This document shows positions 1 through 64,000 of a DNA stretch of 64,000 bases, one piece after another. The stretch is from Butyrivibrio sp. (GTDB lineage Bacteria; Bacillota; Clostridia; Lachnospirales; Lachnospiraceae): NCBI GenBank assembly GCA_017470505.1, contig JAFUYO010000013.1, positions 124,001 to 188,000 on the forward strand, given 5' to 3'. The notes below the pieces were generated by a model. It was given only the letters and a program-made list of their open reading frames with translations, was not told the origin of the DNA and ran no database searches. The position numbers and the translations under genes were made by a program. How positions within the stretch are numbered: position 1 is the stretch's first letter; every line of letters starts with the position of its first letter.

Positions 1-486
1 TCCTCCGGTCTCATCCTCCGATATGGGAATCTGCCTCTGAAGGAGAATATCCCCGGTATCCATGCCCGCCGCCATCTGCATGATGGTGACTCCGGAAACT
101 TCCTTCCCGTCTATTATGGCCTGCTGGATAGGCGCAGCTCCCCTGTACTCGGGGAGGAGGGATGCATGTATGTTTACGCACCCAAGACGCGGCATATCCA
201 GGATTTCCTGCGAGAGTATCTGCCCGAAAGCTGCGACCACATAAATATCTGCCACAACGTTCTTTAAGAAGGCAACGCTCTCTTCACTTCTGATCTTATC
301 CGGCTGAAAGACAGGGAGATTTTTTTCAAGTGCAAGCGCCTTGACGTCTGACACCTGCAGTTTCCCGCTCCTGCCCTTTGGCTTGTCGGGCTGCGTCACA
401 ACGAGCACAACCTCGTGCCCCGCATTAAGTATTTTTTTAAGTGCACACCTGGCAAAGTCAGGTGTTCCCATAAATACAATCTTCAT
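1..486 (-). CDS. fmt: Methionyl-tRNA formyltransferase, 3' part cut by window edge
   Basis: Formylates initiator Met-tRNA in the cytoplasm, the partner activity of the deformylase encoded upstream. The N-terminal 162 residues are visible: a start MKIVFMGTPDFA, the substrate loop HASLLPEYRGAAPIQ, and GVTIMQMAAGMDTGD, all classic formyltransferase signatures. The frame is open to the window end, so the C-terminal OB-like domain lies outside. The ATG is at 484-486. Its ribosome site (AAGGAAG) overlaps the stop codon of the GH5 gene just upstream, which suggests translational coupling. In many Firmicutes fmt directly follows def; here two unrelated genes lie between them. Confidence 0.95.
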   Translation of the reverse strand, partial: MKIVFMGTPDFARCALKKILNAGHEVVLVVTQPDKPKGRSGKLQVSDVKALALEKNLPVFQPDKIRSEESVAFLKNVVADIYVVAAFGQILSQEILDMPRLGCVNIHASLLPEYRGAAPIQQAIIDGKEVSGVTIMQMAAGMDTGDILLQRQIPISEDETGG

Positions 487-500
487 CAGTAAAAACTTCC

Positions 501-1535
501 TTACAGAACCTTTATCATCTCGTCTCTGATGTCATCGTAGTGAGGACCAACGATACCGAAATCCTTCTCCTTGTACACCCAGAGACTCCTGCCGATGCCG
601 TACTTCTCAAAGGCGCTGTGGATGTCACGAAGCCACTTTATCGTAGAAGCAGTGGGCGCCTGGTCGATCACTCCGTATTCTCCACAGTAGAGAGGCGCTC
701 CGTTTCTGGTGGCTGCCGTGGCAGCGGGCTCAAAGAGCTCTGCAAAATAGTCTGCACCAGTCTTTTTGACCTTCATGTTGAGGATGGCACCTGCCCAGTC
801 AGAAGCAAAGGTCTTTGACTTCTCGGAATACTCAGCTGTCGTCGCAGGGTACTCAACCGTTATGTCCTTTGGCATCTCATCCATCCACCACGCCCTCTGA
901 TGAGTGAAGATCATAGGCTCATAGCAGTGGAAGTTGTAGACTATGTGATCGTCCTTGGGCGGGTTGAGCATAGGTACGCTTGTCACGTTGTTGTACCTGA
1001 CTCCACCTATAACGATATATGAATCCGGGGCGTTCTTTCTGATTACGTCCACGGTCTTGTCAGCAATCTCATTCCAGGCATCTGCAACATCAGGCGAAAT
1101 GACCTCGTTCAGGAGCTCGAAGGCTACCTCATTCTGTCCTGCGTACCTCTTTGAGATCCTGTCCCACATGGTATAAAATCTCTCCTGCAGGGCAGCGTTT
1201 CTGAAAAAGATCTCCTTGTCATCGCCGACTGCCGTCGGGTCAAAGGTATAGCCGTATGTGTTGTGCATATCTATAAGGATATTGAGTCCACACTCCCTGC
1301 ACCAGGAAACGCAGTTGTCGATGTAGGTATAGCCATCCTCCAGCATCTGCCCGTCCTCAGACTCTATCACTATATAGTCGACGGGGAGCCTCACATGGTC
1401 ACATCCCCAGGACGCAATCCTCTCGATATCGCTCTTTAATATAAATGAGTCGTAGTGCTCTTTGGTCTTCTCATCAGCCTGTGAAAGCCAGCCGCCGAGA
1501 TTGACTCCCTTTTGGTATCCCTCGAATTTCCTCAT
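501..1535 (-). CDS. Intracellular glycoside hydrolase family 5
   Basis: A 344-residue single-domain GH5 (cellulase-type) enzyme that would hydrolyse beta-glucan oligosaccharides. It starts KGVNLGGWLSQ, has LIDMHNTYG near residue 88, the acid/base Glu in FELLNEV (E144) and the nucleophile Glu in YCGEYGV (E286). There is no signal peptide, carbohydrate-binding module or anchor, so it should act on imported oligosaccharides. Its ATG overlaps the stop of the upstream EAL-GGDEF gene by four bases (ATGA), and its own stop carries the ribosome site of fmt. The exact substrate (cello-, beta-1,3- or mixed-linkage) cannot be read from the sequence. Confidence 0.88.
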   Translation of the reverse strand: MRKFEGYQKGVNLGGWLSQADEKTKEHYDSFILKSDIERIASWGCDHVRLPVDYIVIESEDGQMLEDGYTYIDNCVSWCRECGLNILIDMHNTYGYTFDPTAVGDDKEIFFRNAALQERFYTMWDRISKRYAGQNEVAFELLNEVISPDVADAWNEIADKTVDVIRKNAPDSYIVIGGVRYNNVTSVPMLNPPKDDHIVYNFHCYEPMIFTHQRAWWMDEMPKDITVEYPATTAEYSEKSKTFASDWAGAILNMKVKKTGADYFAELFEPAATAATRNGAPLYCGEYGVIDQAPTASTIKWLRDIHSAFEKYGIGRSLWVYKEKDFGIVGPHYDDIRDEMIKVL

Positions 1536-4069
1536 GCGCTCTCTCCTTTCAGTTTCTTTTTGTTGATGTACATTCTTTCATCTGCACGTTCAAAGACTTC
1601 TGAGACGTTTTTGTCCTTTTTAAAGCGGGACATTCCTGCCGCTATCACCACATCCCCAGTCTTGCCGTTCTTCACACTGAAGCTCTCGATCTTCTCCATC
1701 AGCGCATCGATCTCCTCGTAGTCGTCGCCCTGGGCAATGACCACAAACTCATCTCCGCCCACGCGGAATACCGGACTGTGCTTGAAGGTCCTGCATATTG
1801 CGTCGCACCCTCTCTTGATGAAGCGGTCGCCGGCCTGGTGGCCCATCGTGTCATTTACGTGCTTGAGGCCGTTTAAGTCAAAGACAACAACAGCAAAATC
1901 GCACTGGCTGTCTTTTTTGATGTTCTTGTCCATATCGGAGACGATCTCTTTGTATGCATTCTTGTTCCTGACACCGGTAAGATTGTCAAAATCAGCCCTT
2001 ATCTGCGCTGCTGTCAGGTTCTTTTTGTACTCCATGTCCTTCCTGACCTGGGCATCCATATTTATGATACCAACGATCAGATTCTTCTTGCCCTCCTCGT
2101 CAAGGAGAACTGCCTTCATCCTGACATAAACCGGCTTCCCGCCGAAATTGAGCCTGTGGTCGTGTACGTACATGCCGTTTTCTTCAATTGCAGAGAAGAT
2201 ATTGTCTCTGGTAAAAGAGCTGAGGAATGAGTTTAGGTCATCAGCGTAAATCCCTCTCGCCGCTGCCAGCTGTACGGTCGAAAAATAGTCCTCACCCGCA
2301 GATTCAATTCCTATGTCCGAGATCATATTGGAGGGGTTATACTTGGTAAATCTTCCGGTCTCGGGATCCACGGTAAATATGTAAACGATGTCACCGGAGA
2401 GCGCTCCTATCCTGGAATAAATGAGTCTCTCCTCCTTGACCTGTTCAAGCGCTGCCCTCTGCTTCATCTGCGCATCCACGTTGTTGACGCCTATGATGAT
2501 GTGGTCCTTGTCATTCTGGAGCTTTACCGCCTTCATGTTGACGTAGACAGGCTCTCCGTCTATCATCCGGCGATAGGTAATGGAATAGGAACCGCTCATG
2601 TCGAGGTTCTTTTGGATAGTCTCTTTGTTGAATATCTGGTTGAAGATCGGCTGGTCTTCCTTGTAGACCAGTTTCTTGGCGTTTATATATACATCAGAGA
2701 AGAAATCGTCGCCGTGCCTCTCCTCAGATATTCCCATCCATCCGCCATTTGAGCTGTACTCGATAAACTTCCCGCTCTTCATATTGACAAAGAACATGTC
2801 TACATAGTCATCGGAGAGGGCTCTGGCAATGTAGTTGTACGTCAGGGACGACTCCGATACGCTGTCTGATACATACAAAACGACGATCATGACAGCGGCG
2901 GCATTCGTCAGCGGATTTACCGCAACTCTTCGCATAAAGAGCTGAAGAGATTTGCCCGTCCCGGTCCTGTCTTCTACAATGATCCGCTTGCCGTCTGCGG
3001 CGACCTGCCTGGCACTCAGGAAAGAATAATATCCCGCCTCCTGCGACACAGTGCTGAAGTCTATTACATACCTGTTCTTCTGTTTCGGGAAGTTTTTCTG
3101 AACAAAGTCGCGATAACTTCTGTTGCAGCGGATAAACTTCGCTCTGTCACTGCCAATCTCAAATACCACCATTGGCAGAGTGTCAAAGTAGCGGTCAAAA
3201 GCAATCTCATCATTGCGCGTAATGGCGAGATCGTACATATTCACCCTGCCGAGCTGCTCGTAGTATCCGGTCTCGTCAGGGTTCTCAAACCCTATCTGGA
3301 TTCCCCTTTTATTTCTATCAAAAATAGTCTCCGGCGGAATGGGATTGCAGTAATAATAGCCCTGCAGCTTGGTGCAGCCTATCTCCTTCAAAAACCTTAC
3401 CTGCTCTCTCGTCTCCAAGCCCTCTGCCACCGTGTCCATTCCAAGGGCAAGCGCGGTCTTTACAAGCTCGGTTATGATGATGCGCCCCTCATCCGAAATC
3501 TCTATGTTGTCAACAAAAATCTTGTCTATCTTAAGCAGGTTGAACTTGATCTTGAGTAGAATCAGCATGGAGGAGTATCCGCTTCCATAGTCGTCCATCC
3601 ACACCTTGATCCCCAGCTGTTGAAAGCGCTCGACCTGTGTCTTGATAAAGTCAATATCACTCTGCACAACCCTCTCGGACAGCTCGATTGAGAGCTTCTC
3701 CCTCTCTATACCTGCTGCATCGATCCTGTTTCTGATCTCCTCAACCATGTTGCAGGTTCTAAAGTCCAGTCCCGATAAGTTTATGGACTCCGGCACAACA
3801 TACAGGCCTCTCTTCTTCTGGGCCTGCATCTTCTCAAGGATTCTGTCCACTATGAAAAGATCGAGTTTGGCCGTAAGCGCTGCCTGTTCCAGGGCCGGTA
3901 TAAACTCCGACGCGGAAAAAGGCTCCTTCCCGGGCTCGATCCATCTCGCAAAGGCTTCCTCGTCCGAGACCCTGCCGTTTGCAGCGCGAATAAGCGGCTG
4001 GTGGTATGCCTGTAGCCAGCCTTCCCTGATAGCCCGTTCAAAATTATCTACAAAATACTGCTGTTCCAA
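1532..4069 (-). CDS. Cyclic-di-GMP enzyme: EAL, PAS-like regions, GGDEF
   Basis: An 845-residue soluble protein with an unusual domain order: an EAL phosphodiesterase domain at about 10-255, two or three PAS-like sensor segments (about 290-680) and a C-terminal GGDEF cyclase (about 690-845). The EAL signature is EEAFARW (EAF instead of EAL), but NLSG, ELSERV, MDDYGSGYSS, KIDK and VAEGLET retain the metal and catalytic residues. The cyclase has intact RVGGDEF and no RxxD inhibitory site in front of it. It may be bifunctional. The start is TTG at 4067-4069 behind AAGGGG seven bases upstream. It is the first gene of a coupled unit with the GH5 gene and fmt. Confidence 0.9.
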   Translation of the reverse strand: MEQQYFVDNFERAIREGWLQAYHQPLIRAANGRVSDEEAFARWIEPGKEPFSASEFIPALEQAALTAKLDLFIVDRILEKMQAQKKRGLYVVPESINLSGLDFRTCNMVEEIRNRIDAAGIEREKLSIELSERVVQSDIDFIKTQVERFQQLGIKVWMDDYGSGYSSMLILLKIKFNLLKIDKIFVDNIEISDEGRIIITELVKTALALGMDTVAEGLETREQVRFLKEIGCTKLQGYYYCNPIPPETIFDRNKRGIQIGFENPDETGYYEQLGRVNMYDLAITRNDEIAFDRYFDTLPMVVFEIGSDRAKFIRCNRSYRDFVQKNFPKQKNRYVIDFSTVSQEAGYYSFLSARQVAADGKRIIVEDRTGTGKSLQLFMRRVAVNPLTNAAAVMIVVLYVSDSVSESSLTYNYIARALSDDYVDMFFVNMKSGKFIEYSSNGGWMGISEERHGDDFFSDVYINAKKLVYKEDQPIFNQIFNKETIQKNLDMSGSYSITYRRMIDGEPVYVNMKAVKLQNDKDHIIIGVNNVDAQMKQRAALEQVKEERLIYSRIGALSGDIVYIFTVDPETGRFTKYNPSNMISDIGIESAGEDYFSTVQLAAARGIYADDLNSFLSSFTRDNIFSAIEENGMYVHDHRLNFGGKPVYVRMKAVLLDEEGKKNLIVGIINMDAQVRKDMEYKKNLTAAQIRADFDNLTGVRNKNAYKEIVSDMDKNIKKDSQCDFAVVVFDLNGLKHVNDTMGHQAGDRFIKRGCDAICRTFKHSPVFRVGGDEFVVIAQGDDYEEIDALMEKIESFSVKNGKTGDVVIAAGMSRFKKDKNVSEVFERADERMYINKKKLKGESA

Positions 4070-4113
4070 TCAATATCCCCTTTTGAATGGCAGGTACCAC
4101 TCTGATGCCTTTA

Positions 4114-4263
4114 GGCACTGTAAACAAATAACTTCCTGATCTGCTTGTCTGAATTTCCATGTGACTGCGTTGTCGTCAGTCGCCGTAGCCCGCTACGACT
4201 CCTTCCTTGGCCTTGCACATGAAATTTTTGTCTGCGCATCTTTATGAAGTTATTTACAGTGCC
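4114..4263. repeat. Long imperfect palindrome between def and the EAL-GGDEF gene
   Basis: Left arm 4114-4135 and right arm 4246-4263 are inverted copies (18 bases, with a 3-base insertion plus one extra base offset). Inner segments also pair: AATTTCCATGTG against CACATGAAATTT, and CGTAGCCCGCTACG forms an apical hairpin. The right arm ends one base before the def stop codon. No T tract follows, so it is not a standard terminator. It may be a dispersed palindromic element or an mRNA 3' structure. Confidence 0.6.
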
Positions 4264-4767
4264 TTATTTTTTGTCGTCCTCTTCCTGCTCAGCCGCAAGG
4301 TCTTCGTTGTCTACCAGATCTCCCTCGACCTTCTCGACGTACATATGCCCGTCGAGGTGATCGAGCTCATGGCAGATTGCTCTTGCGAGGAGTGCCTCGC
4401 CCTCAACAATGTATTCTTTACCTTCGAGGTCTGTAGCCTTTGCCTTGACGTAATTGGGCCGTGTCACTATGCCGGACTTGCCGGGAAGTGAAAGACAGCC
4501 CTCGTAGCCCGTCTGCTCCCCATCAGTCTCAAGGATGGTCGGATTTATCATGACGAGTGGCTGGTCAGATTCAGCTGATACGTCAATTACAACTATTCTC
4601 TTAAGGACTCCTACCTGAGGCGCTGCAAGTCCGACACCGTTGGCGTCATACATGGTCTCAAGCATGTCCTGTACAAGTTCCTTTATCCTGGGTGTTATCT
4701 CCTTGACAGCCTTGCACTCCCTGCCAAGGACATCATCCCCGTATTCCCTTATATTTCTAAGTGCCAT
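4264..4767 (-). CDS. def: Peptide deformylase
   Basis: Removes the formyl group from nascent proteins. All three metal-site motifs are present in the 167 residues: GVGLAAPQVG (44-53), EGCLSLP (89-95) and HELDH (133-137). The last 15 or so residues are a very acidic tail (EEEDDKK). The ATG follows AGAGAGGAAC. It sits 125 bases downstream of priA, in the common priA-def order. The usual next gene, fmt, is displaced by 3.8 kb. Confidence 0.97.
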   Translation of the reverse strand: MALRNIREYGDDVLGRECKAVKEITPRIKELVQDMLETMYDANGVGLAAPQVGVLKRIVVIDVSAESDQPLVMINPTILETDGEQTGYEGCLSLPGKSGIVTRPNYVKAKATDLEGKEYIVEGEALLARAICHELDHLDGHMYVEKVEGDLVDNEDLAAEQEEDDKK

Positions 4768-4892
4768 TATATGTTCCTCTCTCTAAGACAAAAATTCCGG
4801 GATTGTATTTAGTGAAACATTGATATGTGTTTCCCGTGCGAAATCCGCTGCCCGCGGATCTTATGCGAATATGCGTACAATCATTCTTAATT

Positions 4893-7163
4893 CTACGCGT
4901 GCATGGGGTCAAAGTCAAATTGCACGCTTGTCTTAAGCATTTTCCCCATCTGTTCAAGCTCCCTTATATAGTGCTCAAGGTTTGACGAAAGTCTTACAAG
5001 AACCTCATAGTCATCGTGCTTGACATAGATGGAAAACCTGTAGATATCGTTTATCTTCGCTATAGGCGCCGGCGCAGGGCCGATAAAGACTGCCCCTATT
5101 TCTCTCTGCTGCTCCATAAAAGCCCTGAATCTGCCTCCGTACTCCATGCCCTCCTTCTCATCCCTGCTCTGGATCTGTATACAGAGCATATGCGATACGG
5201 GCGGGTACCTGAGGAGCTCCCTGTAGGCAATCTCCTCCTCATAGAACGAGAGGTAGTCCTGTCTCGATGCGCACTGTATGCTGTAGTGCTCAGGCTGGTA
5301 GCTCTGGATGACAACATTGCCTTCCTTCTCACCACGCCCTGCTCTTCCGGCTGCCTGTGTAAGGAGCTGAAAGGTGCGCTCACTCGCATGAAAATCACTT
5401 GCATATAGAGACATATCAGCAGCCAGTATACCGACGAGCGTGACATCGGGAAAGTCGTGGCCCTTCACTATCATCTGTGTTCCGACGAGGACATCTGCTT
5501 CTCTGTTAGCAAATGCTGACAAAATCCTGTCGTAGCTCCCCTTCGTTCTTGTCGTATCCGCATCCATCCTGAGGACACGTGCCTGTGGCCAGAACTTTTT
5601 CACCTCTTCCTCAATCTGCTCCGTGCCCGCCCTGAAGGAGGACACATATTTCGAGCCGCACTCAGGGCAAATCCGGGGCCTTACCTGTTCATAGCCGCAG
5701 TAGTGGCAGACAAGTCTTCCTCCCCTGTGCTCGGAGAGCGATACATCGCAGTGGGGGCACTTAAATACATATCCGCAGGATCTGCAGGACACAAAGCCCG
5801 CAAGTCCTCTTCTGTTAATAAAGAGCATGGCCTGCTCGCCTTTTTCAAGCTTCTCATCCATGAGGCTCTGAAGCCTTCCGGAAAAAATGGATCTGTTTCC
5901 GCGCCGCAGCTCCTCCCTTAAATCCGCTATGTCAACCTCGGGGAGCCTTCCTCCTGTGAGCCTCCTGCCCAGCTCAAAGAGACGGTACTCGCCCTTCCTG
6001 GCCCTGTAGTAGGACTCGAGCGAAGGCGTCGCTGACCCCAGAACCACGCAGGCTCCGTCGGGGATGAGCTTTGAGAGCTCAATTGCAGTCTCCCTCGCAT
6101 GAAACTTCGGGCTGTTCTCACTCTTGTAGGTGGTCTCATGCTCCTCATCTATTATTATGATGCCTGTGTTCTTAAACGGTGTGAAAAGAGCTGACCTCGG
6201 CCCGATGATGATGTCTATATCACCGTTTCTGGCTCTCTCCATCTGGTCGTATTTCTCACCCGGCGAAAGGGATGAATTCATGACCGAGACCCTCTCCCCA
6301 AAATGCCTGTAAAAGCGCATAAGAGTCTGGTATGTCAGCGCAATCTCAGGGATCAGGACGATTGCCTGCTTCCCTCTCTTTAGAATATCGTCGATAAGCG
6401 CAATATAGACCTCCGTCTTGCCGCTTCCCGTTATGCCGTGTATCAGATAGGTGTCCCGCCTGCCATTATCGTAGTCGCGCGAAATGGTATCAACGATATG
6501 CTGCTGCTCAGGGCTCAGCACCTTGTCCTCATACCTGCTTGTCGTCATGGCTACGGGATTGCGGTAGTATTCCTCGCTCTCAATACGTATGATGCCCGCA
6601 TCTGACATGCTCTTTAACGTGGCTGACGAGACGTTCAGCTTGGTTGTTATGAGCTCCATCGGAATCCTCTCGGCAGAGTTTTCAAGGAGCTCCTTGAGTA
6701 CTCTCTCACGCGCCCTCTGCTTCTTCCTGACAGCCTCGTAGTAGCTCTCAGTCGCCTCTCTAAGGGGCATCCTCAGAGTCACAAATCTGTGGACCTGCCT
6801 CTTTTGCTTCTTGTAGGATGGGAGCACGGTCCTGAGCGCAGCTATCATGGTGGAGCCATAGTGATCCTTCATCCAGGCGGCAAGCTTCAGCGAGATGTCC
6901 TCCGCAGTCACGATCTCATCCGATACGGAGATTATCTCTTTTATCCTGCTTACATCTATCTCAGGCTCTTGAGTCACCCCAATGACATATCCCTTCCTCC
7001 TGGTATCTCCCCTTCCGAAGGGAATCTGCACGGGAGAGCCGACATCCACTTTGCCGATGAGCCTGTCCGGGATCCTGTACTGGAAAGGTCTGTCCACCTT
7101 CTCGTGGGATATGTCGATTATTACGTTTTCAAATCTGGGAAAAGAATCATTAGCTGTGGGCAT
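4893..7163 (-). CDS. priA: Primosomal replication-restart helicase PriA
   Basis: A superfamily 2 helicase that reloads the replisome at stalled forks. Visible features are Walker A GITGSGKTEVY, the DEEH box, the eight-Cys zinc-binding cluster (CRSC, CPHC, CHYC, CPEC) and the helicase motif QAAGRAGRG. I placed the start at the ATG ending at 7163 (MPTANDSF) because AGAGG lies just upstream. A longer frame begins at 7205 but would overlap murE by 56 bases, against 14 with this start. The protein is 756 residues, normal for the family. It is probably cotranscribed with recJ, murE and def. Confidence 0.96.
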   Translation of the reverse strand: MPTANDSFPRFENVIIDISHEKVDRPFQYRIPDRLIGKVDVGSPVQIPFGRGDTRRKGYVIGVTQEPEIDVSRIKEIISVSDEIVTAEDISLKLAAWMKDHYGSTMIAALRTVLPSYKKQKRQVHRFVTLRMPLREATESYYEAVRKKQRARERVLKELLENSAERIPMELITTKLNVSSATLKSMSDAGIIRIESEEYYRNPVAMTTSRYEDKVLSPEQQHIVDTISRDYDNGRRDTYLIHGITGSGKTEVYIALIDDILKRGKQAIVLIPEIALTYQTLMRFYRHFGERVSVMNSSLSPGEKYDQMERARNGDIDIIIGPRSALFTPFKNTGIIIIDEEHETTYKSENSPKFHARETAIELSKLIPDGACVVLGSATPSLESYYRARKGEYRLFELGRRLTGGRLPEVDIADLREELRRGNRSIFSGRLQSLMDEKLEKGEQAMLFINRRGLAGFVSCRSCGYVFKCPHCDVSLSEHRGGRLVCHYCGYEQVRPRICPECGSKYVSSFRAGTEQIEEEVKKFWPQARVLRMDADTTRTKGSYDRILSAFANREADVLVGTQMIVKGHDFPDVTLVGILAADMSLYASDFHASERTFQLLTQAAGRAGRGEKEGNVVIQSYQPEHYSIQCASRQDYLSFYEEEIAYRELLRYPPVSHMLCIQIQSRDEKEGMEYGGRFRAFMEQQREIGAVFIGPAPAPIAKINDIYRFSIYVKHDDYEVLVRLSSNLEHYIRELEQMGKMLKTSVQFDFDPMHA

Positions 7164-8649
7164 TTTTCCTCTCATCCAAAATATCCCGGATGAGCTCTCT
7201 CTCATCCATGTGATACTTGACTCCCTTTATCTCCTGATAGTCCTCGTGGCCCTTGCCGGCAAGGACGATGATGTCCCCCTGCTCGCCATGGTCAATCGCG
7301 TAGGCAATAGCCTCTCTCCTGTCTGTGATCTTGATGTACTTGCCGTCAGTCTTCTTAATTCCGGTCTCGATGTCAGCGATGATGTCCTCCGGCTCCTCAA
7401 ATCTGGGATTATCGGAGGTGATGATGGTAAAGTCAGCATACTTTCCGCTGACCTCCCCCATCTCAAAGCGGCGCAGCTTACTCCTGTTGCCGCCGCAGCC
7501 AAAGAGACAGATGAGCCTGTTGGGGCGGTAATCCCTGAGTGTGGATAACAGACTCTTCAGCGCCATCGCGTTGTGCGCATAGTCTATCATCATGGTGAAC
7601 TCGTCGGAGACCTTCACCATCTCTATCCTGCCCTTTACGCGCGCCTCTTTGAGCGCAGGCGCAATCTCCTCACTCGTGCAGCCAAAGTGCCTTGCGACCG
7701 CTATGGCGCAGAGTGCGTTGTAGACACTGAACTTGCCGGGGCTGATGATCTCGGCATGCATATCAATGAGCCCCTCGGTATCAAAGAAAACTCCGAGATT
7801 GCCGGGCTTGTGGATATAAGCCAGGTTGATGGCGCGAAGATCCACGCCTTTCCCGAATCCGTAGGTCTCAACCTCGCAGGTGTGACCCTTTAAGATGTCA
7901 TCTGTGTGGATGTCGTCGCCGTTGCAGATACCGATCCTGCACTGCTTGAACAATAGGCCCTTGCAGTGCATGTAGTCGTCAAAGTCCTTGTGCTCATTGG
8001 GCCCTATATGGTCCGCCTCAATGTTGGTAAAAATGCCTATATCAAAGGTAAATCCCTGGCTTCTGTGGAGCATGAGTGCCTGTGACGAGACCTCCATAAC
8101 AACCGCATCGCACCCCGCCTCGACCATCTGAGCAAAGTACTCCTGAAGGTTGTAGGACTCGGGCGTCGTGTTCTCTGAATGAATATGCTTATCTCCGATT
8201 ATGACCTCTATGGTTCCGATAAGGCCAACCTTGTAGCCCGCGTTCATGAGCATACTCCTGATGAGGTAGGTGGTTGTGGTCTTGCCCTTGGTTCCTGTGA
8301 TACCTATGGTCTTGAGTCTGGATGCAGGATGGTCAAAGTACGCAGCGGAAATAAACGCCATCGCATATCTTGTGCTCTCAACTCTCACAACAGGCATCGT
8401 GCAGCCATCCGGAAGCTCAACATCGCTCTCTGCAACGATCGCCCCCGCATTTTGGGAAGCAGCCTCCGCTGCGCAGCTGTGCCCGTCGAAGTTAGCCCCC
8501 TTAATACAGATAAAAAGAGAACCCTCCTCAATCTTCCTGTTGTCGTTGACCACATTTGTGATCTCAATATCAGAGGGAGAAACCTCTTCCCCGGTGTTTC
8601 CCCTCGTCACCTTAAACTCAAGTCCCTCAAGAAGTTTTTCAAGTTTCAT
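7150..8649 (-). CDS. murE: UDP-MurNAc-tripeptide synthetase MurE, meso-diaminopimelate type
   Basis: Adds the third residue of the peptidoglycan stem peptide in the cytoplasm. The P-loop GITGTKGKTTT is at 116-126, and the substrate motif DNPRFEEP near residue 408 is the DNPR type that selects meso-diaminopimelate rather than lysine. At 499 residues it is full length. It follows recJ by 33 bases and overlaps priA, so these genes form one transcription unit. Confidence 0.95.
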   Translation of the reverse strand: MKLEKLLEGLEFKVTRGNTGEEVSPSDIEITNVVNDNRKIEEGSLFICIKGANFDGHSCAAEAASQNAGAIVAESDVELPDGCTMPVVRVESTRYAMAFISAAYFDHPASRLKTIGITGTKGKTTTTYLIRSMLMNAGYKVGLIGTIEVIIGDKHIHSENTTPESYNLQEYFAQMVEAGCDAVVMEVSSQALMLHRSQGFTFDIGIFTNIEADHIGPNEHKDFDDYMHCKGLLFKQCRIGICNGDDIHTDDILKGHTCEVETYGFGKGVDLRAINLAYIHKPGNLGVFFDTEGLIDMHAEIISPGKFSVYNALCAIAVARHFGCTSEEIAPALKEARVKGRIEMVKVSDEFTMMIDYAHNAMALKSLLSTLRDYRPNRLICLFGCGGNRSKLRRFEMGEVSGKYADFTIITSDNPRFEEPEDIIADIETGIKKTDGKYIKITDRREAIAYAIDHGEQGDIIVLAGKGHEDYQEIKGVKYHMDERELIRDILDERKNAHS

Positions 8650-8682
8650 AATCGTCGCCTCCAGATTGTATGTATATTTATC

Positions 8683-10854
8683 TCACTGATAATCGGTCAT
8701 AATGAATTGAAGAGAGTCTACCCCTCTGAAACTGTTGATATCGGGGTAGTAGGCTATCGTGATGACCATGTCCTGCCCGCAGGCACCTCTTAAACCTGTA
8801 AAGCTGTCATGTGCGAGAGCGCCCCCGTAATTTCCAAAAGTACTAAAAGCTCTTCTATCGCCATCTCCGCTGTATAGTCTCTCTATAGCCTCTTTCCCAA
8901 ACTTCCTTTTAAGAAAAGAATGCCATCTGTCCATGTCTCCGAAATACATCATATCATAGGTCCTGTCCGATAAATGGGACAGTGAATCAAGTACGCTGTT
9001 TTCTGGTATTTTCCCTGACGCATCCTTTGGTAGCCTGTACTCAGGGAGCTCCGAAACCCTGTATTTTCCACAGTTTTTGTTTTTTCCGAGGATCTTCCCT
9101 GACAGAAGCTTTACTCCCCTTAGGCCGAATACAGGCTTGACATTGCCGTTTCCAAAGGGCTCAAGCTTTTTTATATCTCTGACAAGGTCCATATCCGCAG
9201 CATAGAAAGGCAGCTCCATATCAAGGTGCAGCACCGGCTCGAAGTCGCCATCTTCAAGCGTGCAGGCTTCGTTAAGCCTCCTCCTGAGCTCGTCCACATT
9301 CTCTGAAGGGAGTGAGAGTCCCGCCGCCATCTTATGACCTCCGAACTTCGAAAAAAGATCCCTGCACTTCGAGAGTTCGGTGAACATATCGTATTTTTCT
9401 ATGGATCTTCCGGAACCCTTGACGCCGCCGTCTGAGGCTCCTGTCAGGATGATCGTAGGCCTGTAGTATTTCTCCTTGATCCTGCCTGCAATGATGCCCG
9501 CGATCGACTCGTGAACCTCGGGAAGGTAGATGACAAGAGCCTTGGGGATATTCTTCTTTTCATCAGTGTCAGAATCCCCCTCATTTACAGGATTGGGAGA
9601 AGAACCTGATGTCTCTGCTTCCTCACCTTCACTCTCTTTGGCAGCTGACATCTCTTCAACCATGCGGACAGCACTGTCGACTCCCTGCTGGGTCATGGTC
9701 TTGCGGTTCTCGTTGAGGTCCTTGAGGTCGTAGGCAAGAGATGCTGCCCTGCTCTCATCCTCCTCCAAAAACAGCTCCATGGCCCTCTCCGCGAGGTCCA
9801 GTCTCCCCGACGCATTCAGGCACGGCCCTATCACAAAGCCGTATTGATATGCCGACATGTTGGACGTATCGAGCCGGTTTACATCTATCAGCATCTTAAG
9901 GCCTGTATTTGTCGTCCTGCCTATACGATCGAGCGACTCTTTTACAATTATGCGGTTCTCATCCCGCAGCTCCATCACGTCACAGACCGTCGCAATCCCC
10001 GCAAAGATGATCATCTCATCAAAAAAGCTCTTTACTTCATTCTCGTCTTCCCTGCCCGAAAGCGCCGCCATCACCTGAAGTAGCTTGTAGACAACTACCG
10101 CCCCGCAGATTTCCTTGAAATGCACGCTGCCATCCCGCCTCTTGGGGTCGATAACAGCGTCCGCAGGCGGAAGGATTTCCTTTTTAACAAAATCGCGCAT
10201 ATCTGCTTTATCCGGCGTTTTGCTCTCTCCTACGCCTTCTGCTTCCCCGGCAGTTTCGGTCTCTACGTTTTCTTCTGTTTCCCCGGTGCATTTAATCTCT
10301 CTGATGCCTTCTGCTTCCCCGGCAGTTTCTGACCTGCCGCTCTCCTCAAAAGGAACCTCGTGGTGATCGGTGACAACTACCGTCATCCCCTTCTCTTTTG
10401 CGTGGGCAATCTGCTCTGTGGCCGCAATTCCGTTGTCGCACGTAAGGATTGTATCTCTCCCCTCATCAAAAGCCTCATCTACAAGCTTTACCGAGAGGCC
10501 GTACCCGTCCTTCACCCTGTCAGGAAGACAGTAGTCAACGTCCGCCCCAAAGAGTTCGAGCCCTTTAACAAAAATAAATGTGGAACATATACCATCCACA
10601 TCGTAGTCGCCTATTACCCTGATCTTCGCGCTATCCCTTATCCTGTCCAATATGATCCGGGCACCCTTCTCGATGTCCGATAGCTCCATAGGGTCTCTTA
10701 ACATTGAGATATCGCCGTTTAAATACCTCTCAACCTCCTCATCACTCACTACACCGCGGTTCGTAAGGAGTCTCGCCGTTATATTCCTGATGCCGAACTT
10801 CGCTGCTGTCGCGTCGAAATCCGACTTCTTGTTGTACATTATCCAATTCGCCAT
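8683..10854 (-). CDS. recJ: Single-stranded-DNA-specific exonuclease RecJ with acidic insertions
   Basis: A DHH-family 5'-3' single-strand exonuclease for recombination and repair. Catalytic motifs are GDYDVDG (82-88), CDNG (139-142), TDHHE (162-166) and the DHHA1 signature SGRSIEKYDMF with KFGGHKMAAG. At 723 residues it is long for the family. The excess lies in two low-complexity acidic inserts, about 170-220 (with ETAGEAEG repeated) and about 400-440 (Glu/Ser/Asp rich). The catalytic core is intact. The assigned ATG has no strong ribosome site close by; the next Met, six codons later, is no better. Confidence 0.93.
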   Translation of the reverse strand: MANWIMYNKKSDFDATAAKFGIRNITARLLTNRGVVSDEEVERYLNGDISMLRDPMELSDIEKGARIILDRIRDSAKIRVIGDYDVDGICSTFIFVKGLELFGADVDYCLPDRVKDGYGLSVKLVDEAFDEGRDTILTCDNGIAATEQIAHAKEKGMTVVVTDHHEVPFEESGRSETAGEAEGIREIKCTGETEENVETETAGEAEGVGESKTPDKADMRDFVKKEILPPADAVIDPKRRDGSVHFKEICGAVVVYKLLQVMAALSGREDENEVKSFFDEMIIFAGIATVCDVMELRDENRIIVKESLDRIGRTTNTGLKMLIDVNRLDTSNMSAYQYGFVIGPCLNASGRLDLAERAMELFLEEDESRAASLAYDLKDLNENRKTMTQQGVDSAVRMVEEMSAAKESEGEEAETSGSSPNPVNEGDSDTDEKKNIPKALVIYLPEVHESIAGIIAGRIKEKYYRPTIILTGASDGGVKGSGRSIEKYDMFTELSKCRDLFSKFGGHKMAAGLSLPSENVDELRRRLNEACTLEDGDFEPVLHLDMELPFYAADMDLVRDIKKLEPFGNGNVKPVFGLRGVKLLSGKILGKNKNCGKYRVSELPEYRLPKDASGKIPENSVLDSLSHLSDRTYDMMYFGDMDRWHSFLKRKFGKEAIERLYSGDGDRRAFSTFGNYGGALAHDSFTGLRGACGQDMVITIAYYPDINSFRGVDSLQFIMTDYQ

Positions 10855-11076
10855 TATACTACGCAGCCTGAAGCTGCTCCTTTTCTAAACAGGCCATTTA
10901 AGTCGGCTTCGCCGAAGGGCCTGTTTGCCTGCCAGATCATGTTCTCACGAAATCCGCAGTACATGCGGATTTCTGAAATATAATTCAAGAATACATACTA
11001 CTATATAATACCACAATGCAAGGGTCATTACACTTTTTCAATATATTGCCATTTTTAAAAAAACTCATATATTGAA
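10855..11076. other. Leader region of recJ with two hairpins
   Basis: This gene-free stretch holds two clear inverted repeats. At 10887-10926 a 9-bp stem (AAACAGGCC/GGCCTGTTT) encloses TCGGC-TTC-GCCGA. At 10949-10973 GAAATCCGCA and TGCGGATTTC form a perfect 10-bp stem with a 5-base loop. The rest (10974-11076) is AT-rich and could carry the recJ promoter, but I cannot place one with confidence. A weaker motif similar to the second hairpin (GCGAAATCCGC) occurs between priA and def near 4840-4860. Confidence 0.55.
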
Positions 11077-11107
11077 AAGCCCCGTGCGGCTGGGCCGCAC
11101 AGGGCTT
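11077..11107 (-). terminator. Intrinsic terminator after secDF
   Basis: Arms AAGCCC-GTGCGGC and GCCGCAC-GGGCTT form a long GC-rich stem with one mismatch and a short loop, followed on the minus strand by TTTTC. It lies about 120 bases past the secDF stop and closes the scfA-scfB-secDF unit. Confidence 0.8.
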
Positions 11108-11130
11108 GTTATCATAAGAAAACTATCTTA

Positions 11131-11235
11131 AACCACCTGCATTCGCAGAGCAGCCTTTTCTCCTGACCTGCCTGCATCCGCAGAATAGCCTTTCCTCATA
11201 AACCATCCGCATCCGCAGAACAGCCTTTCTCAGGC
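11131..11235. repeat. Three tandem 35-bp repeats at the 3' end of secDF
   Basis: Units at 11131-11165, 11166-11200 and 11201-11235 share the pattern C-GCAT-CGCAGA--AGCCTTT at an exact 35-base period, with a few substitutions each. The third unit contains the last codons and the stop of secDF. There are no spacers, so it is not CRISPR. Confidence 0.75.
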
Positions 11236-13533
11236 TGCCTTCTTGCCGATGAAGTTTTTGAAGCTGGTGCGAAGGTCGTACCACATAGGTGATGCGATGA
11301 ATATTGATGAATATGTACCGCAGATAACACCTACCATAAGAGGAAGGGCGAAGGCCTTGATATCAGCAACACCGAAGATATACAGTGCGAATACCGTAAA
11401 GAACGTGGTAGCTGATGTGAAGAGGCTTCGTGTGAGGGTCTGTGATACAGATCCGTTGACAAGGTCCTCGAGCTCCCTCTTGCCGGTCGCAAGATGCATG
11501 TTCTCACGGATACGGTCGAATGTAACGATGGTATCGTTAATTGAGTAACCGATGATGGTGAGCACAACCGCGATGAAGGTGCTGCCGACTGCAAGTCTTG
11601 TAAAGGCGTATGAAACAATTACTATGAGGGCATCGTGTGCAAGGGCGATGATGGCTGCCGCACCGAACTTGATGTCCTTGAATCTGATCCAGATGTAGAT
11701 CAGCATCAGGATGAGGGCGATAACAAGAGCACGGATAGCGCTTGATCTCATCTCTCCGCTGATGACGCCGCTGATTGTCTCGGCTGCGATGTTGTCGGCG
11801 CTGACATTGTAGTTCTCCTCGAGCACCTTCTCAACTGCCTCTCTCTGGTCAACAGTCAGTGTCGTGGACTTGAAGATAACCTGATTGGTTCCTGTTACTG
11901 TCTGGATCTGAAGCTCATTTATCCCTGCGGCCTTCTCGATGTCTGCTGCCACAGTGCTCTCAAGCTCAGAGAGCTCGTATGCTTTGTCGAAGGTTACGGT
12001 TGTCGATGTACCGCCAACGAAATCAAGTGAGTAGTTGAAGGCTCCCTTTCCTGCTGCTGCGTTTATCGCCATTACGATAACGCCTGCTGCAACGATAGCG
12101 CATGAGACACCGTAAAAGAGCTTTCTCTTTGCGAGGAAGTCGATCTTCTTAACCTCTTTCGCCTTGCCGTAGAATTTGACATCCTGAAGTCCGAGGCCGA
12201 AGAGAATTGATGTGATGATCCTTGTGATAACAAGTGCCGTGAACATCGAGAGGATGATACCGAGGATAAGAGTCTCGGCAAAGCCCTTGATACTTCCGGT
12301 TCCGAGGAACCAGAGAACAGCAGCTACGATAAGGGTCGTGATGTTACCGTCAAGGATTGATGAAAGAGCCTTGTTGTAACCGTTCTTGCGGGCGTCATCC
12401 ACTGACTTACCCTGTGCTATCTCCTCCTTGATACGGGAGAACACGAGCACGTTGGCGTCAACCGCCATACCGATTGAGAGGATGATACCTGCAATTCCGG
12501 GAAGTGTAAGTGTCATCTCGAAGGCCGAGAGCAGGAACACGATGAGCCCTGTGTAGAATGCAAGGGCAAGTGTTGCTGACAGACCAAGGAGTCTGAAAAA
12601 TGCGATCATGAAGATTGCTATAAGTGCAAATCCGACAGCAGCTGCTATAAGAGAAGTTCTGATAGCGTTTGAACCGAGCTGAGCGCCTACAACGTTTGAA
12701 CGAAGTTCGTTGAGCTGGAGCTTAAGTCCACCGATCCTGATCATTGAAGCGAGGTTGTCAGCTGCCTCGTATGTTGACATTCCGGTGATGACAGCCTTGC
12801 CGTCCGTGATGGCAGCCTGTACAGTGGGAACTGAAATGAACTCACCGTCGTAGTAGATACCTATGCTCTCTCCATCAGCAAATGCCTTGGTTGTCGCATC
12901 AGCAAATGCCTTGGTTCCCTCGTCCGTGAACTCAAGGGAAACAACGGGCTCCTGTGCTCCGTAGGAATCCTGCTGATATCCTGCGCTCGCAACCTCTACC
13001 TGGTCACCTGTAAGGACGATAGAGCCGTCCTCCTGAAGCTCCTCAAGTGTCTTGTTAAGAGCATATCCGCCTATAACCGCTGCGTTCTCATCAAGGACCA
13101 TGTTCCCGTCCGCATCGGTTGTAAAGCCGCTTGAATATTCGTAGTTCTGGTTGCCGTCTGCATCTGTCTGTGCGATGAAATACAGATTACCGGGCTGACC
13201 GAGTTCTTCCAGGATTGTGTTTGCATCTGTAACGCCGGGGATCTCGATGTTGATCCTGTTGGATCCCTCCTGATAAACAACTGCCTCAGTGCTGTACTGC
13301 TGAACACGCTGCTGGAGCTTGAAGATAGTGTCTGACATATCCTCCCTGCTGGGAGTCTCATCACCTACTACCTCATAAGTGATGCTGACACCACCTGCGA
13401 GATCAAGACCAAGATTGATGCTGGAGAGTGATCCCGACTTGTCGGCGCCAAGACCATATGCAGCCGTGTATCCAAGTCCTCCCAAGAGGGCCAGGCACAC
13501 AATAAGCGCCAAAACATACTTTAACCTTTTCAT
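11230..13533 (-). CDS. secDF: Protein translocase subunit SecDF (fused)
   Basis: A 767-residue membrane protein joining SecD and SecF, which uses the proton gradient to help pull proteins through SecYEG. An N-terminal membrane segment (5-28) precedes a large extracellular P1 region (to about 285), then five SecD membrane helices with GIILSIGMAVDANVLVFSRIKEE. A second anchor near 457 starts SecF, ending in the SINDTIVTFDRIREN motif and the last helices. The ATG follows GGAGG by seven bases, 15 bases after scfB. Position next to the SCIFF genes is a recurrent arrangement in Clostridia. Confidence 0.96.
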   Translation of the reverse strand: MKRLKYVLALIVCLALLGGLGYTAAYGLGADKSGSLSSINLGLDLAGGVSITYEVVGDETPSREDMSDTIFKLQQRVQQYSTEAVVYQEGSNRINIEIPGVTDANTILEELGQPGNLYFIAQTDADGNQNYEYSSGFTTDADGNMVLDENAAVIGGYALNKTLEELQEDGSIVLTGDQVEVASAGYQQDSYGAQEPVVSLEFTDEGTKAFADATTKAFADGESIGIYYDGEFISVPTVQAAITDGKAVITGMSTYEAADNLASMIRIGGLKLQLNELRSNVVGAQLGSNAIRTSLIAAAVGFALIAIFMIAFFRLLGLSATLALAFYTGLIVFLLSAFEMTLTLPGIAGIILSIGMAVDANVLVFSRIKEEIAQGKSVDDARKNGYNKALSSILDGNITTLIVAAVLWFLGTGSIKGFAETLILGIILSMFTALVITRIITSILFGLGLQDVKFYGKAKEVKKIDFLAKRKLFYGVSCAIVAAGVIVMAINAAAGKGAFNYSLDFVGGTSTTVTFDKAYELSELESTVAADIEKAAGINELQIQTVTGTNQVIFKSTTLTVDQREAVEKVLEENYNVSADNIAAETISGVISGEMRSSAIRALVIALILMLIYIWIRFKDIKFGAAAIIALAHDALIVIVSYAFTRLAVGSTFIAVVLTIIGYSINDTIVTFDRIRENMHLATGKRELEDLVNGSVSQTLTRSLFTSATTFFTVFALYIFGVADIKAFALPLMVGVICGTYSSIFIASPMWYDLRTSFKNFIGKKAA

Positions 13534-13548
13534 ATCTGTTTCCTCCGT

Positions 13549-14982
13549 TTAACCTTCATCGGCAAGCGCCGCTTTTATCATAATCGCACACTCTATTCGC
13601 TTTCTCTGAAGCTCACAGCCGTGCTTATATGTCGTATCTATATCACCGTTAAAGTTGTAAGCATTGGCAGCACAGCCGCCGCTGCAGTAATATCTCGCAA
13701 AGCATTTCTCACATTCGGGTCGAGAATAGACGTTGCTCTTTTTGAACCTCTCGCGGATGTCCGGACGCGTGATCCCGTCAAAGACATTTCCCATGATAAA
13801 GTCCTCATTCCCCACGAACTGATGGCAGGGGTAGAGCTCGCCCCAGGGCGTCACACCCAGGTACTCACACCCGGAGCCGCAGCCCGAGAGCCTCTTGGCA
13901 ACGCAAGGACCGCCCTCCAGGTCTATGTTGAAGTGGAAGAAGTTAAAGCCTTTTCCCTCTTTGTGTCTCTCAATATAGAACTTTGCCAGCTTGTCGTACT
14001 CATCACAGAGTACGGGAATGTCCTCATCCTTAAGAGAATACCAGTCAGATGGCTTTGCCACAACAGGCTCAACCGATATCTGCTTAAATCCCAGATCTGC
14101 CAGGTGCCTGACATCCTCCGAGAAATCCAGATTGTTGTGGGTAAAGGTTCCTCTCACAAAGTATCTAAGCTGATGGCGGGACCTGGCAACCTTCAAAAAC
14201 TTCGGCACTATCTCATCGTAGCACCCCTGTCCGCCGCGCTTAGGTCTCATGGCATCATTGACTTCTTTCCTTCCGTCTATGGAAAGAACGATGTTGCCCA
14301 TCTCTTTGTTCACATATTCAAGTATCTCGTCATTTAAGAGAGTTCCGTTGGTGGTAATGGTGAAGCGGAAGTTCTTGCCCTTCTCTTTCTCAATGCTCCT
14401 GCCGTACTCAACGATTTTTTTGACGACCTCCCAGTTCATGAGCGGTTCGCCGCCAAAGAAATCCACCTCAAGATTTCTTCTGTTTCCGGAATTCTCAACA
14501 AGGAAATCCAGTGCAGCCTTTCCGACCTCCTCGCTCATGAGCCCCCGCTTTCCGTGGTATTCACCCTCATCCGCAAAGCAGTACCTGCAGCGAAGGTTGC
14601 AGTCGTGAGCAATGTTGAGGCACAGCGCCTTGACCACTGTCTCCCTGTTCTGGAAGTCCTCCACGTAATTCTCGTATACATCATCAGTGAAAAGAACTTC
14701 CGACGCCCTCAGCTCCATTATCTCGGAGAGGGCCTCTCCTATCTCCTCAGAAGGATACTTTGAAGATATGTCTCTCATCCCCGAAACTTCCATATAAAGA
14801 GCGGAGAAATCCTCATCACCTTCCCTGTCCTCTTCCCTTGCTGCAGCCGTGCCGTAAATCTCTGTAAGGCGCTTCTCCACAACCGGGATAAGGTCGAAAA
14901 CAACGTCATCCACAACATGTACAGATCCGGAATTTACATCAAGCACAATGTTGTAGCCATTGTTTTTGTACGCATGTATCAT
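13549..14982 (-). CDS. scfB: Radical SAM maturase of the SCIFF peptide
   Basis: Installs thioether bonds in the SCIFF peptide encoded just upstream. The start MIHAYKNNGYNIVLDVNSGS matches this family. The radical SAM site is C128-x3-C132-x2-C135 (in DCNLRCRYCFADEG), and FFGGEP follows. The C-terminal SPASM part is Cys-rich (CGSGC, PCHQF, CEKC, YYCSGGCAA, ending in GCELQRKRIEC) and should hold auxiliary iron-sulfur clusters. At 477 residues it is full length. Its ribosome site AGAGG lies just after the hairpin at 15012-15030. Confidence 0.95.
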   Translation of the reverse strand: MIHAYKNNGYNIVLDVNSGSVHVVDDVVFDLIPVVEKRLTEIYGTAAAREEDREGDEDFSALYMEVSGMRDISSKYPSEEIGEALSEIMELRASEVLFTDDVYENYVEDFQNRETVVKALCLNIAHDCNLRCRYCFADEGEYHGKRGLMSEEVGKAALDFLVENSGNRRNLEVDFFGGEPLMNWEVVKKIVEYGRSIEKEKGKNFRFTITTNGTLLNDEILEYVNKEMGNIVLSIDGRKEVNDAMRPKRGGQGCYDEIVPKFLKVARSRHQLRYFVRGTFTHNNLDFSEDVRHLADLGFKQISVEPVVAKPSDWYSLKDEDIPVLCDEYDKLAKFYIERHKEGKGFNFFHFNIDLEGGPCVAKRLSGCGSGCEYLGVTPWGELYPCHQFVGNEDFIMGNVFDGITRPDIRERFKKSNVYSRPECEKCFARYYCSGGCAANAYNFNGDIDTTYKHGCELQRKRIECAIMIKAALADEG

Positions 14983-15011
14983 AAAAACCTCTGTGTTTCA
15001 TCATAAAGCGA

Positions 15012-15030
15012 GCAGCGGCATAGCCGCTGC
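15012..15030 (-). other. Perfect hairpin between the SCIFF peptide and its maturase
   Basis: GCAGCGGC, a three-base loop and GCCGCTGC form an uninterrupted 8-bp stem in the 80-base gap. No T tract follows on the minus strand. It could slow 3' decay of the peptide message or reduce readthrough into the maturase; this role is inferred. Confidence 0.55.
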
Positions 15031-15062
15031 CCGACATGTCTTTCATCCTGTTCCAAAAAAAC

Positions 15063-15209
15063 TTACTTGCTAAGCTGCTCGCAGCTCTGGTTTCCGACTG
15101 TGCAGGAAGTCTTGCAAGCTGACTGGCATGATGTCTGGCACTCGCCGCATCCGCCCTTCTTCATGGATTCCTTGAGATTTCTTGTGACTAACGACTTAAC
15201 ATGCTTCAT
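15063..15209 (-). CDS. scfA: SCIFF ribosomal peptide precursor (six cysteines)
   Basis: A 48-residue precursor peptide. Residues 1-20 form a basic leader (MKHVKSLVTRNLKESMKKGG), and the core carries Cys at 21, 24, 28, 32, 36 and 43, the six cysteines that define the family. Ribosome site GGAGG lies seven bases before the ATG at 15207-15209. The substrate of the scfB product, which cross-links Cys sulfurs to nearby residues in characterised family members. A Gly-Gly pair sits exactly before the first Cys. The final function of SCIFF products is not known. Confidence 0.96.
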   Translation of the reverse strand: MKHVKSLVTRNLKESMKKGGCGECQTSCQSACKTSCTVGNQSCEQLSK

Positions 15210-15253
15210 AAGTTTGCCTCCAGCCTTTCCGAATTCTTTTATTACAGTGGTTT

Positions 15254-15282
15254 AGTATAGCATATATTAATTATGGTGTCAA
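15254..15282 (-). promoter_or_regulatory. Strong sigma-A promoter for scfA
   Basis: On the minus strand TTGACA (15277-15282) is separated by exactly 17 bases from TATACT (15254-15259). The predicted start of transcription is near 15247, giving a leader of about 40 bases before the scfA ATG. Confidence 0.8.
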
Positions 15283-15288
15283 AAACTT

Positions 15289-16548
15289 TTACGCCTTGGC
15301 CTCGGGTGTGATCATGAGGACCTTGGTTATCCTGTTGCCCTTTACGCCCCTGGCCGTGAGCGTGATCCCGTTTTCTAATGTGACGCTCTCACCGTACCTC
15401 GGGAGCCTGTCGAGAGCCTCTATCATGAGTCCTCCGATCGAATCGTAGTCCTCGGAGTCAAGCTTTAGTCCCAGCTCATCGTTTATGTCATCGAGCTTCA
15501 TATTGCCCTCGACTATGTACCTGCGGCCTCCGATGTGCTTGATGAGATTGTCCTCGTCCGAGTCGTACTCATCCCTGATCTCGCCGACGATTTCCTCCAG
15601 AAGGTCCTCCAGGGTTATCATCCCGACGGTCGCCCCGTACTCAGACAGGACAAAAGCAACGTTCTGCGACTTTTCCCTCATCTCTACGAGGAGATCCGCT
15701 GTCTTTTTAAACTCGTAGGTGTAGTAGGCCTTCCTAAGATGCTCTTTTATCTTGAAGTTCTCCTTGTCCTCTAAGAGGATGAGGTCTTTGATATTGATAA
15801 GACCTATGACATTGTCCTGCTCGTTCTCCTCATAGACGGGGATCCTCGTGTACATGTTCTCCTTAAAGAGCTTCATGACCTCGTTGTAATCGGCCTCTGT
15901 GCTGACACAGGACATGTCGATCCTGGGTATCATGATGTCCTTGGCAACCGCGTCGGAGAAATCAAAGACGTTGTAGATGATCTCTTTTTCCTTGGTCTCG
16001 ATGACGCCGTCCTCGTGACTGACATCCACGTAGGTCTTTAGCTCGTTCTCGGTCATGGCCTGGCGGTTGTCGGTGTCAATCTTAAAGAGCCTCAGGATCC
16101 CTGTCGCAACTCCGTTTATGATAAAGGAAAAAGGAGTCATCAGCGTCATGAACAGGATGATGATCCTGGCGTACCATAGAGAAATACTCTCAGCGTAGGC
16201 CGTCGCCACAGTCTTGGGGATGATCTCGCCAAAGATCAGGACGATCAGCGTCAGGACGCCCGTTCCTATACCGATTGCAAGGCTTCCGAAGAGGTCCGTG
16301 ACAAACACGGTCATGAGCGCGGACGCCGAGAGATTTACTATATTGTTGCCGATGAGGATCGCCGTGAGCATCCTCTGGGTGTCCTCACAGATCTTGAGTA
16401 CAAGCGCCGCCCCGGCGTTTCCCTCGTCGGAGAGCGCCTTCATCCTGACCTTGTTGCAGGTCATAAGTGCTGTCTCCGCAGATGAAAAAAACGACGACAA
16501 CATCACCAGCACTATAAGTATTATCAGTCTGACTATATGTATGTCCAA
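15289..16548 (-). CDS. DUF21/CBS-pair/CorC-HlyC domain membrane protein
   Basis: A 419-residue inner-membrane protein of the CNNM/CorC-type family, linked to magnesium or cobalt efflux in relatives. An N-terminal DUF21 region with about four membrane helices (FFSSAETALMTCNKVRMKAL, IFGEIIPKTVATAYAE) is followed by two CBS domains (about 190-320) and a C-terminal CorC_HlyC domain. I placed the start at TTG 16546-16548, which has GAGGAG six bases upstream and begins right at the membrane segment. A longer frame from a GTG at 16614 overlaps hisS by 11 bases and lacks support. Exact transported ion is unknown. Confidence 0.88.
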   Translation of the reverse strand: MDIHIVRLIILIVLVMLSSFFSSAETALMTCNKVRMKALSDEGNAGAALVLKICEDTQRMLTAILIGNNIVNLSASALMTVFVTDLFGSLAIGIGTGVLTLIVLIFGEIIPKTVATAYAESISLWYARIIILFMTLMTPFSFIINGVATGILRLFKIDTDNRQAMTENELKTYVDVSHEDGVIETKEKEIIYNVFDFSDAVAKDIMIPRIDMSCVSTEADYNEVMKLFKENMYTRIPVYEENEQDNVIGLINIKDLILLEDKENFKIKEHLRKAYYTYEFKKTADLLVEMREKSQNVAFVLSEYGATVGMITLEDLLEEIVGEIRDEYDSDEDNLIKHIGGRRYIVEGNMKLDDINDELGLKLDSEDYDSIGGLMIEALDRLPRYGESVTLENGITLTARGVKGNRITKVLMITPEAKA

Positions 16549-16603
16549 ATTAGGCTCCTCAGTGTATATGATACAGGTGTGAAAGTACGGATATCCGCAT
16601 GTA

Positions 16604-17881
16604 TCATTTTGCACTATTATTTATGGGGTTAACGTAAAATTCCGTAAAATCCGAATATCCCTGTTCGGTAAGCTGCTGCTTCTGGAATTTCTTGTTCTTG
16701 TTCATTCTGACGATCAGAACCCGGTTCCCCATCTCTCTCTCTTTTTGCGCCTTGCGGATTATCTCAGAGAGTCTCTCTCCACCGATTCCCTTCTCTATAA
16801 GGAAGGCTTTCTTCTCACTCTCGCCCGGGACATCAAAGCCCTCGTCGAGCATGATCATGATGATCCTCTCAAATCCGATGGAAAAACCGCAGGCAGGCGT
16901 CTCCTGTCCGAGGAACCTGCCGACCATTTTGTCGTACCTTCCGCCGCCTCCGCAGCTTCCGCCGTACTGCGGCATCGCAACCTCGAAAATCGTGCCCGTG
17001 TAATATGACATTCCCCTCACAAGAGTGGGGTCAAAAACCATCTCAAACTGTGCGGTCTTCGTATCATCTACCAGGCTTATTATCTCACTCAGGGACTTTC
17101 TTACTTCGCTCTCAAGATAGTCACCTATCGTGTCTGCAATGATTTCAAGCGCCTTTATGCCGCTTTCGCCATCCGCAGCCTTAAACAGATCCAGATACTT
17201 ATCGACAGTCTCCTTTGAAAAGCCGTCCTTTGTAAGGAGCTCAGCTACGCCATCTATACCGATCTTGTCCATCTTGTCGAGGGTAATGAACACGTTGTCG
17301 TACTCTTCTTCGGGAAATCCCGCGTAGGCCGCCATGGCTTTTAATATCCTTCTGTCGTTTATCCTGATCTTAAAGTCCTTAAAGCCGAGGCGCCCAAGCG
17401 TCGTAGTAGTCGCGAGTATGAGCTCTATCTCAGCGATATTGCTCTCCTCTCCGAGAATATCGATATCGCACTGCATGAACTGCCTGTATCTGCCCTTCTG
17501 GGGTCTGTCAGCCCTCCACACATTTCCCATCTGGAGCGCCTTAAAGGGTGACGGGAGTTCTCCCTGGTGCGCGGCATAAAACCTGACAAGAGGGACAGTC
17601 AGATCATACCTTAGTCCCTGGTCCGTCAGGTCATTCTCCTCTTTTGCATCGGCCAGATTTAATTTCTCGCCTCTTTTCATGATTTTGAAGATCAGCTTCT
17701 CGTTCTCCCCGCCCTGCTTGCTGTTTAAGTTGGACAGCGACTCGACGGCAGGCGTCTCGATGGAAGTAAAGCCGAACTCTCCGTAGGTCTTCTTGATAAC
17801 GCCTATGCAGTAGTCGCGAAGGCGCATCTCCCTCGGAAGTATATCCTTCATGCCCGTTACGGGCTTTTTGATAAGTGCCAT
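16604..17881 (-). CDS. hisS: Histidyl-tRNA synthetase
   Basis: Charges tRNA-His in the cytoplasm. The class II signatures are visible: motif 2 (FKALQMGNVWRADRPQKGRYRQF), the histidine-binding motif LVRGMSYYTGTIFE and motif 3 CGFSIGFERI. I chose the ATG at 17881 (MALIKKPVTGMKDILP) with GGAGGG upstream, instead of a TTG seven codons earlier that overlaps the ribosome site. The protein is 425 residues, typical length. A terminator just upstream separates it from the preceding EAL gene. Confidence 0.97.
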   Translation of the reverse strand: MALIKKPVTGMKDILPREMRLRDYCIGVIKKTYGEFGFTSIETPAVESLSNLNSKQGGENEKLIFKIMKRGEKLNLADAKEENDLTDQGLRYDLTVPLVRFYAAHQGELPSPFKALQMGNVWRADRPQKGRYRQFMQCDIDILGEESNIAEIELILATTTTLGRLGFKDFKIRINDRRILKAMAAYAGFPEEEYDNVFITLDKMDKIGIDGVAELLTKDGFSKETVDKYLDLFKAADGESGIKALEIIADTIGDYLESEVRKSLSEIISLVDDTKTAQFEMVFDPTLVRGMSYYTGTIFEVAMPQYGGSCGGGGRYDKMVGRFLGQETPACGFSIGFERIIMIMLDEGFDVPGESEKKAFLIEKGIGGERLSEIIRKAQKEREMGNRVLIVRMNKNKKFQKQQLTEQGYSDFTEFYVNPINNSAK

Positions 17882-17901
17882 AAAGCTATAATCCCTCCAC
17901 A

Positions 17902-17944
17902 ATAAAAATAATACGGATTGATTTTACTATCAGTCCGCATTATT
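17902..17944 (-). terminator. Intrinsic terminator after the EAL-domain gene
   Basis: A stem with arms AATAATGCGGACTGAT and ATCAATCCGTATTATT (two mismatches) and a six-base loop, followed on the minus strand by TTTATTG. It ends about 20 bases before the hisS coding start, so the hisS promoter may overlap it. Confidence 0.75.
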
Positions 17945-17965
17945 TGCAATCATTTTACGTTTATA

Positions 17966-19924
17966 TCATGCGTTGTGCTGCCTCAAAAAGTCAAGGAACT
18001 GATCCCTGGGCATCGGCCTTGCGTAAAAGAATCCCTGGATGTGCTCACACCCGAGCCTTATTATCTGTTTGGCCTGCTCCTCGGTCTCAACGCCCTCCGC
18101 CACGATCTCTTTCCCGAGGGACTTTATGATCTTGACGAGGTTAAACATCACCATGTAGTGGGTGCCTGACTCAAAAGCCGACTGCACAATGCTCTTGTCG
18201 AGCTTAAAGAGCTCAACCGGTAGAGTCGCAATTCTGGCGATATTGGAGTAGCCCGTTCCAAAATCATCCATGGAAAAAGACATCCCGTAGTCTCGGAGCT
18301 TTTTGATGTTCTCATCCATCGCCTGGGTGAGCCCCTCCTCAAAGGTCTCCGTTATCTCAAGGTTTATCCTGTCGGGGGGTATTTTGTATTTTTTTAGTGT
18401 ATTTATGACGCTATCCGAGAGGTTTGTCTGGATGCAGTCAACCACCGAGAGGTTGACCTCCGCGTACTTAAGCCCCAGGTCTATAGCCTCGGTATTTGCC
18501 AGCATATCGCAGACAGATGAGAGAACGTAGCTGTCGATTGCTATGACAGATCCGTTTCTCTCCGCAACCGGCATGAAGACTGCGGGGGATATGAAACCCA
18601 GGTGCGGATCCTTTAGGCGCAGCAGCGCCTCGCAGGATGAGAACTTTCCCTCCTTCGGGCTGTAGATTGGCTGGTAGTAAACCTCCAGAAGTCCGTCGTC
18701 GAGAGCTCTTTTCACGATGGAATCGATCTTCTTGTCGTGCTCAACGTGCTTTAAATTAAGGTCTGAGACCCTCAGTATATCCCTGTTCTGGCGAAGCATA
18801 ACCTTCTTGATGACGCCCCTTACCTCGTTAAATTTGTCCACCGAGTCCACTTCATCCGGGAAGCCGATCGCAAAGAGATTCTGATAAAGCCTTATCTCTT
18901 TTCCGCCAATGACCCAGGTGTCCCTGAATCTCTTTTTTATCTGCTCTGCAGTCTTGAGGATAACGGGGTCGTCAGGCTCCGCCTCAGAGAAGATGAGAAT
19001 ATAGGTTGAGTCGTCGGTGTAGTATACGTTTCCTCCGGGACAGAGCTGCCCCAGGTATGACGTTATCTGTGTCAGGAGCTCTGAGATCATCTCTACCGGC
19101 TGCCCGCCTATTATCACGTCGAGCCTCTCAATAGATACGCCCAGGATTGAAAAGACCTTCTTCTGTATGAGGTTGTTGGACACCGCAAAGGTGAGCGCAT
19201 TTTTGGTCCCTGCTCCCGACATCGAATCGGTGAACTCACTCGGGTTCTGGAAGGTGTAAACGCATAGCAGCAGCGCGATAGATACAGAAAACTCAAAAAT
19301 CGAGCTCGACCTGGTCAGTATCCTTATCGGGATGCCGGCCAGCATGAGGAAGTAATAGATGACCAGCGAGATAAACTTCTCGGTGGACAGACTCCTTGCA
19401 TACTTGATGTACAGGGTACCGGCATAGGCGAAATAAATAAAAAGACATATATTGACCGATGCTCCCTGCGGATAGTTGTACTGAACCTCTCCCATTTCAT
19501 CAAAGGTAAAGAAGTAGTCCGTCACAAAACCGGACAGAAAAAAGAGAACTGCATACAATAAAGGAAGAAACAGGAGAGTTCTCTTTATAAGGCTCTTTCT
19601 CTCTACATTAAAGATCGCCATCACGTAGAGCATCGACAGATATGAGATCAGATATGTGCAGATCTTTTCGACGATCACCAGAAAAACATTGGTCTCATAG
19701 CTCATCACCGAGCGGAAAAAGTCGGAGAACATCCACAGATGATGGAAGAGCCCCGCCAGATTCAGCACGAGGGCATCAAAAATAATCATTCCAAAAATCC
19801 GCTTCTGCTTGTTGTTGTGGAGTTCCTCCAGCGCGTTGATTATCAGCGTAACAAAGATCAGAAGCAGCGATGCAATGGTAAAACATATATTATAATTTTG
19901 AGGATTGATTATAATTTCCATCAT
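17966..19924 (-). CDS. 7-TM sensor with degenerate GGDEF and intact EAL domain
   Basis: A 652-residue membrane protein predicted to hydrolyse c-di-GMP. Seven hydrophobic helices fill residues 1-230. The middle region resembles a GGDEF fold but has YTDDSTYILIF where the signature should be, so it should not make c-di-GMP. The EAL domain (about 395-645) keeps CEALLRLKD, NLSVVD, EITETFEEG, MDDFGTGYSN, KLDKS and VAEGVETEEQ, all needed for activity. The start overlaps the stop of the upstream gene as TAATG, so the two are translationally coupled and may form a complex. Confidence 0.9.
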   Translation of the reverse strand: MMEIIINPQNYNICFTIASLLLIFVTLIINALEELHNNKQKRIFGMIIFDALVLNLAGLFHHLWMFSDFFRSVMSYETNVFLVIVEKICTYLISYLSMLYVMAIFNVERKSLIKRTLLFLPLLYAVLFFLSGFVTDYFFTFDEMGEVQYNYPQGASVNICLFIYFAYAGTLYIKYARSLSTEKFISLVIYYFLMLAGIPIRILTRSSSIFEFSVSIALLLCVYTFQNPSEFTDSMSGAGTKNALTFAVSNNLIQKKVFSILGVSIERLDVIIGGQPVEMISELLTQITSYLGQLCPGGNVYYTDDSTYILIFSEAEPDDPVILKTAEQIKKRFRDTWVIGGKEIRLYQNLFAIGFPDEVDSVDKFNEVRGVIKKVMLRQNRDILRVSDLNLKHVEHDKKIDSIVKRALDDGLLEVYYQPIYSPKEGKFSSCEALLRLKDPHLGFISPAVFMPVAERNGSVIAIDSYVLSSVCDMLANTEAIDLGLKYAEVNLSVVDCIQTNLSDSVINTLKKYKIPPDRINLEITETFEEGLTQAMDENIKKLRDYGMSFSMDDFGTGYSNIARIATLPVELFKLDKSIVQSAFESGTHYMVMFNLVKIIKSLGKEIVAEGVETEEQAKQIIRLGCEHIQGFFYARPMPRDQFLDFLRQHNA

Positions 19925-21876
19925 TAACCCTCAGCAAAATAAGAATCGATAACTCCGGCAAAAGAGCTGTCCTTGACAGGTGCCCCCAGATAGTCGCCCA
20001 TCAGGAAGTCGCAGCCAAGCTCCTCCGCCATTTTCTGCTCTGTGGCAGAAGATATGTCACTTGCTCCCACAAATATACTGATATCGTGGAAAAGACCAAC
20101 CATCCCCTTTGTCACCTGCTTCATGCTCTCGGATTGTGAAGCCTTGACGAGGACGTCGTGGTCTAGATTGATCTGGGTTACGGGGAGCTCTAATATCTTA
20201 TCCAGATCTCCGTAGCCGCTTCCGAATCTGTCAACAATAACAGAGCACTTCATGTCTCCCCAGAGCTTTATGTTGCGCTCCGCGATATTGTTCATGGTAG
20301 TAATCGTGGTCTCGGAGAGCTTGAGCGTTATCCAGGTAGCCTCCGCCCTCTCCTCACGCAGTATCTTTTTGATGCGCCTGATGAAATCATTCCTGGAGAT
20401 CTCTCCCTGACTCATACCGACGATCGCCCTGTACTTGCCGTTCTTGTCCCCGGCATTCCAGAACGCGAGCGATCTGCAGGCGCTGCGGAAGACGAACTCA
20501 TCCGAATCCAGAAGAGCCTGTGTCACCTTGACGTCAGGAATATGTCCGCGCATGTCGATTTCGTTCCCGTACTCATCGATCGGGAAGTAGTAGACATCCG
20601 CGTTGTAATTGATCTTGTATATTTTGGACAGAACCGGCTGGAACTTGATGACAGTCGACTTGTCGTCTATGCTGTTCCTTGCGATGATATCGTAGTCGAG
20701 GCTCTTCTGCATGGGCGAAGACAGCTTCGCACCCACATCAACTATGATATCGCGCTCGGACTCTATGTTCTCCAAAAACAGCTCGACTCTTCCCATGAGC
20801 TCTGCGACCGTCCTGTAGTGGTCGGGATACTTCATGAGGAAGCAGTGCCCCTCTACCCTGATGGCCATGTTGGAGAATCTCCAGGGCTCATGGAGCCTCT
20901 CTGCGATCGCATGGATCAGCGCATCGATCATTTTCTCATCCTCAGAGTGAACAGTCACGGCAAAGACATACTCCGCATACCTGTAGGTATATGTCTGGAG
21001 CCTGTAGTCTGACATTCCAACCCTCTTGAGGTAGGCCGCTATCTTTTTCAGTACCTTCTCAGCCTGCGAATAGCCGATCTCATCGCTGAGTGCCCTTATG
21101 TTGTCTATAGTGACAAAAATGGTCCAGTGGTGGTTCTTCCGCGAGGTCTTTATATCAAGTCCCTCCAAAAAAGCCTTCCTGTTGAGGATATTGAGAGTCT
21201 CATCCACCATCTCGCTGGGATTCTGAAGGGAAATATAAACAAGGGTTATGCTGATGACCCCAAGGAAATTCTCGATGAGGACGGTGGGCAGAAAGTACTG
21301 TATCACAATTCCCGTAACTACAAGAAAAACGTAGGAAAGTACCACAACCTTGGTCCTCACCCTCATGAGCTTCTTGTATCTGAAGGTCATGCTGATGCCG
21401 TAGGTAAGAAAATAGGCGGCAAGCAGGTAATAAATGAAGATAAACGGTCCTCTGTGGTAGATGCCGTTTTCGTCGTAATGAAAAAGTATAGGGACAAACA
21501 GATTGACGATCACAAGAAAAATCCCGATATGGTATCCCAGATAGAGCGATACGTAGTCGGAGCGCTTCCTGAAATCAACATAGATATCGAGAACGGCGTG
21601 GATGTACATCAGGTAATAGAAACCTGAACCCAGATGAAAAATAAAGTAGACCGAGCCCAGCAGCATCTCCAGCGGATGGTACCACCAGGTCTGCATCGGG
21701 TTCATCTGAAGGAACGTCTCCCACCTCTCCGAAAAGGTGGATAGAAACATAGCAAAAAACAGCATGAAATAAGCTCTCTGTCTGTAGGCTGGAACCCATC
21801 TTCTCGACAGAGAGGTAATAGCTATCGTAGCCAGTATGCACATGGCACAAATGTCAAAATAATAGTTATATTGCAT
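19924..21876 (-). CDS. 7-TM protein with degenerate GGDEF and degenerate EAL domains
   Basis: A 650-residue membrane protein built like its downstream partner: seven N-terminal helices (to about 230), a GGDEF-like region and a C-terminal EAL-like region. Both catalytic signatures are lost: RYAEYVFAV replaces GGDEF, no EAL motif is present at VIKFQPVLSK, and VDRFGSGYGD replaces the DDFGTGYS metal motif. It is therefore probably a sensor or c-di-GMP receptor rather than an enzyme. The ATG has GGAGACAGGC directly upstream. Confidence 0.82.
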   Translation of the reverse strand: MQYNYYFDICAMCILATIAITSLSRRWVPAYRQRAYFMLFFAMFLSTFSERWETFLQMNPMQTWWYHPLEMLLGSVYFIFHLGSGFYYLMYIHAVLDIYVDFRKRSDYVSLYLGYHIGIFLVIVNLFVPILFHYDENGIYHRGPFIFIYYLLAAYFLTYGISMTFRYKKLMRVRTKVVVLSYVFLVVTGIVIQYFLPTVLIENFLGVISITLVYISLQNPSEMVDETLNILNRKAFLEGLDIKTSRKNHHWTIFVTIDNIRALSDEIGYSQAEKVLKKIAAYLKRVGMSDYRLQTYTYRYAEYVFAVTVHSEDEKMIDALIHAIAERLHEPWRFSNMAIRVEGHCFLMKYPDHYRTVAELMGRVELFLENIESERDIIVDVGAKLSSPMQKSLDYDIIARNSIDDKSTVIKFQPVLSKIYKINYNADVYYFPIDEYGNEIDMRGHIPDVKVTQALLDSDEFVFRSACRSLAFWNAGDKNGKYRAIVGMSQGEISRNDFIRRIKKILREERAEATWITLKLSETTITTMNNIAERNIKLWGDMKCSVIVDRFGSGYGDLDKILELPVTQINLDHDVLVKASQSESMKQVTKGMVGLFHDISIFVGASDISSATEQKMAEELGCDFLMGDYLGAPVKDSSFAGVIDSYFAEG

Positions 21877-21903
21877 GCCTGTCTCCGGCAGTTAACTCAT
21901 ACG

Positions 21904-21945
21904 AAAATAGTGTTATTGGAGATAAAAAACTCCAACAACACTATT
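21904..21945 (-). terminator. Hairpin terminator after the GH35 gene
   Basis: Arms AATAGTGTT-TTGGAG and CTCCAA-AACACTATT pair almost perfectly around an A-rich loop, ten bases past the GH35 stop, and the minus strand continues ATTTTCG. The arms are symmetric enough to work in either direction. Confidence 0.65.
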
Positions 21946-21955
21946 ATACGTCATA

Positions 21956-24154
21956 TTATGCAATTTTAATACAATATTGAACTATTAAATGAATATAAAA
22001 AATTTGTGATGCTTTTCCATCCTGCATTTCGGGCCATGTCTGAAGATAAACCTTATCTCCCTCGAATAGGGGTTCAAGCTCTGCCGTAAACTCCAGGGTA
22101 TCAGACTCTCCGTACCTGTCGATAAATCTCTTAAGTCCGATCTCCCAGAGCTGCCCTGTGTAGAAGCTGTCTGCGGCGAGCTTACCGTCTTTATAAAGGC
22201 CTGCGGTGTTCGCCGCATACTCTATCTGCGCAAAGATTTCCTCTGCCCCGGCAAGGCTCCCGGGAAGCTTAACCGCATACGAGTCACCACTTATCTTTTC
22301 GAAGGATGCCCTCTGAGTGCAGGTGAGAGTCTCCTTCCCCTCATAGATTGCAAATATATCGCTGCCGGCAAAATCAGAAATCTCTACCGCACTCTTCAAA
22401 AGTTCAAAACTGTCAGGAGTCTTAGGAAGCTCAGGAAGAGACCTGAATAAAGCCTTCTTCTGACCTTCGCTATCACTTACCTGAACGTAGAGGTTTACGC
22501 TTCCACCTTCTTCTGTAACCGCCTCTCCATCGGAGATCACGAGGAAATCCCTGCCCTGTATGTTAACTTTTACCGAATGTATGGCTTCATTTTTGGTGAT
22601 AATAACGATCCTGTTTCCGCCGATATCGCCCTTTATGTCAGCTGAAACCTCCCTTTCAGTGTCGGTGTAGAACACGTACACATCTCCTTCAGCCGCAGCG
22701 CCGCGAAGGATGCACAGAGGCGTCGCATCTATAGTCAGAAGAGCCTTATCCCCTACAGGTAGGTTAAACGGATAGAAGAAGTAGTCGCCGTCCGACACAT
22801 CTCTTTTGGCAAAAGAGATAATCCTTCCTCCTCTCTCATCGAAGGCAGTCAGCTCAACATCCCTGTGGTCTGCCATCCTGTAGCGTCTCTGGTAGTTGTT
22901 CACAAAAAGATATCCCGACATATATCTTGCGCCGCCAAAGGTTATCTCCTTGCATCTTGCGGAGGTGCGAAGGCTGTCAAAGTCATCAGGCTTTGAGGGG
23001 TTGCCAGGCTGCTCAACATACTTCATGTCGGTCAGATCATCACCGAAATCATGGATAAAGGTTCCGATGAGGCGCACTCTCCTGTAGGTGTCCTCCATCT
23101 GCCCATACTCGCGAAGGGGCGCGTTGAAGTCGTAGGAGCAGATAGGAAGGTCGTTGGGATAGCCCGTCTCTTTGCTCTCCTGCAATGTTGTGAGCTTCCC
23201 CTCGGGGTTGGTACCTCCGTGGTACATGTAGTAGCCGATGAGGTTTGCGCCGCTCCCGAGTTTAGTCATCGTCATCGCCTCGGTATCCTCTCCCGTGGCA
23301 ATGCATCTCCTGTGCTTTGTGACCTGCAGTCCTCCTCCGAGTTCGCAGGTCAGATACGGGAACCTGTCCATATCAAAGGTGATACCGACGCCGAGTCCGT
23401 GGTCGGAGCCTATGTTGTGGTCGTTCCTCTCCCTCGTAAATACATAGTTTCCGCTCGGCTCTATCTCAGTCAGTCTCTGATCCCAGGGCGCCTCGCAGTA
23501 GCCTCCCATGACGGGCAGCATTCCGCCTGTGACGGCTCCGCCCCAGCCTGTCGCCGTGTATATGGGAACCTCGAACCCTATCTCTTTTGCCATGGCAAGG
23601 AGAGTCTTCATGTGCTCCTCGCCCTCCTGCCCGTTAAGTCCTCCGCAGTGGCCGTACTCGTTCTCAATCTGAACTCCGATGACAGGGCCTCCGTCCTTTA
23701 AAAAAGATCCTTTTGCCTGTTCATATATCTTTTCATAGAAGGTCTTAACGTGCTCGAGGTAGGCGGGTGCGTTACTTCTTGGCTCGTACCCCTTGTCCCT
23801 GGCATCCTGAAGGAGCCAGTCGGGGAAGCCTCCGTTTCTTACCTCTCCGTGAGCCCAGGGGCCGATCCTTAAAATGCTGTAGAGGCCGACTTTTTTGATT
23901 GTATCGAGGAATTTCTTTAAATCCCTGTCGCCCGAAAAGTCATACTCGCCCTTTACTTCCTCGTGATGGATCCAAATGACATAGAGCGATACGATGTCTA
24001 TGCCGCCTGCCTTCATCTTGGTCAGCTCCTGCTCCCAGTATTTGTTTGGATACCTCGAAAAATGCATCTCTCCCATCATGGGGAACCATCTCCTGCCGTC
24101 CACCATGATGCTGACAGGATCGTAGGTGATTTTTGAATCCTTTGTGATATTCAT
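21956..24154 (-). CDS. Beta-galactosidase, glycoside hydrolase family 35
   Basis: A 732-residue cytoplasmic glycosidase that removes terminal beta-galactose. The catalytic TIM barrel occupies the first 330 residues, starting DGRRWFPMMGEMHFSRYP. The acid/base is E166 in QIENEYGH and the nucleophile is E271 in LTCELGGG. The C-terminal half is beta-rich and typical of the family. No signal peptide is present, so the substrate must be imported. The ATG follows AAGGAG by seven bases. It stands alone between two hairpins, with no transporter next to it. Confidence 0.92.
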   Translation of the reverse strand: MNITKDSKITYDPVSIMVDGRRWFPMMGEMHFSRYPNKYWEQELTKMKAGGIDIVSLYVIWIHHEEVKGEYDFSGDRDLKKFLDTIKKVGLYSILRIGPWAHGEVRNGGFPDWLLQDARDKGYEPRSNAPAYLEHVKTFYEKIYEQAKGSFLKDGGPVIGVQIENEYGHCGGLNGQEGEEHMKTLLAMAKEIGFEVPIYTATGWGGAVTGGMLPVMGGYCEAPWDQRLTEIEPSGNYVFTRERNDHNIGSDHGLGVGITFDMDRFPYLTCELGGGLQVTKHRRCIATGEDTEAMTMTKLGSGANLIGYYMYHGGTNPEGKLTTLQESKETGYPNDLPICSYDFNAPLREYGQMEDTYRRVRLIGTFIHDFGDDLTDMKYVEQPGNPSKPDDFDSLRTSARCKEITFGGARYMSGYLFVNNYQRRYRMADHRDVELTAFDERGGRIISFAKRDVSDGDYFFYPFNLPVGDKALLTIDATPLCILRGAAAEGDVYVFYTDTEREVSADIKGDIGGNRIVIITKNEAIHSVKVNIQGRDFLVISDGEAVTEEGGSVNLYVQVSDSEGQKKALFRSLPELPKTPDSFELLKSAVEISDFAGSDIFAIYEGKETLTCTQRASFEKISGDSYAVKLPGSLAGAEEIFAQIEYAANTAGLYKDGKLAADSFYTGQLWEIGLKRFIDRYGESDTLEFTAELEPLFEGDKVYLQTWPEMQDGKASQIFYIHLIVQYCIKIA

Positions 24155-24175
24155 AAGCCAGCTCCTTGTCTTTTG

Positions 24176-24238
24176 GGTACGCCGTAATTAGCTACTGACG
24201 AGCTGCCATTTGCCGGTCAGTACTTTTTTATGCGTACC
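24176..24238. other. Nested inverted repeat upstream of GH35
   Basis: GGTACGC (24176-24182) pairs with GCGTACC (24232-24238), and inside it TACTGAC (24193-24199) pairs with GTCAGTA (24216-24222). It lies between the dprA end and the GH35 start, so it could be the dprA terminator or a GH35 leader structure. A T run (TTTTTT) at 24224-24229 is inside the stem on the plus strand. Confidence 0.5.
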
Positions 24239-24305
24239 TGATTCTTTATGGTTTTGTCATCTAAAAAGTTTATAATGCGCAGTTTTTTTTGTCAATTAAT
24301 CCGGT

Positions 24306-25547
24306 TTACGCTATTTTCCTATAGTAGGCTCCGTCCTGTGCTATCTTTCCGGTGTAGGTCATGTCCATCAGGGTTGATAAAAGCACAGGGACTGATATGT
24401 TCTTTCCCTTTTTGTAGAGTTCTTCAAGTATGAAGGACGTCGAGACCGGGATGATGTCCACGATCTGCATTATCTCATCCTCCATGGAAAGCTCCCGCAG
24501 AGGTGACATCTCATCGCCTTCGGCATCCGGTTCATTCTTGGGAGATACATTGTCATTTTCAGTACCATTTATATCTATGACAATTCTCTGGCTGTCACGC
24601 ACTGCTAAATCTGCAGTCTTGTAACTCGTATTCGGATTATTTTCATTCGATTCACTTGCCGCGCAGTATCTTATTTTCAGACCGCTCAGCCTCTCAAGCA
24701 CATCCTCAACGCAGGCTGCGACCCCGGCGCCGTCCCTTATGAGGTGGTTGCAGCCATCGCTCAGGCGGTCAGTTGCTCTCCCGGGGACTGCGAGAACCTC
24801 TTTTCCCTGCTCAAGTGCCGTCTCAACGGTTATAGAAGTCCCTGACCTCTGCCTTGCCTCCACAACGAGGAGGACGTCTGAGAGGGCGCTGATTATCCGG
24901 TTTCTCGCAGGGAAAAGCCTTGCCTCGGGCATCGTTCCGGGCGGGTACTCTGAGATGAGGCCGCCGTTTTTTGCGAGCGCATCATAGACGTCCCCATTCT
25001 CCGGCGGGTAACAGATATCAACTCCGCACCCGAGAATGCCAAAGCTGCTGCCGTTAACCGAGAGTGCTGCCGCCTGCGCTATTGAGTCGACACCTCTCGC
25101 CATTCCGCTTATCACTTGAACTCCCGCAAGGGCAAGCCCCCTGCCGAAGAGCCTCGCCATGTATCTTCCGTAGTCGGAGCACATCCTCGCGCCAACAATT
25201 GACACCGAAGGAACCGACGGGTCAGGGAGCCTTCCCTTTACATATATCGCAAAGGGCGCATCGGGTATGTTCTTCAGCTTTTCAGGAAAGTCCTCATCTA
25301 TCCTCGAGATGAACCTTATCCCGCTGCCAGACAGCTTTTTCTTTTCCCTGTCAAAGTTCCAGTAGTAGCGCGAGTTCTCAATATTTTTTACCTGTTTCTC
25401 TGTCAGAAGGTGCTTTAGGTCCTTCGGGCTCATCTCGTAGATCTCCCTGCAGCTGAGCCCCGTTACAAGGAGCTTTTCAACACTTCTGTTTCCAATTCCC
25501 GGCACGTTAAAGAGCCAGTATGCGTAATCTTTTTCTGTAATTTCCAA
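24306..25547 (-). CDS. dprA: DNA-processing protein DprA
   Basis: Binds incoming single-stranded DNA and loads RecA during transformation. The Rossmann-like core shows SIVGARMCSDYG, ISGMARGVDSIAQ, GILGCGVDICYPPEN and the long signature ISEYPPGTMPEARLFPARNR. After about residue 300 there is a low-complexity acidic linker, then a C-terminal winged-helix (DML1-like) region, making it somewhat long at 413 residues. The start is TTG, four bases after yifB, with GGAGGA overlapping the yifB stop, so the genes are coupled. Confidence 0.94.
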   Translation of the reverse strand: MEITEKDYAYWLFNVPGIGNRSVEKLLVTGLSCREIYEMSPKDLKHLLTEKQVKNIENSRYYWNFDREKKKLSGSGIRFISRIDEDFPEKLKNIPDAPFAIYVKGRLPDPSVPSVSIVGARMCSDYGRYMARLFGRGLALAGVQVISGMARGVDSIAQAAALSVNGSSFGILGCGVDICYPPENGDVYDALAKNGGLISEYPPGTMPEARLFPARNRIISALSDVLLVVEARQRSGTSITVETALEQGKEVLAVPGRATDRLSDGCNHLIRDGAGVAACVEDVLERLSGLKIRYCAASESNENNPNTSYKTADLAVRDSQRIVIDINGTENDNVSPKNEPDAEGDEMSPLRELSMEDEIMQIVDIIPVSTSFILEELYKKGKNISVPVLLSTLMDMTYTGKIAQDGAYYRKIA

Positions 25548-25551
25548 ATCT

Positions 25552-27123
25552 TTATTCCTCCGTCTGTGACCAGTATTTTCCGTCGGTGATGCGATAGCCC
25601 ACCGCTTCCATCAGATGTATCTGTCTTATATCTAAAGAGCCGTCAAGGTCCGCGATGGTCCTTGCAACCCTCAGTATCTTGTGATAGCTCCTCGCAGAGA
25701 GCTCCATGCTGCAAAAGACCTGCTCAAGGTAGGCGCTCTCCCTGCCGCCCAGAGCGCAGTACTTCTCTATGTCCTTTGGCGTCATCTCAGAGTTGAACCT
25801 TATGTCCGTTCCCTTAAATCTATCCTCCTGGACTTTCCTTGCCCGCAGGACCCTCTCACGTATTACTGCGCTCGTCTCATTTATATTCTCTCCTCCCCTC
25901 ACTGCAAGGTCCGCGATGTCGATCCTCGGCGCTTCGACGCAGATGTCTACCCTGTCGAGAATCGGCCCCGATATGTGGGATAAGTACCGCCTTATCTCGT
26001 TGGGCGTACACTTGCACCTGTTCCTGTCGGGGTAATAGCCGCAGGGACAGGGGTTAAGCGCCCCTACCAGCTGAAACGATGCGGGATATGTGATCGTCCC
26101 CATGTTCCTAACGATGTGGACATGTCGGTCCTCCAATGGCTCGCGCAAAAGGTCCAGCTTGCCCCTCGGAAACTCAGGCATCTCATCCAGGAAAAGGACT
26201 CCCCTGTGTGCGAGGGATATGAGCCCCGGGCGCGGAGTCGTCCCTCCTCCGACAAGAGCTGCGTCCGTCACAAGGTGATGGGTGCTCATAAAGGGTCTCT
26301 TCGTGATAAGGGCCTTCCCCTCGCCCAGCATACCCGCTACTGAATATATGGTTGAGACCTCAAGGCTCTCATCGAGGGATAAGGGCGGCAGGATTGTGGG
26401 AATTCGCTTTGCGACCATACTCTTTCCGGCCCCCGGAGGGCCGATCAGCATCAGATGGTGAAAGCCCGCAGCTGCAATCTCCGCAGCTCTTTTCACACCT
26501 GCCTGGCCGTTGATATCGGAAAAGTCCAGATTCTCATCGCTGTAGTCTTCCTCCTCCAAAAGCTTTTTGGCATCGACCTTCATGGGCGGAATGAGGCGCT
26601 CCCTCTCATCAAAAGGCGCATTCAGATACACAGCCGCCTCCTGGAGGGAACTGACTCCGATGACATTGATCCCCTCGACGACTGCGCCCTCTCTCGCATT
26701 TCCCTTAGGCAGGATGACGCAGCGAAAGCCCATCTCCCTGGCCCTCGCAACTACCGGAAGAACGCCCTTTATGTTTTTCACCTCGCCGTCAAGACTAAGC
26801 TCCCCTAAAACCACGGTTTTTTCGAGACTCTTCTGGTCTATCACTCCGAGGGATATCATGACCCCCACCGCTATCGGGAGGTCAACTACAACGCCCGTCT
26901 TTCTGATGTCCACGGGCGATAAGTTGACCGTTATCCTGGCGGGCGGGAGCTTTTGCCCTGCGTTCCTCAGAGCAACCTTGACGCGCTCCGCCGCCTCTTT
27001 TACCTCAGAGCTCATAAATCCCACCATATTAAAGCACGGGAGGCCGTCAGAGACATCCACCTCTACCTGCATGAGGTACGGCGCGATGCCCTGCGCAGCT
27101 CCCGAAGTAACTGAACTGAACAT
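25552..27123 (-). CDS. yifB: YifB/ComM-family AAA+ ATPase
   Basis: A magnesium-chelatase-like AAA+ protein; the ComM branch acts as a branch-migration helicase in natural transformation. Order: N-terminal ChlI/Lon-like domain (to about 180), AAA+ module with GPPGAGKSMVAKR and a FLDEMPEF Walker B, the conserved NPCPCGYYPD region, and a C-terminal Mg-chelatase domain. I chose the ATG at 27121-27123 (MFSSVTSGAAQG) with GGAGG six bases upstream; 53 extra upstream codons are open but carry no family similarity. Its coupling with dprA fits a DNA-uptake role. Confidence 0.94.
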   Translation of the reverse strand: MFSSVTSGAAQGIAPYLMQVEVDVSDGLPCFNMVGFMSSEVKEAAERVKVALRNAGQKLPPARITVNLSPVDIRKTGVVVDLPIAVGVMISLGVIDQKSLEKTVVLGELSLDGEVKNIKGVLPVVARAREMGFRCVILPKGNAREGAVVEGINVIGVSSLQEAAVYLNAPFDERERLIPPMKVDAKKLLEEEDYSDENLDFSDINGQAGVKRAAEIAAAGFHHLMLIGPPGAGKSMVAKRIPTILPPLSLDESLEVSTIYSVAGMLGEGKALITKRPFMSTHHLVTDAALVGGGTTPRPGLISLAHRGVLFLDEMPEFPRGKLDLLREPLEDRHVHIVRNMGTITYPASFQLVGALNPCPCGYYPDRNRCKCTPNEIRRYLSHISGPILDRVDICVEAPRIDIADLAVRGGENINETSAVIRERVLRARKVQEDRFKGTDIRFNSEMTPKDIEKYCALGGRESAYLEQVFCSMELSARSYHKILRVARTIADLDGSLDIRQIHLMEAVGYRITDGKYWSQTEE

Positions 27124-27254
27124 ACTGCTCCTCCTTCGTGATGGCATAACAAAAAAGCCATCCACAATCATTTTTATTCTGTAATGGTATTGTTCTATCC
27201 GTGAAACGGACAGATTCATCAAGAGATGATGTTGAATTGATTTCAATAAATTAT

Positions 27255-27289
27255 AAAAAGTTTCGACCTGTTGATTATACAACAGGTCG
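27255..27289 (-). terminator. Intrinsic terminator after pilT
   Basis: CGACCTGTTG and CAACAGGTCG (27264-27289) make a perfect 10-bp stem with a six-base loop, followed on the minus strand by AAACTTTTT. It ends the pilT transcript, so yifB-dprA should start from its own promoter in 27124-27254. Confidence 0.82.
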
Positions 27290-27377
27290 GAGAAAAAATC
27301 TTTACATTTTTATAATTTTGATACAAATATTTCTACATATATGCATTTGCTCCGCCCCGGCCGATAACCTGATTATT

Positions 27378-28439
27378 TTATCTGAGCATCTTGTTCTGCA
27401 TCGTGTCGGGGTCCTGGGCGAACTGGATCGCAACCTCCCTCGTTATCTTCTGGCTGCGGTAGAGCTCTAAGATCGCGTCGTCCATTGTCATCATGCCCTG
27501 CTTTCTGTAGGTCTGCATGTAGGTGATGAGCTGATGCGACTTGCCCTCCCTGATGAGGTTCCTGACGGCGCTGTTGATGTGCAGCACCTCAAAGGCTGCG
27601 ATCCTGGATGTCCCGTCTGAGCTTGGAAGGAGCTGCTGGGACACGATGGCCTCGAGTACGCCTGCCAGCTGGATCCTGATCTGCTGCTGCTGATGTGAGG
27701 GGAATACGTCTATAAGTCTGTCAACCGTGTTGGATGCCCCTATGGTGTGGACGGTTGAGAGCACCAGATGCCCGGTCTCAGCTGCCGTTATGGCTGTGCT
27801 TATGGTCTCAAGATCCCTCATCTCGCCGACGAGGATGACATCGGGGTCCTCACGTAGAGCTGCCCTAAGCGCGTCGGCGTAGGTGTTTGAGTCAGTTCCT
27901 ATCTCCCTCTGATTTACGATAGACTTGTTGTGCCTGTAGGTAAACTCTATAGGGTCCTCAAGCGTTATGACATGAGCGTCGCGGTTGTTGTTTATCTGAT
28001 CGATTATCGAAGCAAGAGTTGTCGATTTGCCTGATCCCGTGGGGCCCGTCACCAGAACCAGCCCTCTCTTTTTCCTGTAGAGATCAACTACTGTCGCAGG
28101 TATCCCAAGGCTCTCAGCGGAGGGAATATGAGTTGCAACAACACGGAAGGCCATGGCAATTGAGCCTCTCTGCTTGAACACATTTAGCCTGTAGCGGCCC
28201 AGTCCCATGATTGAAAAAGACATATCGAGCTGCCCGTTGTCCTCGAGTCTGGCATACTGCTCATGGGTCATGATCTCTTTTGCTGCAGCCATAGTGTCAT
28301 CAGGCAGGAACCTGTCGAATTCCTTCATCTCGATAAGCTTGCCGTGGAGCCTCATCTTGGGAGGTATACCGGTCGTTATATGCACGTCGGAAGCTCCAAG
28401 CTCCATTGCCTGTCTGAGAATATTTTCAATCTGTGACAT
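27378..28439 (-). CDS. pilT: Type IV pilus retraction ATPase PilT
   Basis: A hexameric ATPase that powers pilus disassembly for twitching or DNA uptake. Visible motifs are Walker A GPTGSGKST (132-140), the Asp box ITLEDPIEF, Walker B DVILVGEMRD, the His box STVHT and the PilT-specific AVRNLIREGK, which separates it from assembly ATPases. At 353 residues it is full length. It follows an HD-domain gene by 14 bases, and no pilB, pilC or pilin gene is in this window. Confidence 0.95.
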   Translation of the reverse strand: MSQIENILRQAMELGASDVHITTGIPPKMRLHGKLIEMKEFDRFLPDDTMAAAKEIMTHEQYARLEDNGQLDMSFSIMGLGRYRLNVFKQRGSIAMAFRVVATHIPSAESLGIPATVVDLYRKKRGLVLVTGPTGSGKSTTLASIIDQINNNRDAHVITLEDPIEFTYRHNKSIVNQREIGTDSNTYADALRAALREDPDVILVGEMRDLETISTAITAAETGHLVLSTVHTIGASNTVDRLIDVFPSHQQQQIRIQLAGVLEAIVSQQLLPSSDGTSRIAAFEVLHINSAVRNLIREGKSHQLITYMQTYRKQGMMTMDDAILELYRSQKITREVAIQFAQDPDTMQNKMLR

Positions 28440-28453
28440 TTACAAACCTTCTT

Positions 28454-29575
28454 TCAAACGTAATCAGGCTCTTCGACTTCAAGGCCTAAGGCCTTCATCC
28501 TGCCTGTATCCATCATATATCTGTTGTCGAGAGTCTTGACGATATCGATGATCTCGAGATTTCCGTAGGACCTTCTGTCGGAGAGGTCGATTATCGAGTT
28601 GTCCCTGAAGCTAAGGACCGTCGGCCGCAGGAAATCCATGTCATTGGTCCTGATGACCAGCGCCTTCTCTCCGCTGTTGAGTTCGACGCTGATACCCGGG
28701 CGCAGGATATTCAGCGAATCCACAAGCGCCTTGACGACTCTCGGGTCAAAGATCTCGCTGTTATTCATCATCTCTCTGATGACGACAACCTCGGAGGTAG
28801 GAAGCGAATCTTCCCTAACCGCCGTCTCCTTGTCAAAGTAGCCTGCAACTATCAGGACCTTGGCGGGGATACTCAGCTTCATCGTCTGAGGGGGATTGCC
28901 CTCCCTGAAATCGAGAAGGGTCTTTCTGGCCTGGTTACAGGCTCTTTTTATCCCGGGCTGAAAAGAAAAGGCATCTTCAATTATGGTATAGCCCTTGGTC
29001 TCGTGCGAGTCGATAAGCATCCTCTCGTCGTGGCTGGTGTCCTGCTTGGACTGAAGCTCGACGGGGAGCGTAAGCTTTCCGATGTCATGTATCACCGACG
29101 CCATCACCGCCTCGTTCTGCTCAGAGAGCGGTACGTTCATGGTGTGCGTGATTATGGCGGAGAGAATTGCGACATTTAGGCAGTGTTTGTAGATGTAGTC
29201 CTCCTCGCTTCGAAGGGTCTGCTGAAAGGTTATCTTCTTGCGGAGATTCCCGTAGTTTTTGATGATCTGCGAGACGATGATGGGGAATCTGTCCTGCTTG
29301 CCTTTCTGCTTGATCCTGGCCATCTCGTCCATTATCTCATTGTACATCACGGTCTGGAATTTCTCAAAATCCAGGTCGTCCTGTGTCATCGGAGGAGCAG
29401 GCTCGGCTGGCTCCAGGATAAAAAGGCCAATAAGGCCAAAGCTCTTTATATTCTCTATCGCCTGCATATCCTTGAGGGTGGAGGCGCGGTCATACAAAAG
29501 AACTCCTTTTTTGCTGTATATGGGCTTTGCCAGTCGCATGCCCGGTTTTAGTTCATCGCACTTTTTGAAGAGCAT
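28454..29575 (-). CDS. HD-domain protein, degenerate HD-GYP type
   Basis: A 373-residue soluble protein with an N-terminal DUF3391-like segment (LKPGMRLAKPIYSKKGVLLYD) and an HD domain with VIHDIGKLTLP. It resembles the HD-GYP c-di-GMP phosphodiesterases, but the HHE...GYP signature is missing: the corresponding region reads NQARKTLLDFREGNPP. Activity is therefore doubtful. The ATG at 29573-29575 follows AGAGGG. It is cotranscribed with pilT, which suggests a signalling role in pilus retraction; that link is inferred. Confidence 0.8.
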   Translation of the reverse strand: MLFKKCDELKPGMRLAKPIYSKKGVLLYDRASTLKDMQAIENIKSFGLIGLFILEPAEPAPPMTQDDLDFEKFQTVMYNEIMDEMARIKQKGKQDRFPIIVSQIIKNYGNLRKKITFQQTLRSEEDYIYKHCLNVAILSAIITHTMNVPLSEQNEAVMASVIHDIGKLTLPVELQSKQDTSHDERMLIDSHETKGYTIIEDAFSFQPGIKRACNQARKTLLDFREGNPPQTMKLSIPAKVLIVAGYFDKETAVREDSLPTSEVVVIREMMNNSEIFDPRVVKALVDSLNILRPGISVELNSGEKALVIRTNDMDFLRPTVLSFRDNSIIDLSDRRSYGNLEIIDIVKTLDNRYMMDTGRMKALGLEVEEPDYV

Positions 29576-29606
29576 TTTTTCCCTCTGAAAAAAAATAGTC
29601 ACTATA

Positions 29607-29635
29607 ATTATGGGGCTTTGCCGTCAAAAAATCAA
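29607..29635 (-). promoter_or_regulatory. Possible promoter of the HD-GYP-like/pilT unit
   Basis: On the minus strand TTGATT (29630-29635) and CATAAT (29607-29612) are 17 bases apart, 32 bases before the coding start. An overlapping TTGACG makes the exact -35 uncertain. Confidence 0.45.
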
Positions 29636-29694
29636 CTAAATGCCGTAGGGAAGTGCGCCCCGGGGTCCACAAGCACCACCAGGGATCTCATGGC

Positions 29695-30288
29695 TCAGGT
29701 CAGCTCATCGAGTGTGCTTCCGTAGGATGAGAGGAACTCGTTCACGAAGTCCAGGACCTCGGGGAGCTCCTGGTAGAGGCTCCTTATGGACTTGCCGGTG
29801 CTCTCTTTGGCCGTGCGGAACTCCGTGTTGCCCGCGTTTGTCTCGCCGATACACTTTATGAGGGCAGAGAGCTTGTCTGCCGCCTTGACGAGCCGCCTCA
29901 TGTAGCGGTCATCATCGGTATCCTCAGCCCTGAATATATCCTCGTACGAGGGGCGCAGATCCTCTGGAAGCTTCTCAAGGAGCTTATCCTCTGCGATGGA
30001 CTCGACCTCCTTGTAGGCGTGCTTTAAGTCAGCGTTGAAATACTTTACGGGGGTTGGCATGTCGCCGGTTATGATCTCCGAGGCGTCGTGGTAGAGACCG
30101 ATCAGAGCCGCCTTGTTGGCGTCAAGGTTTTTGCCGTAGCGGACATTCCCTATAGTACACAGGGCATGCGCTATCATGGCGACCTCCATCGAGTGCTCGC
30201 ATAGATTCTCGGGCCTTGTGTTGCGCATGAGGGCCCAGCGCTCAATATATTTCATCCTGGAAATAAGTGCAAAGAAATTGTAGTTCAT
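29695..30288 (-). CDS. HD-domain 5'-deoxynucleotidase, YfbR-like
   Basis: A 197-residue HD hydrolase expected to dephosphorylate deoxynucleoside monophosphates. Metal residues are visible in LCEHSMEVAMIAHAL and GLYHDASEIITGDMPTPVK, the YfbR pattern. I chose ATG 30286-30288 with GGGAGG seven bases upstream; an upstream open stretch of 40 codons runs into a palindromic repeat and is not part of the gene. It is a single gene, with the repeat at 30317-30519 in its leader. Confidence 0.88.
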   Translation of the reverse strand: MNYNFFALISRMKYIERWALMRNTRPENLCEHSMEVAMIAHALCTIGNVRYGKNLDANKAALIGLYHDASEIITGDMPTPVKYFNADLKHAYKEVESIAEDKLLEKLPEDLRPSYEDIFRAEDTDDDRYMRRLVKAADKLSALIKCIGETNAGNTEFRTAKESTGKSIRSLYQELPEVLDFVNEFLSSYGSTLDELT

Positions 30289-30316
30289 GGTAAACCTCCC
30301 ACATATTATGATGAGC

Positions 30317-30519
30317 GGGTCAAAAGTCCGACTCGGAGGGTGGCATCGGCAAAATGCACAATTTTTGCTCATGTTAAACCAAGCACTCCATCGAGCCCAG
30401 AGCACCAATCTCTGCGTGCAAAGGCACTTGAGATTGGTTGGTCTCGACTCCGTGGTTTAAAAATCGCAAAATATTGTGCACATTTGCCTCTGCCGCCCTC
30501 CGAGTCGGACTTTTGACCC
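30317..30519. repeat. Palindromic dispersed element (family B, longest copy)
   Basis: Perfect 24-base inverted arms (30317-30340 and 30496-30519) enclose about 155 bases that also fold back on themselves: GCACAATTTTTGC against GCAAAATATTGTGC and ACCAATCTC against GAGATTGGT. Flanking TGATG/CATCA extends the symmetry. The core at 30356-30397 recurs at 36291-36332 with five differences, and the outer end recurs at 57031-57056. No protein is encoded. Confidence 0.75.
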
Positions 30520-30564
30520 TGACATCATGATATATGAAAAACGGTTCAGAGCGCAAGGGTGACT

Positions 30565-30599
30565 CAAAAAAGCTGTCGCAGGGAGCGCGACAGCTTTTT
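30565..30599 (-). terminator. Intrinsic terminator after the alpha-galactosidase gene
   Basis: GCTGTCGC and GCGACAGC with a seven-base loop, flanked by A6 and T5, ten bases beyond the stop codon. It could work in both directions and ends the msm-type operon. Confidence 0.85.
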
Positions 30600-30608
30600 C
30601 AGTTATAC

Positions 30609-32858
30609 TTATATTTTCCTGAAGTGTATCATCACCGACGGGTATACCCCGAACAGCGGGTCGAAGGCATATCCTGCGTTCATGAGGGCGGAGCCTGTAA
30701 AGCGCTCACCTTTTGCACCCTTCTTTTCAAAAGAGGCGTCGTCCGGTGCATCCTGAACAGAGGTTATGAACTCATCAACCTCGTACACAGCGTCGGGGTC
30801 AAGGTTCCCAATGCGCACACAGATGATCTCGGGGTTTGCGCGGACATCCGTCACTACCAGATTGAGAAGCGCCTCACTCTTATCTTCTGAGACAAAGCCC
30901 CAGGATGTGTAGTATTTCTCATCATCATCGTCCGATAAGCGCAGCACTCTTCCCTTGTGAACGAGATCGTAGTATCTGTTGAAAACATCTATCTGCCCGC
31001 GGATCATTGCTCTCTCATCATCCGTGAGTTTTCTGGGGTCAAGCTCATATCCGAAGGTCCCCGACATAGCTACTATCGCCCTTGTCATAAAGGGAACCTC
31101 GCGCCCGCTCTGGTGATTTGGAGCTGCAGACACGTGGCTTCCCATGGTGCTGACGGGATAGCCGTAGCTCGTCCCCTTCTGGATTTTCAGGCGGTTAATT
31201 GCCTCTGTGTTGTCCGAGCACCAGATCTGCGGCGAGTAGAACATTATCCCGGCGTCAAACCTTCCGCCGCCTCCTGAGCACCCCTCGATCATAACATTGG
31301 GAAATGCGTCCCTTAGCCTCTGCATCAGCGCGTAGGACCCCAGCACAAATCTGTGCGAAACCTCTCCCTGTGAGAGAGCCGGCAGCGCCGACGAGTACAC
31401 ATTTGAAAGAGACCTGTTAAAATCCCATTTAATATAGGAGATATCGGCAGAGCCAAGTATCGCTGAGATGCCATCATACAAATAGTCAACGACATCGGTC
31501 CTCGACATGTCCAGAACCATCTGATCTCTTCCCATTACAGGGTCGCGCCCGGGGTCCCGAAGCACCCACTCGGGGTGTTTTCTGAATAGATCCGAATCCT
31601 CATTTATCATCTCAGGCTCAAACCACAGCCCGAATTTCATCCCGAGGCTCGTTGCGTGATCAGCAATCCCTTTAAGTCCGCACTTTAACTTGTCCGTGTT
31701 GACCGTCCAGTCGCCGAGCCCCGCGTGGTCGTCATTTCTTTTCCCAAACCAGCCGTCATCGAGGACGAACATCTCGATCCCCGCGCTCGCTGCGCTGTCC
31801 ATCATGGACTTTATCTTCTCGTCGTCGAAGTCAAAGTAGGTGCCCTCCCAGTTATTGATGAGAACCGGGCGCTTTACATTGCGGAACTCTTTGGGGCAGA
31901 TGTTCTCTCTGATGATCCTGTGAAAGAGAAAGCTTAGGTCCGAAAGCCCCTCTCCGCTAAATCCCAGCATAACTTCGGGGGTTGTAAAGCTCTCTCCCTT
32001 TTCGAGGTTCCATCTGAAGTGGTCGTCCGAGATGCCGCTGACAACTCTCACCATTCCCGCCTGGTCCCTCTCTATCTCCTCGGCGTGGTCGCCCGAGTAC
32101 ATCAGCATGATCCCGTAGCAGTTTCCGCTAAGCTCTCCCGTATCCCTGTCGCAGACAATGACAAACGGATTGTTGTGGTGGCTGCTCATCCCTCTCTTTG
32201 AGGATATTCTGTGGATTTCATGCCCCACCTTCTGCCTCTCGGGGAGCCTCTCCATGGCGTGGCGTCCGTGGAAATGGATGAAATCCGGGTCGTTTCCCAT
32301 AATGTCAAAGCAGGCCGATGCAGCCTTATTTATCACTATCCTGCCTCCGGATACGTTTTCGATGACCGTGTACCTGGAGATGATGTCTTTTTCCTCAAAA
32401 ACCTGATAGGAAAGAATGACAAGGATCCCTGCAATCTTATCTTCCAAAACCAGCTTCAGGGTGTCGACCCTGTCGCTTTCTGCGCGCACATAGGGGAGGT
32501 CTTTAAGGCTGTCGCGCCCTGATTTTATCTCGTGTGACCTGTACCTTAAATCGCACGTTCCGCTCCCGTTTGGAAGCTCTGTCTTAAGCGCCGATACGCG
32601 GTAGTCGCCCGCGCCGTCAGTCGGGTATTCCTGGGGGAGAGTATCCGCGGACACTCCCCTCTCATTCCTGCACTCATAGGGATTTCCCGAAAAACCCCTG
32701 TCTATCTTCTTTATCAGATAGCTCATGTCTAAGGAGCCGACTTTTTTGCCGTAATAGGTGTGGAGTACCATGCCGATCTCATTTATCTTTATCTGGTACT
32801 CCGTGTTTTTCGTTGTCAGGGAAAAAAACTTCTTATCCTCGTAAAATTTTATAGCCAT
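30609..32858 (-). CDS. Alpha-galactosidase, glycoside hydrolase family 36
   Basis: A 749-residue cytoplasmic enzyme that releases galactose from melibiose, raffinose and related sugars. The catalytic barrel carries the nucleophile Asp in SYIKWDFNRS (about residue 480) and the acid/base Asp in WCSDNTEAINRL, with the family motif EGCSGGGGRFD between them and FVLDDGWFGKRNDD upstream. No signal peptide. The ATG is one base after the permease stop with AGGAGG inside the permease end, so it is coupled to the importer. A pathway to galactose catabolism is not in the window. Confidence 0.94.
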   Translation of the reverse strand: MAIKFYEDKKFFSLTTKNTEYQIKINEIGMVLHTYYGKKVGSLDMSYLIKKIDRGFSGNPYECRNERGVSADTLPQEYPTDGAGDYRVSALKTELPNGSGTCDLRYRSHEIKSGRDSLKDLPYVRAESDRVDTLKLVLEDKIAGILVILSYQVFEEKDIISRYTVIENVSGGRIVINKAASACFDIMGNDPDFIHFHGRHAMERLPERQKVGHEIHRISSKRGMSSHHNNPFVIVCDRDTGELSGNCYGIMLMYSGDHAEEIERDQAGMVRVVSGISDDHFRWNLEKGESFTTPEVMLGFSGEGLSDLSFLFHRIIRENICPKEFRNVKRPVLINNWEGTYFDFDDEKIKSMMDSAASAGIEMFVLDDGWFGKRNDDHAGLGDWTVNTDKLKCGLKGIADHATSLGMKFGLWFEPEMINEDSDLFRKHPEWVLRDPGRDPVMGRDQMVLDMSRTDVVDYLYDGISAILGSADISYIKWDFNRSLSNVYSSALPALSQGEVSHRFVLGSYALMQRLRDAFPNVMIEGCSGGGGRFDAGIMFYSPQIWCSDNTEAINRLKIQKGTSYGYPVSTMGSHVSAAPNHQSGREVPFMTRAIVAMSGTFGYELDPRKLTDDERAMIRGQIDVFNRYYDLVHKGRVLRLSDDDDEKYYTSWGFVSEDKSEALLNLVVTDVRANPEIICVRIGNLDPDAVYEVDEFITSVQDAPDDASFEKKGAKGERFTGSALMNAGYAFDPLFGVYPSVMIHFRKI

Positions 32859-32859
32859 A

Positions 32860-33705
32860 TCAAAGCTTTCCTCCTGAGGTTGCTATGCCCTCAACAAATT
32901 GTTTCTGGAATATGATGTAGATAACGATCATCGGAACGATGGCGAGAACCGCTGAAGCCATCATAGCGGGATAATCGCTTCCGTACTGTCCCTGCATCTT
33001 GGCAAGGCCCGCGGAAAGTGTCGTCGTATTTGCGTTTGTGCAGACGATCATCGGCCACATCAGGTCTTTGAACGCAAAGAGCGCTGTGAAGATGCCCAGT
33101 GATACCATTGAAGACCTTGTGAGAGGCAGCATTATGAAAAGAAATGTCTGCCCGATGTTGCATCCGTCAATCGCAGCGGCCTCCTCGAGGTCTTTTGGAA
33201 GAGCCTGGTAGCCTGTCTTTAAGAGATAGGTTCCAAAGGCCGTAACAAGTCCCGGGAAAACAAGGCCTGCAGTCGTATTTAAAAGATGCAGCTTTGACAC
33301 CATGAGGTACTGCGGAATGACAAATATCTGGGAGGGTATCATCATCTGTATGAGCACCAGTGAGAACATGATCCTCTTTCCCGGGAACTCAAGCCTTCCG
33401 AATGCGTAGCCAGCCATTGTCGCTGTAAGGCATGCGCAGATAACGCGGAAGATTATGAGAAGTATTGTGTTCTTGTAGAGCGTCACAAAATTGTAGCTCT
33501 TCCAGACTGTCGCAAAGTTCTCAAAATGCCAGCCGGCCTGCGGAAAGATGTAAAACGGGTCAACTGATATCGATTCCTGGTTGGTCTTGAGTGCGGTCAG
33601 TATCATCCACGCAAAGGGAACCAGCATGATTATCGCAAATATGATCAGAACAGTATAGGTTAGGAATTTGTTAACCTTATATCTTGTGCTTATACTACTA
33701 TCCAT
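32860..33705 (-). CDS. Sugar ABC importer permease, MalG/MsmG type
   Basis: A 281-residue inner-membrane subunit with six helices and the cytoplasmic EAA loop EEAAAIDGCNIGQTFLFIMLPL that docks to the ATPase. It partners with the permease 15 bases upstream and the lipoprotein at 34751-36127 to import alpha-galactosides. No ATPase gene is present, which is usual for this class, where one shared MsmX-like ATPase serves many importers. Confidence 0.92.
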   Translation of the reverse strand: MDSSISTRYKVNKFLTYTVLIIFAIIMLVPFAWMILTALKTNQESISVDPFYIFPQAGWHFENFATVWKSYNFVTLYKNTILLIIFRVICACLTATMAGYAFGRLEFPGKRIMFSLVLIQMMIPSQIFVIPQYLMVSKLHLLNTTAGLVFPGLVTAFGTYLLKTGYQALPKDLEEAAAIDGCNIGQTFLFIMLPLTRSSMVSLGIFTALFAFKDLMWPMIVCTNANTTTLSAGLAKMQGQYGSDYPAMMASAVLAIVPMIVIYIIFQKQFVEGIATSGGKL

Positions 33706-33720
33706 TTTACTCCCCTTTCC

Positions 33721-34611
33721 TTAATTGTAATATACAAATTTTTTCTCCATCTTCTGGAGGATGAATGTGACTATCATGATGAACGCAACAAGAACCATTA
33801 CTATTGCGGCACCGTACCCTCTGTTGGAATTGGTGAACGCGTAAGTGTAGAACAGATACACGATCGACTGCGTCTTGTTAAGCGCGAGGTTCGTCTTGTC
33901 CATTACCATGAACATGAGGTCAAAGATTGTCAGCGCGCCGATGATCCTCGTCTGTACTATAAAGAAGGTGGTGGGTGAAAGGAGCGGTACCGTTATGGAA
34001 AAGAACTGTCTGATTTCAGATGCTCCGTCTATCTGTGCAGCCTCGTAGTAGTCCCTTGGAATCTCCTGAAGTCCGCCGATAAAGAGTACCATGTTGTAGC
34101 CGATTATGGACCAGACTCCTATTATCCCGACGCTGATCCAGGCTATGTTGGGGTCCGAAATCCAGGCGATCTTTGTGTGAAAGATGTTGTTTAAAAGTCC
34201 GAACTGCTGATTGTAGAGCCACTTCCATACCATTGCGACGGCTGCGGGTGCGCGGACCATAGGCAGGAAGAAGAGCGTTCTGAATATAGATTTTCCGGCG
34301 AGCTTTTTCTGCATGAGGACCGCAAGAACGAGAGCTATCACAATTCCAAGAGGCACCTCGACTATCGTGTACTTTATCGTATTCCAGAGTGACTGCCACG
34401 TCTCTGTCGATGTCAGAACAGCCTGATAATTGGCAAGTCCCACAAATTTATTTCCTCTTCCGAAATCCCCCGTCTTGCAAAGCGACTGGTAAACCGTATT
34501 GATAGCCGGATAATAGTTTAATACGATAAGCCCTATCATCGTCGGCAGTATGAACGCCCATCCCCACAGAGCCTGTCTCTTCTGCGACTGAGTCATTTTA
34601 TTTTTGGCCAT
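33721..34611 (-). CDS. Sugar ABC importer permease, MalF/MsmF type
   Basis: A 296-residue permease with six predicted helices (starting QALWGWAFILPTMIGLIVL) and the EAA loop YEAAQIDGASEIRQFFSITVPLL. It is the partner of the downstream MalG-type permease. The start MAKNKMTQSQK is soluble and positively charged, as expected for an N terminus inside the cell. A stem-loop separates it from the binding-protein gene. Confidence 0.92.
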   Translation of the reverse strand: MAKNKMTQSQKRQALWGWAFILPTMIGLIVLNYYPAINTVYQSLCKTGDFGRGNKFVGLANYQAVLTSTETWQSLWNTIKYTIVEVPLGIVIALVLAVLMQKKLAGKSIFRTLFFLPMVRAPAAVAMVWKWLYNQQFGLLNNIFHTKIAWISDPNIAWISVGIIGVWSIIGYNMVLFIGGLQEIPRDYYEAAQIDGASEIRQFFSITVPLLSPTTFFIVQTRIIGALTIFDLMFMVMDKTNLALNKTQSIVYLFYTYAFTNSNRGYGAAIVMVLVAFIMIVTFILQKMEKKFVYYN

Positions 34612-34651
34612 ATAAACCTCCTCATTTACTAAAGAGCCGATTCAGATTCAG

Positions 34652-34689
34652 ATAAGGAAAGCCGAGGTTTTGCCCCCGGCAGTCCTTAT
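34652..34689 (-). terminator. Stem-loop between binding protein and permeases, probable attenuator
   Basis: ATAAGG/CCTTAT and GCCGAGG/CCCCGGC form an interrupted stem in the 139-base gap. There is no clear T tract on the minus strand, so it more likely protects the binding-protein message or causes partial termination, giving more binding protein than permease. Confidence 0.5.
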
Positions 34690-34750
34690 TTTTCCCAAAA
34701 AGATTATTATCTGTATTACTGTTACTGTTCAGGAACCGTACAGCAACGCA

Positions 34751-36127
34751 TTACTCTGCTGCGATAGCGTCCTCGATGATCTTCTGTGCATTGTCGCAGG
34801 CAGTAGCCATAAGCGCGCTGTCTGTAGGATCCTGCCATGCATCAAGGAACGCGCCCTGCTGCTGAAGTGCATCTTCCCATACTGTCGTGTTTCTTGTGTA
34901 AGGACGGAAGAACAGATCTCCCTCTTCCTCAGCTCTTACGAATGCAGATACGTCCATGCCATCGAATGCTTTTGAGAAGTCCTCGGATACGCCCTTGAGA
35001 CCACCCATTGTCACTCCGAGCTCAGCCTGCTTCTTCTGGCCTTCCTCTGAGCAGAAGTATGAGATGAGGTCATAGCAGGCCTTGGGGTCTGCCACGTTTG
35101 CGTTTGCTGCCCATCCAAGTCCGTTGTATGCTGAGTAGCGCTCGCCGGAGTCGCAGCTGCCGTTTCCATTTGTGTCAGCATAGGGAAGCATTGCCCATCC
35201 GTAATCTGCGTGATTTTCTGCTGTGTAGAAAGCATTGATCATCCATGAACCCTGTGTGATCATTGCTGCCTTACCTGAGATAAAGAGTGAATCCGTACCT
35301 GTCTCAGCGACAACTGACTGAGGTGCGCCGACTGAGAGGAGCTTACGAACCATCTCCATACCTGCCTTACCTTCTGCTGAGCCGATTGTTGTTCCCTTGT
35401 GGTCGTCTGTGATAACCTTTGCGCCGTAGTCATAAACGAGGTTGTACCAGCCGTCCTGGTTGTTAGATGTGTTCATTGCCATGCCGTAGACATCGCCGTT
35501 TGAGCCCTCTGTGATCTTCTTGGCTGCCTCATACATGTCATCCCATGTCCAGTCGTCTGTGGGATACTCAACTCCGTACTGGTCAAAGATCGCCTTGTTA
35601 TATAGAAGAGCTATTGTGTCGTGGTCCTTGGGAAGTGCGTACTGCTTGCCGTTTGAGCTGTAGAGGTTCCACACTCCCTCGTAGAAATCAGCCTGGTTTA
35701 CAGAAGAATCAGCTGCGACGTAATCCGTGAGGTCAAGAAGGATGTCATTTTCCATATACATCTGCGCTGTGTTGGAGTGCATCCAGAAAACATCGGGCAT
35801 CTCTCCGCCTGAAGCACCTGCCTCGAGAAGCGTCCAGTAGTTATCCCAGTCGATTACTTCGATGTTGACCTTAACTCCGCTCTTTGCGCTCCAGTCGTCT
35901 GCGATCTGCTGAAGGCCGCCCTGCTGATTTGAATCCCAGATGTTGATCGTTATTTTGTCTACGGAATAATTTCCGCCGTTATCAGCTGATGCTGCGGATG
36001 AGTCCGAGCTCTGAGACTGGGTGTTTGCAGACCCTGAATCCGTGCCTGTGCTGCCCGAGCTTCCGCATGCTGCAAGAGATGCTCCCATAACAGTTACCAT
36101 TAGAAGTGCTACTAATTTCTTTTTCAT
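34751..36127 (-). CDS. Sugar-binding lipoprotein of an ABC importer (alpha-galactoside locus)
   Basis: A 458-residue extracellular binding protein of the family 1 (MalE/MsmE) type. The signal peptide MKKKLVALLMVTVMGASLAAC ends in lipobox LAAC, with lipidation expected at Cys21. A Ser/Thr/Gln-rich linker follows, then the two-lobed domain (NIWDSNQQGGLQQIADDW; NYWTLLEAGASGGEMPDVFWM). Ribosome site GGAGG lies close to the ATG. First gene of the importer-GH36 operon, transcribed away from the AraC regulator. Confidence 0.94.
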   Translation of the reverse strand: MKKKLVALLMVTVMGASLAACGSSGSTGTDSGSANTQSQSSDSSAASADNGGNYSVDKITINIWDSNQQGGLQQIADDWSAKSGVKVNIEVIDWDNYWTLLEAGASGGEMPDVFWMHSNTAQMYMENDILLDLTDYVAADSSVNQADFYEGVWNLYSSNGKQYALPKDHDTIALLYNKAIFDQYGVEYPTDDWTWDDMYEAAKKITEGSNGDVYGMAMNTSNNQDGWYNLVYDYGAKVITDDHKGTTIGSAEGKAGMEMVRKLLSVGAPQSVVAETGTDSLFISGKAAMITQGSWMINAFYTAENHADYGWAMLPYADTNGNGSCDSGERYSAYNGLGWAANANVADPKACYDLISYFCSEEGQKKQAELGVTMGGLKGVSEDFSKAFDGMDVSAFVRAEEEGDLFFRPYTRNTTVWEDALQQQGAFLDAWQDPTDSALMATACDNAQKIIEDAIAAE

Positions 36128-36163
36128 TTTGTTCCTCCATATCTAACGTATCCTCTGTTCCTC

Positions 36164-36180
36164 GTCCGAACCCTTCGGAC
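36164..36180 (-). other. Perfect hairpin in the leader of the binding-protein gene
   Basis: GTCCGAA, three bases, TTCGGAC: a 7-bp stem with a tight loop, 37 bases before the ATG. It might stabilise the 5' end of the message or be a regulator target. Confidence 0.5.
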
Positions 36181-36251
36181 AAATCTTATTCTACCTTTTG
36201 CAATATACGGCTGGTATGCTATTATGTTATTTGTATTTGTCATTTTGTGAG

Positions 36252-36346
36252 GTCAGTAGAAAGTCCGGCCCGGCGGGCAGCAGTGAAAAAGCACAATTCC
36301 TGCTCATGTTAAACCGGGCACTCCGTCGAGCCGTACTTTCCACTTT
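36252..36346. repeat. Shorter copy of palindromic family B
   Basis: The core 36291-36332 matches 30356-30397 at 37 of 42 positions, and the left part (AAAGTCCGG...) is also recognisably related. Outer segments GAAAGTCCGGC and GCCGTACTTTC pair imperfectly. It lies between the divergent binding-protein and AraC genes, so it sits in their regulatory region. Confidence 0.65.
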
Positions 36347-36370
36347 ATCCATAACTACGAGGTTAACGTT

Positions 36371-37279
36371 ATGATTATGAAAGAAAACGGGCTGGGATTT
36401 GATTTCTGTGTGTTCACGGATTACGATTCCAGCGCAGAAGTCAGACTGTATGAGCTTGGAAACTATGTGTGCGAGCCGGGATACTCCTACGGCCCCGTGA
36501 TACGTCCGAGGGGAATTATTCACTATGTCCTGTCGGGGAAGGGAATGCTCAGGATCGGAAGAAAGATTTTTGAGATAAGTAAGGATCAGATTTTTTATAT
36601 ACCGGCAGGAGTGTCTGCTTACTACGAGGCGGACAAAGAAGATCCCTGGTGCTACAAGTGGCTCCATATAGGCGGGACCGTGTTTTACTCTGCCCTTAAT
36701 GAACTCGGGATTGATGAGACCAATCCTGTTGTGGATGTAGGAGTTCAAGAGGGTGAAGAAAACGTTTTCAGGAATATTGTGGACGATATCTTTTCAGGAT
36801 ATGAAAGGGAGTTCTACTGCATAGGGAAGATGTATGAGCTGATGGATTATTTGAAGAAGAGATACGGAAGGCAGGATCCGGATACACCTGAGAGCCTGCA
36901 GCTGCATTACGTGAGAACCGTAATAAAGTACATTCAGCTGAAATACGCAGAGCCGATCCACATGGAAGATATCGCAGGAACCTGCGGACTGAACAGAAGC
37001 TATTTGACCCGCCTCTTCCACGAGGCGACAGGCTACACCATCAAGGGGTATCTTCTCTCCCACCGCATGAACACAGCCCAGAAGCTCTTAAAGGAGACAG
37101 ACTACCCCGTCCAGTACATCGCCGCCGCGGTGGGGTATTCGGATATCTTCGTCTTTTCAAAGGCCTTCAAAAAATACTCCGGCTGCGCTCCCAGCGAGTT
37201 CAGGACTATGATTCCCGGACCTGTTGAAGGCGTAAAGAGCAACTCTTTTCCAGTCAAGGCAGAACAAATGCATATCTGA
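36371..37279 (+). CDS. AraC-family transcriptional regulator of the alpha-galactoside locus
   Basis: A 302-residue regulator with an N-terminal cupin ligand-binding domain (PGYSYGPVIRPRGIIHYVLSG, IPAGVSAYYEAD) and a C-terminal AraC DNA-binding domain with two helix-turn-helix motifs (MEDIAGTCGLNRSYLTRLFH; YIAAAVGYSDIFVFSKAFKK). ATG has GAGG eight bases upstream. It is transcribed divergently from the binding-protein/permease/GH36 operon and is probably its sugar-responsive activator, like MsmR. Confidence 0.92.
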   Translation: MIMKENGLGFDFCVFTDYDSSAEVRLYELGNYVCEPGYSYGPVIRPRGIIHYVLSGKGMLRIGRKIFEISKDQIFYIPAGVSAYYEADKEDPWCYKWLHIGGTVFYSALNELGIDETNPVVDVGVQEGEENVFRNIVDDIFSGYEREFYCIGKMYELMDYLKKRYGRQDPDTPESLQLHYVRTVIKYIQLKYAEPIHMEDIAGTCGLNRSYLTRLFHEATGYTIKGYLLSHRMNTAQKLLKETDYPVQYIAAAVGYSDIFVFSKAFKKYSGCAPSEFRTMIPGPVEGVKSNSFPVKAEQMHI

Positions 37280-37409
37280 ACCGCCATGCCGGGCAGAAGT
37301 ACAAAGCATTAGACGTGTTATTGTCAGTGTTACTGCCACAAGCCGTCAAGATGGTTGCTAGCATTGCCATCATAAAAAACACTACGAAGTAATTCTTTAC
37401 AAATTTCAT
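37254..37409 (-). pseudogene. Remnant or tiny lipoprotein gene
   Basis: An open frame of 51 codons begins MKFVKNYFVVFFMMAMLATI and continues into a lipobox ILTAC followed by GSNTDNNTSN. The pattern is a complete lipoprotein signal with no folded domain after it, and the last 26 bases overlap the end of the AraC gene in antisense. The ribosome site is weak (AGAGAAG). It looks like the 5' stub of a larger lipoprotein gene, although a small real lipoprotein cannot be excluded. Confidence 0.45.
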
Positions 37410-37457
37410 AATAGTTTGTCTTCTCTATAAAACGCCAATTTACTACACTCATCAAGT

Positions 37458-39134
37458 CTATTCATTAGTCAGCAGCTTCACCTTCGCCTGCTTTTGGTAA
37501 AAGGCAGCACCGTAACAGAGTATCTGATTATAACCGTACAGCCCCTCACCATATTTCTCATCAACTATCTGCTTCATCGCTTTATTACAATCTCTGTCCA
37601 GGTCTGATTCCTTATCAGATTTCTTAGCCTCTATAATGATAGCCCTTCTGTTTTTTCTATCCTTCAGAAATATATCCGGTCTGCCGAGACCTTTCTCTTT
37701 ATTGGATTCAACTTCATATCCTCTTCCAACAAATATCCCTGCAAGGAATGCATGATAATAGTCCTCATGATAATCATTGTAACTTATCGTATCCCACAAT
37801 AAACCGGACAGTATTTCGCCGGATCTCGTTTCATCCTTTTCCCACAGCGCATCAAGCAGTTTTTTGACCGTATCGGTGTTTACAGTATCCGTGAAGTATC
37901 TAGCGACGCAATCTGTAAAAATAGACGCAATTTCTTTATTGGGTATCTTAAGAGAAACTGTATCTCCTTCTTCATCAGCATCAGCCTTTGTAACATAGCC
38001 TGTCATCAAAAGAACGCTCCACAGGTTATCTTCTGTGGAATGAAGAGTATCATATGTTAATGCATCAGATATCGTCTGAACAATACTCCCGCCGTTTAAC
38101 AGTCTTTCAAACTTTCCTGTGACATCGAAATCTGTGCGTTCTACAAATGTCAGCAGGATTCCGTTATGACTTGTGTTTTTCCAGTAGTTTTTGGGTTTTG
38201 TTGTTCTTTTATATCGAAGCGCCGATATATGATTGATAACATCCCATGGGCAGTATACATAGGAGTTTCCAAACACGTATCCGTCATACCACTCCTTGAT
38301 CGCTATGGCTGCTTCTTTCCTATCTGCAACCTCAAGCATTGTATCTACTTCATCTTCAAGAAATCCGAAATACCGGCTGAACCTTTCATCCAGAACAGAG
38401 TATGAGGCAAAATTATTGGTGCCTGTAAAGATACTCTCCTTAGCAATGCGTAGGCATCCTGTGATCACAGCAAATTGAAGGAACTCATTATCTTTAAGGG
38501 CAGTACTCATAATCCCCCTGATAACATCAAGCATCTTGGAATAGTATCCGTTCTTTGATGTATCTTTTTCGCTCGCCTTTGCAAGAGGAACATCATACTC
38601 ATCGATCAGGAGAATGACCTTTTTACCATATACTGCATTCATCATGCGCATAATCATCTTTAATGAATTCTGAATATCCGCATCCGTCCCGGTCTGAGCC
38701 TGTAATCTGTTGAACACGATGGCATCAAACGAATTTACAGTTTCCCCTAAACTAATGTCAGAAATCCCTTTGCATACATCCGCTATAACTGTCTTTAGCT
38801 TCGCATATGCCACATCAAACTCATCAGCTTCTGCATCCTTAAATGAAACAAACAGTACGGGATACTGATTCATCCACTCCTTGCAGAAATCTTTACGTTC
38901 TGTTATCGCCAGCCCTTCAAATATACTCTTGCTGTTCTTGCGTATGCTGAAGAAATTCTCCATCATGCTCATCATGAGTGTTTTCCCAAACCTGCGTGGT
39001 CTGGTAAAAAGAGTTACCTTGTTCTTTGTATCATGTACAAGTTCATAAATGATTTCAGTTTTATCCACATAATATGCATCTTCATTGCGCAGTGCCGAAA
39101 AATCTGCTTCTCCAACCCCTACCGTAAAACTCAT
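37458..39134 (-). CDS. AAA-ATPase-like protein with PD-(D/E)XK nuclease-like end
   Basis: A 558-residue protein of the type common in anaerobes and annotated AAA-ATPase_like plus DUF1703. It starts SFTVGVGEADFSALRNEDAY, then an atypical P-loop (FTRPRRFGKTLMMSMM) and Walker B VILLIDEYDVPL. The C terminus has LGRPDIFLKDRKNRRAIIIE followed by AKKS, the spacing of a PD-(D/E)XK nuclease core. Base composition is more AT-rich than its neighbours, which suggests horizontal spread. Cellular role is unknown. Confidence 0.85.
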   Translation of the reverse strand: MSFTVGVGEADFSALRNEDAYYVDKTEIIYELVHDTKNKVTLFTRPRRFGKTLMMSMMENFFSIRKNSKSIFEGLAITERKDFCKEWMNQYPVLFVSFKDAEADEFDVAYAKLKTVIADVCKGISDISLGETVNSFDAIVFNRLQAQTGTDADIQNSLKMIMRMMNAVYGKKVILLIDEYDVPLAKASEKDTSKNGYYSKMLDVIRGIMSTALKDNEFLQFAVITGCLRIAKESIFTGTNNFASYSVLDERFSRYFGFLEDEVDTMLEVADRKEAAIAIKEWYDGYVFGNSYVYCPWDVINHISALRYKRTTKPKNYWKNTSHNGILLTFVERTDFDVTGKFERLLNGGSIVQTISDALTYDTLHSTEDNLWSVLLMTGYVTKADADEEGDTVSLKIPNKEIASIFTDCVARYFTDTVNTDTVKKLLDALWEKDETRSGEILSGLLWDTISYNDYHEDYYHAFLAGIFVGRGYEVESNKEKGLGRPDIFLKDRKNRRAIIIEAKKSDKESDLDRDCNKAMKQIVDEKYGEGLYGYNQILCYGAAFYQKQAKVKLLTNE

Positions 39135-39191
39135 ATGACAAGTCTCCTTTCCTCATATGTTAATCCCTACAATGTAGGGGGCAACCGGAAA

Positions 39192-39255
39192 TCACAGGGA
39201 CGGTTCTTCTGACTTTTTTTTGAGAAAAAACAAGTCAAAAGAGCCGTCCCCGTGA
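39192..39255. repeat. Inverted repeat in front of the AAA-ATPase gene
   Basis: Arms 39192-39215 and 39232-39255 match at 21 of 24 positions (TCACAGGGACGGTTCTTCTG side versus its complement), with a T-rich/A-rich centre. It ends eight bases before the SDR stop. GGGACGG-type palindromes of this kind are frequent intergenic repeats in clostridia; it may also end SDR transcription in neither direction cleanly. Confidence 0.65.
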
Positions 39256-39263
39256 CTCTTGCA

Positions 39264-40052
39264 TCATCTTCCGGTGGCTGCCTGTCCACCATCCATGGTT
39301 ACAAGGGAACCGGTGATGTTGCTGCTCTTATCTGATGCAAGGAAAAGAGCTAAATCTGCAACTTCTTCAGGCCTGCTGTAACGCTTTGTGGGATAGGATG
39401 CAGCGAAGACCTTCATAGCTTCCTCCTTGGACACATTGTCGCCAAGTGCCTGCTTTTCAAGCTTAGTCATCATAGGTGTATCGATAGGGCCGGGGCCAAT
39501 GCAATTGATGTGAATGCCAAGCTCTGCAACCTCAAGAGCAGCACATTTTGAAAATCCAAAAATAGCGTGTTTGGATGAAACATAGGCAGACATTGTAGGA
39601 GAACCGGTGCAGGATGCCTGGGATGAGATGTTGACGATAGCACCGTGTCCCTGCTTTTTCATCTGCTGTATAGCATATTTCATGCCAAACAACGGTCCAA
39701 AAACATTGACATTATACACATTCATCATGTTTTCTACTGTCTGCTCATCAACAGGAAGGCTCAGACCTTCATATCCCGCATTATTGACCTGAACATCGAG
39801 TACCCCAAACTTCTCAACTGTCTTCTCTACCATTGCTTTAACCTGATCTTCCTTTGTTACATCAACAACAAAAGTAAGAAGCTTGTCTGGGTCGATGTTG
39901 ATTGTAGGTACAAGTTTGTCCAGTTTTTCCTGTTTGGTTGAGGAAATAGCCAATTTGCAACCTTCAGCAGCAAAAGCCTTTGCAAGGCATTCGCCGACTC
40001 CGCCTGTGGAACCTGTGATCATAACTACTTTGTCTTCCAGATTTAAATCCAT
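39264..40052 (-). CDS. Short-chain dehydrogenase/reductase
   Basis: A 262-residue NAD(P)-dependent oxidoreductase of the classical SDR family. The cofactor motif is TGSTGGVG (near 14-21), followed by NNAG near 90, the catalytic Ser in ISSQAS and Tyr-x3-Lys in YVSSK. The C-terminal GGQAATGR is typical. It resembles 3-oxoacyl-ACP or sugar-alcohol reductases, but the substrate is not readable. It stands alone, with no pathway genes beside it. Confidence 0.88.
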   Translation of the reverse strand: MDLNLEDKVVMITGSTGGVGECLAKAFAAEGCKLAISSTKQEKLDKLVPTINIDPDKLLTFVVDVTKEDQVKAMVEKTVEKFGVLDVQVNNAGYEGLSLPVDEQTVENMMNVYNVNVFGPLFGMKYAIQQMKKQGHGAIVNISSQASCTGSPTMSAYVSSKHAIFGFSKCAALEVAELGIHINCIGPGPIDTPMMTKLEKQALGDNVSKEEAMKVFAASYPTKRYSRPEEVADLALFLASDKSSNITGSLVTMDGGQAATGR

Positions 40053-40188
40053 TGCTTAACTCCTTTCCATACTTTTATCATATGTTTCATAGGAATATTA
40101 TATACATTTCTTAAGCAAATGTTAACTGCAGCCTTCTACAGTATCATAGCCATCTTGCATTTTTTTAATATCGTTAGGCTTCCCTGAA

Positions 40189-41373
40189 TTACCCCAAGAG
40201 AAACTCTGCCATGACTGTGTTGCTGACGTCGAGCCCAAGGTCAGTCAGGCGGAGAAAAACGTTTTCGCCGTACAGCTCAAGAAGCCCCATTTTCTGATAT
40301 TTTGAAATCACGTTGCCGTAGACGTCAAAAATGCTCCTGCCAAAGAGTCGCTTGAACTCTTCTGTGCTGACGCCTCTCACAAGGCGGAGTCCAAGGAACA
40401 TGAACTCCTCCATCTGCTCACTTACGCTCAGTTTCTGTACATCGGTGCGGATTTTCGATATTCCAGTCTTACTTTCTCTCGACAGCGCCTCGATATAGGT
40501 TTTCATATCCCGGATGTTGCTCCACCTGACGTTATTCACCATAGACGCTGCACCGAGGCCAAGACCCAGATAGTTTCCCCTCTGCCAGTAAACCTTGTTG
40601 TGGTAGCACTCAAAAGAGTGAGCCGCGCCGCCATCCCTGCGCGCGTAGTTAGATATCTCGTACCTGAAATATCCGTGCTCTGAAAGAAGCTTCTTCGTCT
40701 CGTGGTACATCTTCCTGTCAACTTCCTCTGAGGGAAGGTCAAGCTCCATATCGCAGAAGGGCGTACCCTCCTCGACGATGAGGCTGTAGGCCGATATATG
40801 TTCAGGCTTAAGAGTGATCACTTTCATAAGGGTCTCCCTGTAAGAGTCGATATCCTGCTCCGGGATGGCGCTCATAAGATCGACATTTATGTTGTTAAAG
40901 CCCGCGCTCCTGGCGTTTTCAAAGGTTTCAAGGAACTGCCGCGAGCTGTGAAGTCTCCCGAGCCTTTTGAGCTCCGTATCGCTCATGGACTGGGCGCCGA
41001 TGCTGAGCCTGTTAAATCCCGCCTTTTTGTAGGCGATGAGCTTCTCCTTCATGGCTGATGCGGGATTTACCTCAATGCTGATCTCGCACCTGTCATCGAC
41101 AACAAAACAGTCAAATATCTTTTCAAGAAGTCCGCAAATGAGCTTTTCATCCGGAAAAGAGGGCGTCCCTCCGCCAAAGAAAATGCTCCTTACAGTAAAG
41201 CCACTAAACTCTGCGCCGTAAAGCTCAATCTCTTTTGACAGGGCTCTCACATACTCATCTATCTGCCCACTCTGCGCGCTAAAAGAGAGGAAGTCGCAGT
41301 AAAGGCACTTCCTCTCGCAAAATGGTATATGTATATAGATTGATAAATCGTGTCTGGTATCGGTAGTATTCAT
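40189..41373 (-). CDS. hemW: Radical SAM heme chaperone HemW
   Basis: A 394-residue protein related to oxygen-independent coproporphyrinogen oxidase; the HemW branch binds and delivers heme. The cluster site is CERKCLYCDF (C-x3-C-x2-C followed by DF), then IFFGGGTPSFP and a C-terminal HemN-type region. I placed the start at ATG 41371-41373 (MNTTDTRHDLSIYIHIPF); 60 upstream codons are open but lie inside the ABC transporter gene. No strong ribosome site is visible, so translation may be coupled to the upstream gene. Confidence 0.9.
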   Translation of the reverse strand: MNTTDTRHDLSIYIHIPFCERKCLYCDFLSFSAQSGQIDEYVRALSKEIELYGAEFSGFTVRSIFFGGGTPSFPDEKLICGLLEKIFDCFVVDDRCEISIEVNPASAMKEKLIAYKKAGFNRLSIGAQSMSDTELKRLGRLHSSRQFLETFENARSAGFNNINVDLMSAIPEQDIDSYRETLMKVITLKPEHISAYSLIVEEGTPFCDMELDLPSEEVDRKMYHETKKLLSEHGYFRYEISNYARRDGGAAHSFECYHNKVYWQRGNYLGLGLGAASMVNNVRWSNIRDMKTYIEALSRESKTGISKIRTDVQKLSVSEQMEEFMFLGLRLVRGVSTEEFKRLFGRSIFDVYGNVISKYQKMGLLELYGENVFLRLTDLGLDVSNTVMAEFLLG

Positions 41374-41393
41374 GTTATAAGATTTACTGCAGG

Positions 41394-43565
41394 TTACAGC
41401 TGCTGCCTCTCGACAAGCTCGCAGAAATACCCTTTCTGCTCCATCAGGTCCTCGTAGCTGCCCTGCTCCACTATCCTGCCGTGATCCATCACCAGGATTC
41501 TGTCGCAGTTCTTGATGGTGGAGAGTCTGTGGGCAATCACGATTCTGGTGCACTTAAGGCCGTCCAGGGCATTTGAGATCTGCTTCTGTGTGATGTTGTC
41601 AAGAGCGCTGGTCGCCTCGTCAAAAATGAGCACCTTGGGCTTGGATGCAACGGCTCTCGCAATGAGGAGCCGTTGCTTCTGGCCTCCGGAGATTCCTCCC
41701 TGGCCCTCGGAGATGATTGTGTTCATCCCCATCGGCATCGCCCTGATGTCATCCGCAATACCTGCCATCTCGGCTGCCTCCCAGGCCTCGTCCCTGGTCA
41801 GCTTCTCTGATGCTATCGCAATATTCTGGAATATATCCCCGTAAAAGAGCTTGCCGTCCTGGATGACAGAACCGATCTTGCGCCTCAGCGACTTAAGGTC
41901 TATTCGCTGTATATCCTTGCCGTCGTAGAAAACGACGCCCTTCTCGGGCTTTTCAAATCCCAGAAGGAGGCGGACGAGTGTCGATTTGCCGCACCCGGTC
42001 TTTCCGACAATCGCCACGTACTCACCGGCTTTTATCTTAAGCGAGAAGTTTTCGAGAATGTATGGAGACATCTCGCCGTATCTGAAAAACACGCCGTTCA
42101 TCTCAATACTGCCGTTTATCTTCGTTGCGATGTCCTTTTTGAGGGTCTTCTCAGGCTCTGTCTTTAAGATGGGCTCTGCCAGATCCAGCACCGGCTTTAA
42201 GCTTGCAACCGACATCGAAGCCGCCGATATCTGGGCGAAGGTCGCAAAAAGCGTGGCATAGGCGACGTTGAAGGCGTAGTACTCAGATGGTGAAACGCCC
42301 GTCTTTATGGCGACGCTGTACAAAACCGCTGTTCCTATCATGGATATTCCGGCGGTTATGGTGCCGCTGATCTTTATGAAAAAGGGCGGATTGTAGGCAA
42401 GGGCTGCGCCTTCCGCATACTCCTGAGCCCACTTGGCAAACGCTCTCTTCTCCGCTCCTGCGAGCTTGATCTTCTGTATCCCGCCGATGATCGAATAGGT
42501 CAGACCGCTCTCCTTGGCAAGAAGCTCCATCCTCCTCTTGGAGATGCGGATCTGGGCAAGTGTCGATATCGTCGTAAAAAGAACTGAAAACGCGATTATC
42601 GCAATCGATGGAATCACAAGCGGTCCTGCCAGCCTTGATATCTGCCCGAGGTATATGAGCGAAACAATAGCTGAGATTCCGAGCGAGAACACATCTCCTA
42701 TGAGGATCTCGCAGATCGAATTGATGCTCGTAGCTCTGTTTGATAATTCACCTGCGCTGTACTTTCTAAAGAAAGGCACGGGGAGAGTCAGAATCCTCTG
42801 CATCACCGCCTGCTCAACAGGAATCGTGACCTTCCACTTGATGCGCGCGAGCATCGCTTCGGTCGCAGCGGTGAGAAACGTCGACACCGCGGTGGTGATA
42901 ACTATCACAATTGCCAGGCCCGCAAAGAGCGTGTAGTTTTTGGTTTTAAGCACCGTCCCCGTCAATAATTCGGAAGCAGCCGGCAGTATCATGCTGACCA
43001 GCACAACCACAAGTGATATTAAAAAGTAATTCAGATAGTCGAAGTAGGAAAGCTTCTTTTTTATGAACAGTATGAGATCCGCAATACCGATTTTTTTTAG
43101 CCCAAGCGGTTCGTAAAAGGCGACGGCCTCATCTTTAAACTGCTGCGCATTTCTCTTTCTCACCATGACTCTTCTGCCGGTGCCCGGGTCATAGTAGTAA
43201 TACCTTGCAAACCCCATCGGGAAAAGAGCTATCGGATTGCCGCTGTCCTTAAAGAAGGCAATTATGGGACCAAAGCAGTCGGTGTACCAGTCCTTGCCCA
43301 GCTTGATGTTCGCCTTCATCATTCCCACGGAATTAGCCGCATACTCGATCTGATCAAGAGCGTCCGTGATATTGGAGGGAATGTCGATCCTTGGATAATT
43401 GTAGAAACCAAAGACCTCATCGATGGCGTTTTTTACATCGAGGTGTGCCTCGGGATTGGAAACCCTCTCCCCCAAAACCTTCTTGGCGATGTTCTCATAG
43501 GAGTCCCTGAAAAGCTCTTCGTCTATTCTCTTTCTCTGTCGTATTTGTTCGTCAAACCAGCCCAA
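41394..43565 (-). CDS. NHLM-type bacteriocin exporter, second ABC subunit
   Basis: A 723-residue ABC exporter subunit of the NHLM ABC2 kind. It begins MGWFDEQIRQRKRIDEELF, which is characteristic, has a cytoplasmic N-terminal domain to about 180, six membrane helices and a C-terminal ATPase (Walker A VGKTGCGKSTLVRLLLG, signature ISGGQKQR, Walker B KVLIFDEATSALD). It lacks a peptidase domain. It is paired with the peptidase-carrying subunit 19 bases upstream, and they should act as a heterodimer that secretes leader-cleaved peptides. Confidence 0.92.
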   Translation of the reverse strand: MGWFDEQIRQRKRIDEELFRDSYENIAKKVLGERVSNPEAHLDVKNAIDEVFGFYNYPRIDIPSNITDALDQIEYAANSVGMMKANIKLGKDWYTDCFGPIIAFFKDSGNPIALFPMGFARYYYYDPGTGRRVMVRKRNAQQFKDEAVAFYEPLGLKKIGIADLILFIKKKLSYFDYLNYFLISLVVVLVSMILPAASELLTGTVLKTKNYTLFAGLAIVIVITTAVSTFLTAATEAMLARIKWKVTIPVEQAVMQRILTLPVPFFRKYSAGELSNRATSINSICEILIGDVFSLGISAIVSLIYLGQISRLAGPLVIPSIAIIAFSVLFTTISTLAQIRISKRRMELLAKESGLTYSIIGGIQKIKLAGAEKRAFAKWAQEYAEGAALAYNPPFFIKISGTITAGISMIGTAVLYSVAIKTGVSPSEYYAFNVAYATLFATFAQISAASMSVASLKPVLDLAEPILKTEPEKTLKKDIATKINGSIEMNGVFFRYGEMSPYILENFSLKIKAGEYVAIVGKTGCGKSTLVRLLLGFEKPEKGVVFYDGKDIQRIDLKSLRRKIGSVIQDGKLFYGDIFQNIAIASEKLTRDEAWEAAEMAGIADDIRAMPMGMNTIISEGQGGISGGQKQRLLIARAVASKPKVLIFDEATSALDNITQKQISNALDGLKCTRIVIAHRLSTIKNCDRILVMDHGRIVEQGSYEDLMEQKGYFCELVERQQL

Positions 43566-43584
43566 TTTTCATGCTCCGTAAATG

Positions 43585-45759
43585 TTAGTCGTTTGTAACA
43601 AGCGCCTTGTAGTAACCATCCTTTTTAAGCAGCTCGTCGTGGGTTCCTCTATCAACTATCTCGCCCTTATCCAGAACTATTATCTCGTCGCAGTCCCTGA
43701 TGGTTGAGAGCCTGTGGGCGATGATGATGAGCGTTATCCCTCTGTCCTTGATGGCCTTTACCACCTCGTACTCAGTCTTGGCATCCAGCGCGCTTGTGGC
43801 CTCATCCAGTATGATTATGGAGGGGTCAGTCGCAAGGACCCTTGCAATCTCGAGTCTCTGTCTCTGACCGCCCGATAAATCTCTTCCGCCCTCGGAGAGC
43901 CTGAACTGATAGCCGCCCGGCTTCTCGATTATGTCCTCATGTATCTGGGCGTCCCTCGCCGCGAGTATCATCTCGAAGTTCTCGATGGACTCATCCCACA
44001 TCTTGATATTGTTCTCTATCGTGTCTTCAAAAAGAATGATGTCCTGATCGACGACGGCGACAGAGCCTGTAAAGGTGCTCCTGTCTATCTCTAAAATGCT
44101 CTTTCCGTCAAAGAGTATCTCTCCGCTCCACGGCTTATATAGCCCTGAGATGAGCTTACTCATTGTTGACTTTCCGCAGCCGCTTCCTCCGACGATAGCA
44201 ACCCTCTTGCCCGTCGTCAGGCTCATGGAAAAGTTCTTTATAAAAGGTTCATCAAGTCTCGAATAGCCAAAGGAAACGTTCTTTACCTCGATATTTCCGG
44301 AGAGCTTTTTGAACTCGTGGTCCTCGTCGTCCTCCCTGTCAGCGTAGGGGTCTGACTTGTACTGCATAACGTCCTCGACACGCTCCATCTCCGTGCGCAT
44401 CTCCATAATTGTCTGGCCTGCTATGGTGATGTCTGTCGCAGGTCCCATGAAGGATCCGAGTATCCCCTGGAAAGCCGTGATCATACCGACTGTAAACTTC
44501 CCGTTCATAGCCAGGTAGATGCCCGCTATGAGGATCGCGTAGTTGGCAAGCTGTGTGAACATCCCGGGAAGCGCGCCCAGATAGGTGTTTTGGCGCATGT
44601 ACTCAACCTCTTTTTCATCGACTGCGGCCTTTTGGGCAACCCAGTTTTCAAAAAAGCCGTTCTCAGCACCGCTCGCCTTGATGGTCTCGATCATGCTGAT
44701 TCCGGAGAGGGTCTGCGTCTGGAGCTTGCCTCTGTCGATGAGCATTCCGCGCATGATGTTGATCCTGTGGGCGGAAATAACCTTGGACATGAGAAGGTTT
44801 ACGATAACCGTCGCGATACCAAGTATAGTCAGAGGAACCGAGTATCTGATGAGCACCACCATGTAGAACACCATCATCGCCGTGTTCAGGCAGAGCGGTG
44901 CAAGTGTGTTTACTATGATCTCGGCAATCGTCTCGTTAGTCGCCTGCCTCATCATGATGTCGCCCGACATTCTCTGGGAAAAGAACTCCATAGGAAGCTT
45001 CAATACCTTCCATAAGAAAGAGGTGCTGCCGCCGATTGCAAGCCTTCCGTAGATCTTCAGTGAGTAGATTGCGGAAAACCACGACACTATCATCTGCAAA
45101 ATAGCGAGCGAAAACACGCCTGCGATGAAGGTGTTTGCAAGCCTCGTTTCAGGACTTAATAGCATGTAATCCATAAAGTACTCAAACAGGAAAGGATTGA
45201 TCATGCTGAACGCATAGCCGCAGATCGATATCACAACAGTAAAGATCACTGCCGACTTCGCATCCTTAAGCCTCTTTGCCGCAAACTCCAATACGCTCTT
45301 TCTCTTGCCTCCGGGAACGAAATTCTCAGCCAGCTCAAATAAAAGTGCGATCCCGGTGTAGCCCTTTTCAAACTCCTCAACAGTCATTGAAAGATTGCCC
45401 CTCGCCGGGTCGTTTACAAATACCTTCTGCCCCTTAAAGCCGCACAGGACTATGAAATGGTTATACTCCCAGTGTATTATGCACGGAAAAGTGGCCTTTT
45501 CCCTCAGGGAAGAAGCCTCAATCCTGTAGCCGTTTGCTGACAGACCGTATTCTCTTGCTGCCTTTAAGATATTTCTGGCGTTGGAGCCGTCCCTCGACAC
45601 CCCGCAGGCAAGCCTCATCTCCTCCAGGGCTACCCATCTTCCATAGTATGCGAGGATCATGTCCAGGCAGGCAGCTCCGCACTCAAGGGCCTCCATCTGC
45701 ATTACAACAGGGACCTTTGCAACGCCTTTAGTAATAGATGTATTATTCATAACTACCAT
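43585..45759 (-). CDS. NHLM-type bacteriocin exporter with C39 leader peptidase
   Basis: A 724-residue peptidase-containing ABC exporter. The N-terminal C39 domain has the catalytic Cys27 (MEALECGAAC), His in YNHFIVL and Asp in NDPARG, so it should cleave after a double-glycine leader. Six helices and an ATPase follow (VGGSGCGKST, LSGGQRQR, IIILDEATSALD). Two ATGs are possible (45759 and 45750), and neither has a good ribosome site. No HlyD-like subunit, precursor peptide or modification enzyme is adjacent. Confidence 0.92.
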   Translation of the reverse strand: MVVMNNTSITKGVAKVPVVMQMEALECGAACLDMILAYYGRWVALEEMRLACGVSRDGSNARNILKAAREYGLSANGYRIEASSLREKATFPCIIHWEYNHFIVLCGFKGQKVFVNDPARGNLSMTVEEFEKGYTGIALLFELAENFVPGGKRKSVLEFAAKRLKDAKSAVIFTVVISICGYAFSMINPFLFEYFMDYMLLSPETRLANTFIAGVFSLAILQMIVSWFSAIYSLKIYGRLAIGGSTSFLWKVLKLPMEFFSQRMSGDIMMRQATNETIAEIIVNTLAPLCLNTAMMVFYMVVLIRYSVPLTILGIATVIVNLLMSKVISAHRINIMRGMLIDRGKLQTQTLSGISMIETIKASGAENGFFENWVAQKAAVDEKEVEYMRQNTYLGALPGMFTQLANYAILIAGIYLAMNGKFTVGMITAFQGILGSFMGPATDITIAGQTIMEMRTEMERVEDVMQYKSDPYADREDDEDHEFKKLSGNIEVKNVSFGYSRLDEPFIKNFSMSLTTGKRVAIVGGSGCGKSTMSKLISGLYKPWSGEILFDGKSILEIDRSTFTGSVAVVDQDIILFEDTIENNIKMWDESIENFEMILAARDAQIHEDIIEKPGGYQFRLSEGGRDLSGGQRQRLEIARVLATDPSIIILDEATSALDAKTEYEVVKAIKDRGITLIIIAHRLSTIRDCDEIIVLDKGEIVDRGTHDELLKKDGYYKALVTND

Positions 45760-45921
45760 TATAATAATTTTTGTGGCAATAGGCGATTAATTTTTTTTAA
45801 ATAATGTGATTCGGTGGAAAAATAAGTATTTTTAAGACTATATATTGTATTATGAGATAATATAATATACTATATGATGTATCAAAGGCTCATCTATATG
45901 TTAAGAAAGAAGGTAGTCACT

Positions 45922-46704
45922 ATGAAATCACCGGCTCAGATAGCAGCAACCTACGAAACAGCAGGAACAGTCAAGACAAAGCTAAGCTTCAGAAAAGCTT
46001 TCCTGCTGGGAATAATGGCAGGGGCATTCATTGCCCTGGGAGGACTGGGAAGTCAGATTGCATCAGTTACGGCCGACACGCCCTCCGCAGGAAGGCTGGT
46101 AAGCTCAGTTGTCTTCCCAATCGGCCTTTTTATGGTGCTGGTCGGCGGCGCAGAGCTCTTTACAGGCAACTGCCTCATCCTCATACCCGTGCTCTCCAAA
46201 AAAGCAACCGTTACGGGGATGCTGAGAAACTGGGCAATCGTCTATATCGGCAACATGATAGGGGGACTTATTGTCGCATTTCTTGCAGCCTTCTCCCACA
46301 CCTACTCCTTCGCAGGTGGCGAGCTTGCCAGTGCTGTGGTTAATACAGCAATCACCAAGGCGAACATATCCTTCACGGACGGGCTTCTTCGCGGCATACT
46401 CTGCAATGTACTGGTGTGCATGGCAGTCTGGTGCTCCTTTGCAGCAGATGAGCTCGCAGGCAAGATCCTCGCTCTCTGGCTCCCCGTAATGCTCTTTATC
46501 GTGGGCGGCTTCGAGCACTGCGTCGCCAACATGTACTTCATCCCCGCGGGAATGCTCGCATCCTACGTGCACGGCATCCCCGCCGAGGGTCTGTCGATCT
46601 TCGGGTACTTTGTGACAAACCTGATACCGGTGACCCTCGGCAACATAATAGGGGGAGCCATCTGCGTCGGCGCAGTCTACTACGCGGTGTACCTCAGGGA
46701 CTGA
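45922..46704 (+). CDS. Formate/nitrite transporter family channel
   Basis: A 260-residue pentameric FNT channel with six predicted helices. Visible are the family signatures GIMAGAFIALGGLGSQIAS, GGAELFTGNCLI and GGFEHCVANMYFIP. I chose the ATG at 45922 (MKSPAQIAATYETAG) with AGAAGG eight bases upstream. Formate export fits a fermenting anaerobe, but nitrite or another small anion cannot be excluded. It diverges from the NHLM exporters and ends at a palindromic element. Confidence 0.9.
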   Translation: MKSPAQIAATYETAGTVKTKLSFRKAFLLGIMAGAFIALGGLGSQIASVTADTPSAGRLVSSVVFPIGLFMVLVGGAELFTGNCLILIPVLSKKATVTGMLRNWAIVYIGNMIGGLIVAFLAAFSHTYSFAGGELASAVVNTAITKANISFTDGLLRGILCNVLVCMAVWCSFAADELAGKILALWLPVMLFIVGGFEHCVANMYFIPAGMLASYVHGIPAEGLSIFGYFVTNLIPVTLGNIIGGAICVGAVYYAVYLRD

Positions 46705-46722
46705 GGCATTGCAGTCTATGAA

Positions 46723-46903
46723 GGGCTGAGTACCGGAGCATATGGCTGCTCACACCTCCTGCGTAGTGATTTGCTAAAACTCAAAAAGAGAAGCCTGCCA
46801 GCTTTCATGTTATTCAAAGCAGCTGTCAGGCTTCTCTTTTTTCGTTTTGCAAATCATCTCCTCGTCGGAATGATTCGCATCCATATGCTCCGGTACTCAG
46901 CCC
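46723..46903. repeat. Structured palindromic element, family A copy 1
   Basis: Outer arms 46723-46745 and 46881-46903 are perfect 23-base inverted copies. Inside, GATTTGCTAAAAC faces GTTTTGCAAATC, and AAAAAGAGAAGCCTG-CAGCT faces AGCTG-CAGGCTTCTCTTTTT. The core is shared with the copy at 54521-54696; the outer arms are not. The inner stem with its T6 run also serves as a terminator between the convergent FNT and GH13 genes. Confidence 0.85.
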
Positions 46904-46956
46904 AGGCCGATCTGTAGATAATCCTAAGTCCTTCGTGCTGTATAGACTGTACGTGC

Positions 46957-48612
46957 TTACTCAATTACATAGCTGTAGTCGGAGAAGTCGGCGCGGAGCG
47001 TTATCTTATGCTCTCCGTTTGTCCAGACAAATGTCATGACGCTGCCGTCGAGCGACACGTCGAGATTTGAGTCAAAGCCGAATGCAGGGTTTGTATTTCT
47101 GAGGCGCAGAAGGTCTAGTTGCTTTTTGACTACGTCTTTAGTAAGAGCCTTACGGATCTGCTCAAGGGAGAGGTTTGTGCGGTTGATTTCCTTGTGTCCG
47201 CCGGCACCGGCTCTCTTTACTGCCTCGTGGTCGTTCTTGCCGGCGAAGAGGTCGAGGTACCAGATCTGCGGCTTTCCCGGCATGAACATCTGGATTGCCC
47301 TTGCAAAGAGCATCTTTTTGTCGTCATCGCCCAGAGCGCTGTAGTAGGTGGCGTTTACCTGATAGTACATGTTCCTGGCGCCGTGGAGATCCTTTACAAA
47401 ACCGCCGCGGCCGACAATAGTGTCTATCATCTTCTGTATATCTTCTTCTGAGAGGATTCCCTTGAGGTCCAGAAGCGGTATTCCGTCATGGCAGCCCAGC
47501 ATATTGACAACGCGGATCTTCTTATTCTGTATCTCCTCTGCCCAGTTTTTGAGAACTGACCCGTCCTTACTTTCGATTGCGTAGATGAGGAGCCCCGGGA
47601 GAAAGAAATCGTAGGTCATGTAGCCTTTATCTGCGACAGTCTCATATATCTTTTCGCTGTAGCTGGCGTGTATCTCTGGAAGGAGGGAAACTCCAAACTC
47701 ATCTGCGAGCTTCTTTACTTTTTCCAGCACATCCCAGGTGTCGGGCTCATTTAAGAAGTTCTTTTTGCCGGGCTCCTTGGGCGCGTAGGCAAAGGCATCA
47801 AGGCGCACTATCCTCGCGCCGTACCCCGCGAGCGTCTTAAGTGTATTGCGGTAGTGCTCCCATACAAGATCAGATTTAATGTTGAGATCCATCTGCCCGA
47901 GGTAGCGCCTGTTTGACTCAAGGTAGTCCATAACCTTCTCCCTGTACTTTTCGTACTTGCCAAACTCTATCTCAGAGGGCTTTTTGCCGGCATCGAGTTC
48001 ACGGCACACAAGGCCTGAGAGACGCTCTGCCGCAAGGAACTGGATGTCAAAGCTCTCCATCAGATCCTGCGCGGTGGGACGCTTATACTGAACCTCCTGA
48101 TAAAACGTGTTCCAATAGGGGACATCTCTTCCATCCGGCATTCTCACCATCAGGATGGGGAGACCGGGCTTTCTGAAAAACATGTCCTTTATGTACTCAT
48201 CTTTTGGCTGGATATAACCATCTTCCGTCATCTCCCCGCAGCCTTCCCAGAATTTGTTCCAGTTGATAAAGAAGTCTGCGTACTTTGATTTCTCACCGTT
48301 TTTCAAAAGATCCTGAAACTGCGGCGAGAGGACTGACGCGTGATTTAAGATAAAATCGAGCTTTAAATTGATTCCGAGTTCCTGGAGCTTTTTTATATCG
48401 GATGGAGATGCCATCTCCTCGTTGATATTGTAATCGATCACAGAAAATCCTCTGTCGAGATCCGTGTTAAAAATGCTCGGAAGAATGTAAAAAGACTGAA
48501 AGACATCTTTGAACTCATCCTGTGAAAGAACCGAGACTATATCTGCAAGTGTGCCTCCGCAGCTGTCCGGATAAGCGTTCAGCATGGGGCCGTTGTCAAC
48601 GTAATTCGCCAT
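46957..48612 (-). CDS. GH13_18 glycoside phosphorylase (sucrose-phosphorylase family)
   Basis: A 551-residue cytoplasmic enzyme expected to split an alpha-glucoside with phosphate, giving glucose 1-phosphate. It starts LNAYPDSCGGTLADI and carries nucleophile D272 (VRLDAFAY), acid/base E313 (LLPEIHASY) and D376 in GCHDGIP. Members of this subfamily act on sucrose, sucrose 6'-phosphate, glucosylglycerol or glucosylglycerate; the sequence does not decide which. It follows a P-loop kinase gene by 63 bases and faces a LacI-regulated importer. No fructokinase or sucrose hydrolase is nearby. Confidence 0.85.
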   Translation of the reverse strand: MANYVDNGPMLNAYPDSCGGTLADIVSVLSQDEFKDVFQSFYILPSIFNTDLDRGFSVIDYNINEEMASPSDIKKLQELGINLKLDFILNHASVLSPQFQDLLKNGEKSKYADFFINWNKFWEGCGEMTEDGYIQPKDEYIKDMFFRKPGLPILMVRMPDGRDVPYWNTFYQEVQYKRPTAQDLMESFDIQFLAAERLSGLVCRELDAGKKPSEIEFGKYEKYREKVMDYLESNRRYLGQMDLNIKSDLVWEHYRNTLKTLAGYGARIVRLDAFAYAPKEPGKKNFLNEPDTWDVLEKVKKLADEFGVSLLPEIHASYSEKIYETVADKGYMTYDFFLPGLLIYAIESKDGSVLKNWAEEIQNKKIRVVNMLGCHDGIPLLDLKGILSEEDIQKMIDTIVGRGGFVKDLHGARNMYYQVNATYYSALGDDDKKMLFARAIQMFMPGKPQIWYLDLFAGKNDHEAVKRAGAGGHKEINRTNLSLEQIRKALTKDVVKKQLDLLRLRNTNPAFGFDSNLDVSLDGSVMTFVWTNGEHKITLRADFSDYSYVIE

Positions 48613-48675
48613 AAATCAACCTCCTCAGAAAACATGCAAAATGTTAAATAATTATAAAAAATTTTATTCAAGATG

Positions 48676-49653
48676 CTATATATTCATGAGCTTCTTAAAC
48701 TCATCGTAGCTTATGATATCTCCTGCCTTGCTCACGATGATCTTTGCCTTGTGCGCCTGTGATGTGAGCTTTTTCTGCTCGAGTTCAAGGACAAGTGTCG
48801 TAAACGGAGAGTCGGGCTTTCCGTCCCTGTTCCTGGACCTTCTGTGGGCAAGAGTCTCCTCGGGTGTTGAGTTTAAGAGGATCGGGATGTCAACCTCATT
48901 CATGAAGTCGCTGTTTCCGTGAGTCCACTCAAGCATCAGGACCTGCTTTTTGGAGAGGTCGATTTCGTCGTACCAGAGGGACGATTCATCCCTTCCCATG
49001 CGCTTTAAGTAGAGCTTGTCTGCACCGTCCTTGAAGGCCTTCATAATTCTGTCGACCTCCTCAAAATTGGTCTCATTGGGAGTTCCGAGGTAGTTTTCAA
49101 GGGCTTTGCTTCCAGCATCAAAATAGCTCTTAAACCACGCATCGCTCTCAAGGTGCGATCTGTTTGCGTCGTCGTCAGATGCCTGATACTCCCTGACCTT
49201 TTCGGCGTTCTCGGGGTTCATCACTCCTGCTTCAACCATGCCTATGATGCCGCCTCTTCTGAATGTATGGACTCTCTCTGCGTCATTGTACATAGGTATC
49301 CTGTGCGGATAGTTGTCTCCCGACATCGTGTAGCTCCCTATTCCTGCGCTCTGTAGCATGTAAGATAAAAGAGATGCGATCTCGGATTTTCCTACACCGG
49401 ACCCTCCGCACACTGCTACCACCGCCCTGTTATAGGGATTTTCTGCAAATACCTTCTCAAGTTCTTTACACAATAAAGGGAAAACAGTTCTGGCTTTGGA
49501 AATGTGTCCCTCCCCGATCTCGACCTTGTCCCCGGGCATGTCGCCGTGAGGAATGTCCGATGGAATTGACAGATTCTGCACCTTGGAAGGCGCCGCTTTA
49601 AGTACCTCTTTGGCATCAGCAAAACCAGTTATTTTGTTATATTTTGTGTTCAT
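48676..49653 (-). CDS. P-loop kinase, uridine-kinase/PRK-like, substrate unknown
   Basis: A 325-residue cytoplasmic protein with Walker A CGGSGVGKSEIA (P-loop at 83-90) and a lid/base region DNYPHRIPMYNDAERV, in the style of uridine kinase and phosphoribulokinase relatives. I chose ATG 49651-49653 with AAAGGAG upstream; a longer frame to 49890 would cross the LacI gene start and is rejected. Because it precedes the GH13_18 phosphorylase, it may phosphorylate the acceptor released by that enzyme. Plant-type glycerate kinases belong to this fold class. Confidence 0.75.
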   Translation of the reverse strand: MNTKYNKITGFADAKEVLKAAPSKVQNLSIPSDIPHGDMPGDKVEIGEGHISKARTVFPLLCKELEKVFAENPYNRAVVAVCGGSGVGKSEIASLLSYMLQSAGIGSYTMSGDNYPHRIPMYNDAERVHTFRRGGIIGMVEAGVMNPENAEKVREYQASDDDANRSHLESDAWFKSYFDAGSKALENYLGTPNETNFEEVDRIMKAFKDGADKLYLKRMGRDESSLWYDEIDLSKKQVLMLEWTHGNSDFMNEVDIPILLNSTPEETLAHRRSRNRDGKPDSPFTTLVLELEQKKLTSQAHKAKIIVSKAGDIISYDEFKKLMNI

Positions 49654-49686
49654 ACTCACTCCTTTAAAATTTACAAGATTTAATTT

Positions 49687-49715
49687 TTGACAACTTCTGC
49701 ACCACCGTGTTATTT
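49687..49715 (+). promoter_or_regulatory. Probable promoter of the lacI-type gene
   Basis: TTGACA (49687-49692), 17 bases, TTATTT (49710-49715). The -35 is consensus; the -10 is weak. It lies 48 bases before the coding start in the divergent gap with the kinase gene. Confidence 0.5.
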
Positions 49716-49762
49716 TTGTGAACAAAGATACAATACCAAAATTTTTTTGTAAAGAAAAAAAT

Positions 49763-50776
49763 ATGATCACCATAAAAGAAATTGCAAAACAACTGAATAT
49801 GAGCACCACGACGGTCTCAAATGTCATACACGGAAAAGAGGGCGAGGTCTCGGAGGACACCAGAAAAAAGGTTAAGGAGTTCCTCAACAAGGTCGACTAC
49901 GTTCCAAACATCAACGCGAGGAACCTTGCGCAGAACGAGTCCAAGATAATCGGTCTCGCGCTGAAGGCAAGGGCCGACAAATATGAAAACCTCATCATGG
50001 ACCCCTTCGTGTCTGAGCTTATTGGCGGCGTCGAGGAGACGATCAGAAACGCCGGATACTTCATGATGCTGTATATCTCAAGTGATATAGGCGAGATCAT
50101 GAGACATGTCTCCACCTGGAACGTGGACGGGCTCATCCTGTTCGGAATGATCGGAGACGACGGAATAAGAGTCAGCGAGAAGTACAAAAAACCTATCGTC
50201 TGCATTGACACCTACTCTATCGAGGGCCTTAAGCACTTCACCAATGTGGGGCTCGACGACGAGCAGGGAAGCTATGACATGGTGAGCTACCTCATCTCCC
50301 AGGGGCACAGAAAGATTGCCTTCCTCTCCGACAACCAGAGCGGCGTCGACTTTGCGAGGCTGACCGGATACAAAAAAGCTCTTAAGGATGCCAGGATCCG
50401 CTACTCTTCATCAAACTTCCTGCAGATCCACCCAAAGAGCGACGATCTTCCCGGCTCTCTTGAGGAGATATGTCAGAGGTCAAAAGAGTTTTCGGCCATC
50501 ATGTGCGTCTCGGACCTGTACGCCGTAACACTTATCAGCGCGCTCACAGACCGTGGCATCAGCGTTCCCGGTGACATATCCATAACCGGCTTTGACGACA
50601 ATATGCTGGGACAGCTCCACCGCCCCGCTCTCACAACGGTCCACCAGGACGTCAAGGTCAAGGGAGTCACGGCCGCAGCCACTCTCCTGAAACAGCTCCG
50701 CGGGCAAAGAACCGCCAACCAGATCAAGCTTCCGACAAAGCTCATAATTCGTGATACTGTCAGAAAAATAAACTGA
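49763..50776 (+). CDS. LacI-family transcriptional regulator
   Basis: A 337-residue repressor with an N-terminal helix-turn-helix (MITIKEIAKQLNMSTTTVSN and the hinge region) and a periplasmic-binding-like sugar domain ending FDDNMLGQLHRPALTTVHQD. The ATG at 49763 begins exactly at the family start; ribosome site is weak (GTAAAG). It lies between the kinase/phosphorylase operon (divergent) and the importer genes (same direction), and probably controls both by binding a product or substrate sugar. Confidence 0.93.
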   Translation: MITIKEIAKQLNMSTTTVSNVIHGKEGEVSEDTRKKVKEFLNKVDYVPNINARNLAQNESKIIGLALKARADKYENLIMDPFVSELIGGVEETIRNAGYFMMLYISSDIGEIMRHVSTWNVDGLILFGMIGDDGIRVSEKYKKPIVCIDTYSIEGLKHFTNVGLDDEQGSYDMVSYLISQGHRKIAFLSDNQSGVDFARLTGYKKALKDARIRYSSSNFLQIHPKSDDLPGSLEEICQRSKEFSAIMCVSDLYAVTLISALTDRGISVPGDISITGFDDNMLGQLHRPALTTVHQDVKVKGVTAAATLLKQLRGQRTANQIKLPTKLIIRDTVRKIN

Positions 50777-50796
50777 TTTTTCGTCAAAAGGTATAT

Positions 50797-50838
50797 AAAA
50801 CGACTGACTTTTGCTTATACGCATAAGTTGGTCGTTTT
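50797..50838 (+). terminator. Terminator after the lacI-type gene
   Basis: AAAACGAC and GTCGTTTT flank ACTTTTGC...GCATAAGT, forming a long stem with one internal mismatch zone. The inner arms resemble halves of the operator at 51013-51028, so regulator binding here is also possible. Confidence 0.6.
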
Positions 50839-50969
50839 CTACGTTATACAGTTAAATTTATAAACTTTTTAACATGATTTTATACTTTTTTAACCAGTCT
50901 TAACCCCAGTATTTTCGCGGTTTTTGGGCTGTTTGTCAGGTTGTTGATAAAGTTTTTTACTATAACCCC

Positions 50970-50998
50970 TTGAAATATGGCAATGTATGTGGTATCTT
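50970..50998 (+). promoter_or_regulatory. Promoter of the second sugar importer
   Basis: TTGAAA (50970-50975), exactly 17 bases, TATCTT (50993-50998). Transcription should start near 51005, just before the operator. Confidence 0.65.
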
Positions 50999-51012
50999 GA
51001 TTTCAGCGTACA

Positions 51013-51028
51013 ACTTATGCGCAAAAGT
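51013..51028 (+). promoter_or_regulatory. LacI-type operator
   Basis: ACTTATGCGCAAAAGT: a 16-base near-palindrome with a central CG-containing GCGC, typical of LacI-family sites. It lies about eight bases after the predicted transcription start, so bound repressor would block the importer promoter. Confidence 0.6.
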
Positions 51029-51080
51029 AACCGCCAGAAAGTAACAACGATATGGCAGATTGCACAAAGGAGGAAAATCA

Positions 51081-52436
51081 ATGAAAAAGAAACTTATGTC
51101 AGTTCTTCTTGCAGGCACAATGGTAGCTTCACTTGCAGCTTGCGGAGAGAGCGCAGCTGAGACAACAACATCTGACAACACAGCCGCTGAAACACAGGCA
51201 GAGGCACCTGCTGAGACTCAGGCAGAGGCTCCCGCAGCCGATGCAGCAGCACCTGCATCTGACGCAGCAGCTTCTCAGGAGCCCGTTAGACTTCTTAACG
51301 GCAAGCCCGAGATCGATGCCCAGCTTCAGGATCTTGCAGCTAAGTACCAGGAAGAGACAGGAAACGTTCTCACTGTTGAGACAATCGGTGGTGACACAAA
51401 CGCTTCTGACGAGCTCAAGAAAATGTACCAGGCTGACAACATGCCTGACATCTTCGTTATCGAAGCTAACCAGGCTGCTACATGGGACGGCATGCTTGCT
51501 GACCTTGCCGGCGAGGACTGGACAAACAAGACAGGTTTTGAACTTGTAAACGACACAATGGGAACAATCGGATTCCCTTATACTGTTGAGGCTACTGCTC
51601 TTGGTTACAACGCAGACATCCTCGCAGCTGCAGGCGTAGATCCTTCTACTCTTACATCTCCCGCTGCATGGCAGGCTGCATGTGAGACACTTGATTCCAA
51701 GAAGGACGAGCTCGGCATCACAGCAGTATTCGGATGGTGCGCAGAGCCTGCTAACCTTGGATGGTCATCAGGTACACACGTATTTGCTCAGTACCTCGAT
51801 GCAGGTCTTAAGGCTGACGACACAACATACATCGACATGCTCAATGACGGTGGTAAGATCGACGAAGCAAGAATGAAGAGCTTCGCTGAGTTTGTCGGAA
51901 TGATGAACAAGTACTCAGATCCCGCTCTCCTCGTTGACGGAACATACGACAACCAGGTTGCAGGATTCAAGGAAGGCAAGTATGTCTTCATCACACAGGG
52001 TAACTGGTGTGTAACTTCTCCTGATGATGTAAGCTTTGAGTGCGGATTTGCTCCTTATGCATTTGAGGACGGAATCAACACGATCATCGCAGGTCCCCCT
52101 TCATACTGGGTTGCTTACTCAGATGGTAATGTAGACGGCGCTAAGGCATTCTTCAACTGGTGCGCAGGCGATTCAGCTCAGAAAATCCTCGTTGAGGACG
52201 CCGGACTTGTATCTCCTTTCGATGATTGCCAGTACGAAGCAGTTAATCCTTTCTACAAGAGCATGAACAGCTACATCACAGCAGGCAACTACTCAGGATG
52301 GCACACAATGCTCAAGAAGGACGGCCTTCAGAACGTAACCTGTCAGGTATTCGCAGACTATGCTAAGGGCTCACTTGATGCTGATTCTTTCACATCAACA
52401 ATGGCTCAGGTTATTGCAGGATACTACGCACAGTAA
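51081..52436 (+). CDS. Sugar-binding lipoprotein of the second ABC importer
   Basis: A 451-residue extracellular binding protein. The signal MKKKLMSVLLAGTMVASLAAC ends with lipobox LAAC. An Ala/Glu/Thr-rich linker with repeated AEAPAETQAE runs to about 65, then the two-lobed domain (LQDLAAKYQEETGNVLTVET; YQADNMPDIFVIEANQAATW). I chose the ATG at 51081 with AGGAGG upstream. It is followed by a terminator before the permeases, so it is probably made in excess. Confidence 0.93.
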   Translation: MKKKLMSVLLAGTMVASLAACGESAAETTTSDNTAAETQAEAPAETQAEAPAADAAAPASDAAASQEPVRLLNGKPEIDAQLQDLAAKYQEETGNVLTVETIGGDTNASDELKKMYQADNMPDIFVIEANQAATWDGMLADLAGEDWTNKTGFELVNDTMGTIGFPYTVEATALGYNADILAAAGVDPSTLTSPAAWQAACETLDSKKDELGITAVFGWCAEPANLGWSSGTHVFAQYLDAGLKADDTTYIDMLNDGGKIDEARMKSFAEFVGMMNKYSDPALLVDGTYDNQVAGFKEGKYVFITQGNWCVTSPDDVSFECGFAPYAFEDGINTIIAGPPSYWVAYSDGNVDGAKAFFNWCAGDSAQKILVEDAGLVSPFDDCQYEAVNPFYKSMNSYITAGNYSGWHTMLKKDGLQNVTCQVFADYAKGSLDADSFTSTMAQVIAGYYAQ

Positions 52437-52450
52437 TATAATGGATATAT

Positions 52451-52480
52451 GGGCAGGGCACACGTGTCCTGCCCTTTTTA
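52451..52480 (+). terminator. Terminator between binding protein and permeases
   Basis: GGGCAGG, a ten-base loop that contains ACACGTGT, CCTGCCC and then TTTTTA. Located 15 bases after the stop. Because the permeases follow with no obvious promoter, it probably works as a leaky attenuator. Confidence 0.85.
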
Positions 52481-52547
52481 TATCTCTATTTCTTTCTTTA
52501 TAACCTGTTATTACCTGTTAACCAAATAATGAAAGGGGGATTTTCTC

Positions 52548-53606
52548 ATGAGTACATTCTCGACGGGAAGAAAAGCTTTTTCCTTTGCTTCCTTAATAAT
52601 TGGAGTTGTGCTTACAATCTGGGGTCTCGGTGTGGCAATCGCCAAAGGCGGACCGGGCTACCCGCAAAGAGGTGCTCTTATCGTAATAGGAGTGCTGCTG
52701 TTTTTCCTGGGGTTATATCTTTTCCCAACACTTGAGCATCACCGTGCAATCGTAAATGTCATTTTCCTGTTTCCACTACTATTTGCATTTGCAGTAACTG
52801 TTATTATTCCACTGGTTCTTGGTATCGGTTATTCATTCACCGACTGGAACGGCATTAAGTTAAAGGGCTTTGTAGGGCTTGCCAACTACCTCAGAATGTT
52901 CAAGCAGCCGAGCTTTCTGTGGTCAATACTTATCACCTTCCTGTTCGTTGTATTTAACATGATCCTTGTTAACCTCGTTGCTTTCCTGCTCGCACTTCTG
53001 TGCACATCCAGGATCAAGGGACTCGGATTCTTCAGAGCAGCTTACTTCCTCCCCAACCTTATCGGAGGAATCGTACTGGGTTACATCTGGCAGTTCATAT
53101 TCAGTAACGTTGTAACCAAGTTCACGGGAACCTATTCGATGCTCTCTGATACCAAGACAGCTTTCCTTGCTATCATCATCGTTTACATCTGGCAGTACGC
53201 AGGTTACATAATGCTCATTTACATCACCGGTCTCAACACAATACCCGGCGACGTACTTGAGGCTTCAGCTATCGACGGTGCAAGCCCCATGCAGACTCTT
53301 TTCAACATCAAGATTCCCATGATTGCACCTACTATTACAATATGTACATTCCTGACACTTACATCTGCATTCAAGCAGTTCGATGTAAACCTTGCTCTTA
53401 CAAACGGTACCGGTTCAGTTCCAAATTTCCTCGGAACGTACCTCACAAACGGTACAGAGATGCTGGCACTCAACATCTACTCGACAGCGGTTATCAACAA
53501 CGAATACGCCTTCGGTGAGGCCAAGGCCGTTCTGTTCTTCATAATCCTCGCTGCGGTATCTATCCTTCAGGTTCGTATCTCTAATTCGAAGGAGGTGGAG
53601 TTATAA
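52548..53606 (+). CDS. Sugar ABC importer permease, MalF-like
   Basis: A 352-residue permease, longer than its paralogue at 33721-34611 because of an extra N-terminal pair of helices (about 10-60). It has the EAA loop LEASAIDGASPMQTLFNIKIPM near residue 242. AAGGGGG precedes the ATG. Its stop overlaps the next start as TAATG. Partner of the MalG-like subunit that follows. Confidence 0.92.
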   Translation: MSTFSTGRKAFSFASLIIGVVLTIWGLGVAIAKGGPGYPQRGALIVIGVLLFFLGLYLFPTLEHHRAIVNVIFLFPLLFAFAVTVIIPLVLGIGYSFTDWNGIKLKGFVGLANYLRMFKQPSFLWSILITFLFVVFNMILVNLVAFLLALLCTSRIKGLGFFRAAYFLPNLIGGIVLGYIWQFIFSNVVTKFTGTYSMLSDTKTAFLAIIIVYIWQYAGYIMLIYITGLNTIPGDVLEASAIDGASPMQTLFNIKIPMIAPTITICTFLTLTSAFKQFDVNLALTNGTGSVPNFLGTYLTNGTEMLALNIYSTAVINNEYAFGEAKAVLFFIILAAVSILQVRISNSKEVEL

Positions 53607-54475
53607 TGCATACAAAAGAAAAAACATCCAACGTCATAGTAAGATTTATAATTGCAGTTATCATCGCAATATATGTATTGTTCCCATTCTTCCTCGTAGT
53701 TATCAACTCCTGCAAGGAAACAGCTGATATCACAAGCAATCCTATCGGATTTAATGGCGTCAGCTTCGGCCAGCTCATCAGGAACATAAGCGATGTTGTT
53801 AACAACACTCACTTCCTCTTCTGGCAGGCCTTCGGTTACTCAGCACTTATCACCATCCTCTCACTCATCCTCCTTGCACTCTTCGGAGCGATGGCAGCAT
53901 GGGTTATCTGCCGTAACAAGACAAAATGGTCAACACTTATCTACTTCACATTTATCGCATCGATGATCATTCCTTTCCAGGTCGTTATGCTTCCCCTTAT
54001 CTCTACATTCAGAGATGTAGGTAAGTTCATCGGAATCCCGATGCTGCAGTCCGTTCCCGGTATCGTTTTCGCATACCTTGGATTCGGCGGCGCCATGACA
54101 GTGTTCATCTTAAACGGATTTATAAAGGGAATTCCCTTCACACTTGAAGAAGCTGCTTCAATCGACGGATGCACACCGGAGCAGACCTTCTTCCAGATCA
54201 TCTTCCCTCTTCTTACACCTGTTATCACAACAGTTACTATCCTGAACGGAATGTGGATCTGGAACGACTACCTTCTTCCTTCCATGATGCTTGGACAGAA
54301 CGGTGCAGTTAAGACCCTTCCCGTAGCCGTACAGGCCTTTGTAGGATCTTACGTAAAGCAGTGGAACATGATCCTCTCCGCAGCACTTCTGGCCATCATC
54401 CCCATGATCATCCTCTTCCTCATCGCGCAGAGACAGATCATGGACGGTATGATCGAGGGTGCCGTAAAGGGTTGA
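53606..54475 (+). CDS. Sugar ABC importer permease, MalG-like
   Basis: A 289-residue permease with six helices and the loop LEEAASIDGCTPEQTFFQIIFPLL. The start codon shares one base with the upstream stop, which couples their synthesis. No ATPase gene follows; the unit ends at the palindromic element at 54521-54696. Confidence 0.92.
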   Translation: MHTKEKTSNVIVRFIIAVIIAIYVLFPFFLVVINSCKETADITSNPIGFNGVSFGQLIRNISDVVNNTHFLFWQAFGYSALITILSLILLALFGAMAAWVICRNKTKWSTLIYFTFIASMIIPFQVVMLPLISTFRDVGKFIGIPMLQSVPGIVFAYLGFGGAMTVFILNGFIKGIPFTLEEAASIDGCTPEQTFFQIIFPLLTPVITTVTILNGMWIWNDYLLPSMMLGQNGAVKTLPVAVQAFVGSYVKQWNMILSAALLAIIPMIILFLIAQRQIMDGMIEGAVKG

Positions 54476-54520
54476 TCCCGGCAGCTTAATAACGTCGTGG
54501 GACGTGACTGACAAGGGACG

Positions 54521-54696
54521 ACAGCAGGGCAGGGGATATATTTATTCGCTGGCGCCTGCGTCGTGATTTGCTAAAACAAAAAAAGAGAAGCCTCTCAGCT
54601 TTCATGTTATTCAAAGCAGCTGAGAGGCTCCTCTTTTTTCGTTTTGCAAATCATCTCCTCGTTACAAGCTCATAAATATATCCCCTGCCCTGCTGT
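54521..54696. repeat. Structured palindromic element, family A copy 2
   Basis: Perfect 25-base outer arms at 54521-54545 and 54672-54696. The core (about 54553-54662) matches that of 46723-46903, including CTTTCATGTTATTCAAAG in the apical part. The inner stem reads GCCTCTCAGCT/AGCTGAGAGGC here, against CCTG/CAGG in copy 1, so paired positions change together. It lies between the convergent permease and chemoreceptor genes. Confidence 0.85.
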
Positions 54697-54790
54697 CTGG
54701 GCTCTTACATGTTCCCGGTCTCCAAATAAACTCATTAACTCACGCCTTGTTTTCTCAGAATTTCCATAGCTTTTATCTGCCAGGATGCGT

Positions 54791-56809
54791 TTACTTCTTG
54801 AAGAAGGCCATCTCGTTGTTGAGGCGCTCGGCGATGTCCTTGAGGCCGCTTGCTGAGCCGGCGAGGGTTGTTACTGTAGCGGAGAGCTCCTGCATGGATG
54901 CTCCTGTCTCCTCTGAGGATGCCGCGTTTTCTTCGGAGATGGCTGAGAGTGCGCTCATGGTGTCAACCACTGCGTTCTTGCTTGTTTCGCACGTATCTGC
55001 GCCCTGGGAGATGAGCTTAACGCCTCCGACAGTGCTGCCGATGTCTCCGAGCATTCCGTTTACTGCTTCGAGCGTCTCACCCAGCGCAAGCTGCTGGTCC
55101 ATGTTGCCCTGGCGGACCTGCTCTGCTGCACCAACTGCAGCCTTGGACTGGTCGAGAAGTATATCCATCTCTTTTCTGATCTCATCTGCCATTTTCTTGG
55201 AATCGTCGGCGAGCTTTCCGATTTCCTCTGCAACTACTGCAAAGCCCTTTCCTGCCTCTCCGGCCCTCGCTGCCTCGATTGAAGCATTCAGTGAGAGAAG
55301 GTTTGTCTGGGTAGCTATCGATGCGATGCCTTCAACCTTGCCGTTTATGTTGCTGACTGCATCCTGGGTTGCCATGATTGTTCTCGAGATATCGTCTATC
55401 TTGTGAGTCATCTCGTTTGAAGTCTCCTGAAGGGATGCAAGGGATCTGCCCGATATCTCGGAGGCTTCCTTCATCTTGGAGGCAAGGTCTGAGAGGTTTC
55501 CGGTAGATGTCTGAACATCTCCTACTGCATCTCCTATCCTGCCTACATTTTCTGATGCGCTCTGGATCTCGTCCGCCTGCTGGGTTGCTCCGGATGCAAT
55601 CTCCTGAACAGCATTCGATACGTCCTCAGCAGTCTGGGAAATCTGGTTGGCCATATCTGAGAGTTCCTCTGATGAAGCGCCAACAGACTGAGCGGATTCT
55701 TTTATGTTGGACACTATCTCATCGAGCTTATCAATAACTATATTGGTGTTTGAGATCATCTCGCCGAATTCGTCTTTTCTACCCTTAAAACGGGTTATCT
55801 TCACAAATCGGCCGTCAGCCAGAGCTGAGATTGATTCGTTTACAAAAGCGATAGGCTCAACAAATCCCCTGGCCATCACAAATGAGATCACTGCGGCGAT
55901 CAAAACCAAAACAATTCCTATCAGTACCACGATCATAGCTGAGGATGTGGCAGATGCCTTTATGGTCTTCGTATCGGTTGCGGTACATACGGTCCAGCCT
56001 GTTGTGGGGGACTTCACATAAGCAACCACCGCGCTGTAGCCCTTTCCCGTATCTGCTGTGTAGTATCCGTTGTCGAGGCCGCTCGTCATGAACTCTGAGG
56101 TGCTTCTGTCCTCTTCGTTCTCTGCTGTTATCTCGTACTGTGAATGAGCTGCAACTTTGCCCGTCCTGTCAGCAATAAAGGCGTCTTCAGCCTCTTCTGA
56201 AAGGAACTTGTGAAAATCGCTAAGGTCATAGTTTCTCTGGGCAATACCTATAATAGTGTTGCCTGCACCATATATCGGTACCGCAAAGGTACACTGCCGT
56301 ACGCCCGTAGATGTTGAGACGATAATATCAGAGCAGTAAGTATTTCCTGCCATTGCCTGCTTAAAATAGTCTCTCTGAGAGACGTCGACGCACTTGCCGG
56401 AGGAGCGCAGAATCTGCATTCCGTCAGAAGATGTGAGCACCGTTATATTGCCATCGCCCACCATATCATCAACATTTTTAATATAATTGAGAGTCTTTAC
56501 CATAGCCTCCTGATTGTCAGGGTGCTGCATATAGGTGAGTGTCGATGGAGCCGCAGCTGCTGCCTGCAATATCCTGAAGTTCTCTGTTACCTTCCCCTCA
56601 AATTCCGACGCTATGTACCAAGCCTGCCAGTCAAGGCTGTCGATTGCATCTGCAGTCGCCTTATTTGTAGAAGTGTTATAGCTCACCACGACAGAAATCA
56701 ACAGCGGAATTATTGCAACCGCAAGCATAACACAGATCAGCTTGGTCTTTATACTGTCCTTAATAGCAATTGACGCTTTTTTGTTTTGTTTCTTTGCTTT
56801 ATCAGACAT
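54791..56809 (-). CDS. Methyl-accepting chemotaxis protein
   Basis: A 672-residue transmembrane chemoreceptor. An N-terminal helix (about 22-45) is followed by an extracellular double-Cache-like ligand domain (to about 285, with [17 protein letters not shown]), a second helix (about 290-312), a HAMP region and a long signalling coil. The conserved tip reads [20 protein letters not shown], then [18 protein letters not shown]. No C-terminal CheR pentapeptide is present. Ribosome site GGAGGA lies ten bases upstream. No flagellar or che genes are in the window. Confidence 0.95.
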
Positions 56810-56974
56810 AGCACTTCTTCCTCCAATAATATTTTAAAAAGGTGATTTGTAATTAATTATATACGATAGAGTAAATATTTATACACACATAATTGTAAAT
56901 TATTTATAAAACATGAACCGGATTTTCAAATCATGCTTTCACCTATACTTTGCGGGATGGTAATTTTAATACAT

Positions 56975-57005
56975 AAAAAGAGGCCATCCCCAAAGGGACA
57001 ACCTC
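56975..57005 (-). terminator. Intrinsic terminator of the surface-glycan operon
   Basis: On the minus strand GAGGTTGTCCC and GGGGATGGCCTC form an 11-bp stem using several G-U pairs, followed by TTTTTATG. It lies 53 bases past the stop of the secreted coiled-coil protein and ends the operon that starts near 62.7 kb. Confidence 0.75.
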
Positions 57006-57030
57006 TCATAAATAACGATATCCTATAGAA

Positions 57031-57056
57031 TGATGTCAGAGTCAAAAGTCCGACTC
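57031..57056. repeat. Solo end of palindromic family B
   Basis: This 26-base stretch matches the complement of the right outer end of the element at 30317-30519 at 25 of 26 positions. No second arm is nearby. It stops two bases short of the stop codon of the adjacent gene. Confidence 0.65.
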
Positions 57057-57057
57057 A

Positions 57058-57723
57058 TCATCCAATCGAAGCAAGAACAGGAACTCTTACAAATGCGATG
57101 GTACCGTGCTGGCTCATTGTGACAACAACGTGGTCCTTCCTGATCTCAACAACAGGGATCTGTACCCACTTGCCGTTCTGTGACTGGTAGGCTGCAATGT
57201 TGTCGCCCGCCTGAACGCCGCTCACATAGAAATTAACCTTGGCTGTTCCGAAGTTGACTCCGGGTGAGCTTGTGTTGACGCAGTTGATAAGAGATCCGCC
57301 AACCTGACCTGCGAGGTTCTTGGCTGAAGTCATCGCGCCGCCGTTGGGAGCTGTGATCGTGAAGGTCACATTGCTCCTGCCGCCGTTGATCTCAATCTTG
57401 CCGCCCTGATATACTATATTGCTGCCGTAGGAAACTGAGTTTCCTGAGCTGGTAGGCGTTGAAACCGATGAGGAAGAACCGCCGCCACCGCCGCTCGAGT
57501 ACTCAACAGTAATCTTCTGTCTTGCCTTTACCTGCTTGGTAAGTTCTTCAATCTGCGCATTCTGATCAGCAATTGTCTGCTGCAGATCTTCAATCGCCTG
57601 CTTGAGTTCCTCCGCAGTGATACTGGGTGAACCTCCCTGTTCAGCACCATCCGTCGCATAAGAGCAGAACGACGATGATACCATCATTACAGATGCCAGA
57701 GTAAGAGCTAATAACCTTTTCAT
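57058..57723 (-). CDS. Secreted coiled-coil, Gly/Ser-linker protein
   Basis: A 221-residue exported protein of unknown family. The signal peptide (MKRLLALTLASVMMVSSSF, cleavage likely after SYA near 24) is followed by a heptad-like coil (EELKQAIEDLQQTIADQNAQ), a GGGGGSSSS linker near 80 and a C-terminal beta-rich domain ending VVVTMSQHGTIAFVRVP. No LPXTG or membrane anchor is present. GGAGG lies seven bases before the ATG at 57721-57723. It is last in the glycan operon, right after the pseudo-sortase gene, which suggests partnership. Confidence 0.8.
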   Translation of the reverse strand: MKRLLALTLASVMMVSSSFCSYATDGAEQGGSPSITAEELKQAIEDLQQTIADQNAQIEELTKQVKARQKITVEYSSGGGGGSSSSVSTPTSSGNSVSYGSNIVYQGGKIEINGGRSNVTFTITAPNGGAMTSAKNLAGQVGGSLINCVNTSSPGVNFGTAKVNFYVSGVQAGDNIAAYQSQNGKWVQIPVVEIRKDHVVVTMSQHGTIAFVRVPVLASIG

Positions 57724-57821
57724 TTTCACGCCTCCATACTTTGTTCTTAAACCACTGTTACATTTATAATACGATACCAAAACAAATTTGGCAAATTTAT
57801 AACTTTATTGCATGTTACTGG

Positions 57822-58610
57822 TTACTGTTCGGCAGGGTCCGTGTAGTCAACCTCTCTGTCGATAAGTCCTCTCACATCGCCGACAAGGCAACCGACAACG
57901 ACGGTCTGCCTGGATGGGTCGTTTGGGTTTACGGTGCTCAGGGTGATGATAAAGTTGTCAGGCTCCACAGCGCCTTCCCAGCCTGATCTCACCAGCTTGT
58001 TCATGCTCTTTGCCTCGTATATCTCATCGAGAAAAGCCTGACAGCCCGATGCGTAGGTGAAATCATAAAACTCAAGGAGCCTTGTGTTCCTCCTCGTAAA
58101 TGCCGCAAACACGTAGTAAATAAGGGCATTGCCGTCCATGTATACATATATGTACTCGTGGTCTTCAAAAAAAGATCTGTCGAGAAACTTCTGAAGGTCC
58201 GAGAACATGGTCCCGTCGGAGGGTGAGCTGCCGTGCAGCACCTCATTGAAGTCGCACATGTTCGTCAGATTCGCGCACTCGGTGTAAATGGCGCCCTTCG
58301 GGTCAGGCTCTTTTAGATAATTGTGGTCCGTGTAGTAGGCGTCATCGCCCATGCTGCTCTGACAGACAGGATAGTCGATTGCGGTATCCGGCACATAGAG
58401 CCAGGCAAAAATATCCTCGTTCTCTTTGTGAAGTTTGTCAAAGTCCACATGAGAGCCTGATGCGCTCTGATTCCGTGCCCCTGTATCCGCATCCTGCCCG
58501 GGGAGGGAGATGCTGCCGCACCCGGTCAGCAGTACCAACGCAAGAACCACGGCCAAAACTCTTTTTGCCGGATTCTTCTCTATGTAATTATTTCGGCAGT
58601 GATAAAGCAT
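57822..58610 (-). CDS. Sortase-B-fold lipoprotein lacking catalytic His and Cys
   Basis: A 262-residue lipoprotein: signal peptide with lipobox LTGC (Cys31), a linker, and a class B sortase-like domain (about 60-250) with IDYPVCQSS, DGTMFSDL and TLST. The two catalytic residues are changed: the usual YGHN reads HGSS (residues 126-129, Ser at the His position) and the usual TLSTC reads TLSTV (Val227). The Arg (R234) remains. It is thus probably a binding or scaffold protein. The start ATG has no clear ribosome site and lies four bases past the LCP stop, so it is likely coupled. Confidence 0.85.
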   Translation of the reverse strand: MLYHCRNNYIEKNPAKRVLAVVLALVLLTGCGSISLPGQDADTGARNQSASGSHVDFDKLHKENEDIFAWLYVPDTAIDYPVCQSSMGDDAYYTDHNYLKEPDPKGAIYTECANLTNMCDFNEVLHGSSPSDGTMFSDLQKFLDRSFFEDHEYIYVYMDGNALIYYVFAAFTRRNTRLLEFYDFTYASGCQAFLDEIYEAKSMNKLVRSGWEGAVEPDNFIITLSTVNPNDPSRQTVVVGCLVGDVRGLIDREVDYTDPAEQ

Positions 58611-58614
58611 CTAT

Positions 58615-59670
58615 TTAGTCCACGTAGTCAATTTTTTCGTAGAATACATCTATTATTGTAGCATAAAGGTCGTCTTCATCCACAATGAATTCTTCAAACT
58701 CGCCGTTCTTCTGGTTCTTGCCGGCTATCATCTTAAGGTCAGAGGTGTCAAAGCTGTACCTGGTGATGAGAGGCGCCAGATAGCTGATCTCATCCGCCGT
58801 GATGTTCGTCACCATCTTGTCGCTGATGGCTGTAAAGAGCTCAACCGCCGCGTTGGGGTTTCTCTCACTCTCATCTCTCGCCGCCTGGATGAACGCGTTC
58901 AAATACTGCCTCTGCCTTTCAAATCTCATGTCGCTCGAGCCGAATATCTTTGTGTCCCTCTGCTTTACGTAGTAGTAGGCCTGCATACCCTCGAGGTGAA
59001 CCTGTGCACCCTCATACAGGGCCTTGTCACACTTAGTGAGGTCCTCAAGAACCGTGACGTCAACGCCTCCCACCTCATCGTTGATAGTGGGGATCGCGCT
59101 CATGTTTATAGCCGCGTATCCGTGAATCGGCAGCTGGTAAAACATATTGGAGACAGCCTTCACCTGATACTCACAGCTCTTTTCAACGCCGTTTCCGAAT
59201 CCGTGCTGGGCCGCAATCTGCCCGACTACTGTCGTCTGGTATCTGCCGTACTCGTCGTAGATATCGATGTCCGTCATGGAATTCCTGTTGATACCGATCA
59301 CCTTGATCGACTCCTTGCGGGGATTTAGCACCAGCAAAAAGAGTGCATCCGCCTGTCCGCCGTCAGTACCCTCCGGAACCTCTGTCACAACATCGTCCAT
59401 CTTGTCTATGCCCATGATGAGGAACGTGGTGATATCCTCGTTGTAGTCATAGACACTTCCGTTGTAGCGCACCCAGTCGGACTGCCAGCTCGGTCCTCTC
59501 TCCTGGACTTCCGCCGAGTTCTGCGCAAGCGTCGGCGTGGTGGTGGCAGATTTTGATATTAAACTTGATCTTCCGAATAACCTGAACGCCTCAAAACCGA
59601 CCAGTACAACAACGATCAGAGTCATAAGACTGGCCCAGATTATGAGAAATACCCTTCCCTTCTGTCTCAT
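58615..59670 (-). CDS. LytR-CpsA-Psr (LCP) family glycopolymer ligase
   Basis: A 351-residue membrane-anchored enzyme that attaches surface polymers to peptidoglycan from lipid-linked precursors. One N-terminal helix (8-28) leads to the LCP domain with TTFLIMGIDK, GGQADALFLLVLN, INRNSMTDI and the later MRFERQRQYLNAF. AGGAG lies before the ATG. Its place downstream of the CpsD kinase genes supports a role in anchoring the operon's polysaccharide. Confidence 0.92.
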   Translation of the reverse strand: MRQKGRVFLIIWASLMTLIVVVLVGFEAFRLFGRSSLISKSATTTPTLAQNSAEVQERGPSWQSDWVRYNGSVYDYNEDITTFLIMGIDKMDDVVTEVPEGTDGGQADALFLLVLNPRKESIKVIGINRNSMTDIDIYDEYGRYQTTVVGQIAAQHGFGNGVEKSCEYQVKAVSNMFYQLPIHGYAAINMSAIPTINDEVGGVDVTVLEDLTKCDKALYEGAQVHLEGMQAYYYVKQRDTKIFGSSDMRFERQRQYLNAFIQAARDESERNPNAAVELFTAISDKMVTNITADEISYLAPLITRYSFDTSDLKMIAGKNQKNGEFEEFIVDEDDLYATIIDVFYEKIDYVD

Positions 59671-59684
59671 CTGCAGCTCCTGAA

Positions 59685-60209
59685 TTAATTACCTGTTGCC
59701 TGTCCGGACTCCTGTCCCTGCGAAGGAGCGGCAACTCTCTCCTGTGTATTTTCTTCGCTATCGCTCTCCTGCCCGTCTTCGGATGGCTCCCCTTCAGTCA
59801 GGGATCCGTCCTCCGACATCATATTTGGAAAGAGGCCTTCCTCCATCTGGTCGGGAAGTTCTCCTTCTCTCTCGAGATCCGCGATATCAGCGGGAAAAAC
59901 TCTCGACTGCTTGGTCACATTTCCGCTGTAATCGGCAACTGCGTAATAGACTACAGCTGTCTCTTTCTCCCGGTTAAGCACCACCTTCTCAACAACGATC
60001 CTGCCCGTTAAGTCCCCGTCCTTGGAATCAAAGGCGCTTATGCCTGTAACGAGGTCCTCATCGGTCGTCTTTGAGTCGTAGATGACACTCGATGAAGCAA
60101 ACCTAAACTCAGGTGCTATGCGGTCGCTCCTTCCGTATGCAACTACGATGAGGAATATCAGCACTCCGCTCAATATGGAAAAAAGTACTCCGAGAATATT
60201 GCCTCTCAC
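59685..60209 (-). CDS. Membrane-anchored DUF5011-like protein
   Basis: A 174-residue protein with one N-terminal helix (4-26) and a short Ig-like region like DUF5011: ISAFDSKDGDLTGRIVVE and AVVYYAVADYSGNVTKQSRV. The last 60 residues are a Glu/Ser/Gln-rich tail. The start is GTG with AGGAGG five bases upstream. It lies between the kinase and LCP genes. Exposed tails of this kind may contact wall polymers; function unknown. Confidence 0.75.
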   Translation of the reverse strand: MRGNILGVLFSILSGVLIFLIVVAYGRSDRIAPEFRFASSSVIYDSKTTDEDLVTGISAFDSKDGDLTGRIVVEKVVLNREKETAVVYYAVADYSGNVTKQSRVFPADIADLEREGELPDQMEEGLFPNMMSEDGSLTEGEPSEDGQESDSEENTQERVAAPSQGQESGQATGN

Positions 60210-60256
60210 CTGGTCCTCCTAAATCCGGCTAAAAAATATATTATGCAGCATTTAAG

Positions 60257-61093
60257 TCAGTCTTTCCTTGTGACTCCCGCAAGATAGTTGAGTTCATCCA
60301 GATCGTCCTCATCCGGCTCTATGTCCTTGGAGGGCGCTGTCCTGGTCTTCTGTGACGGCGGCGGCGCCGGCGGTTCCTCCCCGTTTCCGTAGTACTTGCC
60401 GTAATACTTGCCGTAGTATTTGCCGTAATAGCTGCCGTAGTGGCCGTAGTAGCCCTTGCCGGAGATGTCAACCTTGTTGAGGACAACTCCGATCATCCTG
60501 GCTCCGGCCTTGTCCAGCTGGTCCTTGACCCTCTGGGCAAATCTGTAGCTGATGGCGTTGCTCTCTATAACCATGATGGTTCCGTCGCACTGCTTGGCCA
60601 CAACTGCGGCATCGATAACGCTTCCAAGAGGCGGCGTATCAATTATCACATAGTCAAAAACCTGTTTCATGTTCTCGAGGACCTTGGAAAAGATCCTGCC
60701 GCCCAATAGCTCACTCGGGTTCGGCGGAACGGGTCCCGCAAAGACAACATAGAGATTCGGCGTGTCGGTCTCGCAGATAACGCTTGATAGTCTCTCTCTG
60801 CCTACAAGGCAGTGCGTAAGTCCGAGCCTGACCGACCCTGTCCTGTACCTGCCGACAAGCACCGACTTTCGCATATCGGCGTCGACCAGGACTGTCTTTT
60901 TGCCGGCCTCAGCAAAGGCTCTTGCTAGTGCCATTGCGACTGTGGTCTTGCCCTCTCCGGGGGTACAGCTGGTGATAGATATGACGCGCACATTCTGTCC
61001 CGAGAACTCTACATTACTCCTCAGTGTCTTGTACGCTTCCTTTATCTGATAATTGTTTTCAGCCTGTGAAAAGTGAAGTTTGGCGGTCTGCAT
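60257..61093 (-). CDS. Bacterial tyrosine kinase CpsD/CapB type
   Basis: A 278-residue cytoplasmic BY-kinase that controls polysaccharide chain length and export with YveK. Walker A is TPGEGKTT (44-51), Walker A' LVDADMR (69-75) and Walker B YVIIDTPP (148-155). The regulatory tail holds 11 Tyr between 215 and 235 in YYGK repeats, followed by a Pro/acidic end. AAGGAG precedes the ATG. Phosphorylated tail tyrosines should be targets of the CpsB-like phosphatase. Confidence 0.95.
   Translation of the reverse strand: MQTAKLHFSQAENNYQIKEAYKTLRSNVEFSGQNVRVISITSCTPGEGKTTVAMALARAFAEAGKKTVLVDADMRKSVLVGRYRTGSVRLGLTHCLVGRERLSSVICETDTPNLYVVFAGPVPPNPSELLGGRIFSKVLENMKQVFDYVIIDTPPLGSVIDAAVVAKQCDGTIMVIESNAISYRFAQRVKDQLDKAGARMIGVVLNKVDISGKGYYGHYGSYYGKYYGKYYGKYYGNGEEPPAPPPSQKTRTAPSKDIEPDEDDLDELNYLAGVTRKD
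60386..60453 (-). repeat. 12-bp tandem repeats encoding the CpsD tyrosine tail
   Basis: About five copies of a 12-base unit resembling TTGCCGTAGTAC encode the YYGK motif within the kinase gene. As whole codons, gain or loss of a unit changes the tyrosine number without a frameshift. Confidence 0.7.
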
Positions 61094-61118
61094 ATCTGCT
61101 CCTTAATATGTTTAAGCG

Positions 61119-61850
61119 CTACTTTTTCTTTTTCCCTGCCTTCCTGGCCTTCTTCTTGTCGGTCTCCTCTGTCGTGAGCGGAACAAGCGCAAGGGTAGAA
61201 AGACCCAGATACCTCTCGACGTCGTCGTTACTCTTTATAGTATCGTCAAGAAGGTACTCGAGGATTACAAAGAATGCCACGATAACTGCGCCGAGGAGTC
61301 CCGCTATAACGGTCCACCGTAAAACGCTCGGGCCGGACTTTTCAACAGGCACGTTGGCAGTCTCCGCGACATTGATGGCGTCGATATCCATAACGTTGGT
61401 GATGTGTTCACTTGCGACCTCTCTGATACAGTTCGCAATCTGCATCGCCATGAGCGGGTCCTCATCCCTCGCCGTTATCGCAACTATACGGGTATCGGAG
61501 GGAGTGTCGACCTTGAGGACCTTGGAGAGATCGTCGTAATCCGTCTCGATGAGGTTCAGTCTCTGGATGACCTCCTCCAAAACGTACCTGCTCTTTATGA
61601 GCTCCGCGTAATCCTGCGTGAGCTGTGTGGATATCTGCACGTCAGAATATGTAACGGTCTGATTCTCTTCTTTGTTGAGGATATAAATCTTGGTGGTCGA
61701 ATCATATACGGGATGAAGCACAAACTTGCTGATAAAAAGCCCCGCCAGTGCAAAAAAGATGCCGGCGCTGACGATCAGAAAAGCCCTGCCCCAAAGGACA
61801 GCAAACAGTTCCCCAAGATTTATTTCTATGATGTCGTCCCTATTTCCCAT
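61119..61850 (-). CDS. Polysaccharide chain-length regulator, YveK/CapA (Wzz) type
   Basis: A 243-residue membrane protein with two helices (about 25-45 and 178-200) and an extracellular Wzz region. The conserved DDIIEINLGELFAVLWGRAF opens the protein. The C terminus is basic (DKKKARKAGKKKK) and is the contact with the CpsD kinase. It is separated from CpsD by 25 bases. Confidence 0.92.
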   Translation of the reverse strand: MGNRDDIIEINLGELFAVLWGRAFLIVSAGIFFALAGLFISKFVLHPVYDSTTKIYILNKEENQTVTYSDVQISTQLTQDYAELIKSRYVLEEVIQRLNLIETDYDDLSKVLKVDTPSDTRIVAITARDEDPLMAMQIANCIREVASEHITNVMDIDAINVAETANVPVEKSGPSVLRWTVIAGLLGAVIVAFFVILEYLLDDTIKSNDDVERYLGLSTLALVPLTTEETDKKKARKAGKKKK

Positions 61851-61951
61851 AGGTTACTCCCATTGGTCCTAAGGCAGCGCTTTTAGCATATTCCTCAGGA
61901 CGGTCTGCAATTATCATTATTTATTTGTACCACCTGCCACAGAAAAATGGT

Positions 61952-62680
61952 TCACTCGACAGGCTCATTTCTTATCACATTTGCCGCATTCAGGAAAAAG
62001 AGTCTTTTCGCGTAGTCCTCTCCGAACTTTTTTTCGACAAAATGCCTGCACGGCAAAAGGTCCGGCGCGCGCTTTTTGGTGTCGTGGGCATCGGATGCGA
62101 TGAAGTGAACCTGCTCATCCTTCAAAAGCTTTTTGGTAAAATGGCCAATCCCGAAGCCGTACCTGCCCATAATACTCGATGCGTTGACCTGTATGAGGCA
62201 CCCCATATCGATGAGGTCCGAAACATACTTCGGGTGTGAAACAATGTCGCTGTATCGCTCTACGTGCGCGACTATCGGAATGAACCCTGCCGACTGCACC
62301 TTGTACATCGCGTTCTGAATCGCCTTGTAGGGGTTGGTCGGGTGAAACTCAACAAGCACGTAATCGGAGCCTGCAAGCGAACAGATTTCGCCCTCAACAA
62401 GCTCTCTGAAGGTCTCATCGCTGTAATATATCTCATTGCCTGAAAAGAGCTTTACCTTGATCCCCGAAGCCTTCGCCATATCGAGGAGCCTCTTTCTGTA
62501 CAGGACATTGTGCTCGGGGCTCACATTGTGGTGCATCGGCTTGTGATGCGGTGTCAGTATCATATGCGTGATGCCGTTCTTCTCAGCAATACGCATCATC
62601 TCAAGGCTCGTCGCCATGTCAGGCGATCCGTCATCCACTCCCGGCATGACGTGACAGTGTATATCAATTGTTGGCTGCAT
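61952..62680 (-). CDS. Tyrosine-protein phosphatase CpsB/CapC type (PHP family)
   Basis: A 242-residue manganese-dependent phosphatase that removes phosphate from the CpsD tail. PHP metal motifs are DIHCHVMPGVDDGS at the start, LTPHHKP, AHVER and FIASDAHDTKKR. I chose ATG 62678-62680 (MQPTIDIHCH); 12 upstream codons have no ribosome site. First gene of the surface-glycan operon. Confidence 0.93.
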   Translation of the reverse strand: MQPTIDIHCHVMPGVDDGSPDMATSLEMMRIAEKNGITHMILTPHHKPMHHNVSPEHNVLYRKRLLDMAKASGIKVKLFSGNEIYYSDETFRELVEGEICSLAGSDYVLVEFHPTNPYKAIQNAMYKVQSAGFIPIVAHVERYSDIVSHPKYVSDLIDMGCLIQVNASSIMGRYGFGIGHFTKKLLKDEQVHFIASDAHDTKKRAPDLLPCRHFVEKKFGEDYAKRLFFLNAANVIRNEPVE

Positions 62681-62728
62681 CTGATAATTACCACAAATAA
62701 AAATAAATATGTACAAAATTACAGGTTA

Positions 62729-62758
62729 ATTATACACCTAACCGAGATTACCTTTCAA
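62729..62758 (-). promoter_or_regulatory. Promoter of the surface-glycan operon
   Basis: On the minus strand TTGAAA (62753-62758), 18 bases, TATAAT (62729-62734). The start of transcription should be near 62722, about 40 bases before the cpsB-like gene. Confidence 0.65.
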
Positions 62759-62841
62759 CATAATGTGGCGCTTTTATTATTTTTATCAAGATGTGGTATG
62801 ATATAGATTACCAAAGTCACTCAGTTTTCATGTTTCCCCAC

Positions 62842-62879
62842 AAAAAAACGGATAGCCATGCTTTAAGCTATCCGTTTTT
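62842..62879. terminator. Intrinsic terminator, bidirectional
   Basis: ACGGATAGC and GCTATCCGT flanked by A7 and T5, with a ten-base loop. It lies directly after the stop of the 370-residue hypothetical gene and isolates it from the glycan operon. Confidence 0.9.
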
Positions 62880-62882
62880 GTA

Positions 62883-63995
62883 TCAGTTTTTCTTTTCCTT
62901 TAATGTTTTCATTTTGTTTTCGATGTCAACAATTATTTTCATGAGCCTTCCCTCGTTGTCTTTGGCAAATCTGAAGGCTTTTTTCTCAGCATCTGTAGGA
63001 GCACTCTCAGGGTCCTTCCAGAAGCGGGATGCTTTAAGCTTCTCTATGGACATATAATGATTTATAGCTCTGTTTCGCGTTTCCCCTAATTCCACTCTGT
63101 CATTATTTCTCCGAATTTCATCCTCATATCTGGAGAGTGCGCGCTCACTCCACATTTTGAGCGTGTTTCCGTAGCTGTCCGTAAATGCCTTTCGCCTCTC
63201 TTTATAGGCATTGAATTCTTCCAGATCAACATTTGTTTTCAGATTTCCATACAGATTGTTCTCATATAGCTTCTGTTGCCTTTGAGACATGGATGGTCCA
63301 TTCATGAACTTGCTCTTTTCCATATCCCCTGAATAAAATTCTGCATCATTCCACGTTGCGCCTCCATACACAGATGCAAGTGTCTGTTCGTGCCCGTCAC
63401 CGGCTGCAAAATAGGTATTCGTTTCACGGCCATATTTATGCCTGATAAGATTTACATAATCTCTGTAATATTTAATTTCCCTGTCTGACTCATTGTTCTT
63501 AAAGTCAAAGAAAGTTCCGTTGATATCATATCCAATTAACTGTGTGATATCCTGTGCACAGTCTGAATATACAGTAAACAGATCACCGTAGTGATACATG
63601 ACTTTCAGGAAATCCTTAAAACTCAGCTGTGACGGCAGTGCTCCAAAGGTATTCATGAAACTTTTTAACGTGATATGAAGATATTCTTTAAACTTTTCTA
63701 CACCTTCTTTAAAGTCCCTGTTAAGCTTTTTAACCTTTGCCGAATTCTTGTCAAGGTTCTTATTTTCAGGAAGCTGCGGCGCTGCCATCTTGTACATCAT
63801 CTCGATGATATCATTGGTTCCCATAAAGGCCGTCGTCCACTTGCTCCAGGAGTTAAGTATCCTTGAAAAATTAAGTCCCTTGATTTCATAGTCCATGTAA
63901 GGATTTTTGAGCTCAAGATTGCCAACTCCAATGATCCCGGCCTGAGTAAGCTTCTGCCTGATCTCTCCAATGTCAGGACGATTTGATTCATTCAT
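62883..63995 (-). CDS. Unrecognised AT-rich protein, 5' end possibly outside the window
   Basis: 370 residues are visible from a Met five bases from the window edge; the true start may lie beyond. I do not recognise the family. It has no signal peptide or membrane helix, is rich in Lys, Asn, Tyr and Phe, and ends with an alternating charged helix (ENKMKTLKEKKN). Segments such as YFAAGDGHEQTLASVYGGAT and MNGPSMSQRQQKLYENNLYG may be folded. Base composition is lower in GC than the neighbours, suggesting recent acquisition. Confidence 0.7.
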   Translation of the reverse strand: MNESNRPDIGEIRQKLTQAGIIGVGNLELKNPYMDYEIKGLNFSRILNSWSKWTTAFMGTNDIIEMMYKMAAPQLPENKNLDKNSAKVKKLNRDFKEGVEKFKEYLHITLKSFMNTFGALPSQLSFKDFLKVMYHYGDLFTVYSDCAQDITQLIGYDINGTFFDFKNNESDREIKYYRDYVNLIRHKYGRETNTYFAAGDGHEQTLASVYGGATWNDAEFYSGDMEKSKFMNGPSMSQRQQKLYENNLYGNLKTNVDLEEFNAYKERRKAFTDSYGNTLKMWSERALSRYEDEIRRNNDRVELGETRNRAINHYMSIEKLKASRFWKDPESAPTDAEKKAFRFAKDNEGRLMKIIVDIENKMKTLKEKKN

Positions 63996-64000
63996 AAGAG

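What the first reader, a model, noticed from the sequence alone, without database searches (positions are those of the whole stretch)
57822..58610. Pseudo-sortase: class B sortase fold as a lipoprotein with both catalytic residues lost
The His position of the usual YGHN motif is Ser128, and the Cys of TLSTC is Val227, while the Arg and surrounding fold motifs remain. It also carries a lipobox instead of the usual membrane anchor. Loss of both catalytic residues with an otherwise intact frame suggests a selected non-enzymatic role, for example binding a sorting signal or wall polymer.
Basis: partly seen in the sequence, partly recalled or inferred. Interest (0 to 1): 0.82.

Follow-up and report, generated by a model that had tools for sequence, protein, structure and literature searches.

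The report
Dead sortase in a capsule-attachment operon
A gut bacterium (genus Butyrivibrio) and many of its relatives keep, under selection, a protein-anchoring enzyme that has lost its active site, inside a capsule-type operon and next to a secreted protein that lacks the anchoring tag carried by its relatives beside working copies, which suggests that an enzyme pair has become a non-enzymatic one.

Summary
The gene (57822-58610) is on the minus strand and encodes a class B sortase-like lipoprotein with His replaced by Ser128 and Cys by Val227. The catalytic Arg is lost too (Gln235; Arg234 is its neighbour). It is no local decay: in 62 orthologues from 79 genomes of the genus (Butyrivibrio by named relatives), 0 have the His, 0 the Cys, 1 an Arg there; the lipobox Cys aligns in 62 and selection is purifying. 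The gene sits in a conserved operon: CpsB, Wzz, BY-kinase, Ig-like membrane protein, LCP ligase, dead sortase, secreted partner. Outside the genus, 45 of 55 intact class B relatives read also stand beside an LCP gene, and a published M. gnavus mutant of a capsule-cluster class B sortase loses its capsule. Beside intact sortases the secreted partner carries a PxTG-type motif (58 of 60; two cut by contig ends); beside dead ones never (0 of 64). Catalysis and partner motif are thus absent together, while LCP active-site residues stay invariant. Best reading: a lipid-anchored, non-enzymatic subunit of the LCP module, perhaps holding the partner non-covalently.

The parts
57822..58610 (-). pseudo-sortase: class B sortase-like lipoprotein, 262 aa, no catalytic His, Cys or Arg
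58518..58520 (-). lipobox Cys31 (LLTGC)
   Evidence: aligned Cys in 62 of 62 orthologues
58227..58229 (-). Ser128 at the catalytic His position
   Evidence: 0 of 62 orthologues have His
57930..57932 (-). Val227 at the catalytic Cys position
   Evidence: 0 of 62 orthologues have Cys
57906..57908 (-). Gln235 at the catalytic Arg position
   Evidence: Gln in 60 of 62, Arg in 1
58615..59670 (-). LCP (LytR-CpsA-Psr) family glycopolymer ligase; its stop lies 4 bases before the pseudo-sortase start
59685..60209 (-). N-terminal membrane segment (read from sequence) plus weak Ig-like surface domain match
   Evidence: PF16403 15.8 bits, below cut-off 27
60257..61093 (-). Wze/CpsD-type BY-kinase
   Evidence: TIGR01007 235.4 bits
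61119..61850 (-). Wzz/CpsC chain-length determinant
61952..62716 (-). CpsB/CapC phosphatase
   Evidence: PF19567 327.4 bits
57058..57780 (-). secreted partner protein (likely start ATG at about 57723); homologous to the PxTG-tagged partners of live loci but ends before any sorting signal
62729..62758 (-). promoter-like site TTGAAA-18-TATAAT (11 of 12) before CpsB; consensus match only
56978..57007 (-). terminator-like 13-pair stem with T run after the partner gene; the number of such sites in the region (6) is not above shuffles (6.7)

Best explanation
The gene encodes a pseudoenzyme derived from the LCP-linked class B sortases of Lachnospiraceae. Ancestral set (as in intact loci): a membrane sortase beside an LCP ligase and a small secreted protein with a PxTG sorting motif, which the sortase would link covalently to peptidoglycan while LCP links the polymer. 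In Butyrivibrio the sortase lost its whole His-Cys-Arg site and has a lipobox, and the partner has no sorting motif, yet the genes stay together. Most likely the lipoprotein now acts by binding: it sits at the membrane with LCP and holds the secreted partner (and perhaps the incoming polymer) non-covalently during polymer attachment. Shown: absence of all three residues, conservation, gene order, paired absence of the motif. Inferred: direction (loss, since the tree is unrooted), membrane lipidation, partner or LCP binding, role in polymer attachment.
For: 0 of 62 orthologues with His or Cys, 1 of 62 with Arg, 62 of 62 with the lipobox Cys. Window plus 55 of 61 fetched loci show all seven genes in order. 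Purifying selection, dN/dS 0.06-0.22 in 14 of 16 close pairs. LCP on the same strand within 1.5 kb in 65 of 66 dead and 56 of 74 live loci. LCP residues D108, R129, R238, R249 invariant in 64 of 64 LCPs beside dead and 55 of 55 beside live sortases. Partner with PxTG-type motif: 58 of 60 live, 0 of 64 dead. Tagged ORF on the same strand within 5 kb: 48 of 74 live, 0 of 66 dead; on the opposite strand, as background, 7 of 74 and 3 of 66. Live and dead partners homologous (hhalign one against one: 98.0%, E 2.9e-13, 70 columns). M. gnavus srtB4, in a capsule cluster that holds LCP gene RGna_12040, is needed for capsule display (PMC13121745).
Against: No physical contact with LCP or partner is shown. 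The dead state arose perhaps only twice on the tree, so the pairing gives 2 independent contrasts (sign test p 0.5) and the AU test does not reject a single origin (p 0.343). The second case (L159, which keeps the Arg) was found in 1 of 4 genomes of its genus. 17 of 79 genus genomes showed no orthologue, some of them 99-100% complete, so the gene is not essential to the genus. Three near-invariant extra Cys leave room for other chemistry. No structure model could be made. Gene neighbours need not interact.
Confidence: 0.5

Rival explanations
1. Scaffold for LCP alone: the sortase fold was always also a structural partner of LCP (or a binder of the peptidoglycan stem that class B sortases use as acceptor), and in Butyrivibrio only this part remains; the secreted partner is unrelated to it.
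For: LCP on the same strand within 1.5 kb in 65 of 66 dead and 56 of 74 live loci; gene start 4 bases after the LCP stop; in the window's genome 2 of 3 LCP genes lie beside a dead sortase.
Against: Does not explain why the partner gene is retained (found in 64 of 66 dead loci) nor why it lacks the motif.
Confidence: 0.25
2. Relocated catalysis: a new active site uses the extra Cys residues (C119 58 of 62, C190 62 of 62, C241 59 of 62) or His126.
For: Cys near-invariant in the dead clade and absent at these columns from 13 live rows; C119 and C190 also in two of three diverged dead paralogues.
Against: His126 is His in only 45 of 62; C119 is Thr in 4; C241 is replaced in 3; the partner has no motif to act on.
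Confidence: 0.1
3. Relic: a decaying sortase carried along in a useful operon.
For: Catalytic positions drift freely, and the segment after the His position is shortened in at least six orthologues.
Against: Open frames of similar length in 62 loci (marks one stop inside the match in two of them, G065 and G018, whose ORFs are still 253 and 250 aa), dN/dS 0.06-0.22, invariant lipobox Cys and 52 positions conserved at 90% or more.
Confidence: 0.05
4. Trans role towards an active sortase of the same cell, for example presenting its substrates.
For: At least six genomes hold both this gene and an intact LCP-linked sortase.
Against: The window's own genome (84% complete) shows only two class B homologues, both dead; G050 (95% complete) shows a single class B match, which one search identifies as the dead one. 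Other sortase classes were not excluded (the Pfam search missed even this gene).
Confidence: 0.08

Closest known systems
Class B sortase (SrtB, TIGR03064; solved SrtB chains such as 5jcv, 1ng5, 2oqw)
   Same: Sequence-level match over most of the sortase domain (about residues 49-241).
   Different: His, Cys and Arg all lost; lipobox (6 of 74 live relatives also show a lipobox-like pattern); scores 112 bits against a cut-off of 153.75, although most genus members also miss that cut-off.
Mediterraneibacter gnavus SrtB4 in the capsule cluster (PMC13121745)
   Same: Class B sortase gene in a cluster with an LCP gene and BY-kinase/phosphatase genes; the paper reports loss of capsule display in the mutant and candidate tagged targets near its sortase genes.
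   Different: SrtB4 is treated there as a sortase enzyme; the text has no hit for catalytic, cysteine, active site or inactive. That srtB4 is RGna_12035, next to LCP RGna_12040, is my inference from locus numbers. Its sequence was not compared here.
LCP-linked live class B loci in other Lachnospiraceae and in the same genus (for example L105, L108-L113, L115, L116, L189 and 45 of 55 live rows of L130-L182)
   Same: LCP neighbour and, where found, the secreted partner domain; CpsB, Wzz or Wze within 5 kb in 24 of those 55.
   Different: Live His and Cys, and a partner with a PxTG-type motif.
Pseudoenzymes in general; SipA-type inactive signal peptidase of streptococcal pilus clusters (recalled, no call)
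   Same: Dead relative of a surface-processing enzyme kept in an assembly operon.
   Different: Different fold and system.

Membership tests
Class B sortase (as an enzyme) | sortase B sequence/fold | tested here: met
   by sequence; no structure model
Class B sortase (as an enzyme) | catalytic His (YGHN) | tested here: not met
   0 of 62 orthologues
Class B sortase (as an enzyme) | catalytic Cys (TLSTC) | tested here: not met
   0 of 62
Class B sortase (as an enzyme) | catalytic Arg | tested here: not met
   Gln in 60 of 62, Glu 1, Arg 1
Class B sortase (as an enzyme) | curated family cut-off TIGR03064 | tested here: not met
   112.1 against 153.75 bits; weak test, since only 10 of 79 genus genomes have any match above it
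Class B sortase (as an enzyme) | tagged substrate encoded nearby | tested here: not met
   0 of 64 partners beside dead sortases; 0 of 66 dead loci with a tagged same-strand ORF within 5 kb
Pseudoenzyme | clear homology with conserved loss of catalytic residues | tested here: met
Pseudoenzyme | purifying selection on the gene | tested here: met
Pseudoenzyme | demonstrated non-catalytic function | not testable with these tools
   needs bench work
Capsule-cluster (SrtB4-like) module | class B sortase gene beside LCP with CpsB/Wzz/BY-kinase | tested here: met
Capsule-cluster (SrtB4-like) module | required for capsule display | not testable with these tools
   reported for M. gnavus only
Lipoprotein | lipobox with Cys after a signal sequence | tested here: met
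   aligned Cys in 62 of 62; a simple pattern misses 7 of these 62; lipidation itself not tested

The most novel reading that the evidence does not exclude
A covalent surface-anchoring pair (sortase plus PxTG-tagged substrate) was converted, across a genus, into a non-covalent lipoprotein-ligand pair: the dead sortase is now a receptor that holds the former substrate at the LCP ligase during capsule attachment. A stepwise path may be visible in living relatives: tagged substrate with membrane tail, tagged substrate ending at SPKTG without a tail, then no tag and a dead sortase. If so, LCP-linked sortases in general may work partly without catalysis.
Probability: 0.35. Interest if true: 0.85.

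Novelty: new variant of a known kind. Interest (0 to 1): 0.72.

Why it matters
My ten full-text searches of the held library turned up no conserved natural pseudo-sortase; I saw listings and a few passages, and preprints and most subscription papers are not held. It offers a natural test of an open point: why deleting a sortase (srtB4) removes a capsule in M. gnavus, when sortases attach proteins and not polysaccharides. If dead versions serve in a similar operon, part of that role may be structural and may act through LCP and the small secreted partner, whose members tested here have no Pfam or NCBIfam match above a curated cut-off. It is also a clean case in which enzyme site and substrate tag are missing together while the gene set is kept.

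Tried and rejected
Local decay: rejected (62 orthologues). Chance resemblance to sortase: rejected. 'Sorting-signal receptor': weakened, because the partner beside the dead sortase has no motif. Fixed replacement residues at 128/227 as a new active site: rejected, these columns vary widely. Disulfide between C119 and C241: the exceptions fall in different rows, so not supported. Window partner gene in solved structures: no credible match (one hit at E 0.0089 to a TFIID subunit). L173 was first noted by me as a possible loss of Cys; the full alignment shows it is intact (TLSTC). Outside the genus, L159 is the only dead case among 56 rows of L130-L182 (55 live). The sign test on independent contrasts has no power.

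Rows dropped before counts: L101 and L102 (broken further copies of the operon in G062), L119 and L183 (stretches fetched for other reasons); in the tree, rows under 180 aa; the tree used 33 of 62 pseudo-sortase rows. The live loci were picked mostly as best matches to this protein, so the LCP linkage rate is not a census. The motif pattern was widened after seeing live variants such as SAKTG, APSTG, SPKMG and APKTY and asks for no tail; the pattern, which also asks for a hydrophobic tail, gives 48 of 60 live and 0 of 64 dead. Of the 64 dead, one partner (L085) is cut by a contig end and one (L066) was read in an odd frame, so 62 are fully readable. The partner profiles were built from tagged live partners and from the window-type partners, so an untagged live partner could be missed (14 of 74 live loci had no partner found).

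Full report
WHAT IS THERE. The finding's coordinates hold a 262-aa ORF on the minus strand. It is a class B sortase relative by sequence (TIGR03064 112.1 bits; Pfam Sortase 27.1 against cut-off 26.6; solved SrtB chains E 1.6e-19 single, 7.3e-23 by profile). The window lies in an 84% complete genome of 2.75 Mb. The nine nearest named records are all Butyrivibrio, which belongs to Lachnospiraceae; I take the window's genus and family from these.

THE ACTIVE SITE IS WHOLLY GONE. I read 62 orthologues (the window and 61 loci from as many other genomes, out of 79 genomes of the genus searched) and aligned them with 16 further class B relatives. His position: 0 of 62 His. Cys position: 0 of 62 Cys. 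Arg position: Gln in 60, Glu 1, Arg 1. Among the 16 others, 13 have His, 13 Cys and 14 Arg. Ser128 and Val227 are not conserved. At least six orthologues have the segment after the His position shortened. Kept instead are the lipobox Cys (62 of 62), core residues such as N64, P81, Y93, H96, G127 and Y165, and clade-specific C119, C190 and C241. In 16 close pairs dN/dS is 0.06-0.22 for the 14 with dS of 0.3 or more and 0.38-0.45 for two with dS under 0.1; LCP is 0.03-0.13 and the secreted partner 0.07-0.48. Against universality: 17 of the 79 genomes showed no such orthologue, among them well assembled ones (G041, G061).

THE OPERON. Upstream on the same strand are LCP (4 bases away), an Ig-like membrane protein, a BY-kinase, Wzz and CpsB; downstream is a secreted protein. 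All seven genes stand in this order in the window and in 55 of 61 fetched loci; five of the six exceptions lie at contig ends and in one (L098) the other genes are on the opposite strand. A promoter-like site precedes CpsB and a terminator-like stem follows the partner gene; both are consensus matches only. The flanking genes listed show no obvious glycosyltransferase by eye, so the module may serve polymers made elsewhere (inference; those flanks were mostly not searched against families). For B. proteoclasticus B316 a paper counts 13 exopolysaccharide loci (PMC2914790, passages seen).

RELATIVES THAT STILL WORK. Among the best matches outside the genus (drawn from 397 genomes of the family; 53 loci read, L130-L182) 55 of 56 sortases have His and Cys; 45 of the 55 stand beside an LCP gene on the same strand and 24 have CpsB, Wzz or Wze within 5 kb by simple BLAST. 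Over all loci read, LCP lies within 1.5 kb of 65 of 66 dead and 56 of 74 live sortases. At least six genomes of the genus carry both a live LCP-linked sortase and the dead one (G008, G039, G052, G060, G073, G077). The window's genome shows two class B homologues, both without His and Cys and each near an LCP gene; a third LCP gene lies elsewhere. In M. gnavus a class B sortase, SrtB4, in a capsule cluster with an LCP gene is needed for capsule display, and mutants of the LCP gene and of a tyrosine phosphatase gene of the cluster share the defect (PMC13121745; abstract, passages, sections 9 and 15 read). No test of catalytic residues is found in that main text.

PAIRED ABSENCE IN THE PARTNER. 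Many live loci encode near LCP a small secreted protein with a PxTG-type motif: a tagged, signal-bearing ORF on the same strand within 5 kb is seen in 48 of 74 live and 0 of 66 dead loci, against 7 and 3 on the opposite strand as background. With profiles for this protein, a partner was found in 60 of 74 live and 64 of 66 dead loci. It carries the motif in 58 of 60 live (the other two are cut by contig ends) and 0 of 64 dead loci; if a hydrophobic tail is also asked for, 48 of 60 and 0 of 64. The two kinds are homologous: hhalign 98.0%, one-against-one E 2.9e-13 over 70 columns, with the dead-type protein ending a few residues after the shared domain where live ones run on to the motif. As a control inside the same loci, LCP residues D108, R129, R238 and R249 are invariant in 64 of 64 LCPs beside dead and 55 of 55 beside live sortases. 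So one reaction was dropped and the other apparently kept.

HOW MANY TIMES. The tree (111 rows, quick method) puts the genus's dead sortases and their diverged dead paralogues (L103, L104 and, on a very long branch, L114) together (SH-aLRT 90, not starred) among live Lachnospiraceae sequences. A further dead case, L159 (His to Gln, Cys to His, Arg kept), sits among live rows (96, then 90); its partner is 43% identical to a live partner over residues 1-190 but has no motif. That is two independent cases at best. The AU test does not exclude one origin (p 0.343) and two contrasts cannot reach significance. L159 was found in 1 of 4 genomes of its genus. The tree is unrooted, so that the change was a loss is inference.

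MECHANISM. Shown: absence of the catalytic residues, lipobox, conservation, gene order, absence of the partner motif. Inferred: the lipoprotein binds at the membrane, most likely to LCP and/or the secreted partner, and takes part in attaching or displaying a polymer. I put about 0.75 on a non-catalytic accessory of the LCP module and about 0.4 on direct holding of the partner.

NOVELTY. Individually, class B sortases, LCP ligases, capsule operons and pseudoenzymes are known. A natural pseudo-sortase kept across a genus, with substrate tag and enzyme site missing together, was not found in ten searches of the held library (listings and a few passages only). I rate it a new variant of a known kind.

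Noticed in passing
L133 (two partners), L166, L168, L169, L172, L175, L176: Beside intact sortases these partner proteins end at or within two residues of the motif (SPKTGE, SPKTGN, SPKTGR, SPKTGDR, APKTGEF, SPKMGE) with no hydrophobic tail, and I saw no obvious tail in the downstream frames printed: possible tail-less sortase substrates.
   Followed up: partly
G000:C31, locus L114:5026-5892 (outside the window): A second, highly diverged class B relative without catalytic His and Cys in the window's genome (the alignment may keep an Arg), again near an LCP gene and a secreted protein without a sorting motif.
   Followed up: partly
L103, L104, L225, L227: A dead paralogue family in four genomes of the genus (G019, G076, G074, G002); none of the four shows YGH or a TC motif.
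   Followed up: partly
57822-58610 (residues 119, 190, 241): Three near-invariant Cys (58, 62 and 59 of 62) absent at these columns from 13 live rows; role unknown.
   Followed up: partly
L101, L102 (genome G062): Two further copies of the operon in one genome, broken into pieces, beside an intact third copy (L055).
   Followed up: no
L079/L081 and L077/L080: In these close pairs dS is 0.02-0.06 for the pseudo-sortase but 0.7-0.8 for the BY-kinase of the same operon, which hints at recombination inside the operon.
   Followed up: no
59685-60209: The small protein between BY-kinase and LCP has a membrane segment, a weak Ig-like match and an acidic tail; it is kept in the operon, and weak matches lie in some live clusters.
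   Followed up: no
L098 (genome G018): The only locus where the pseudo-sortase lies on the strand opposite to LCP and the kinase genes.
   Followed up: no
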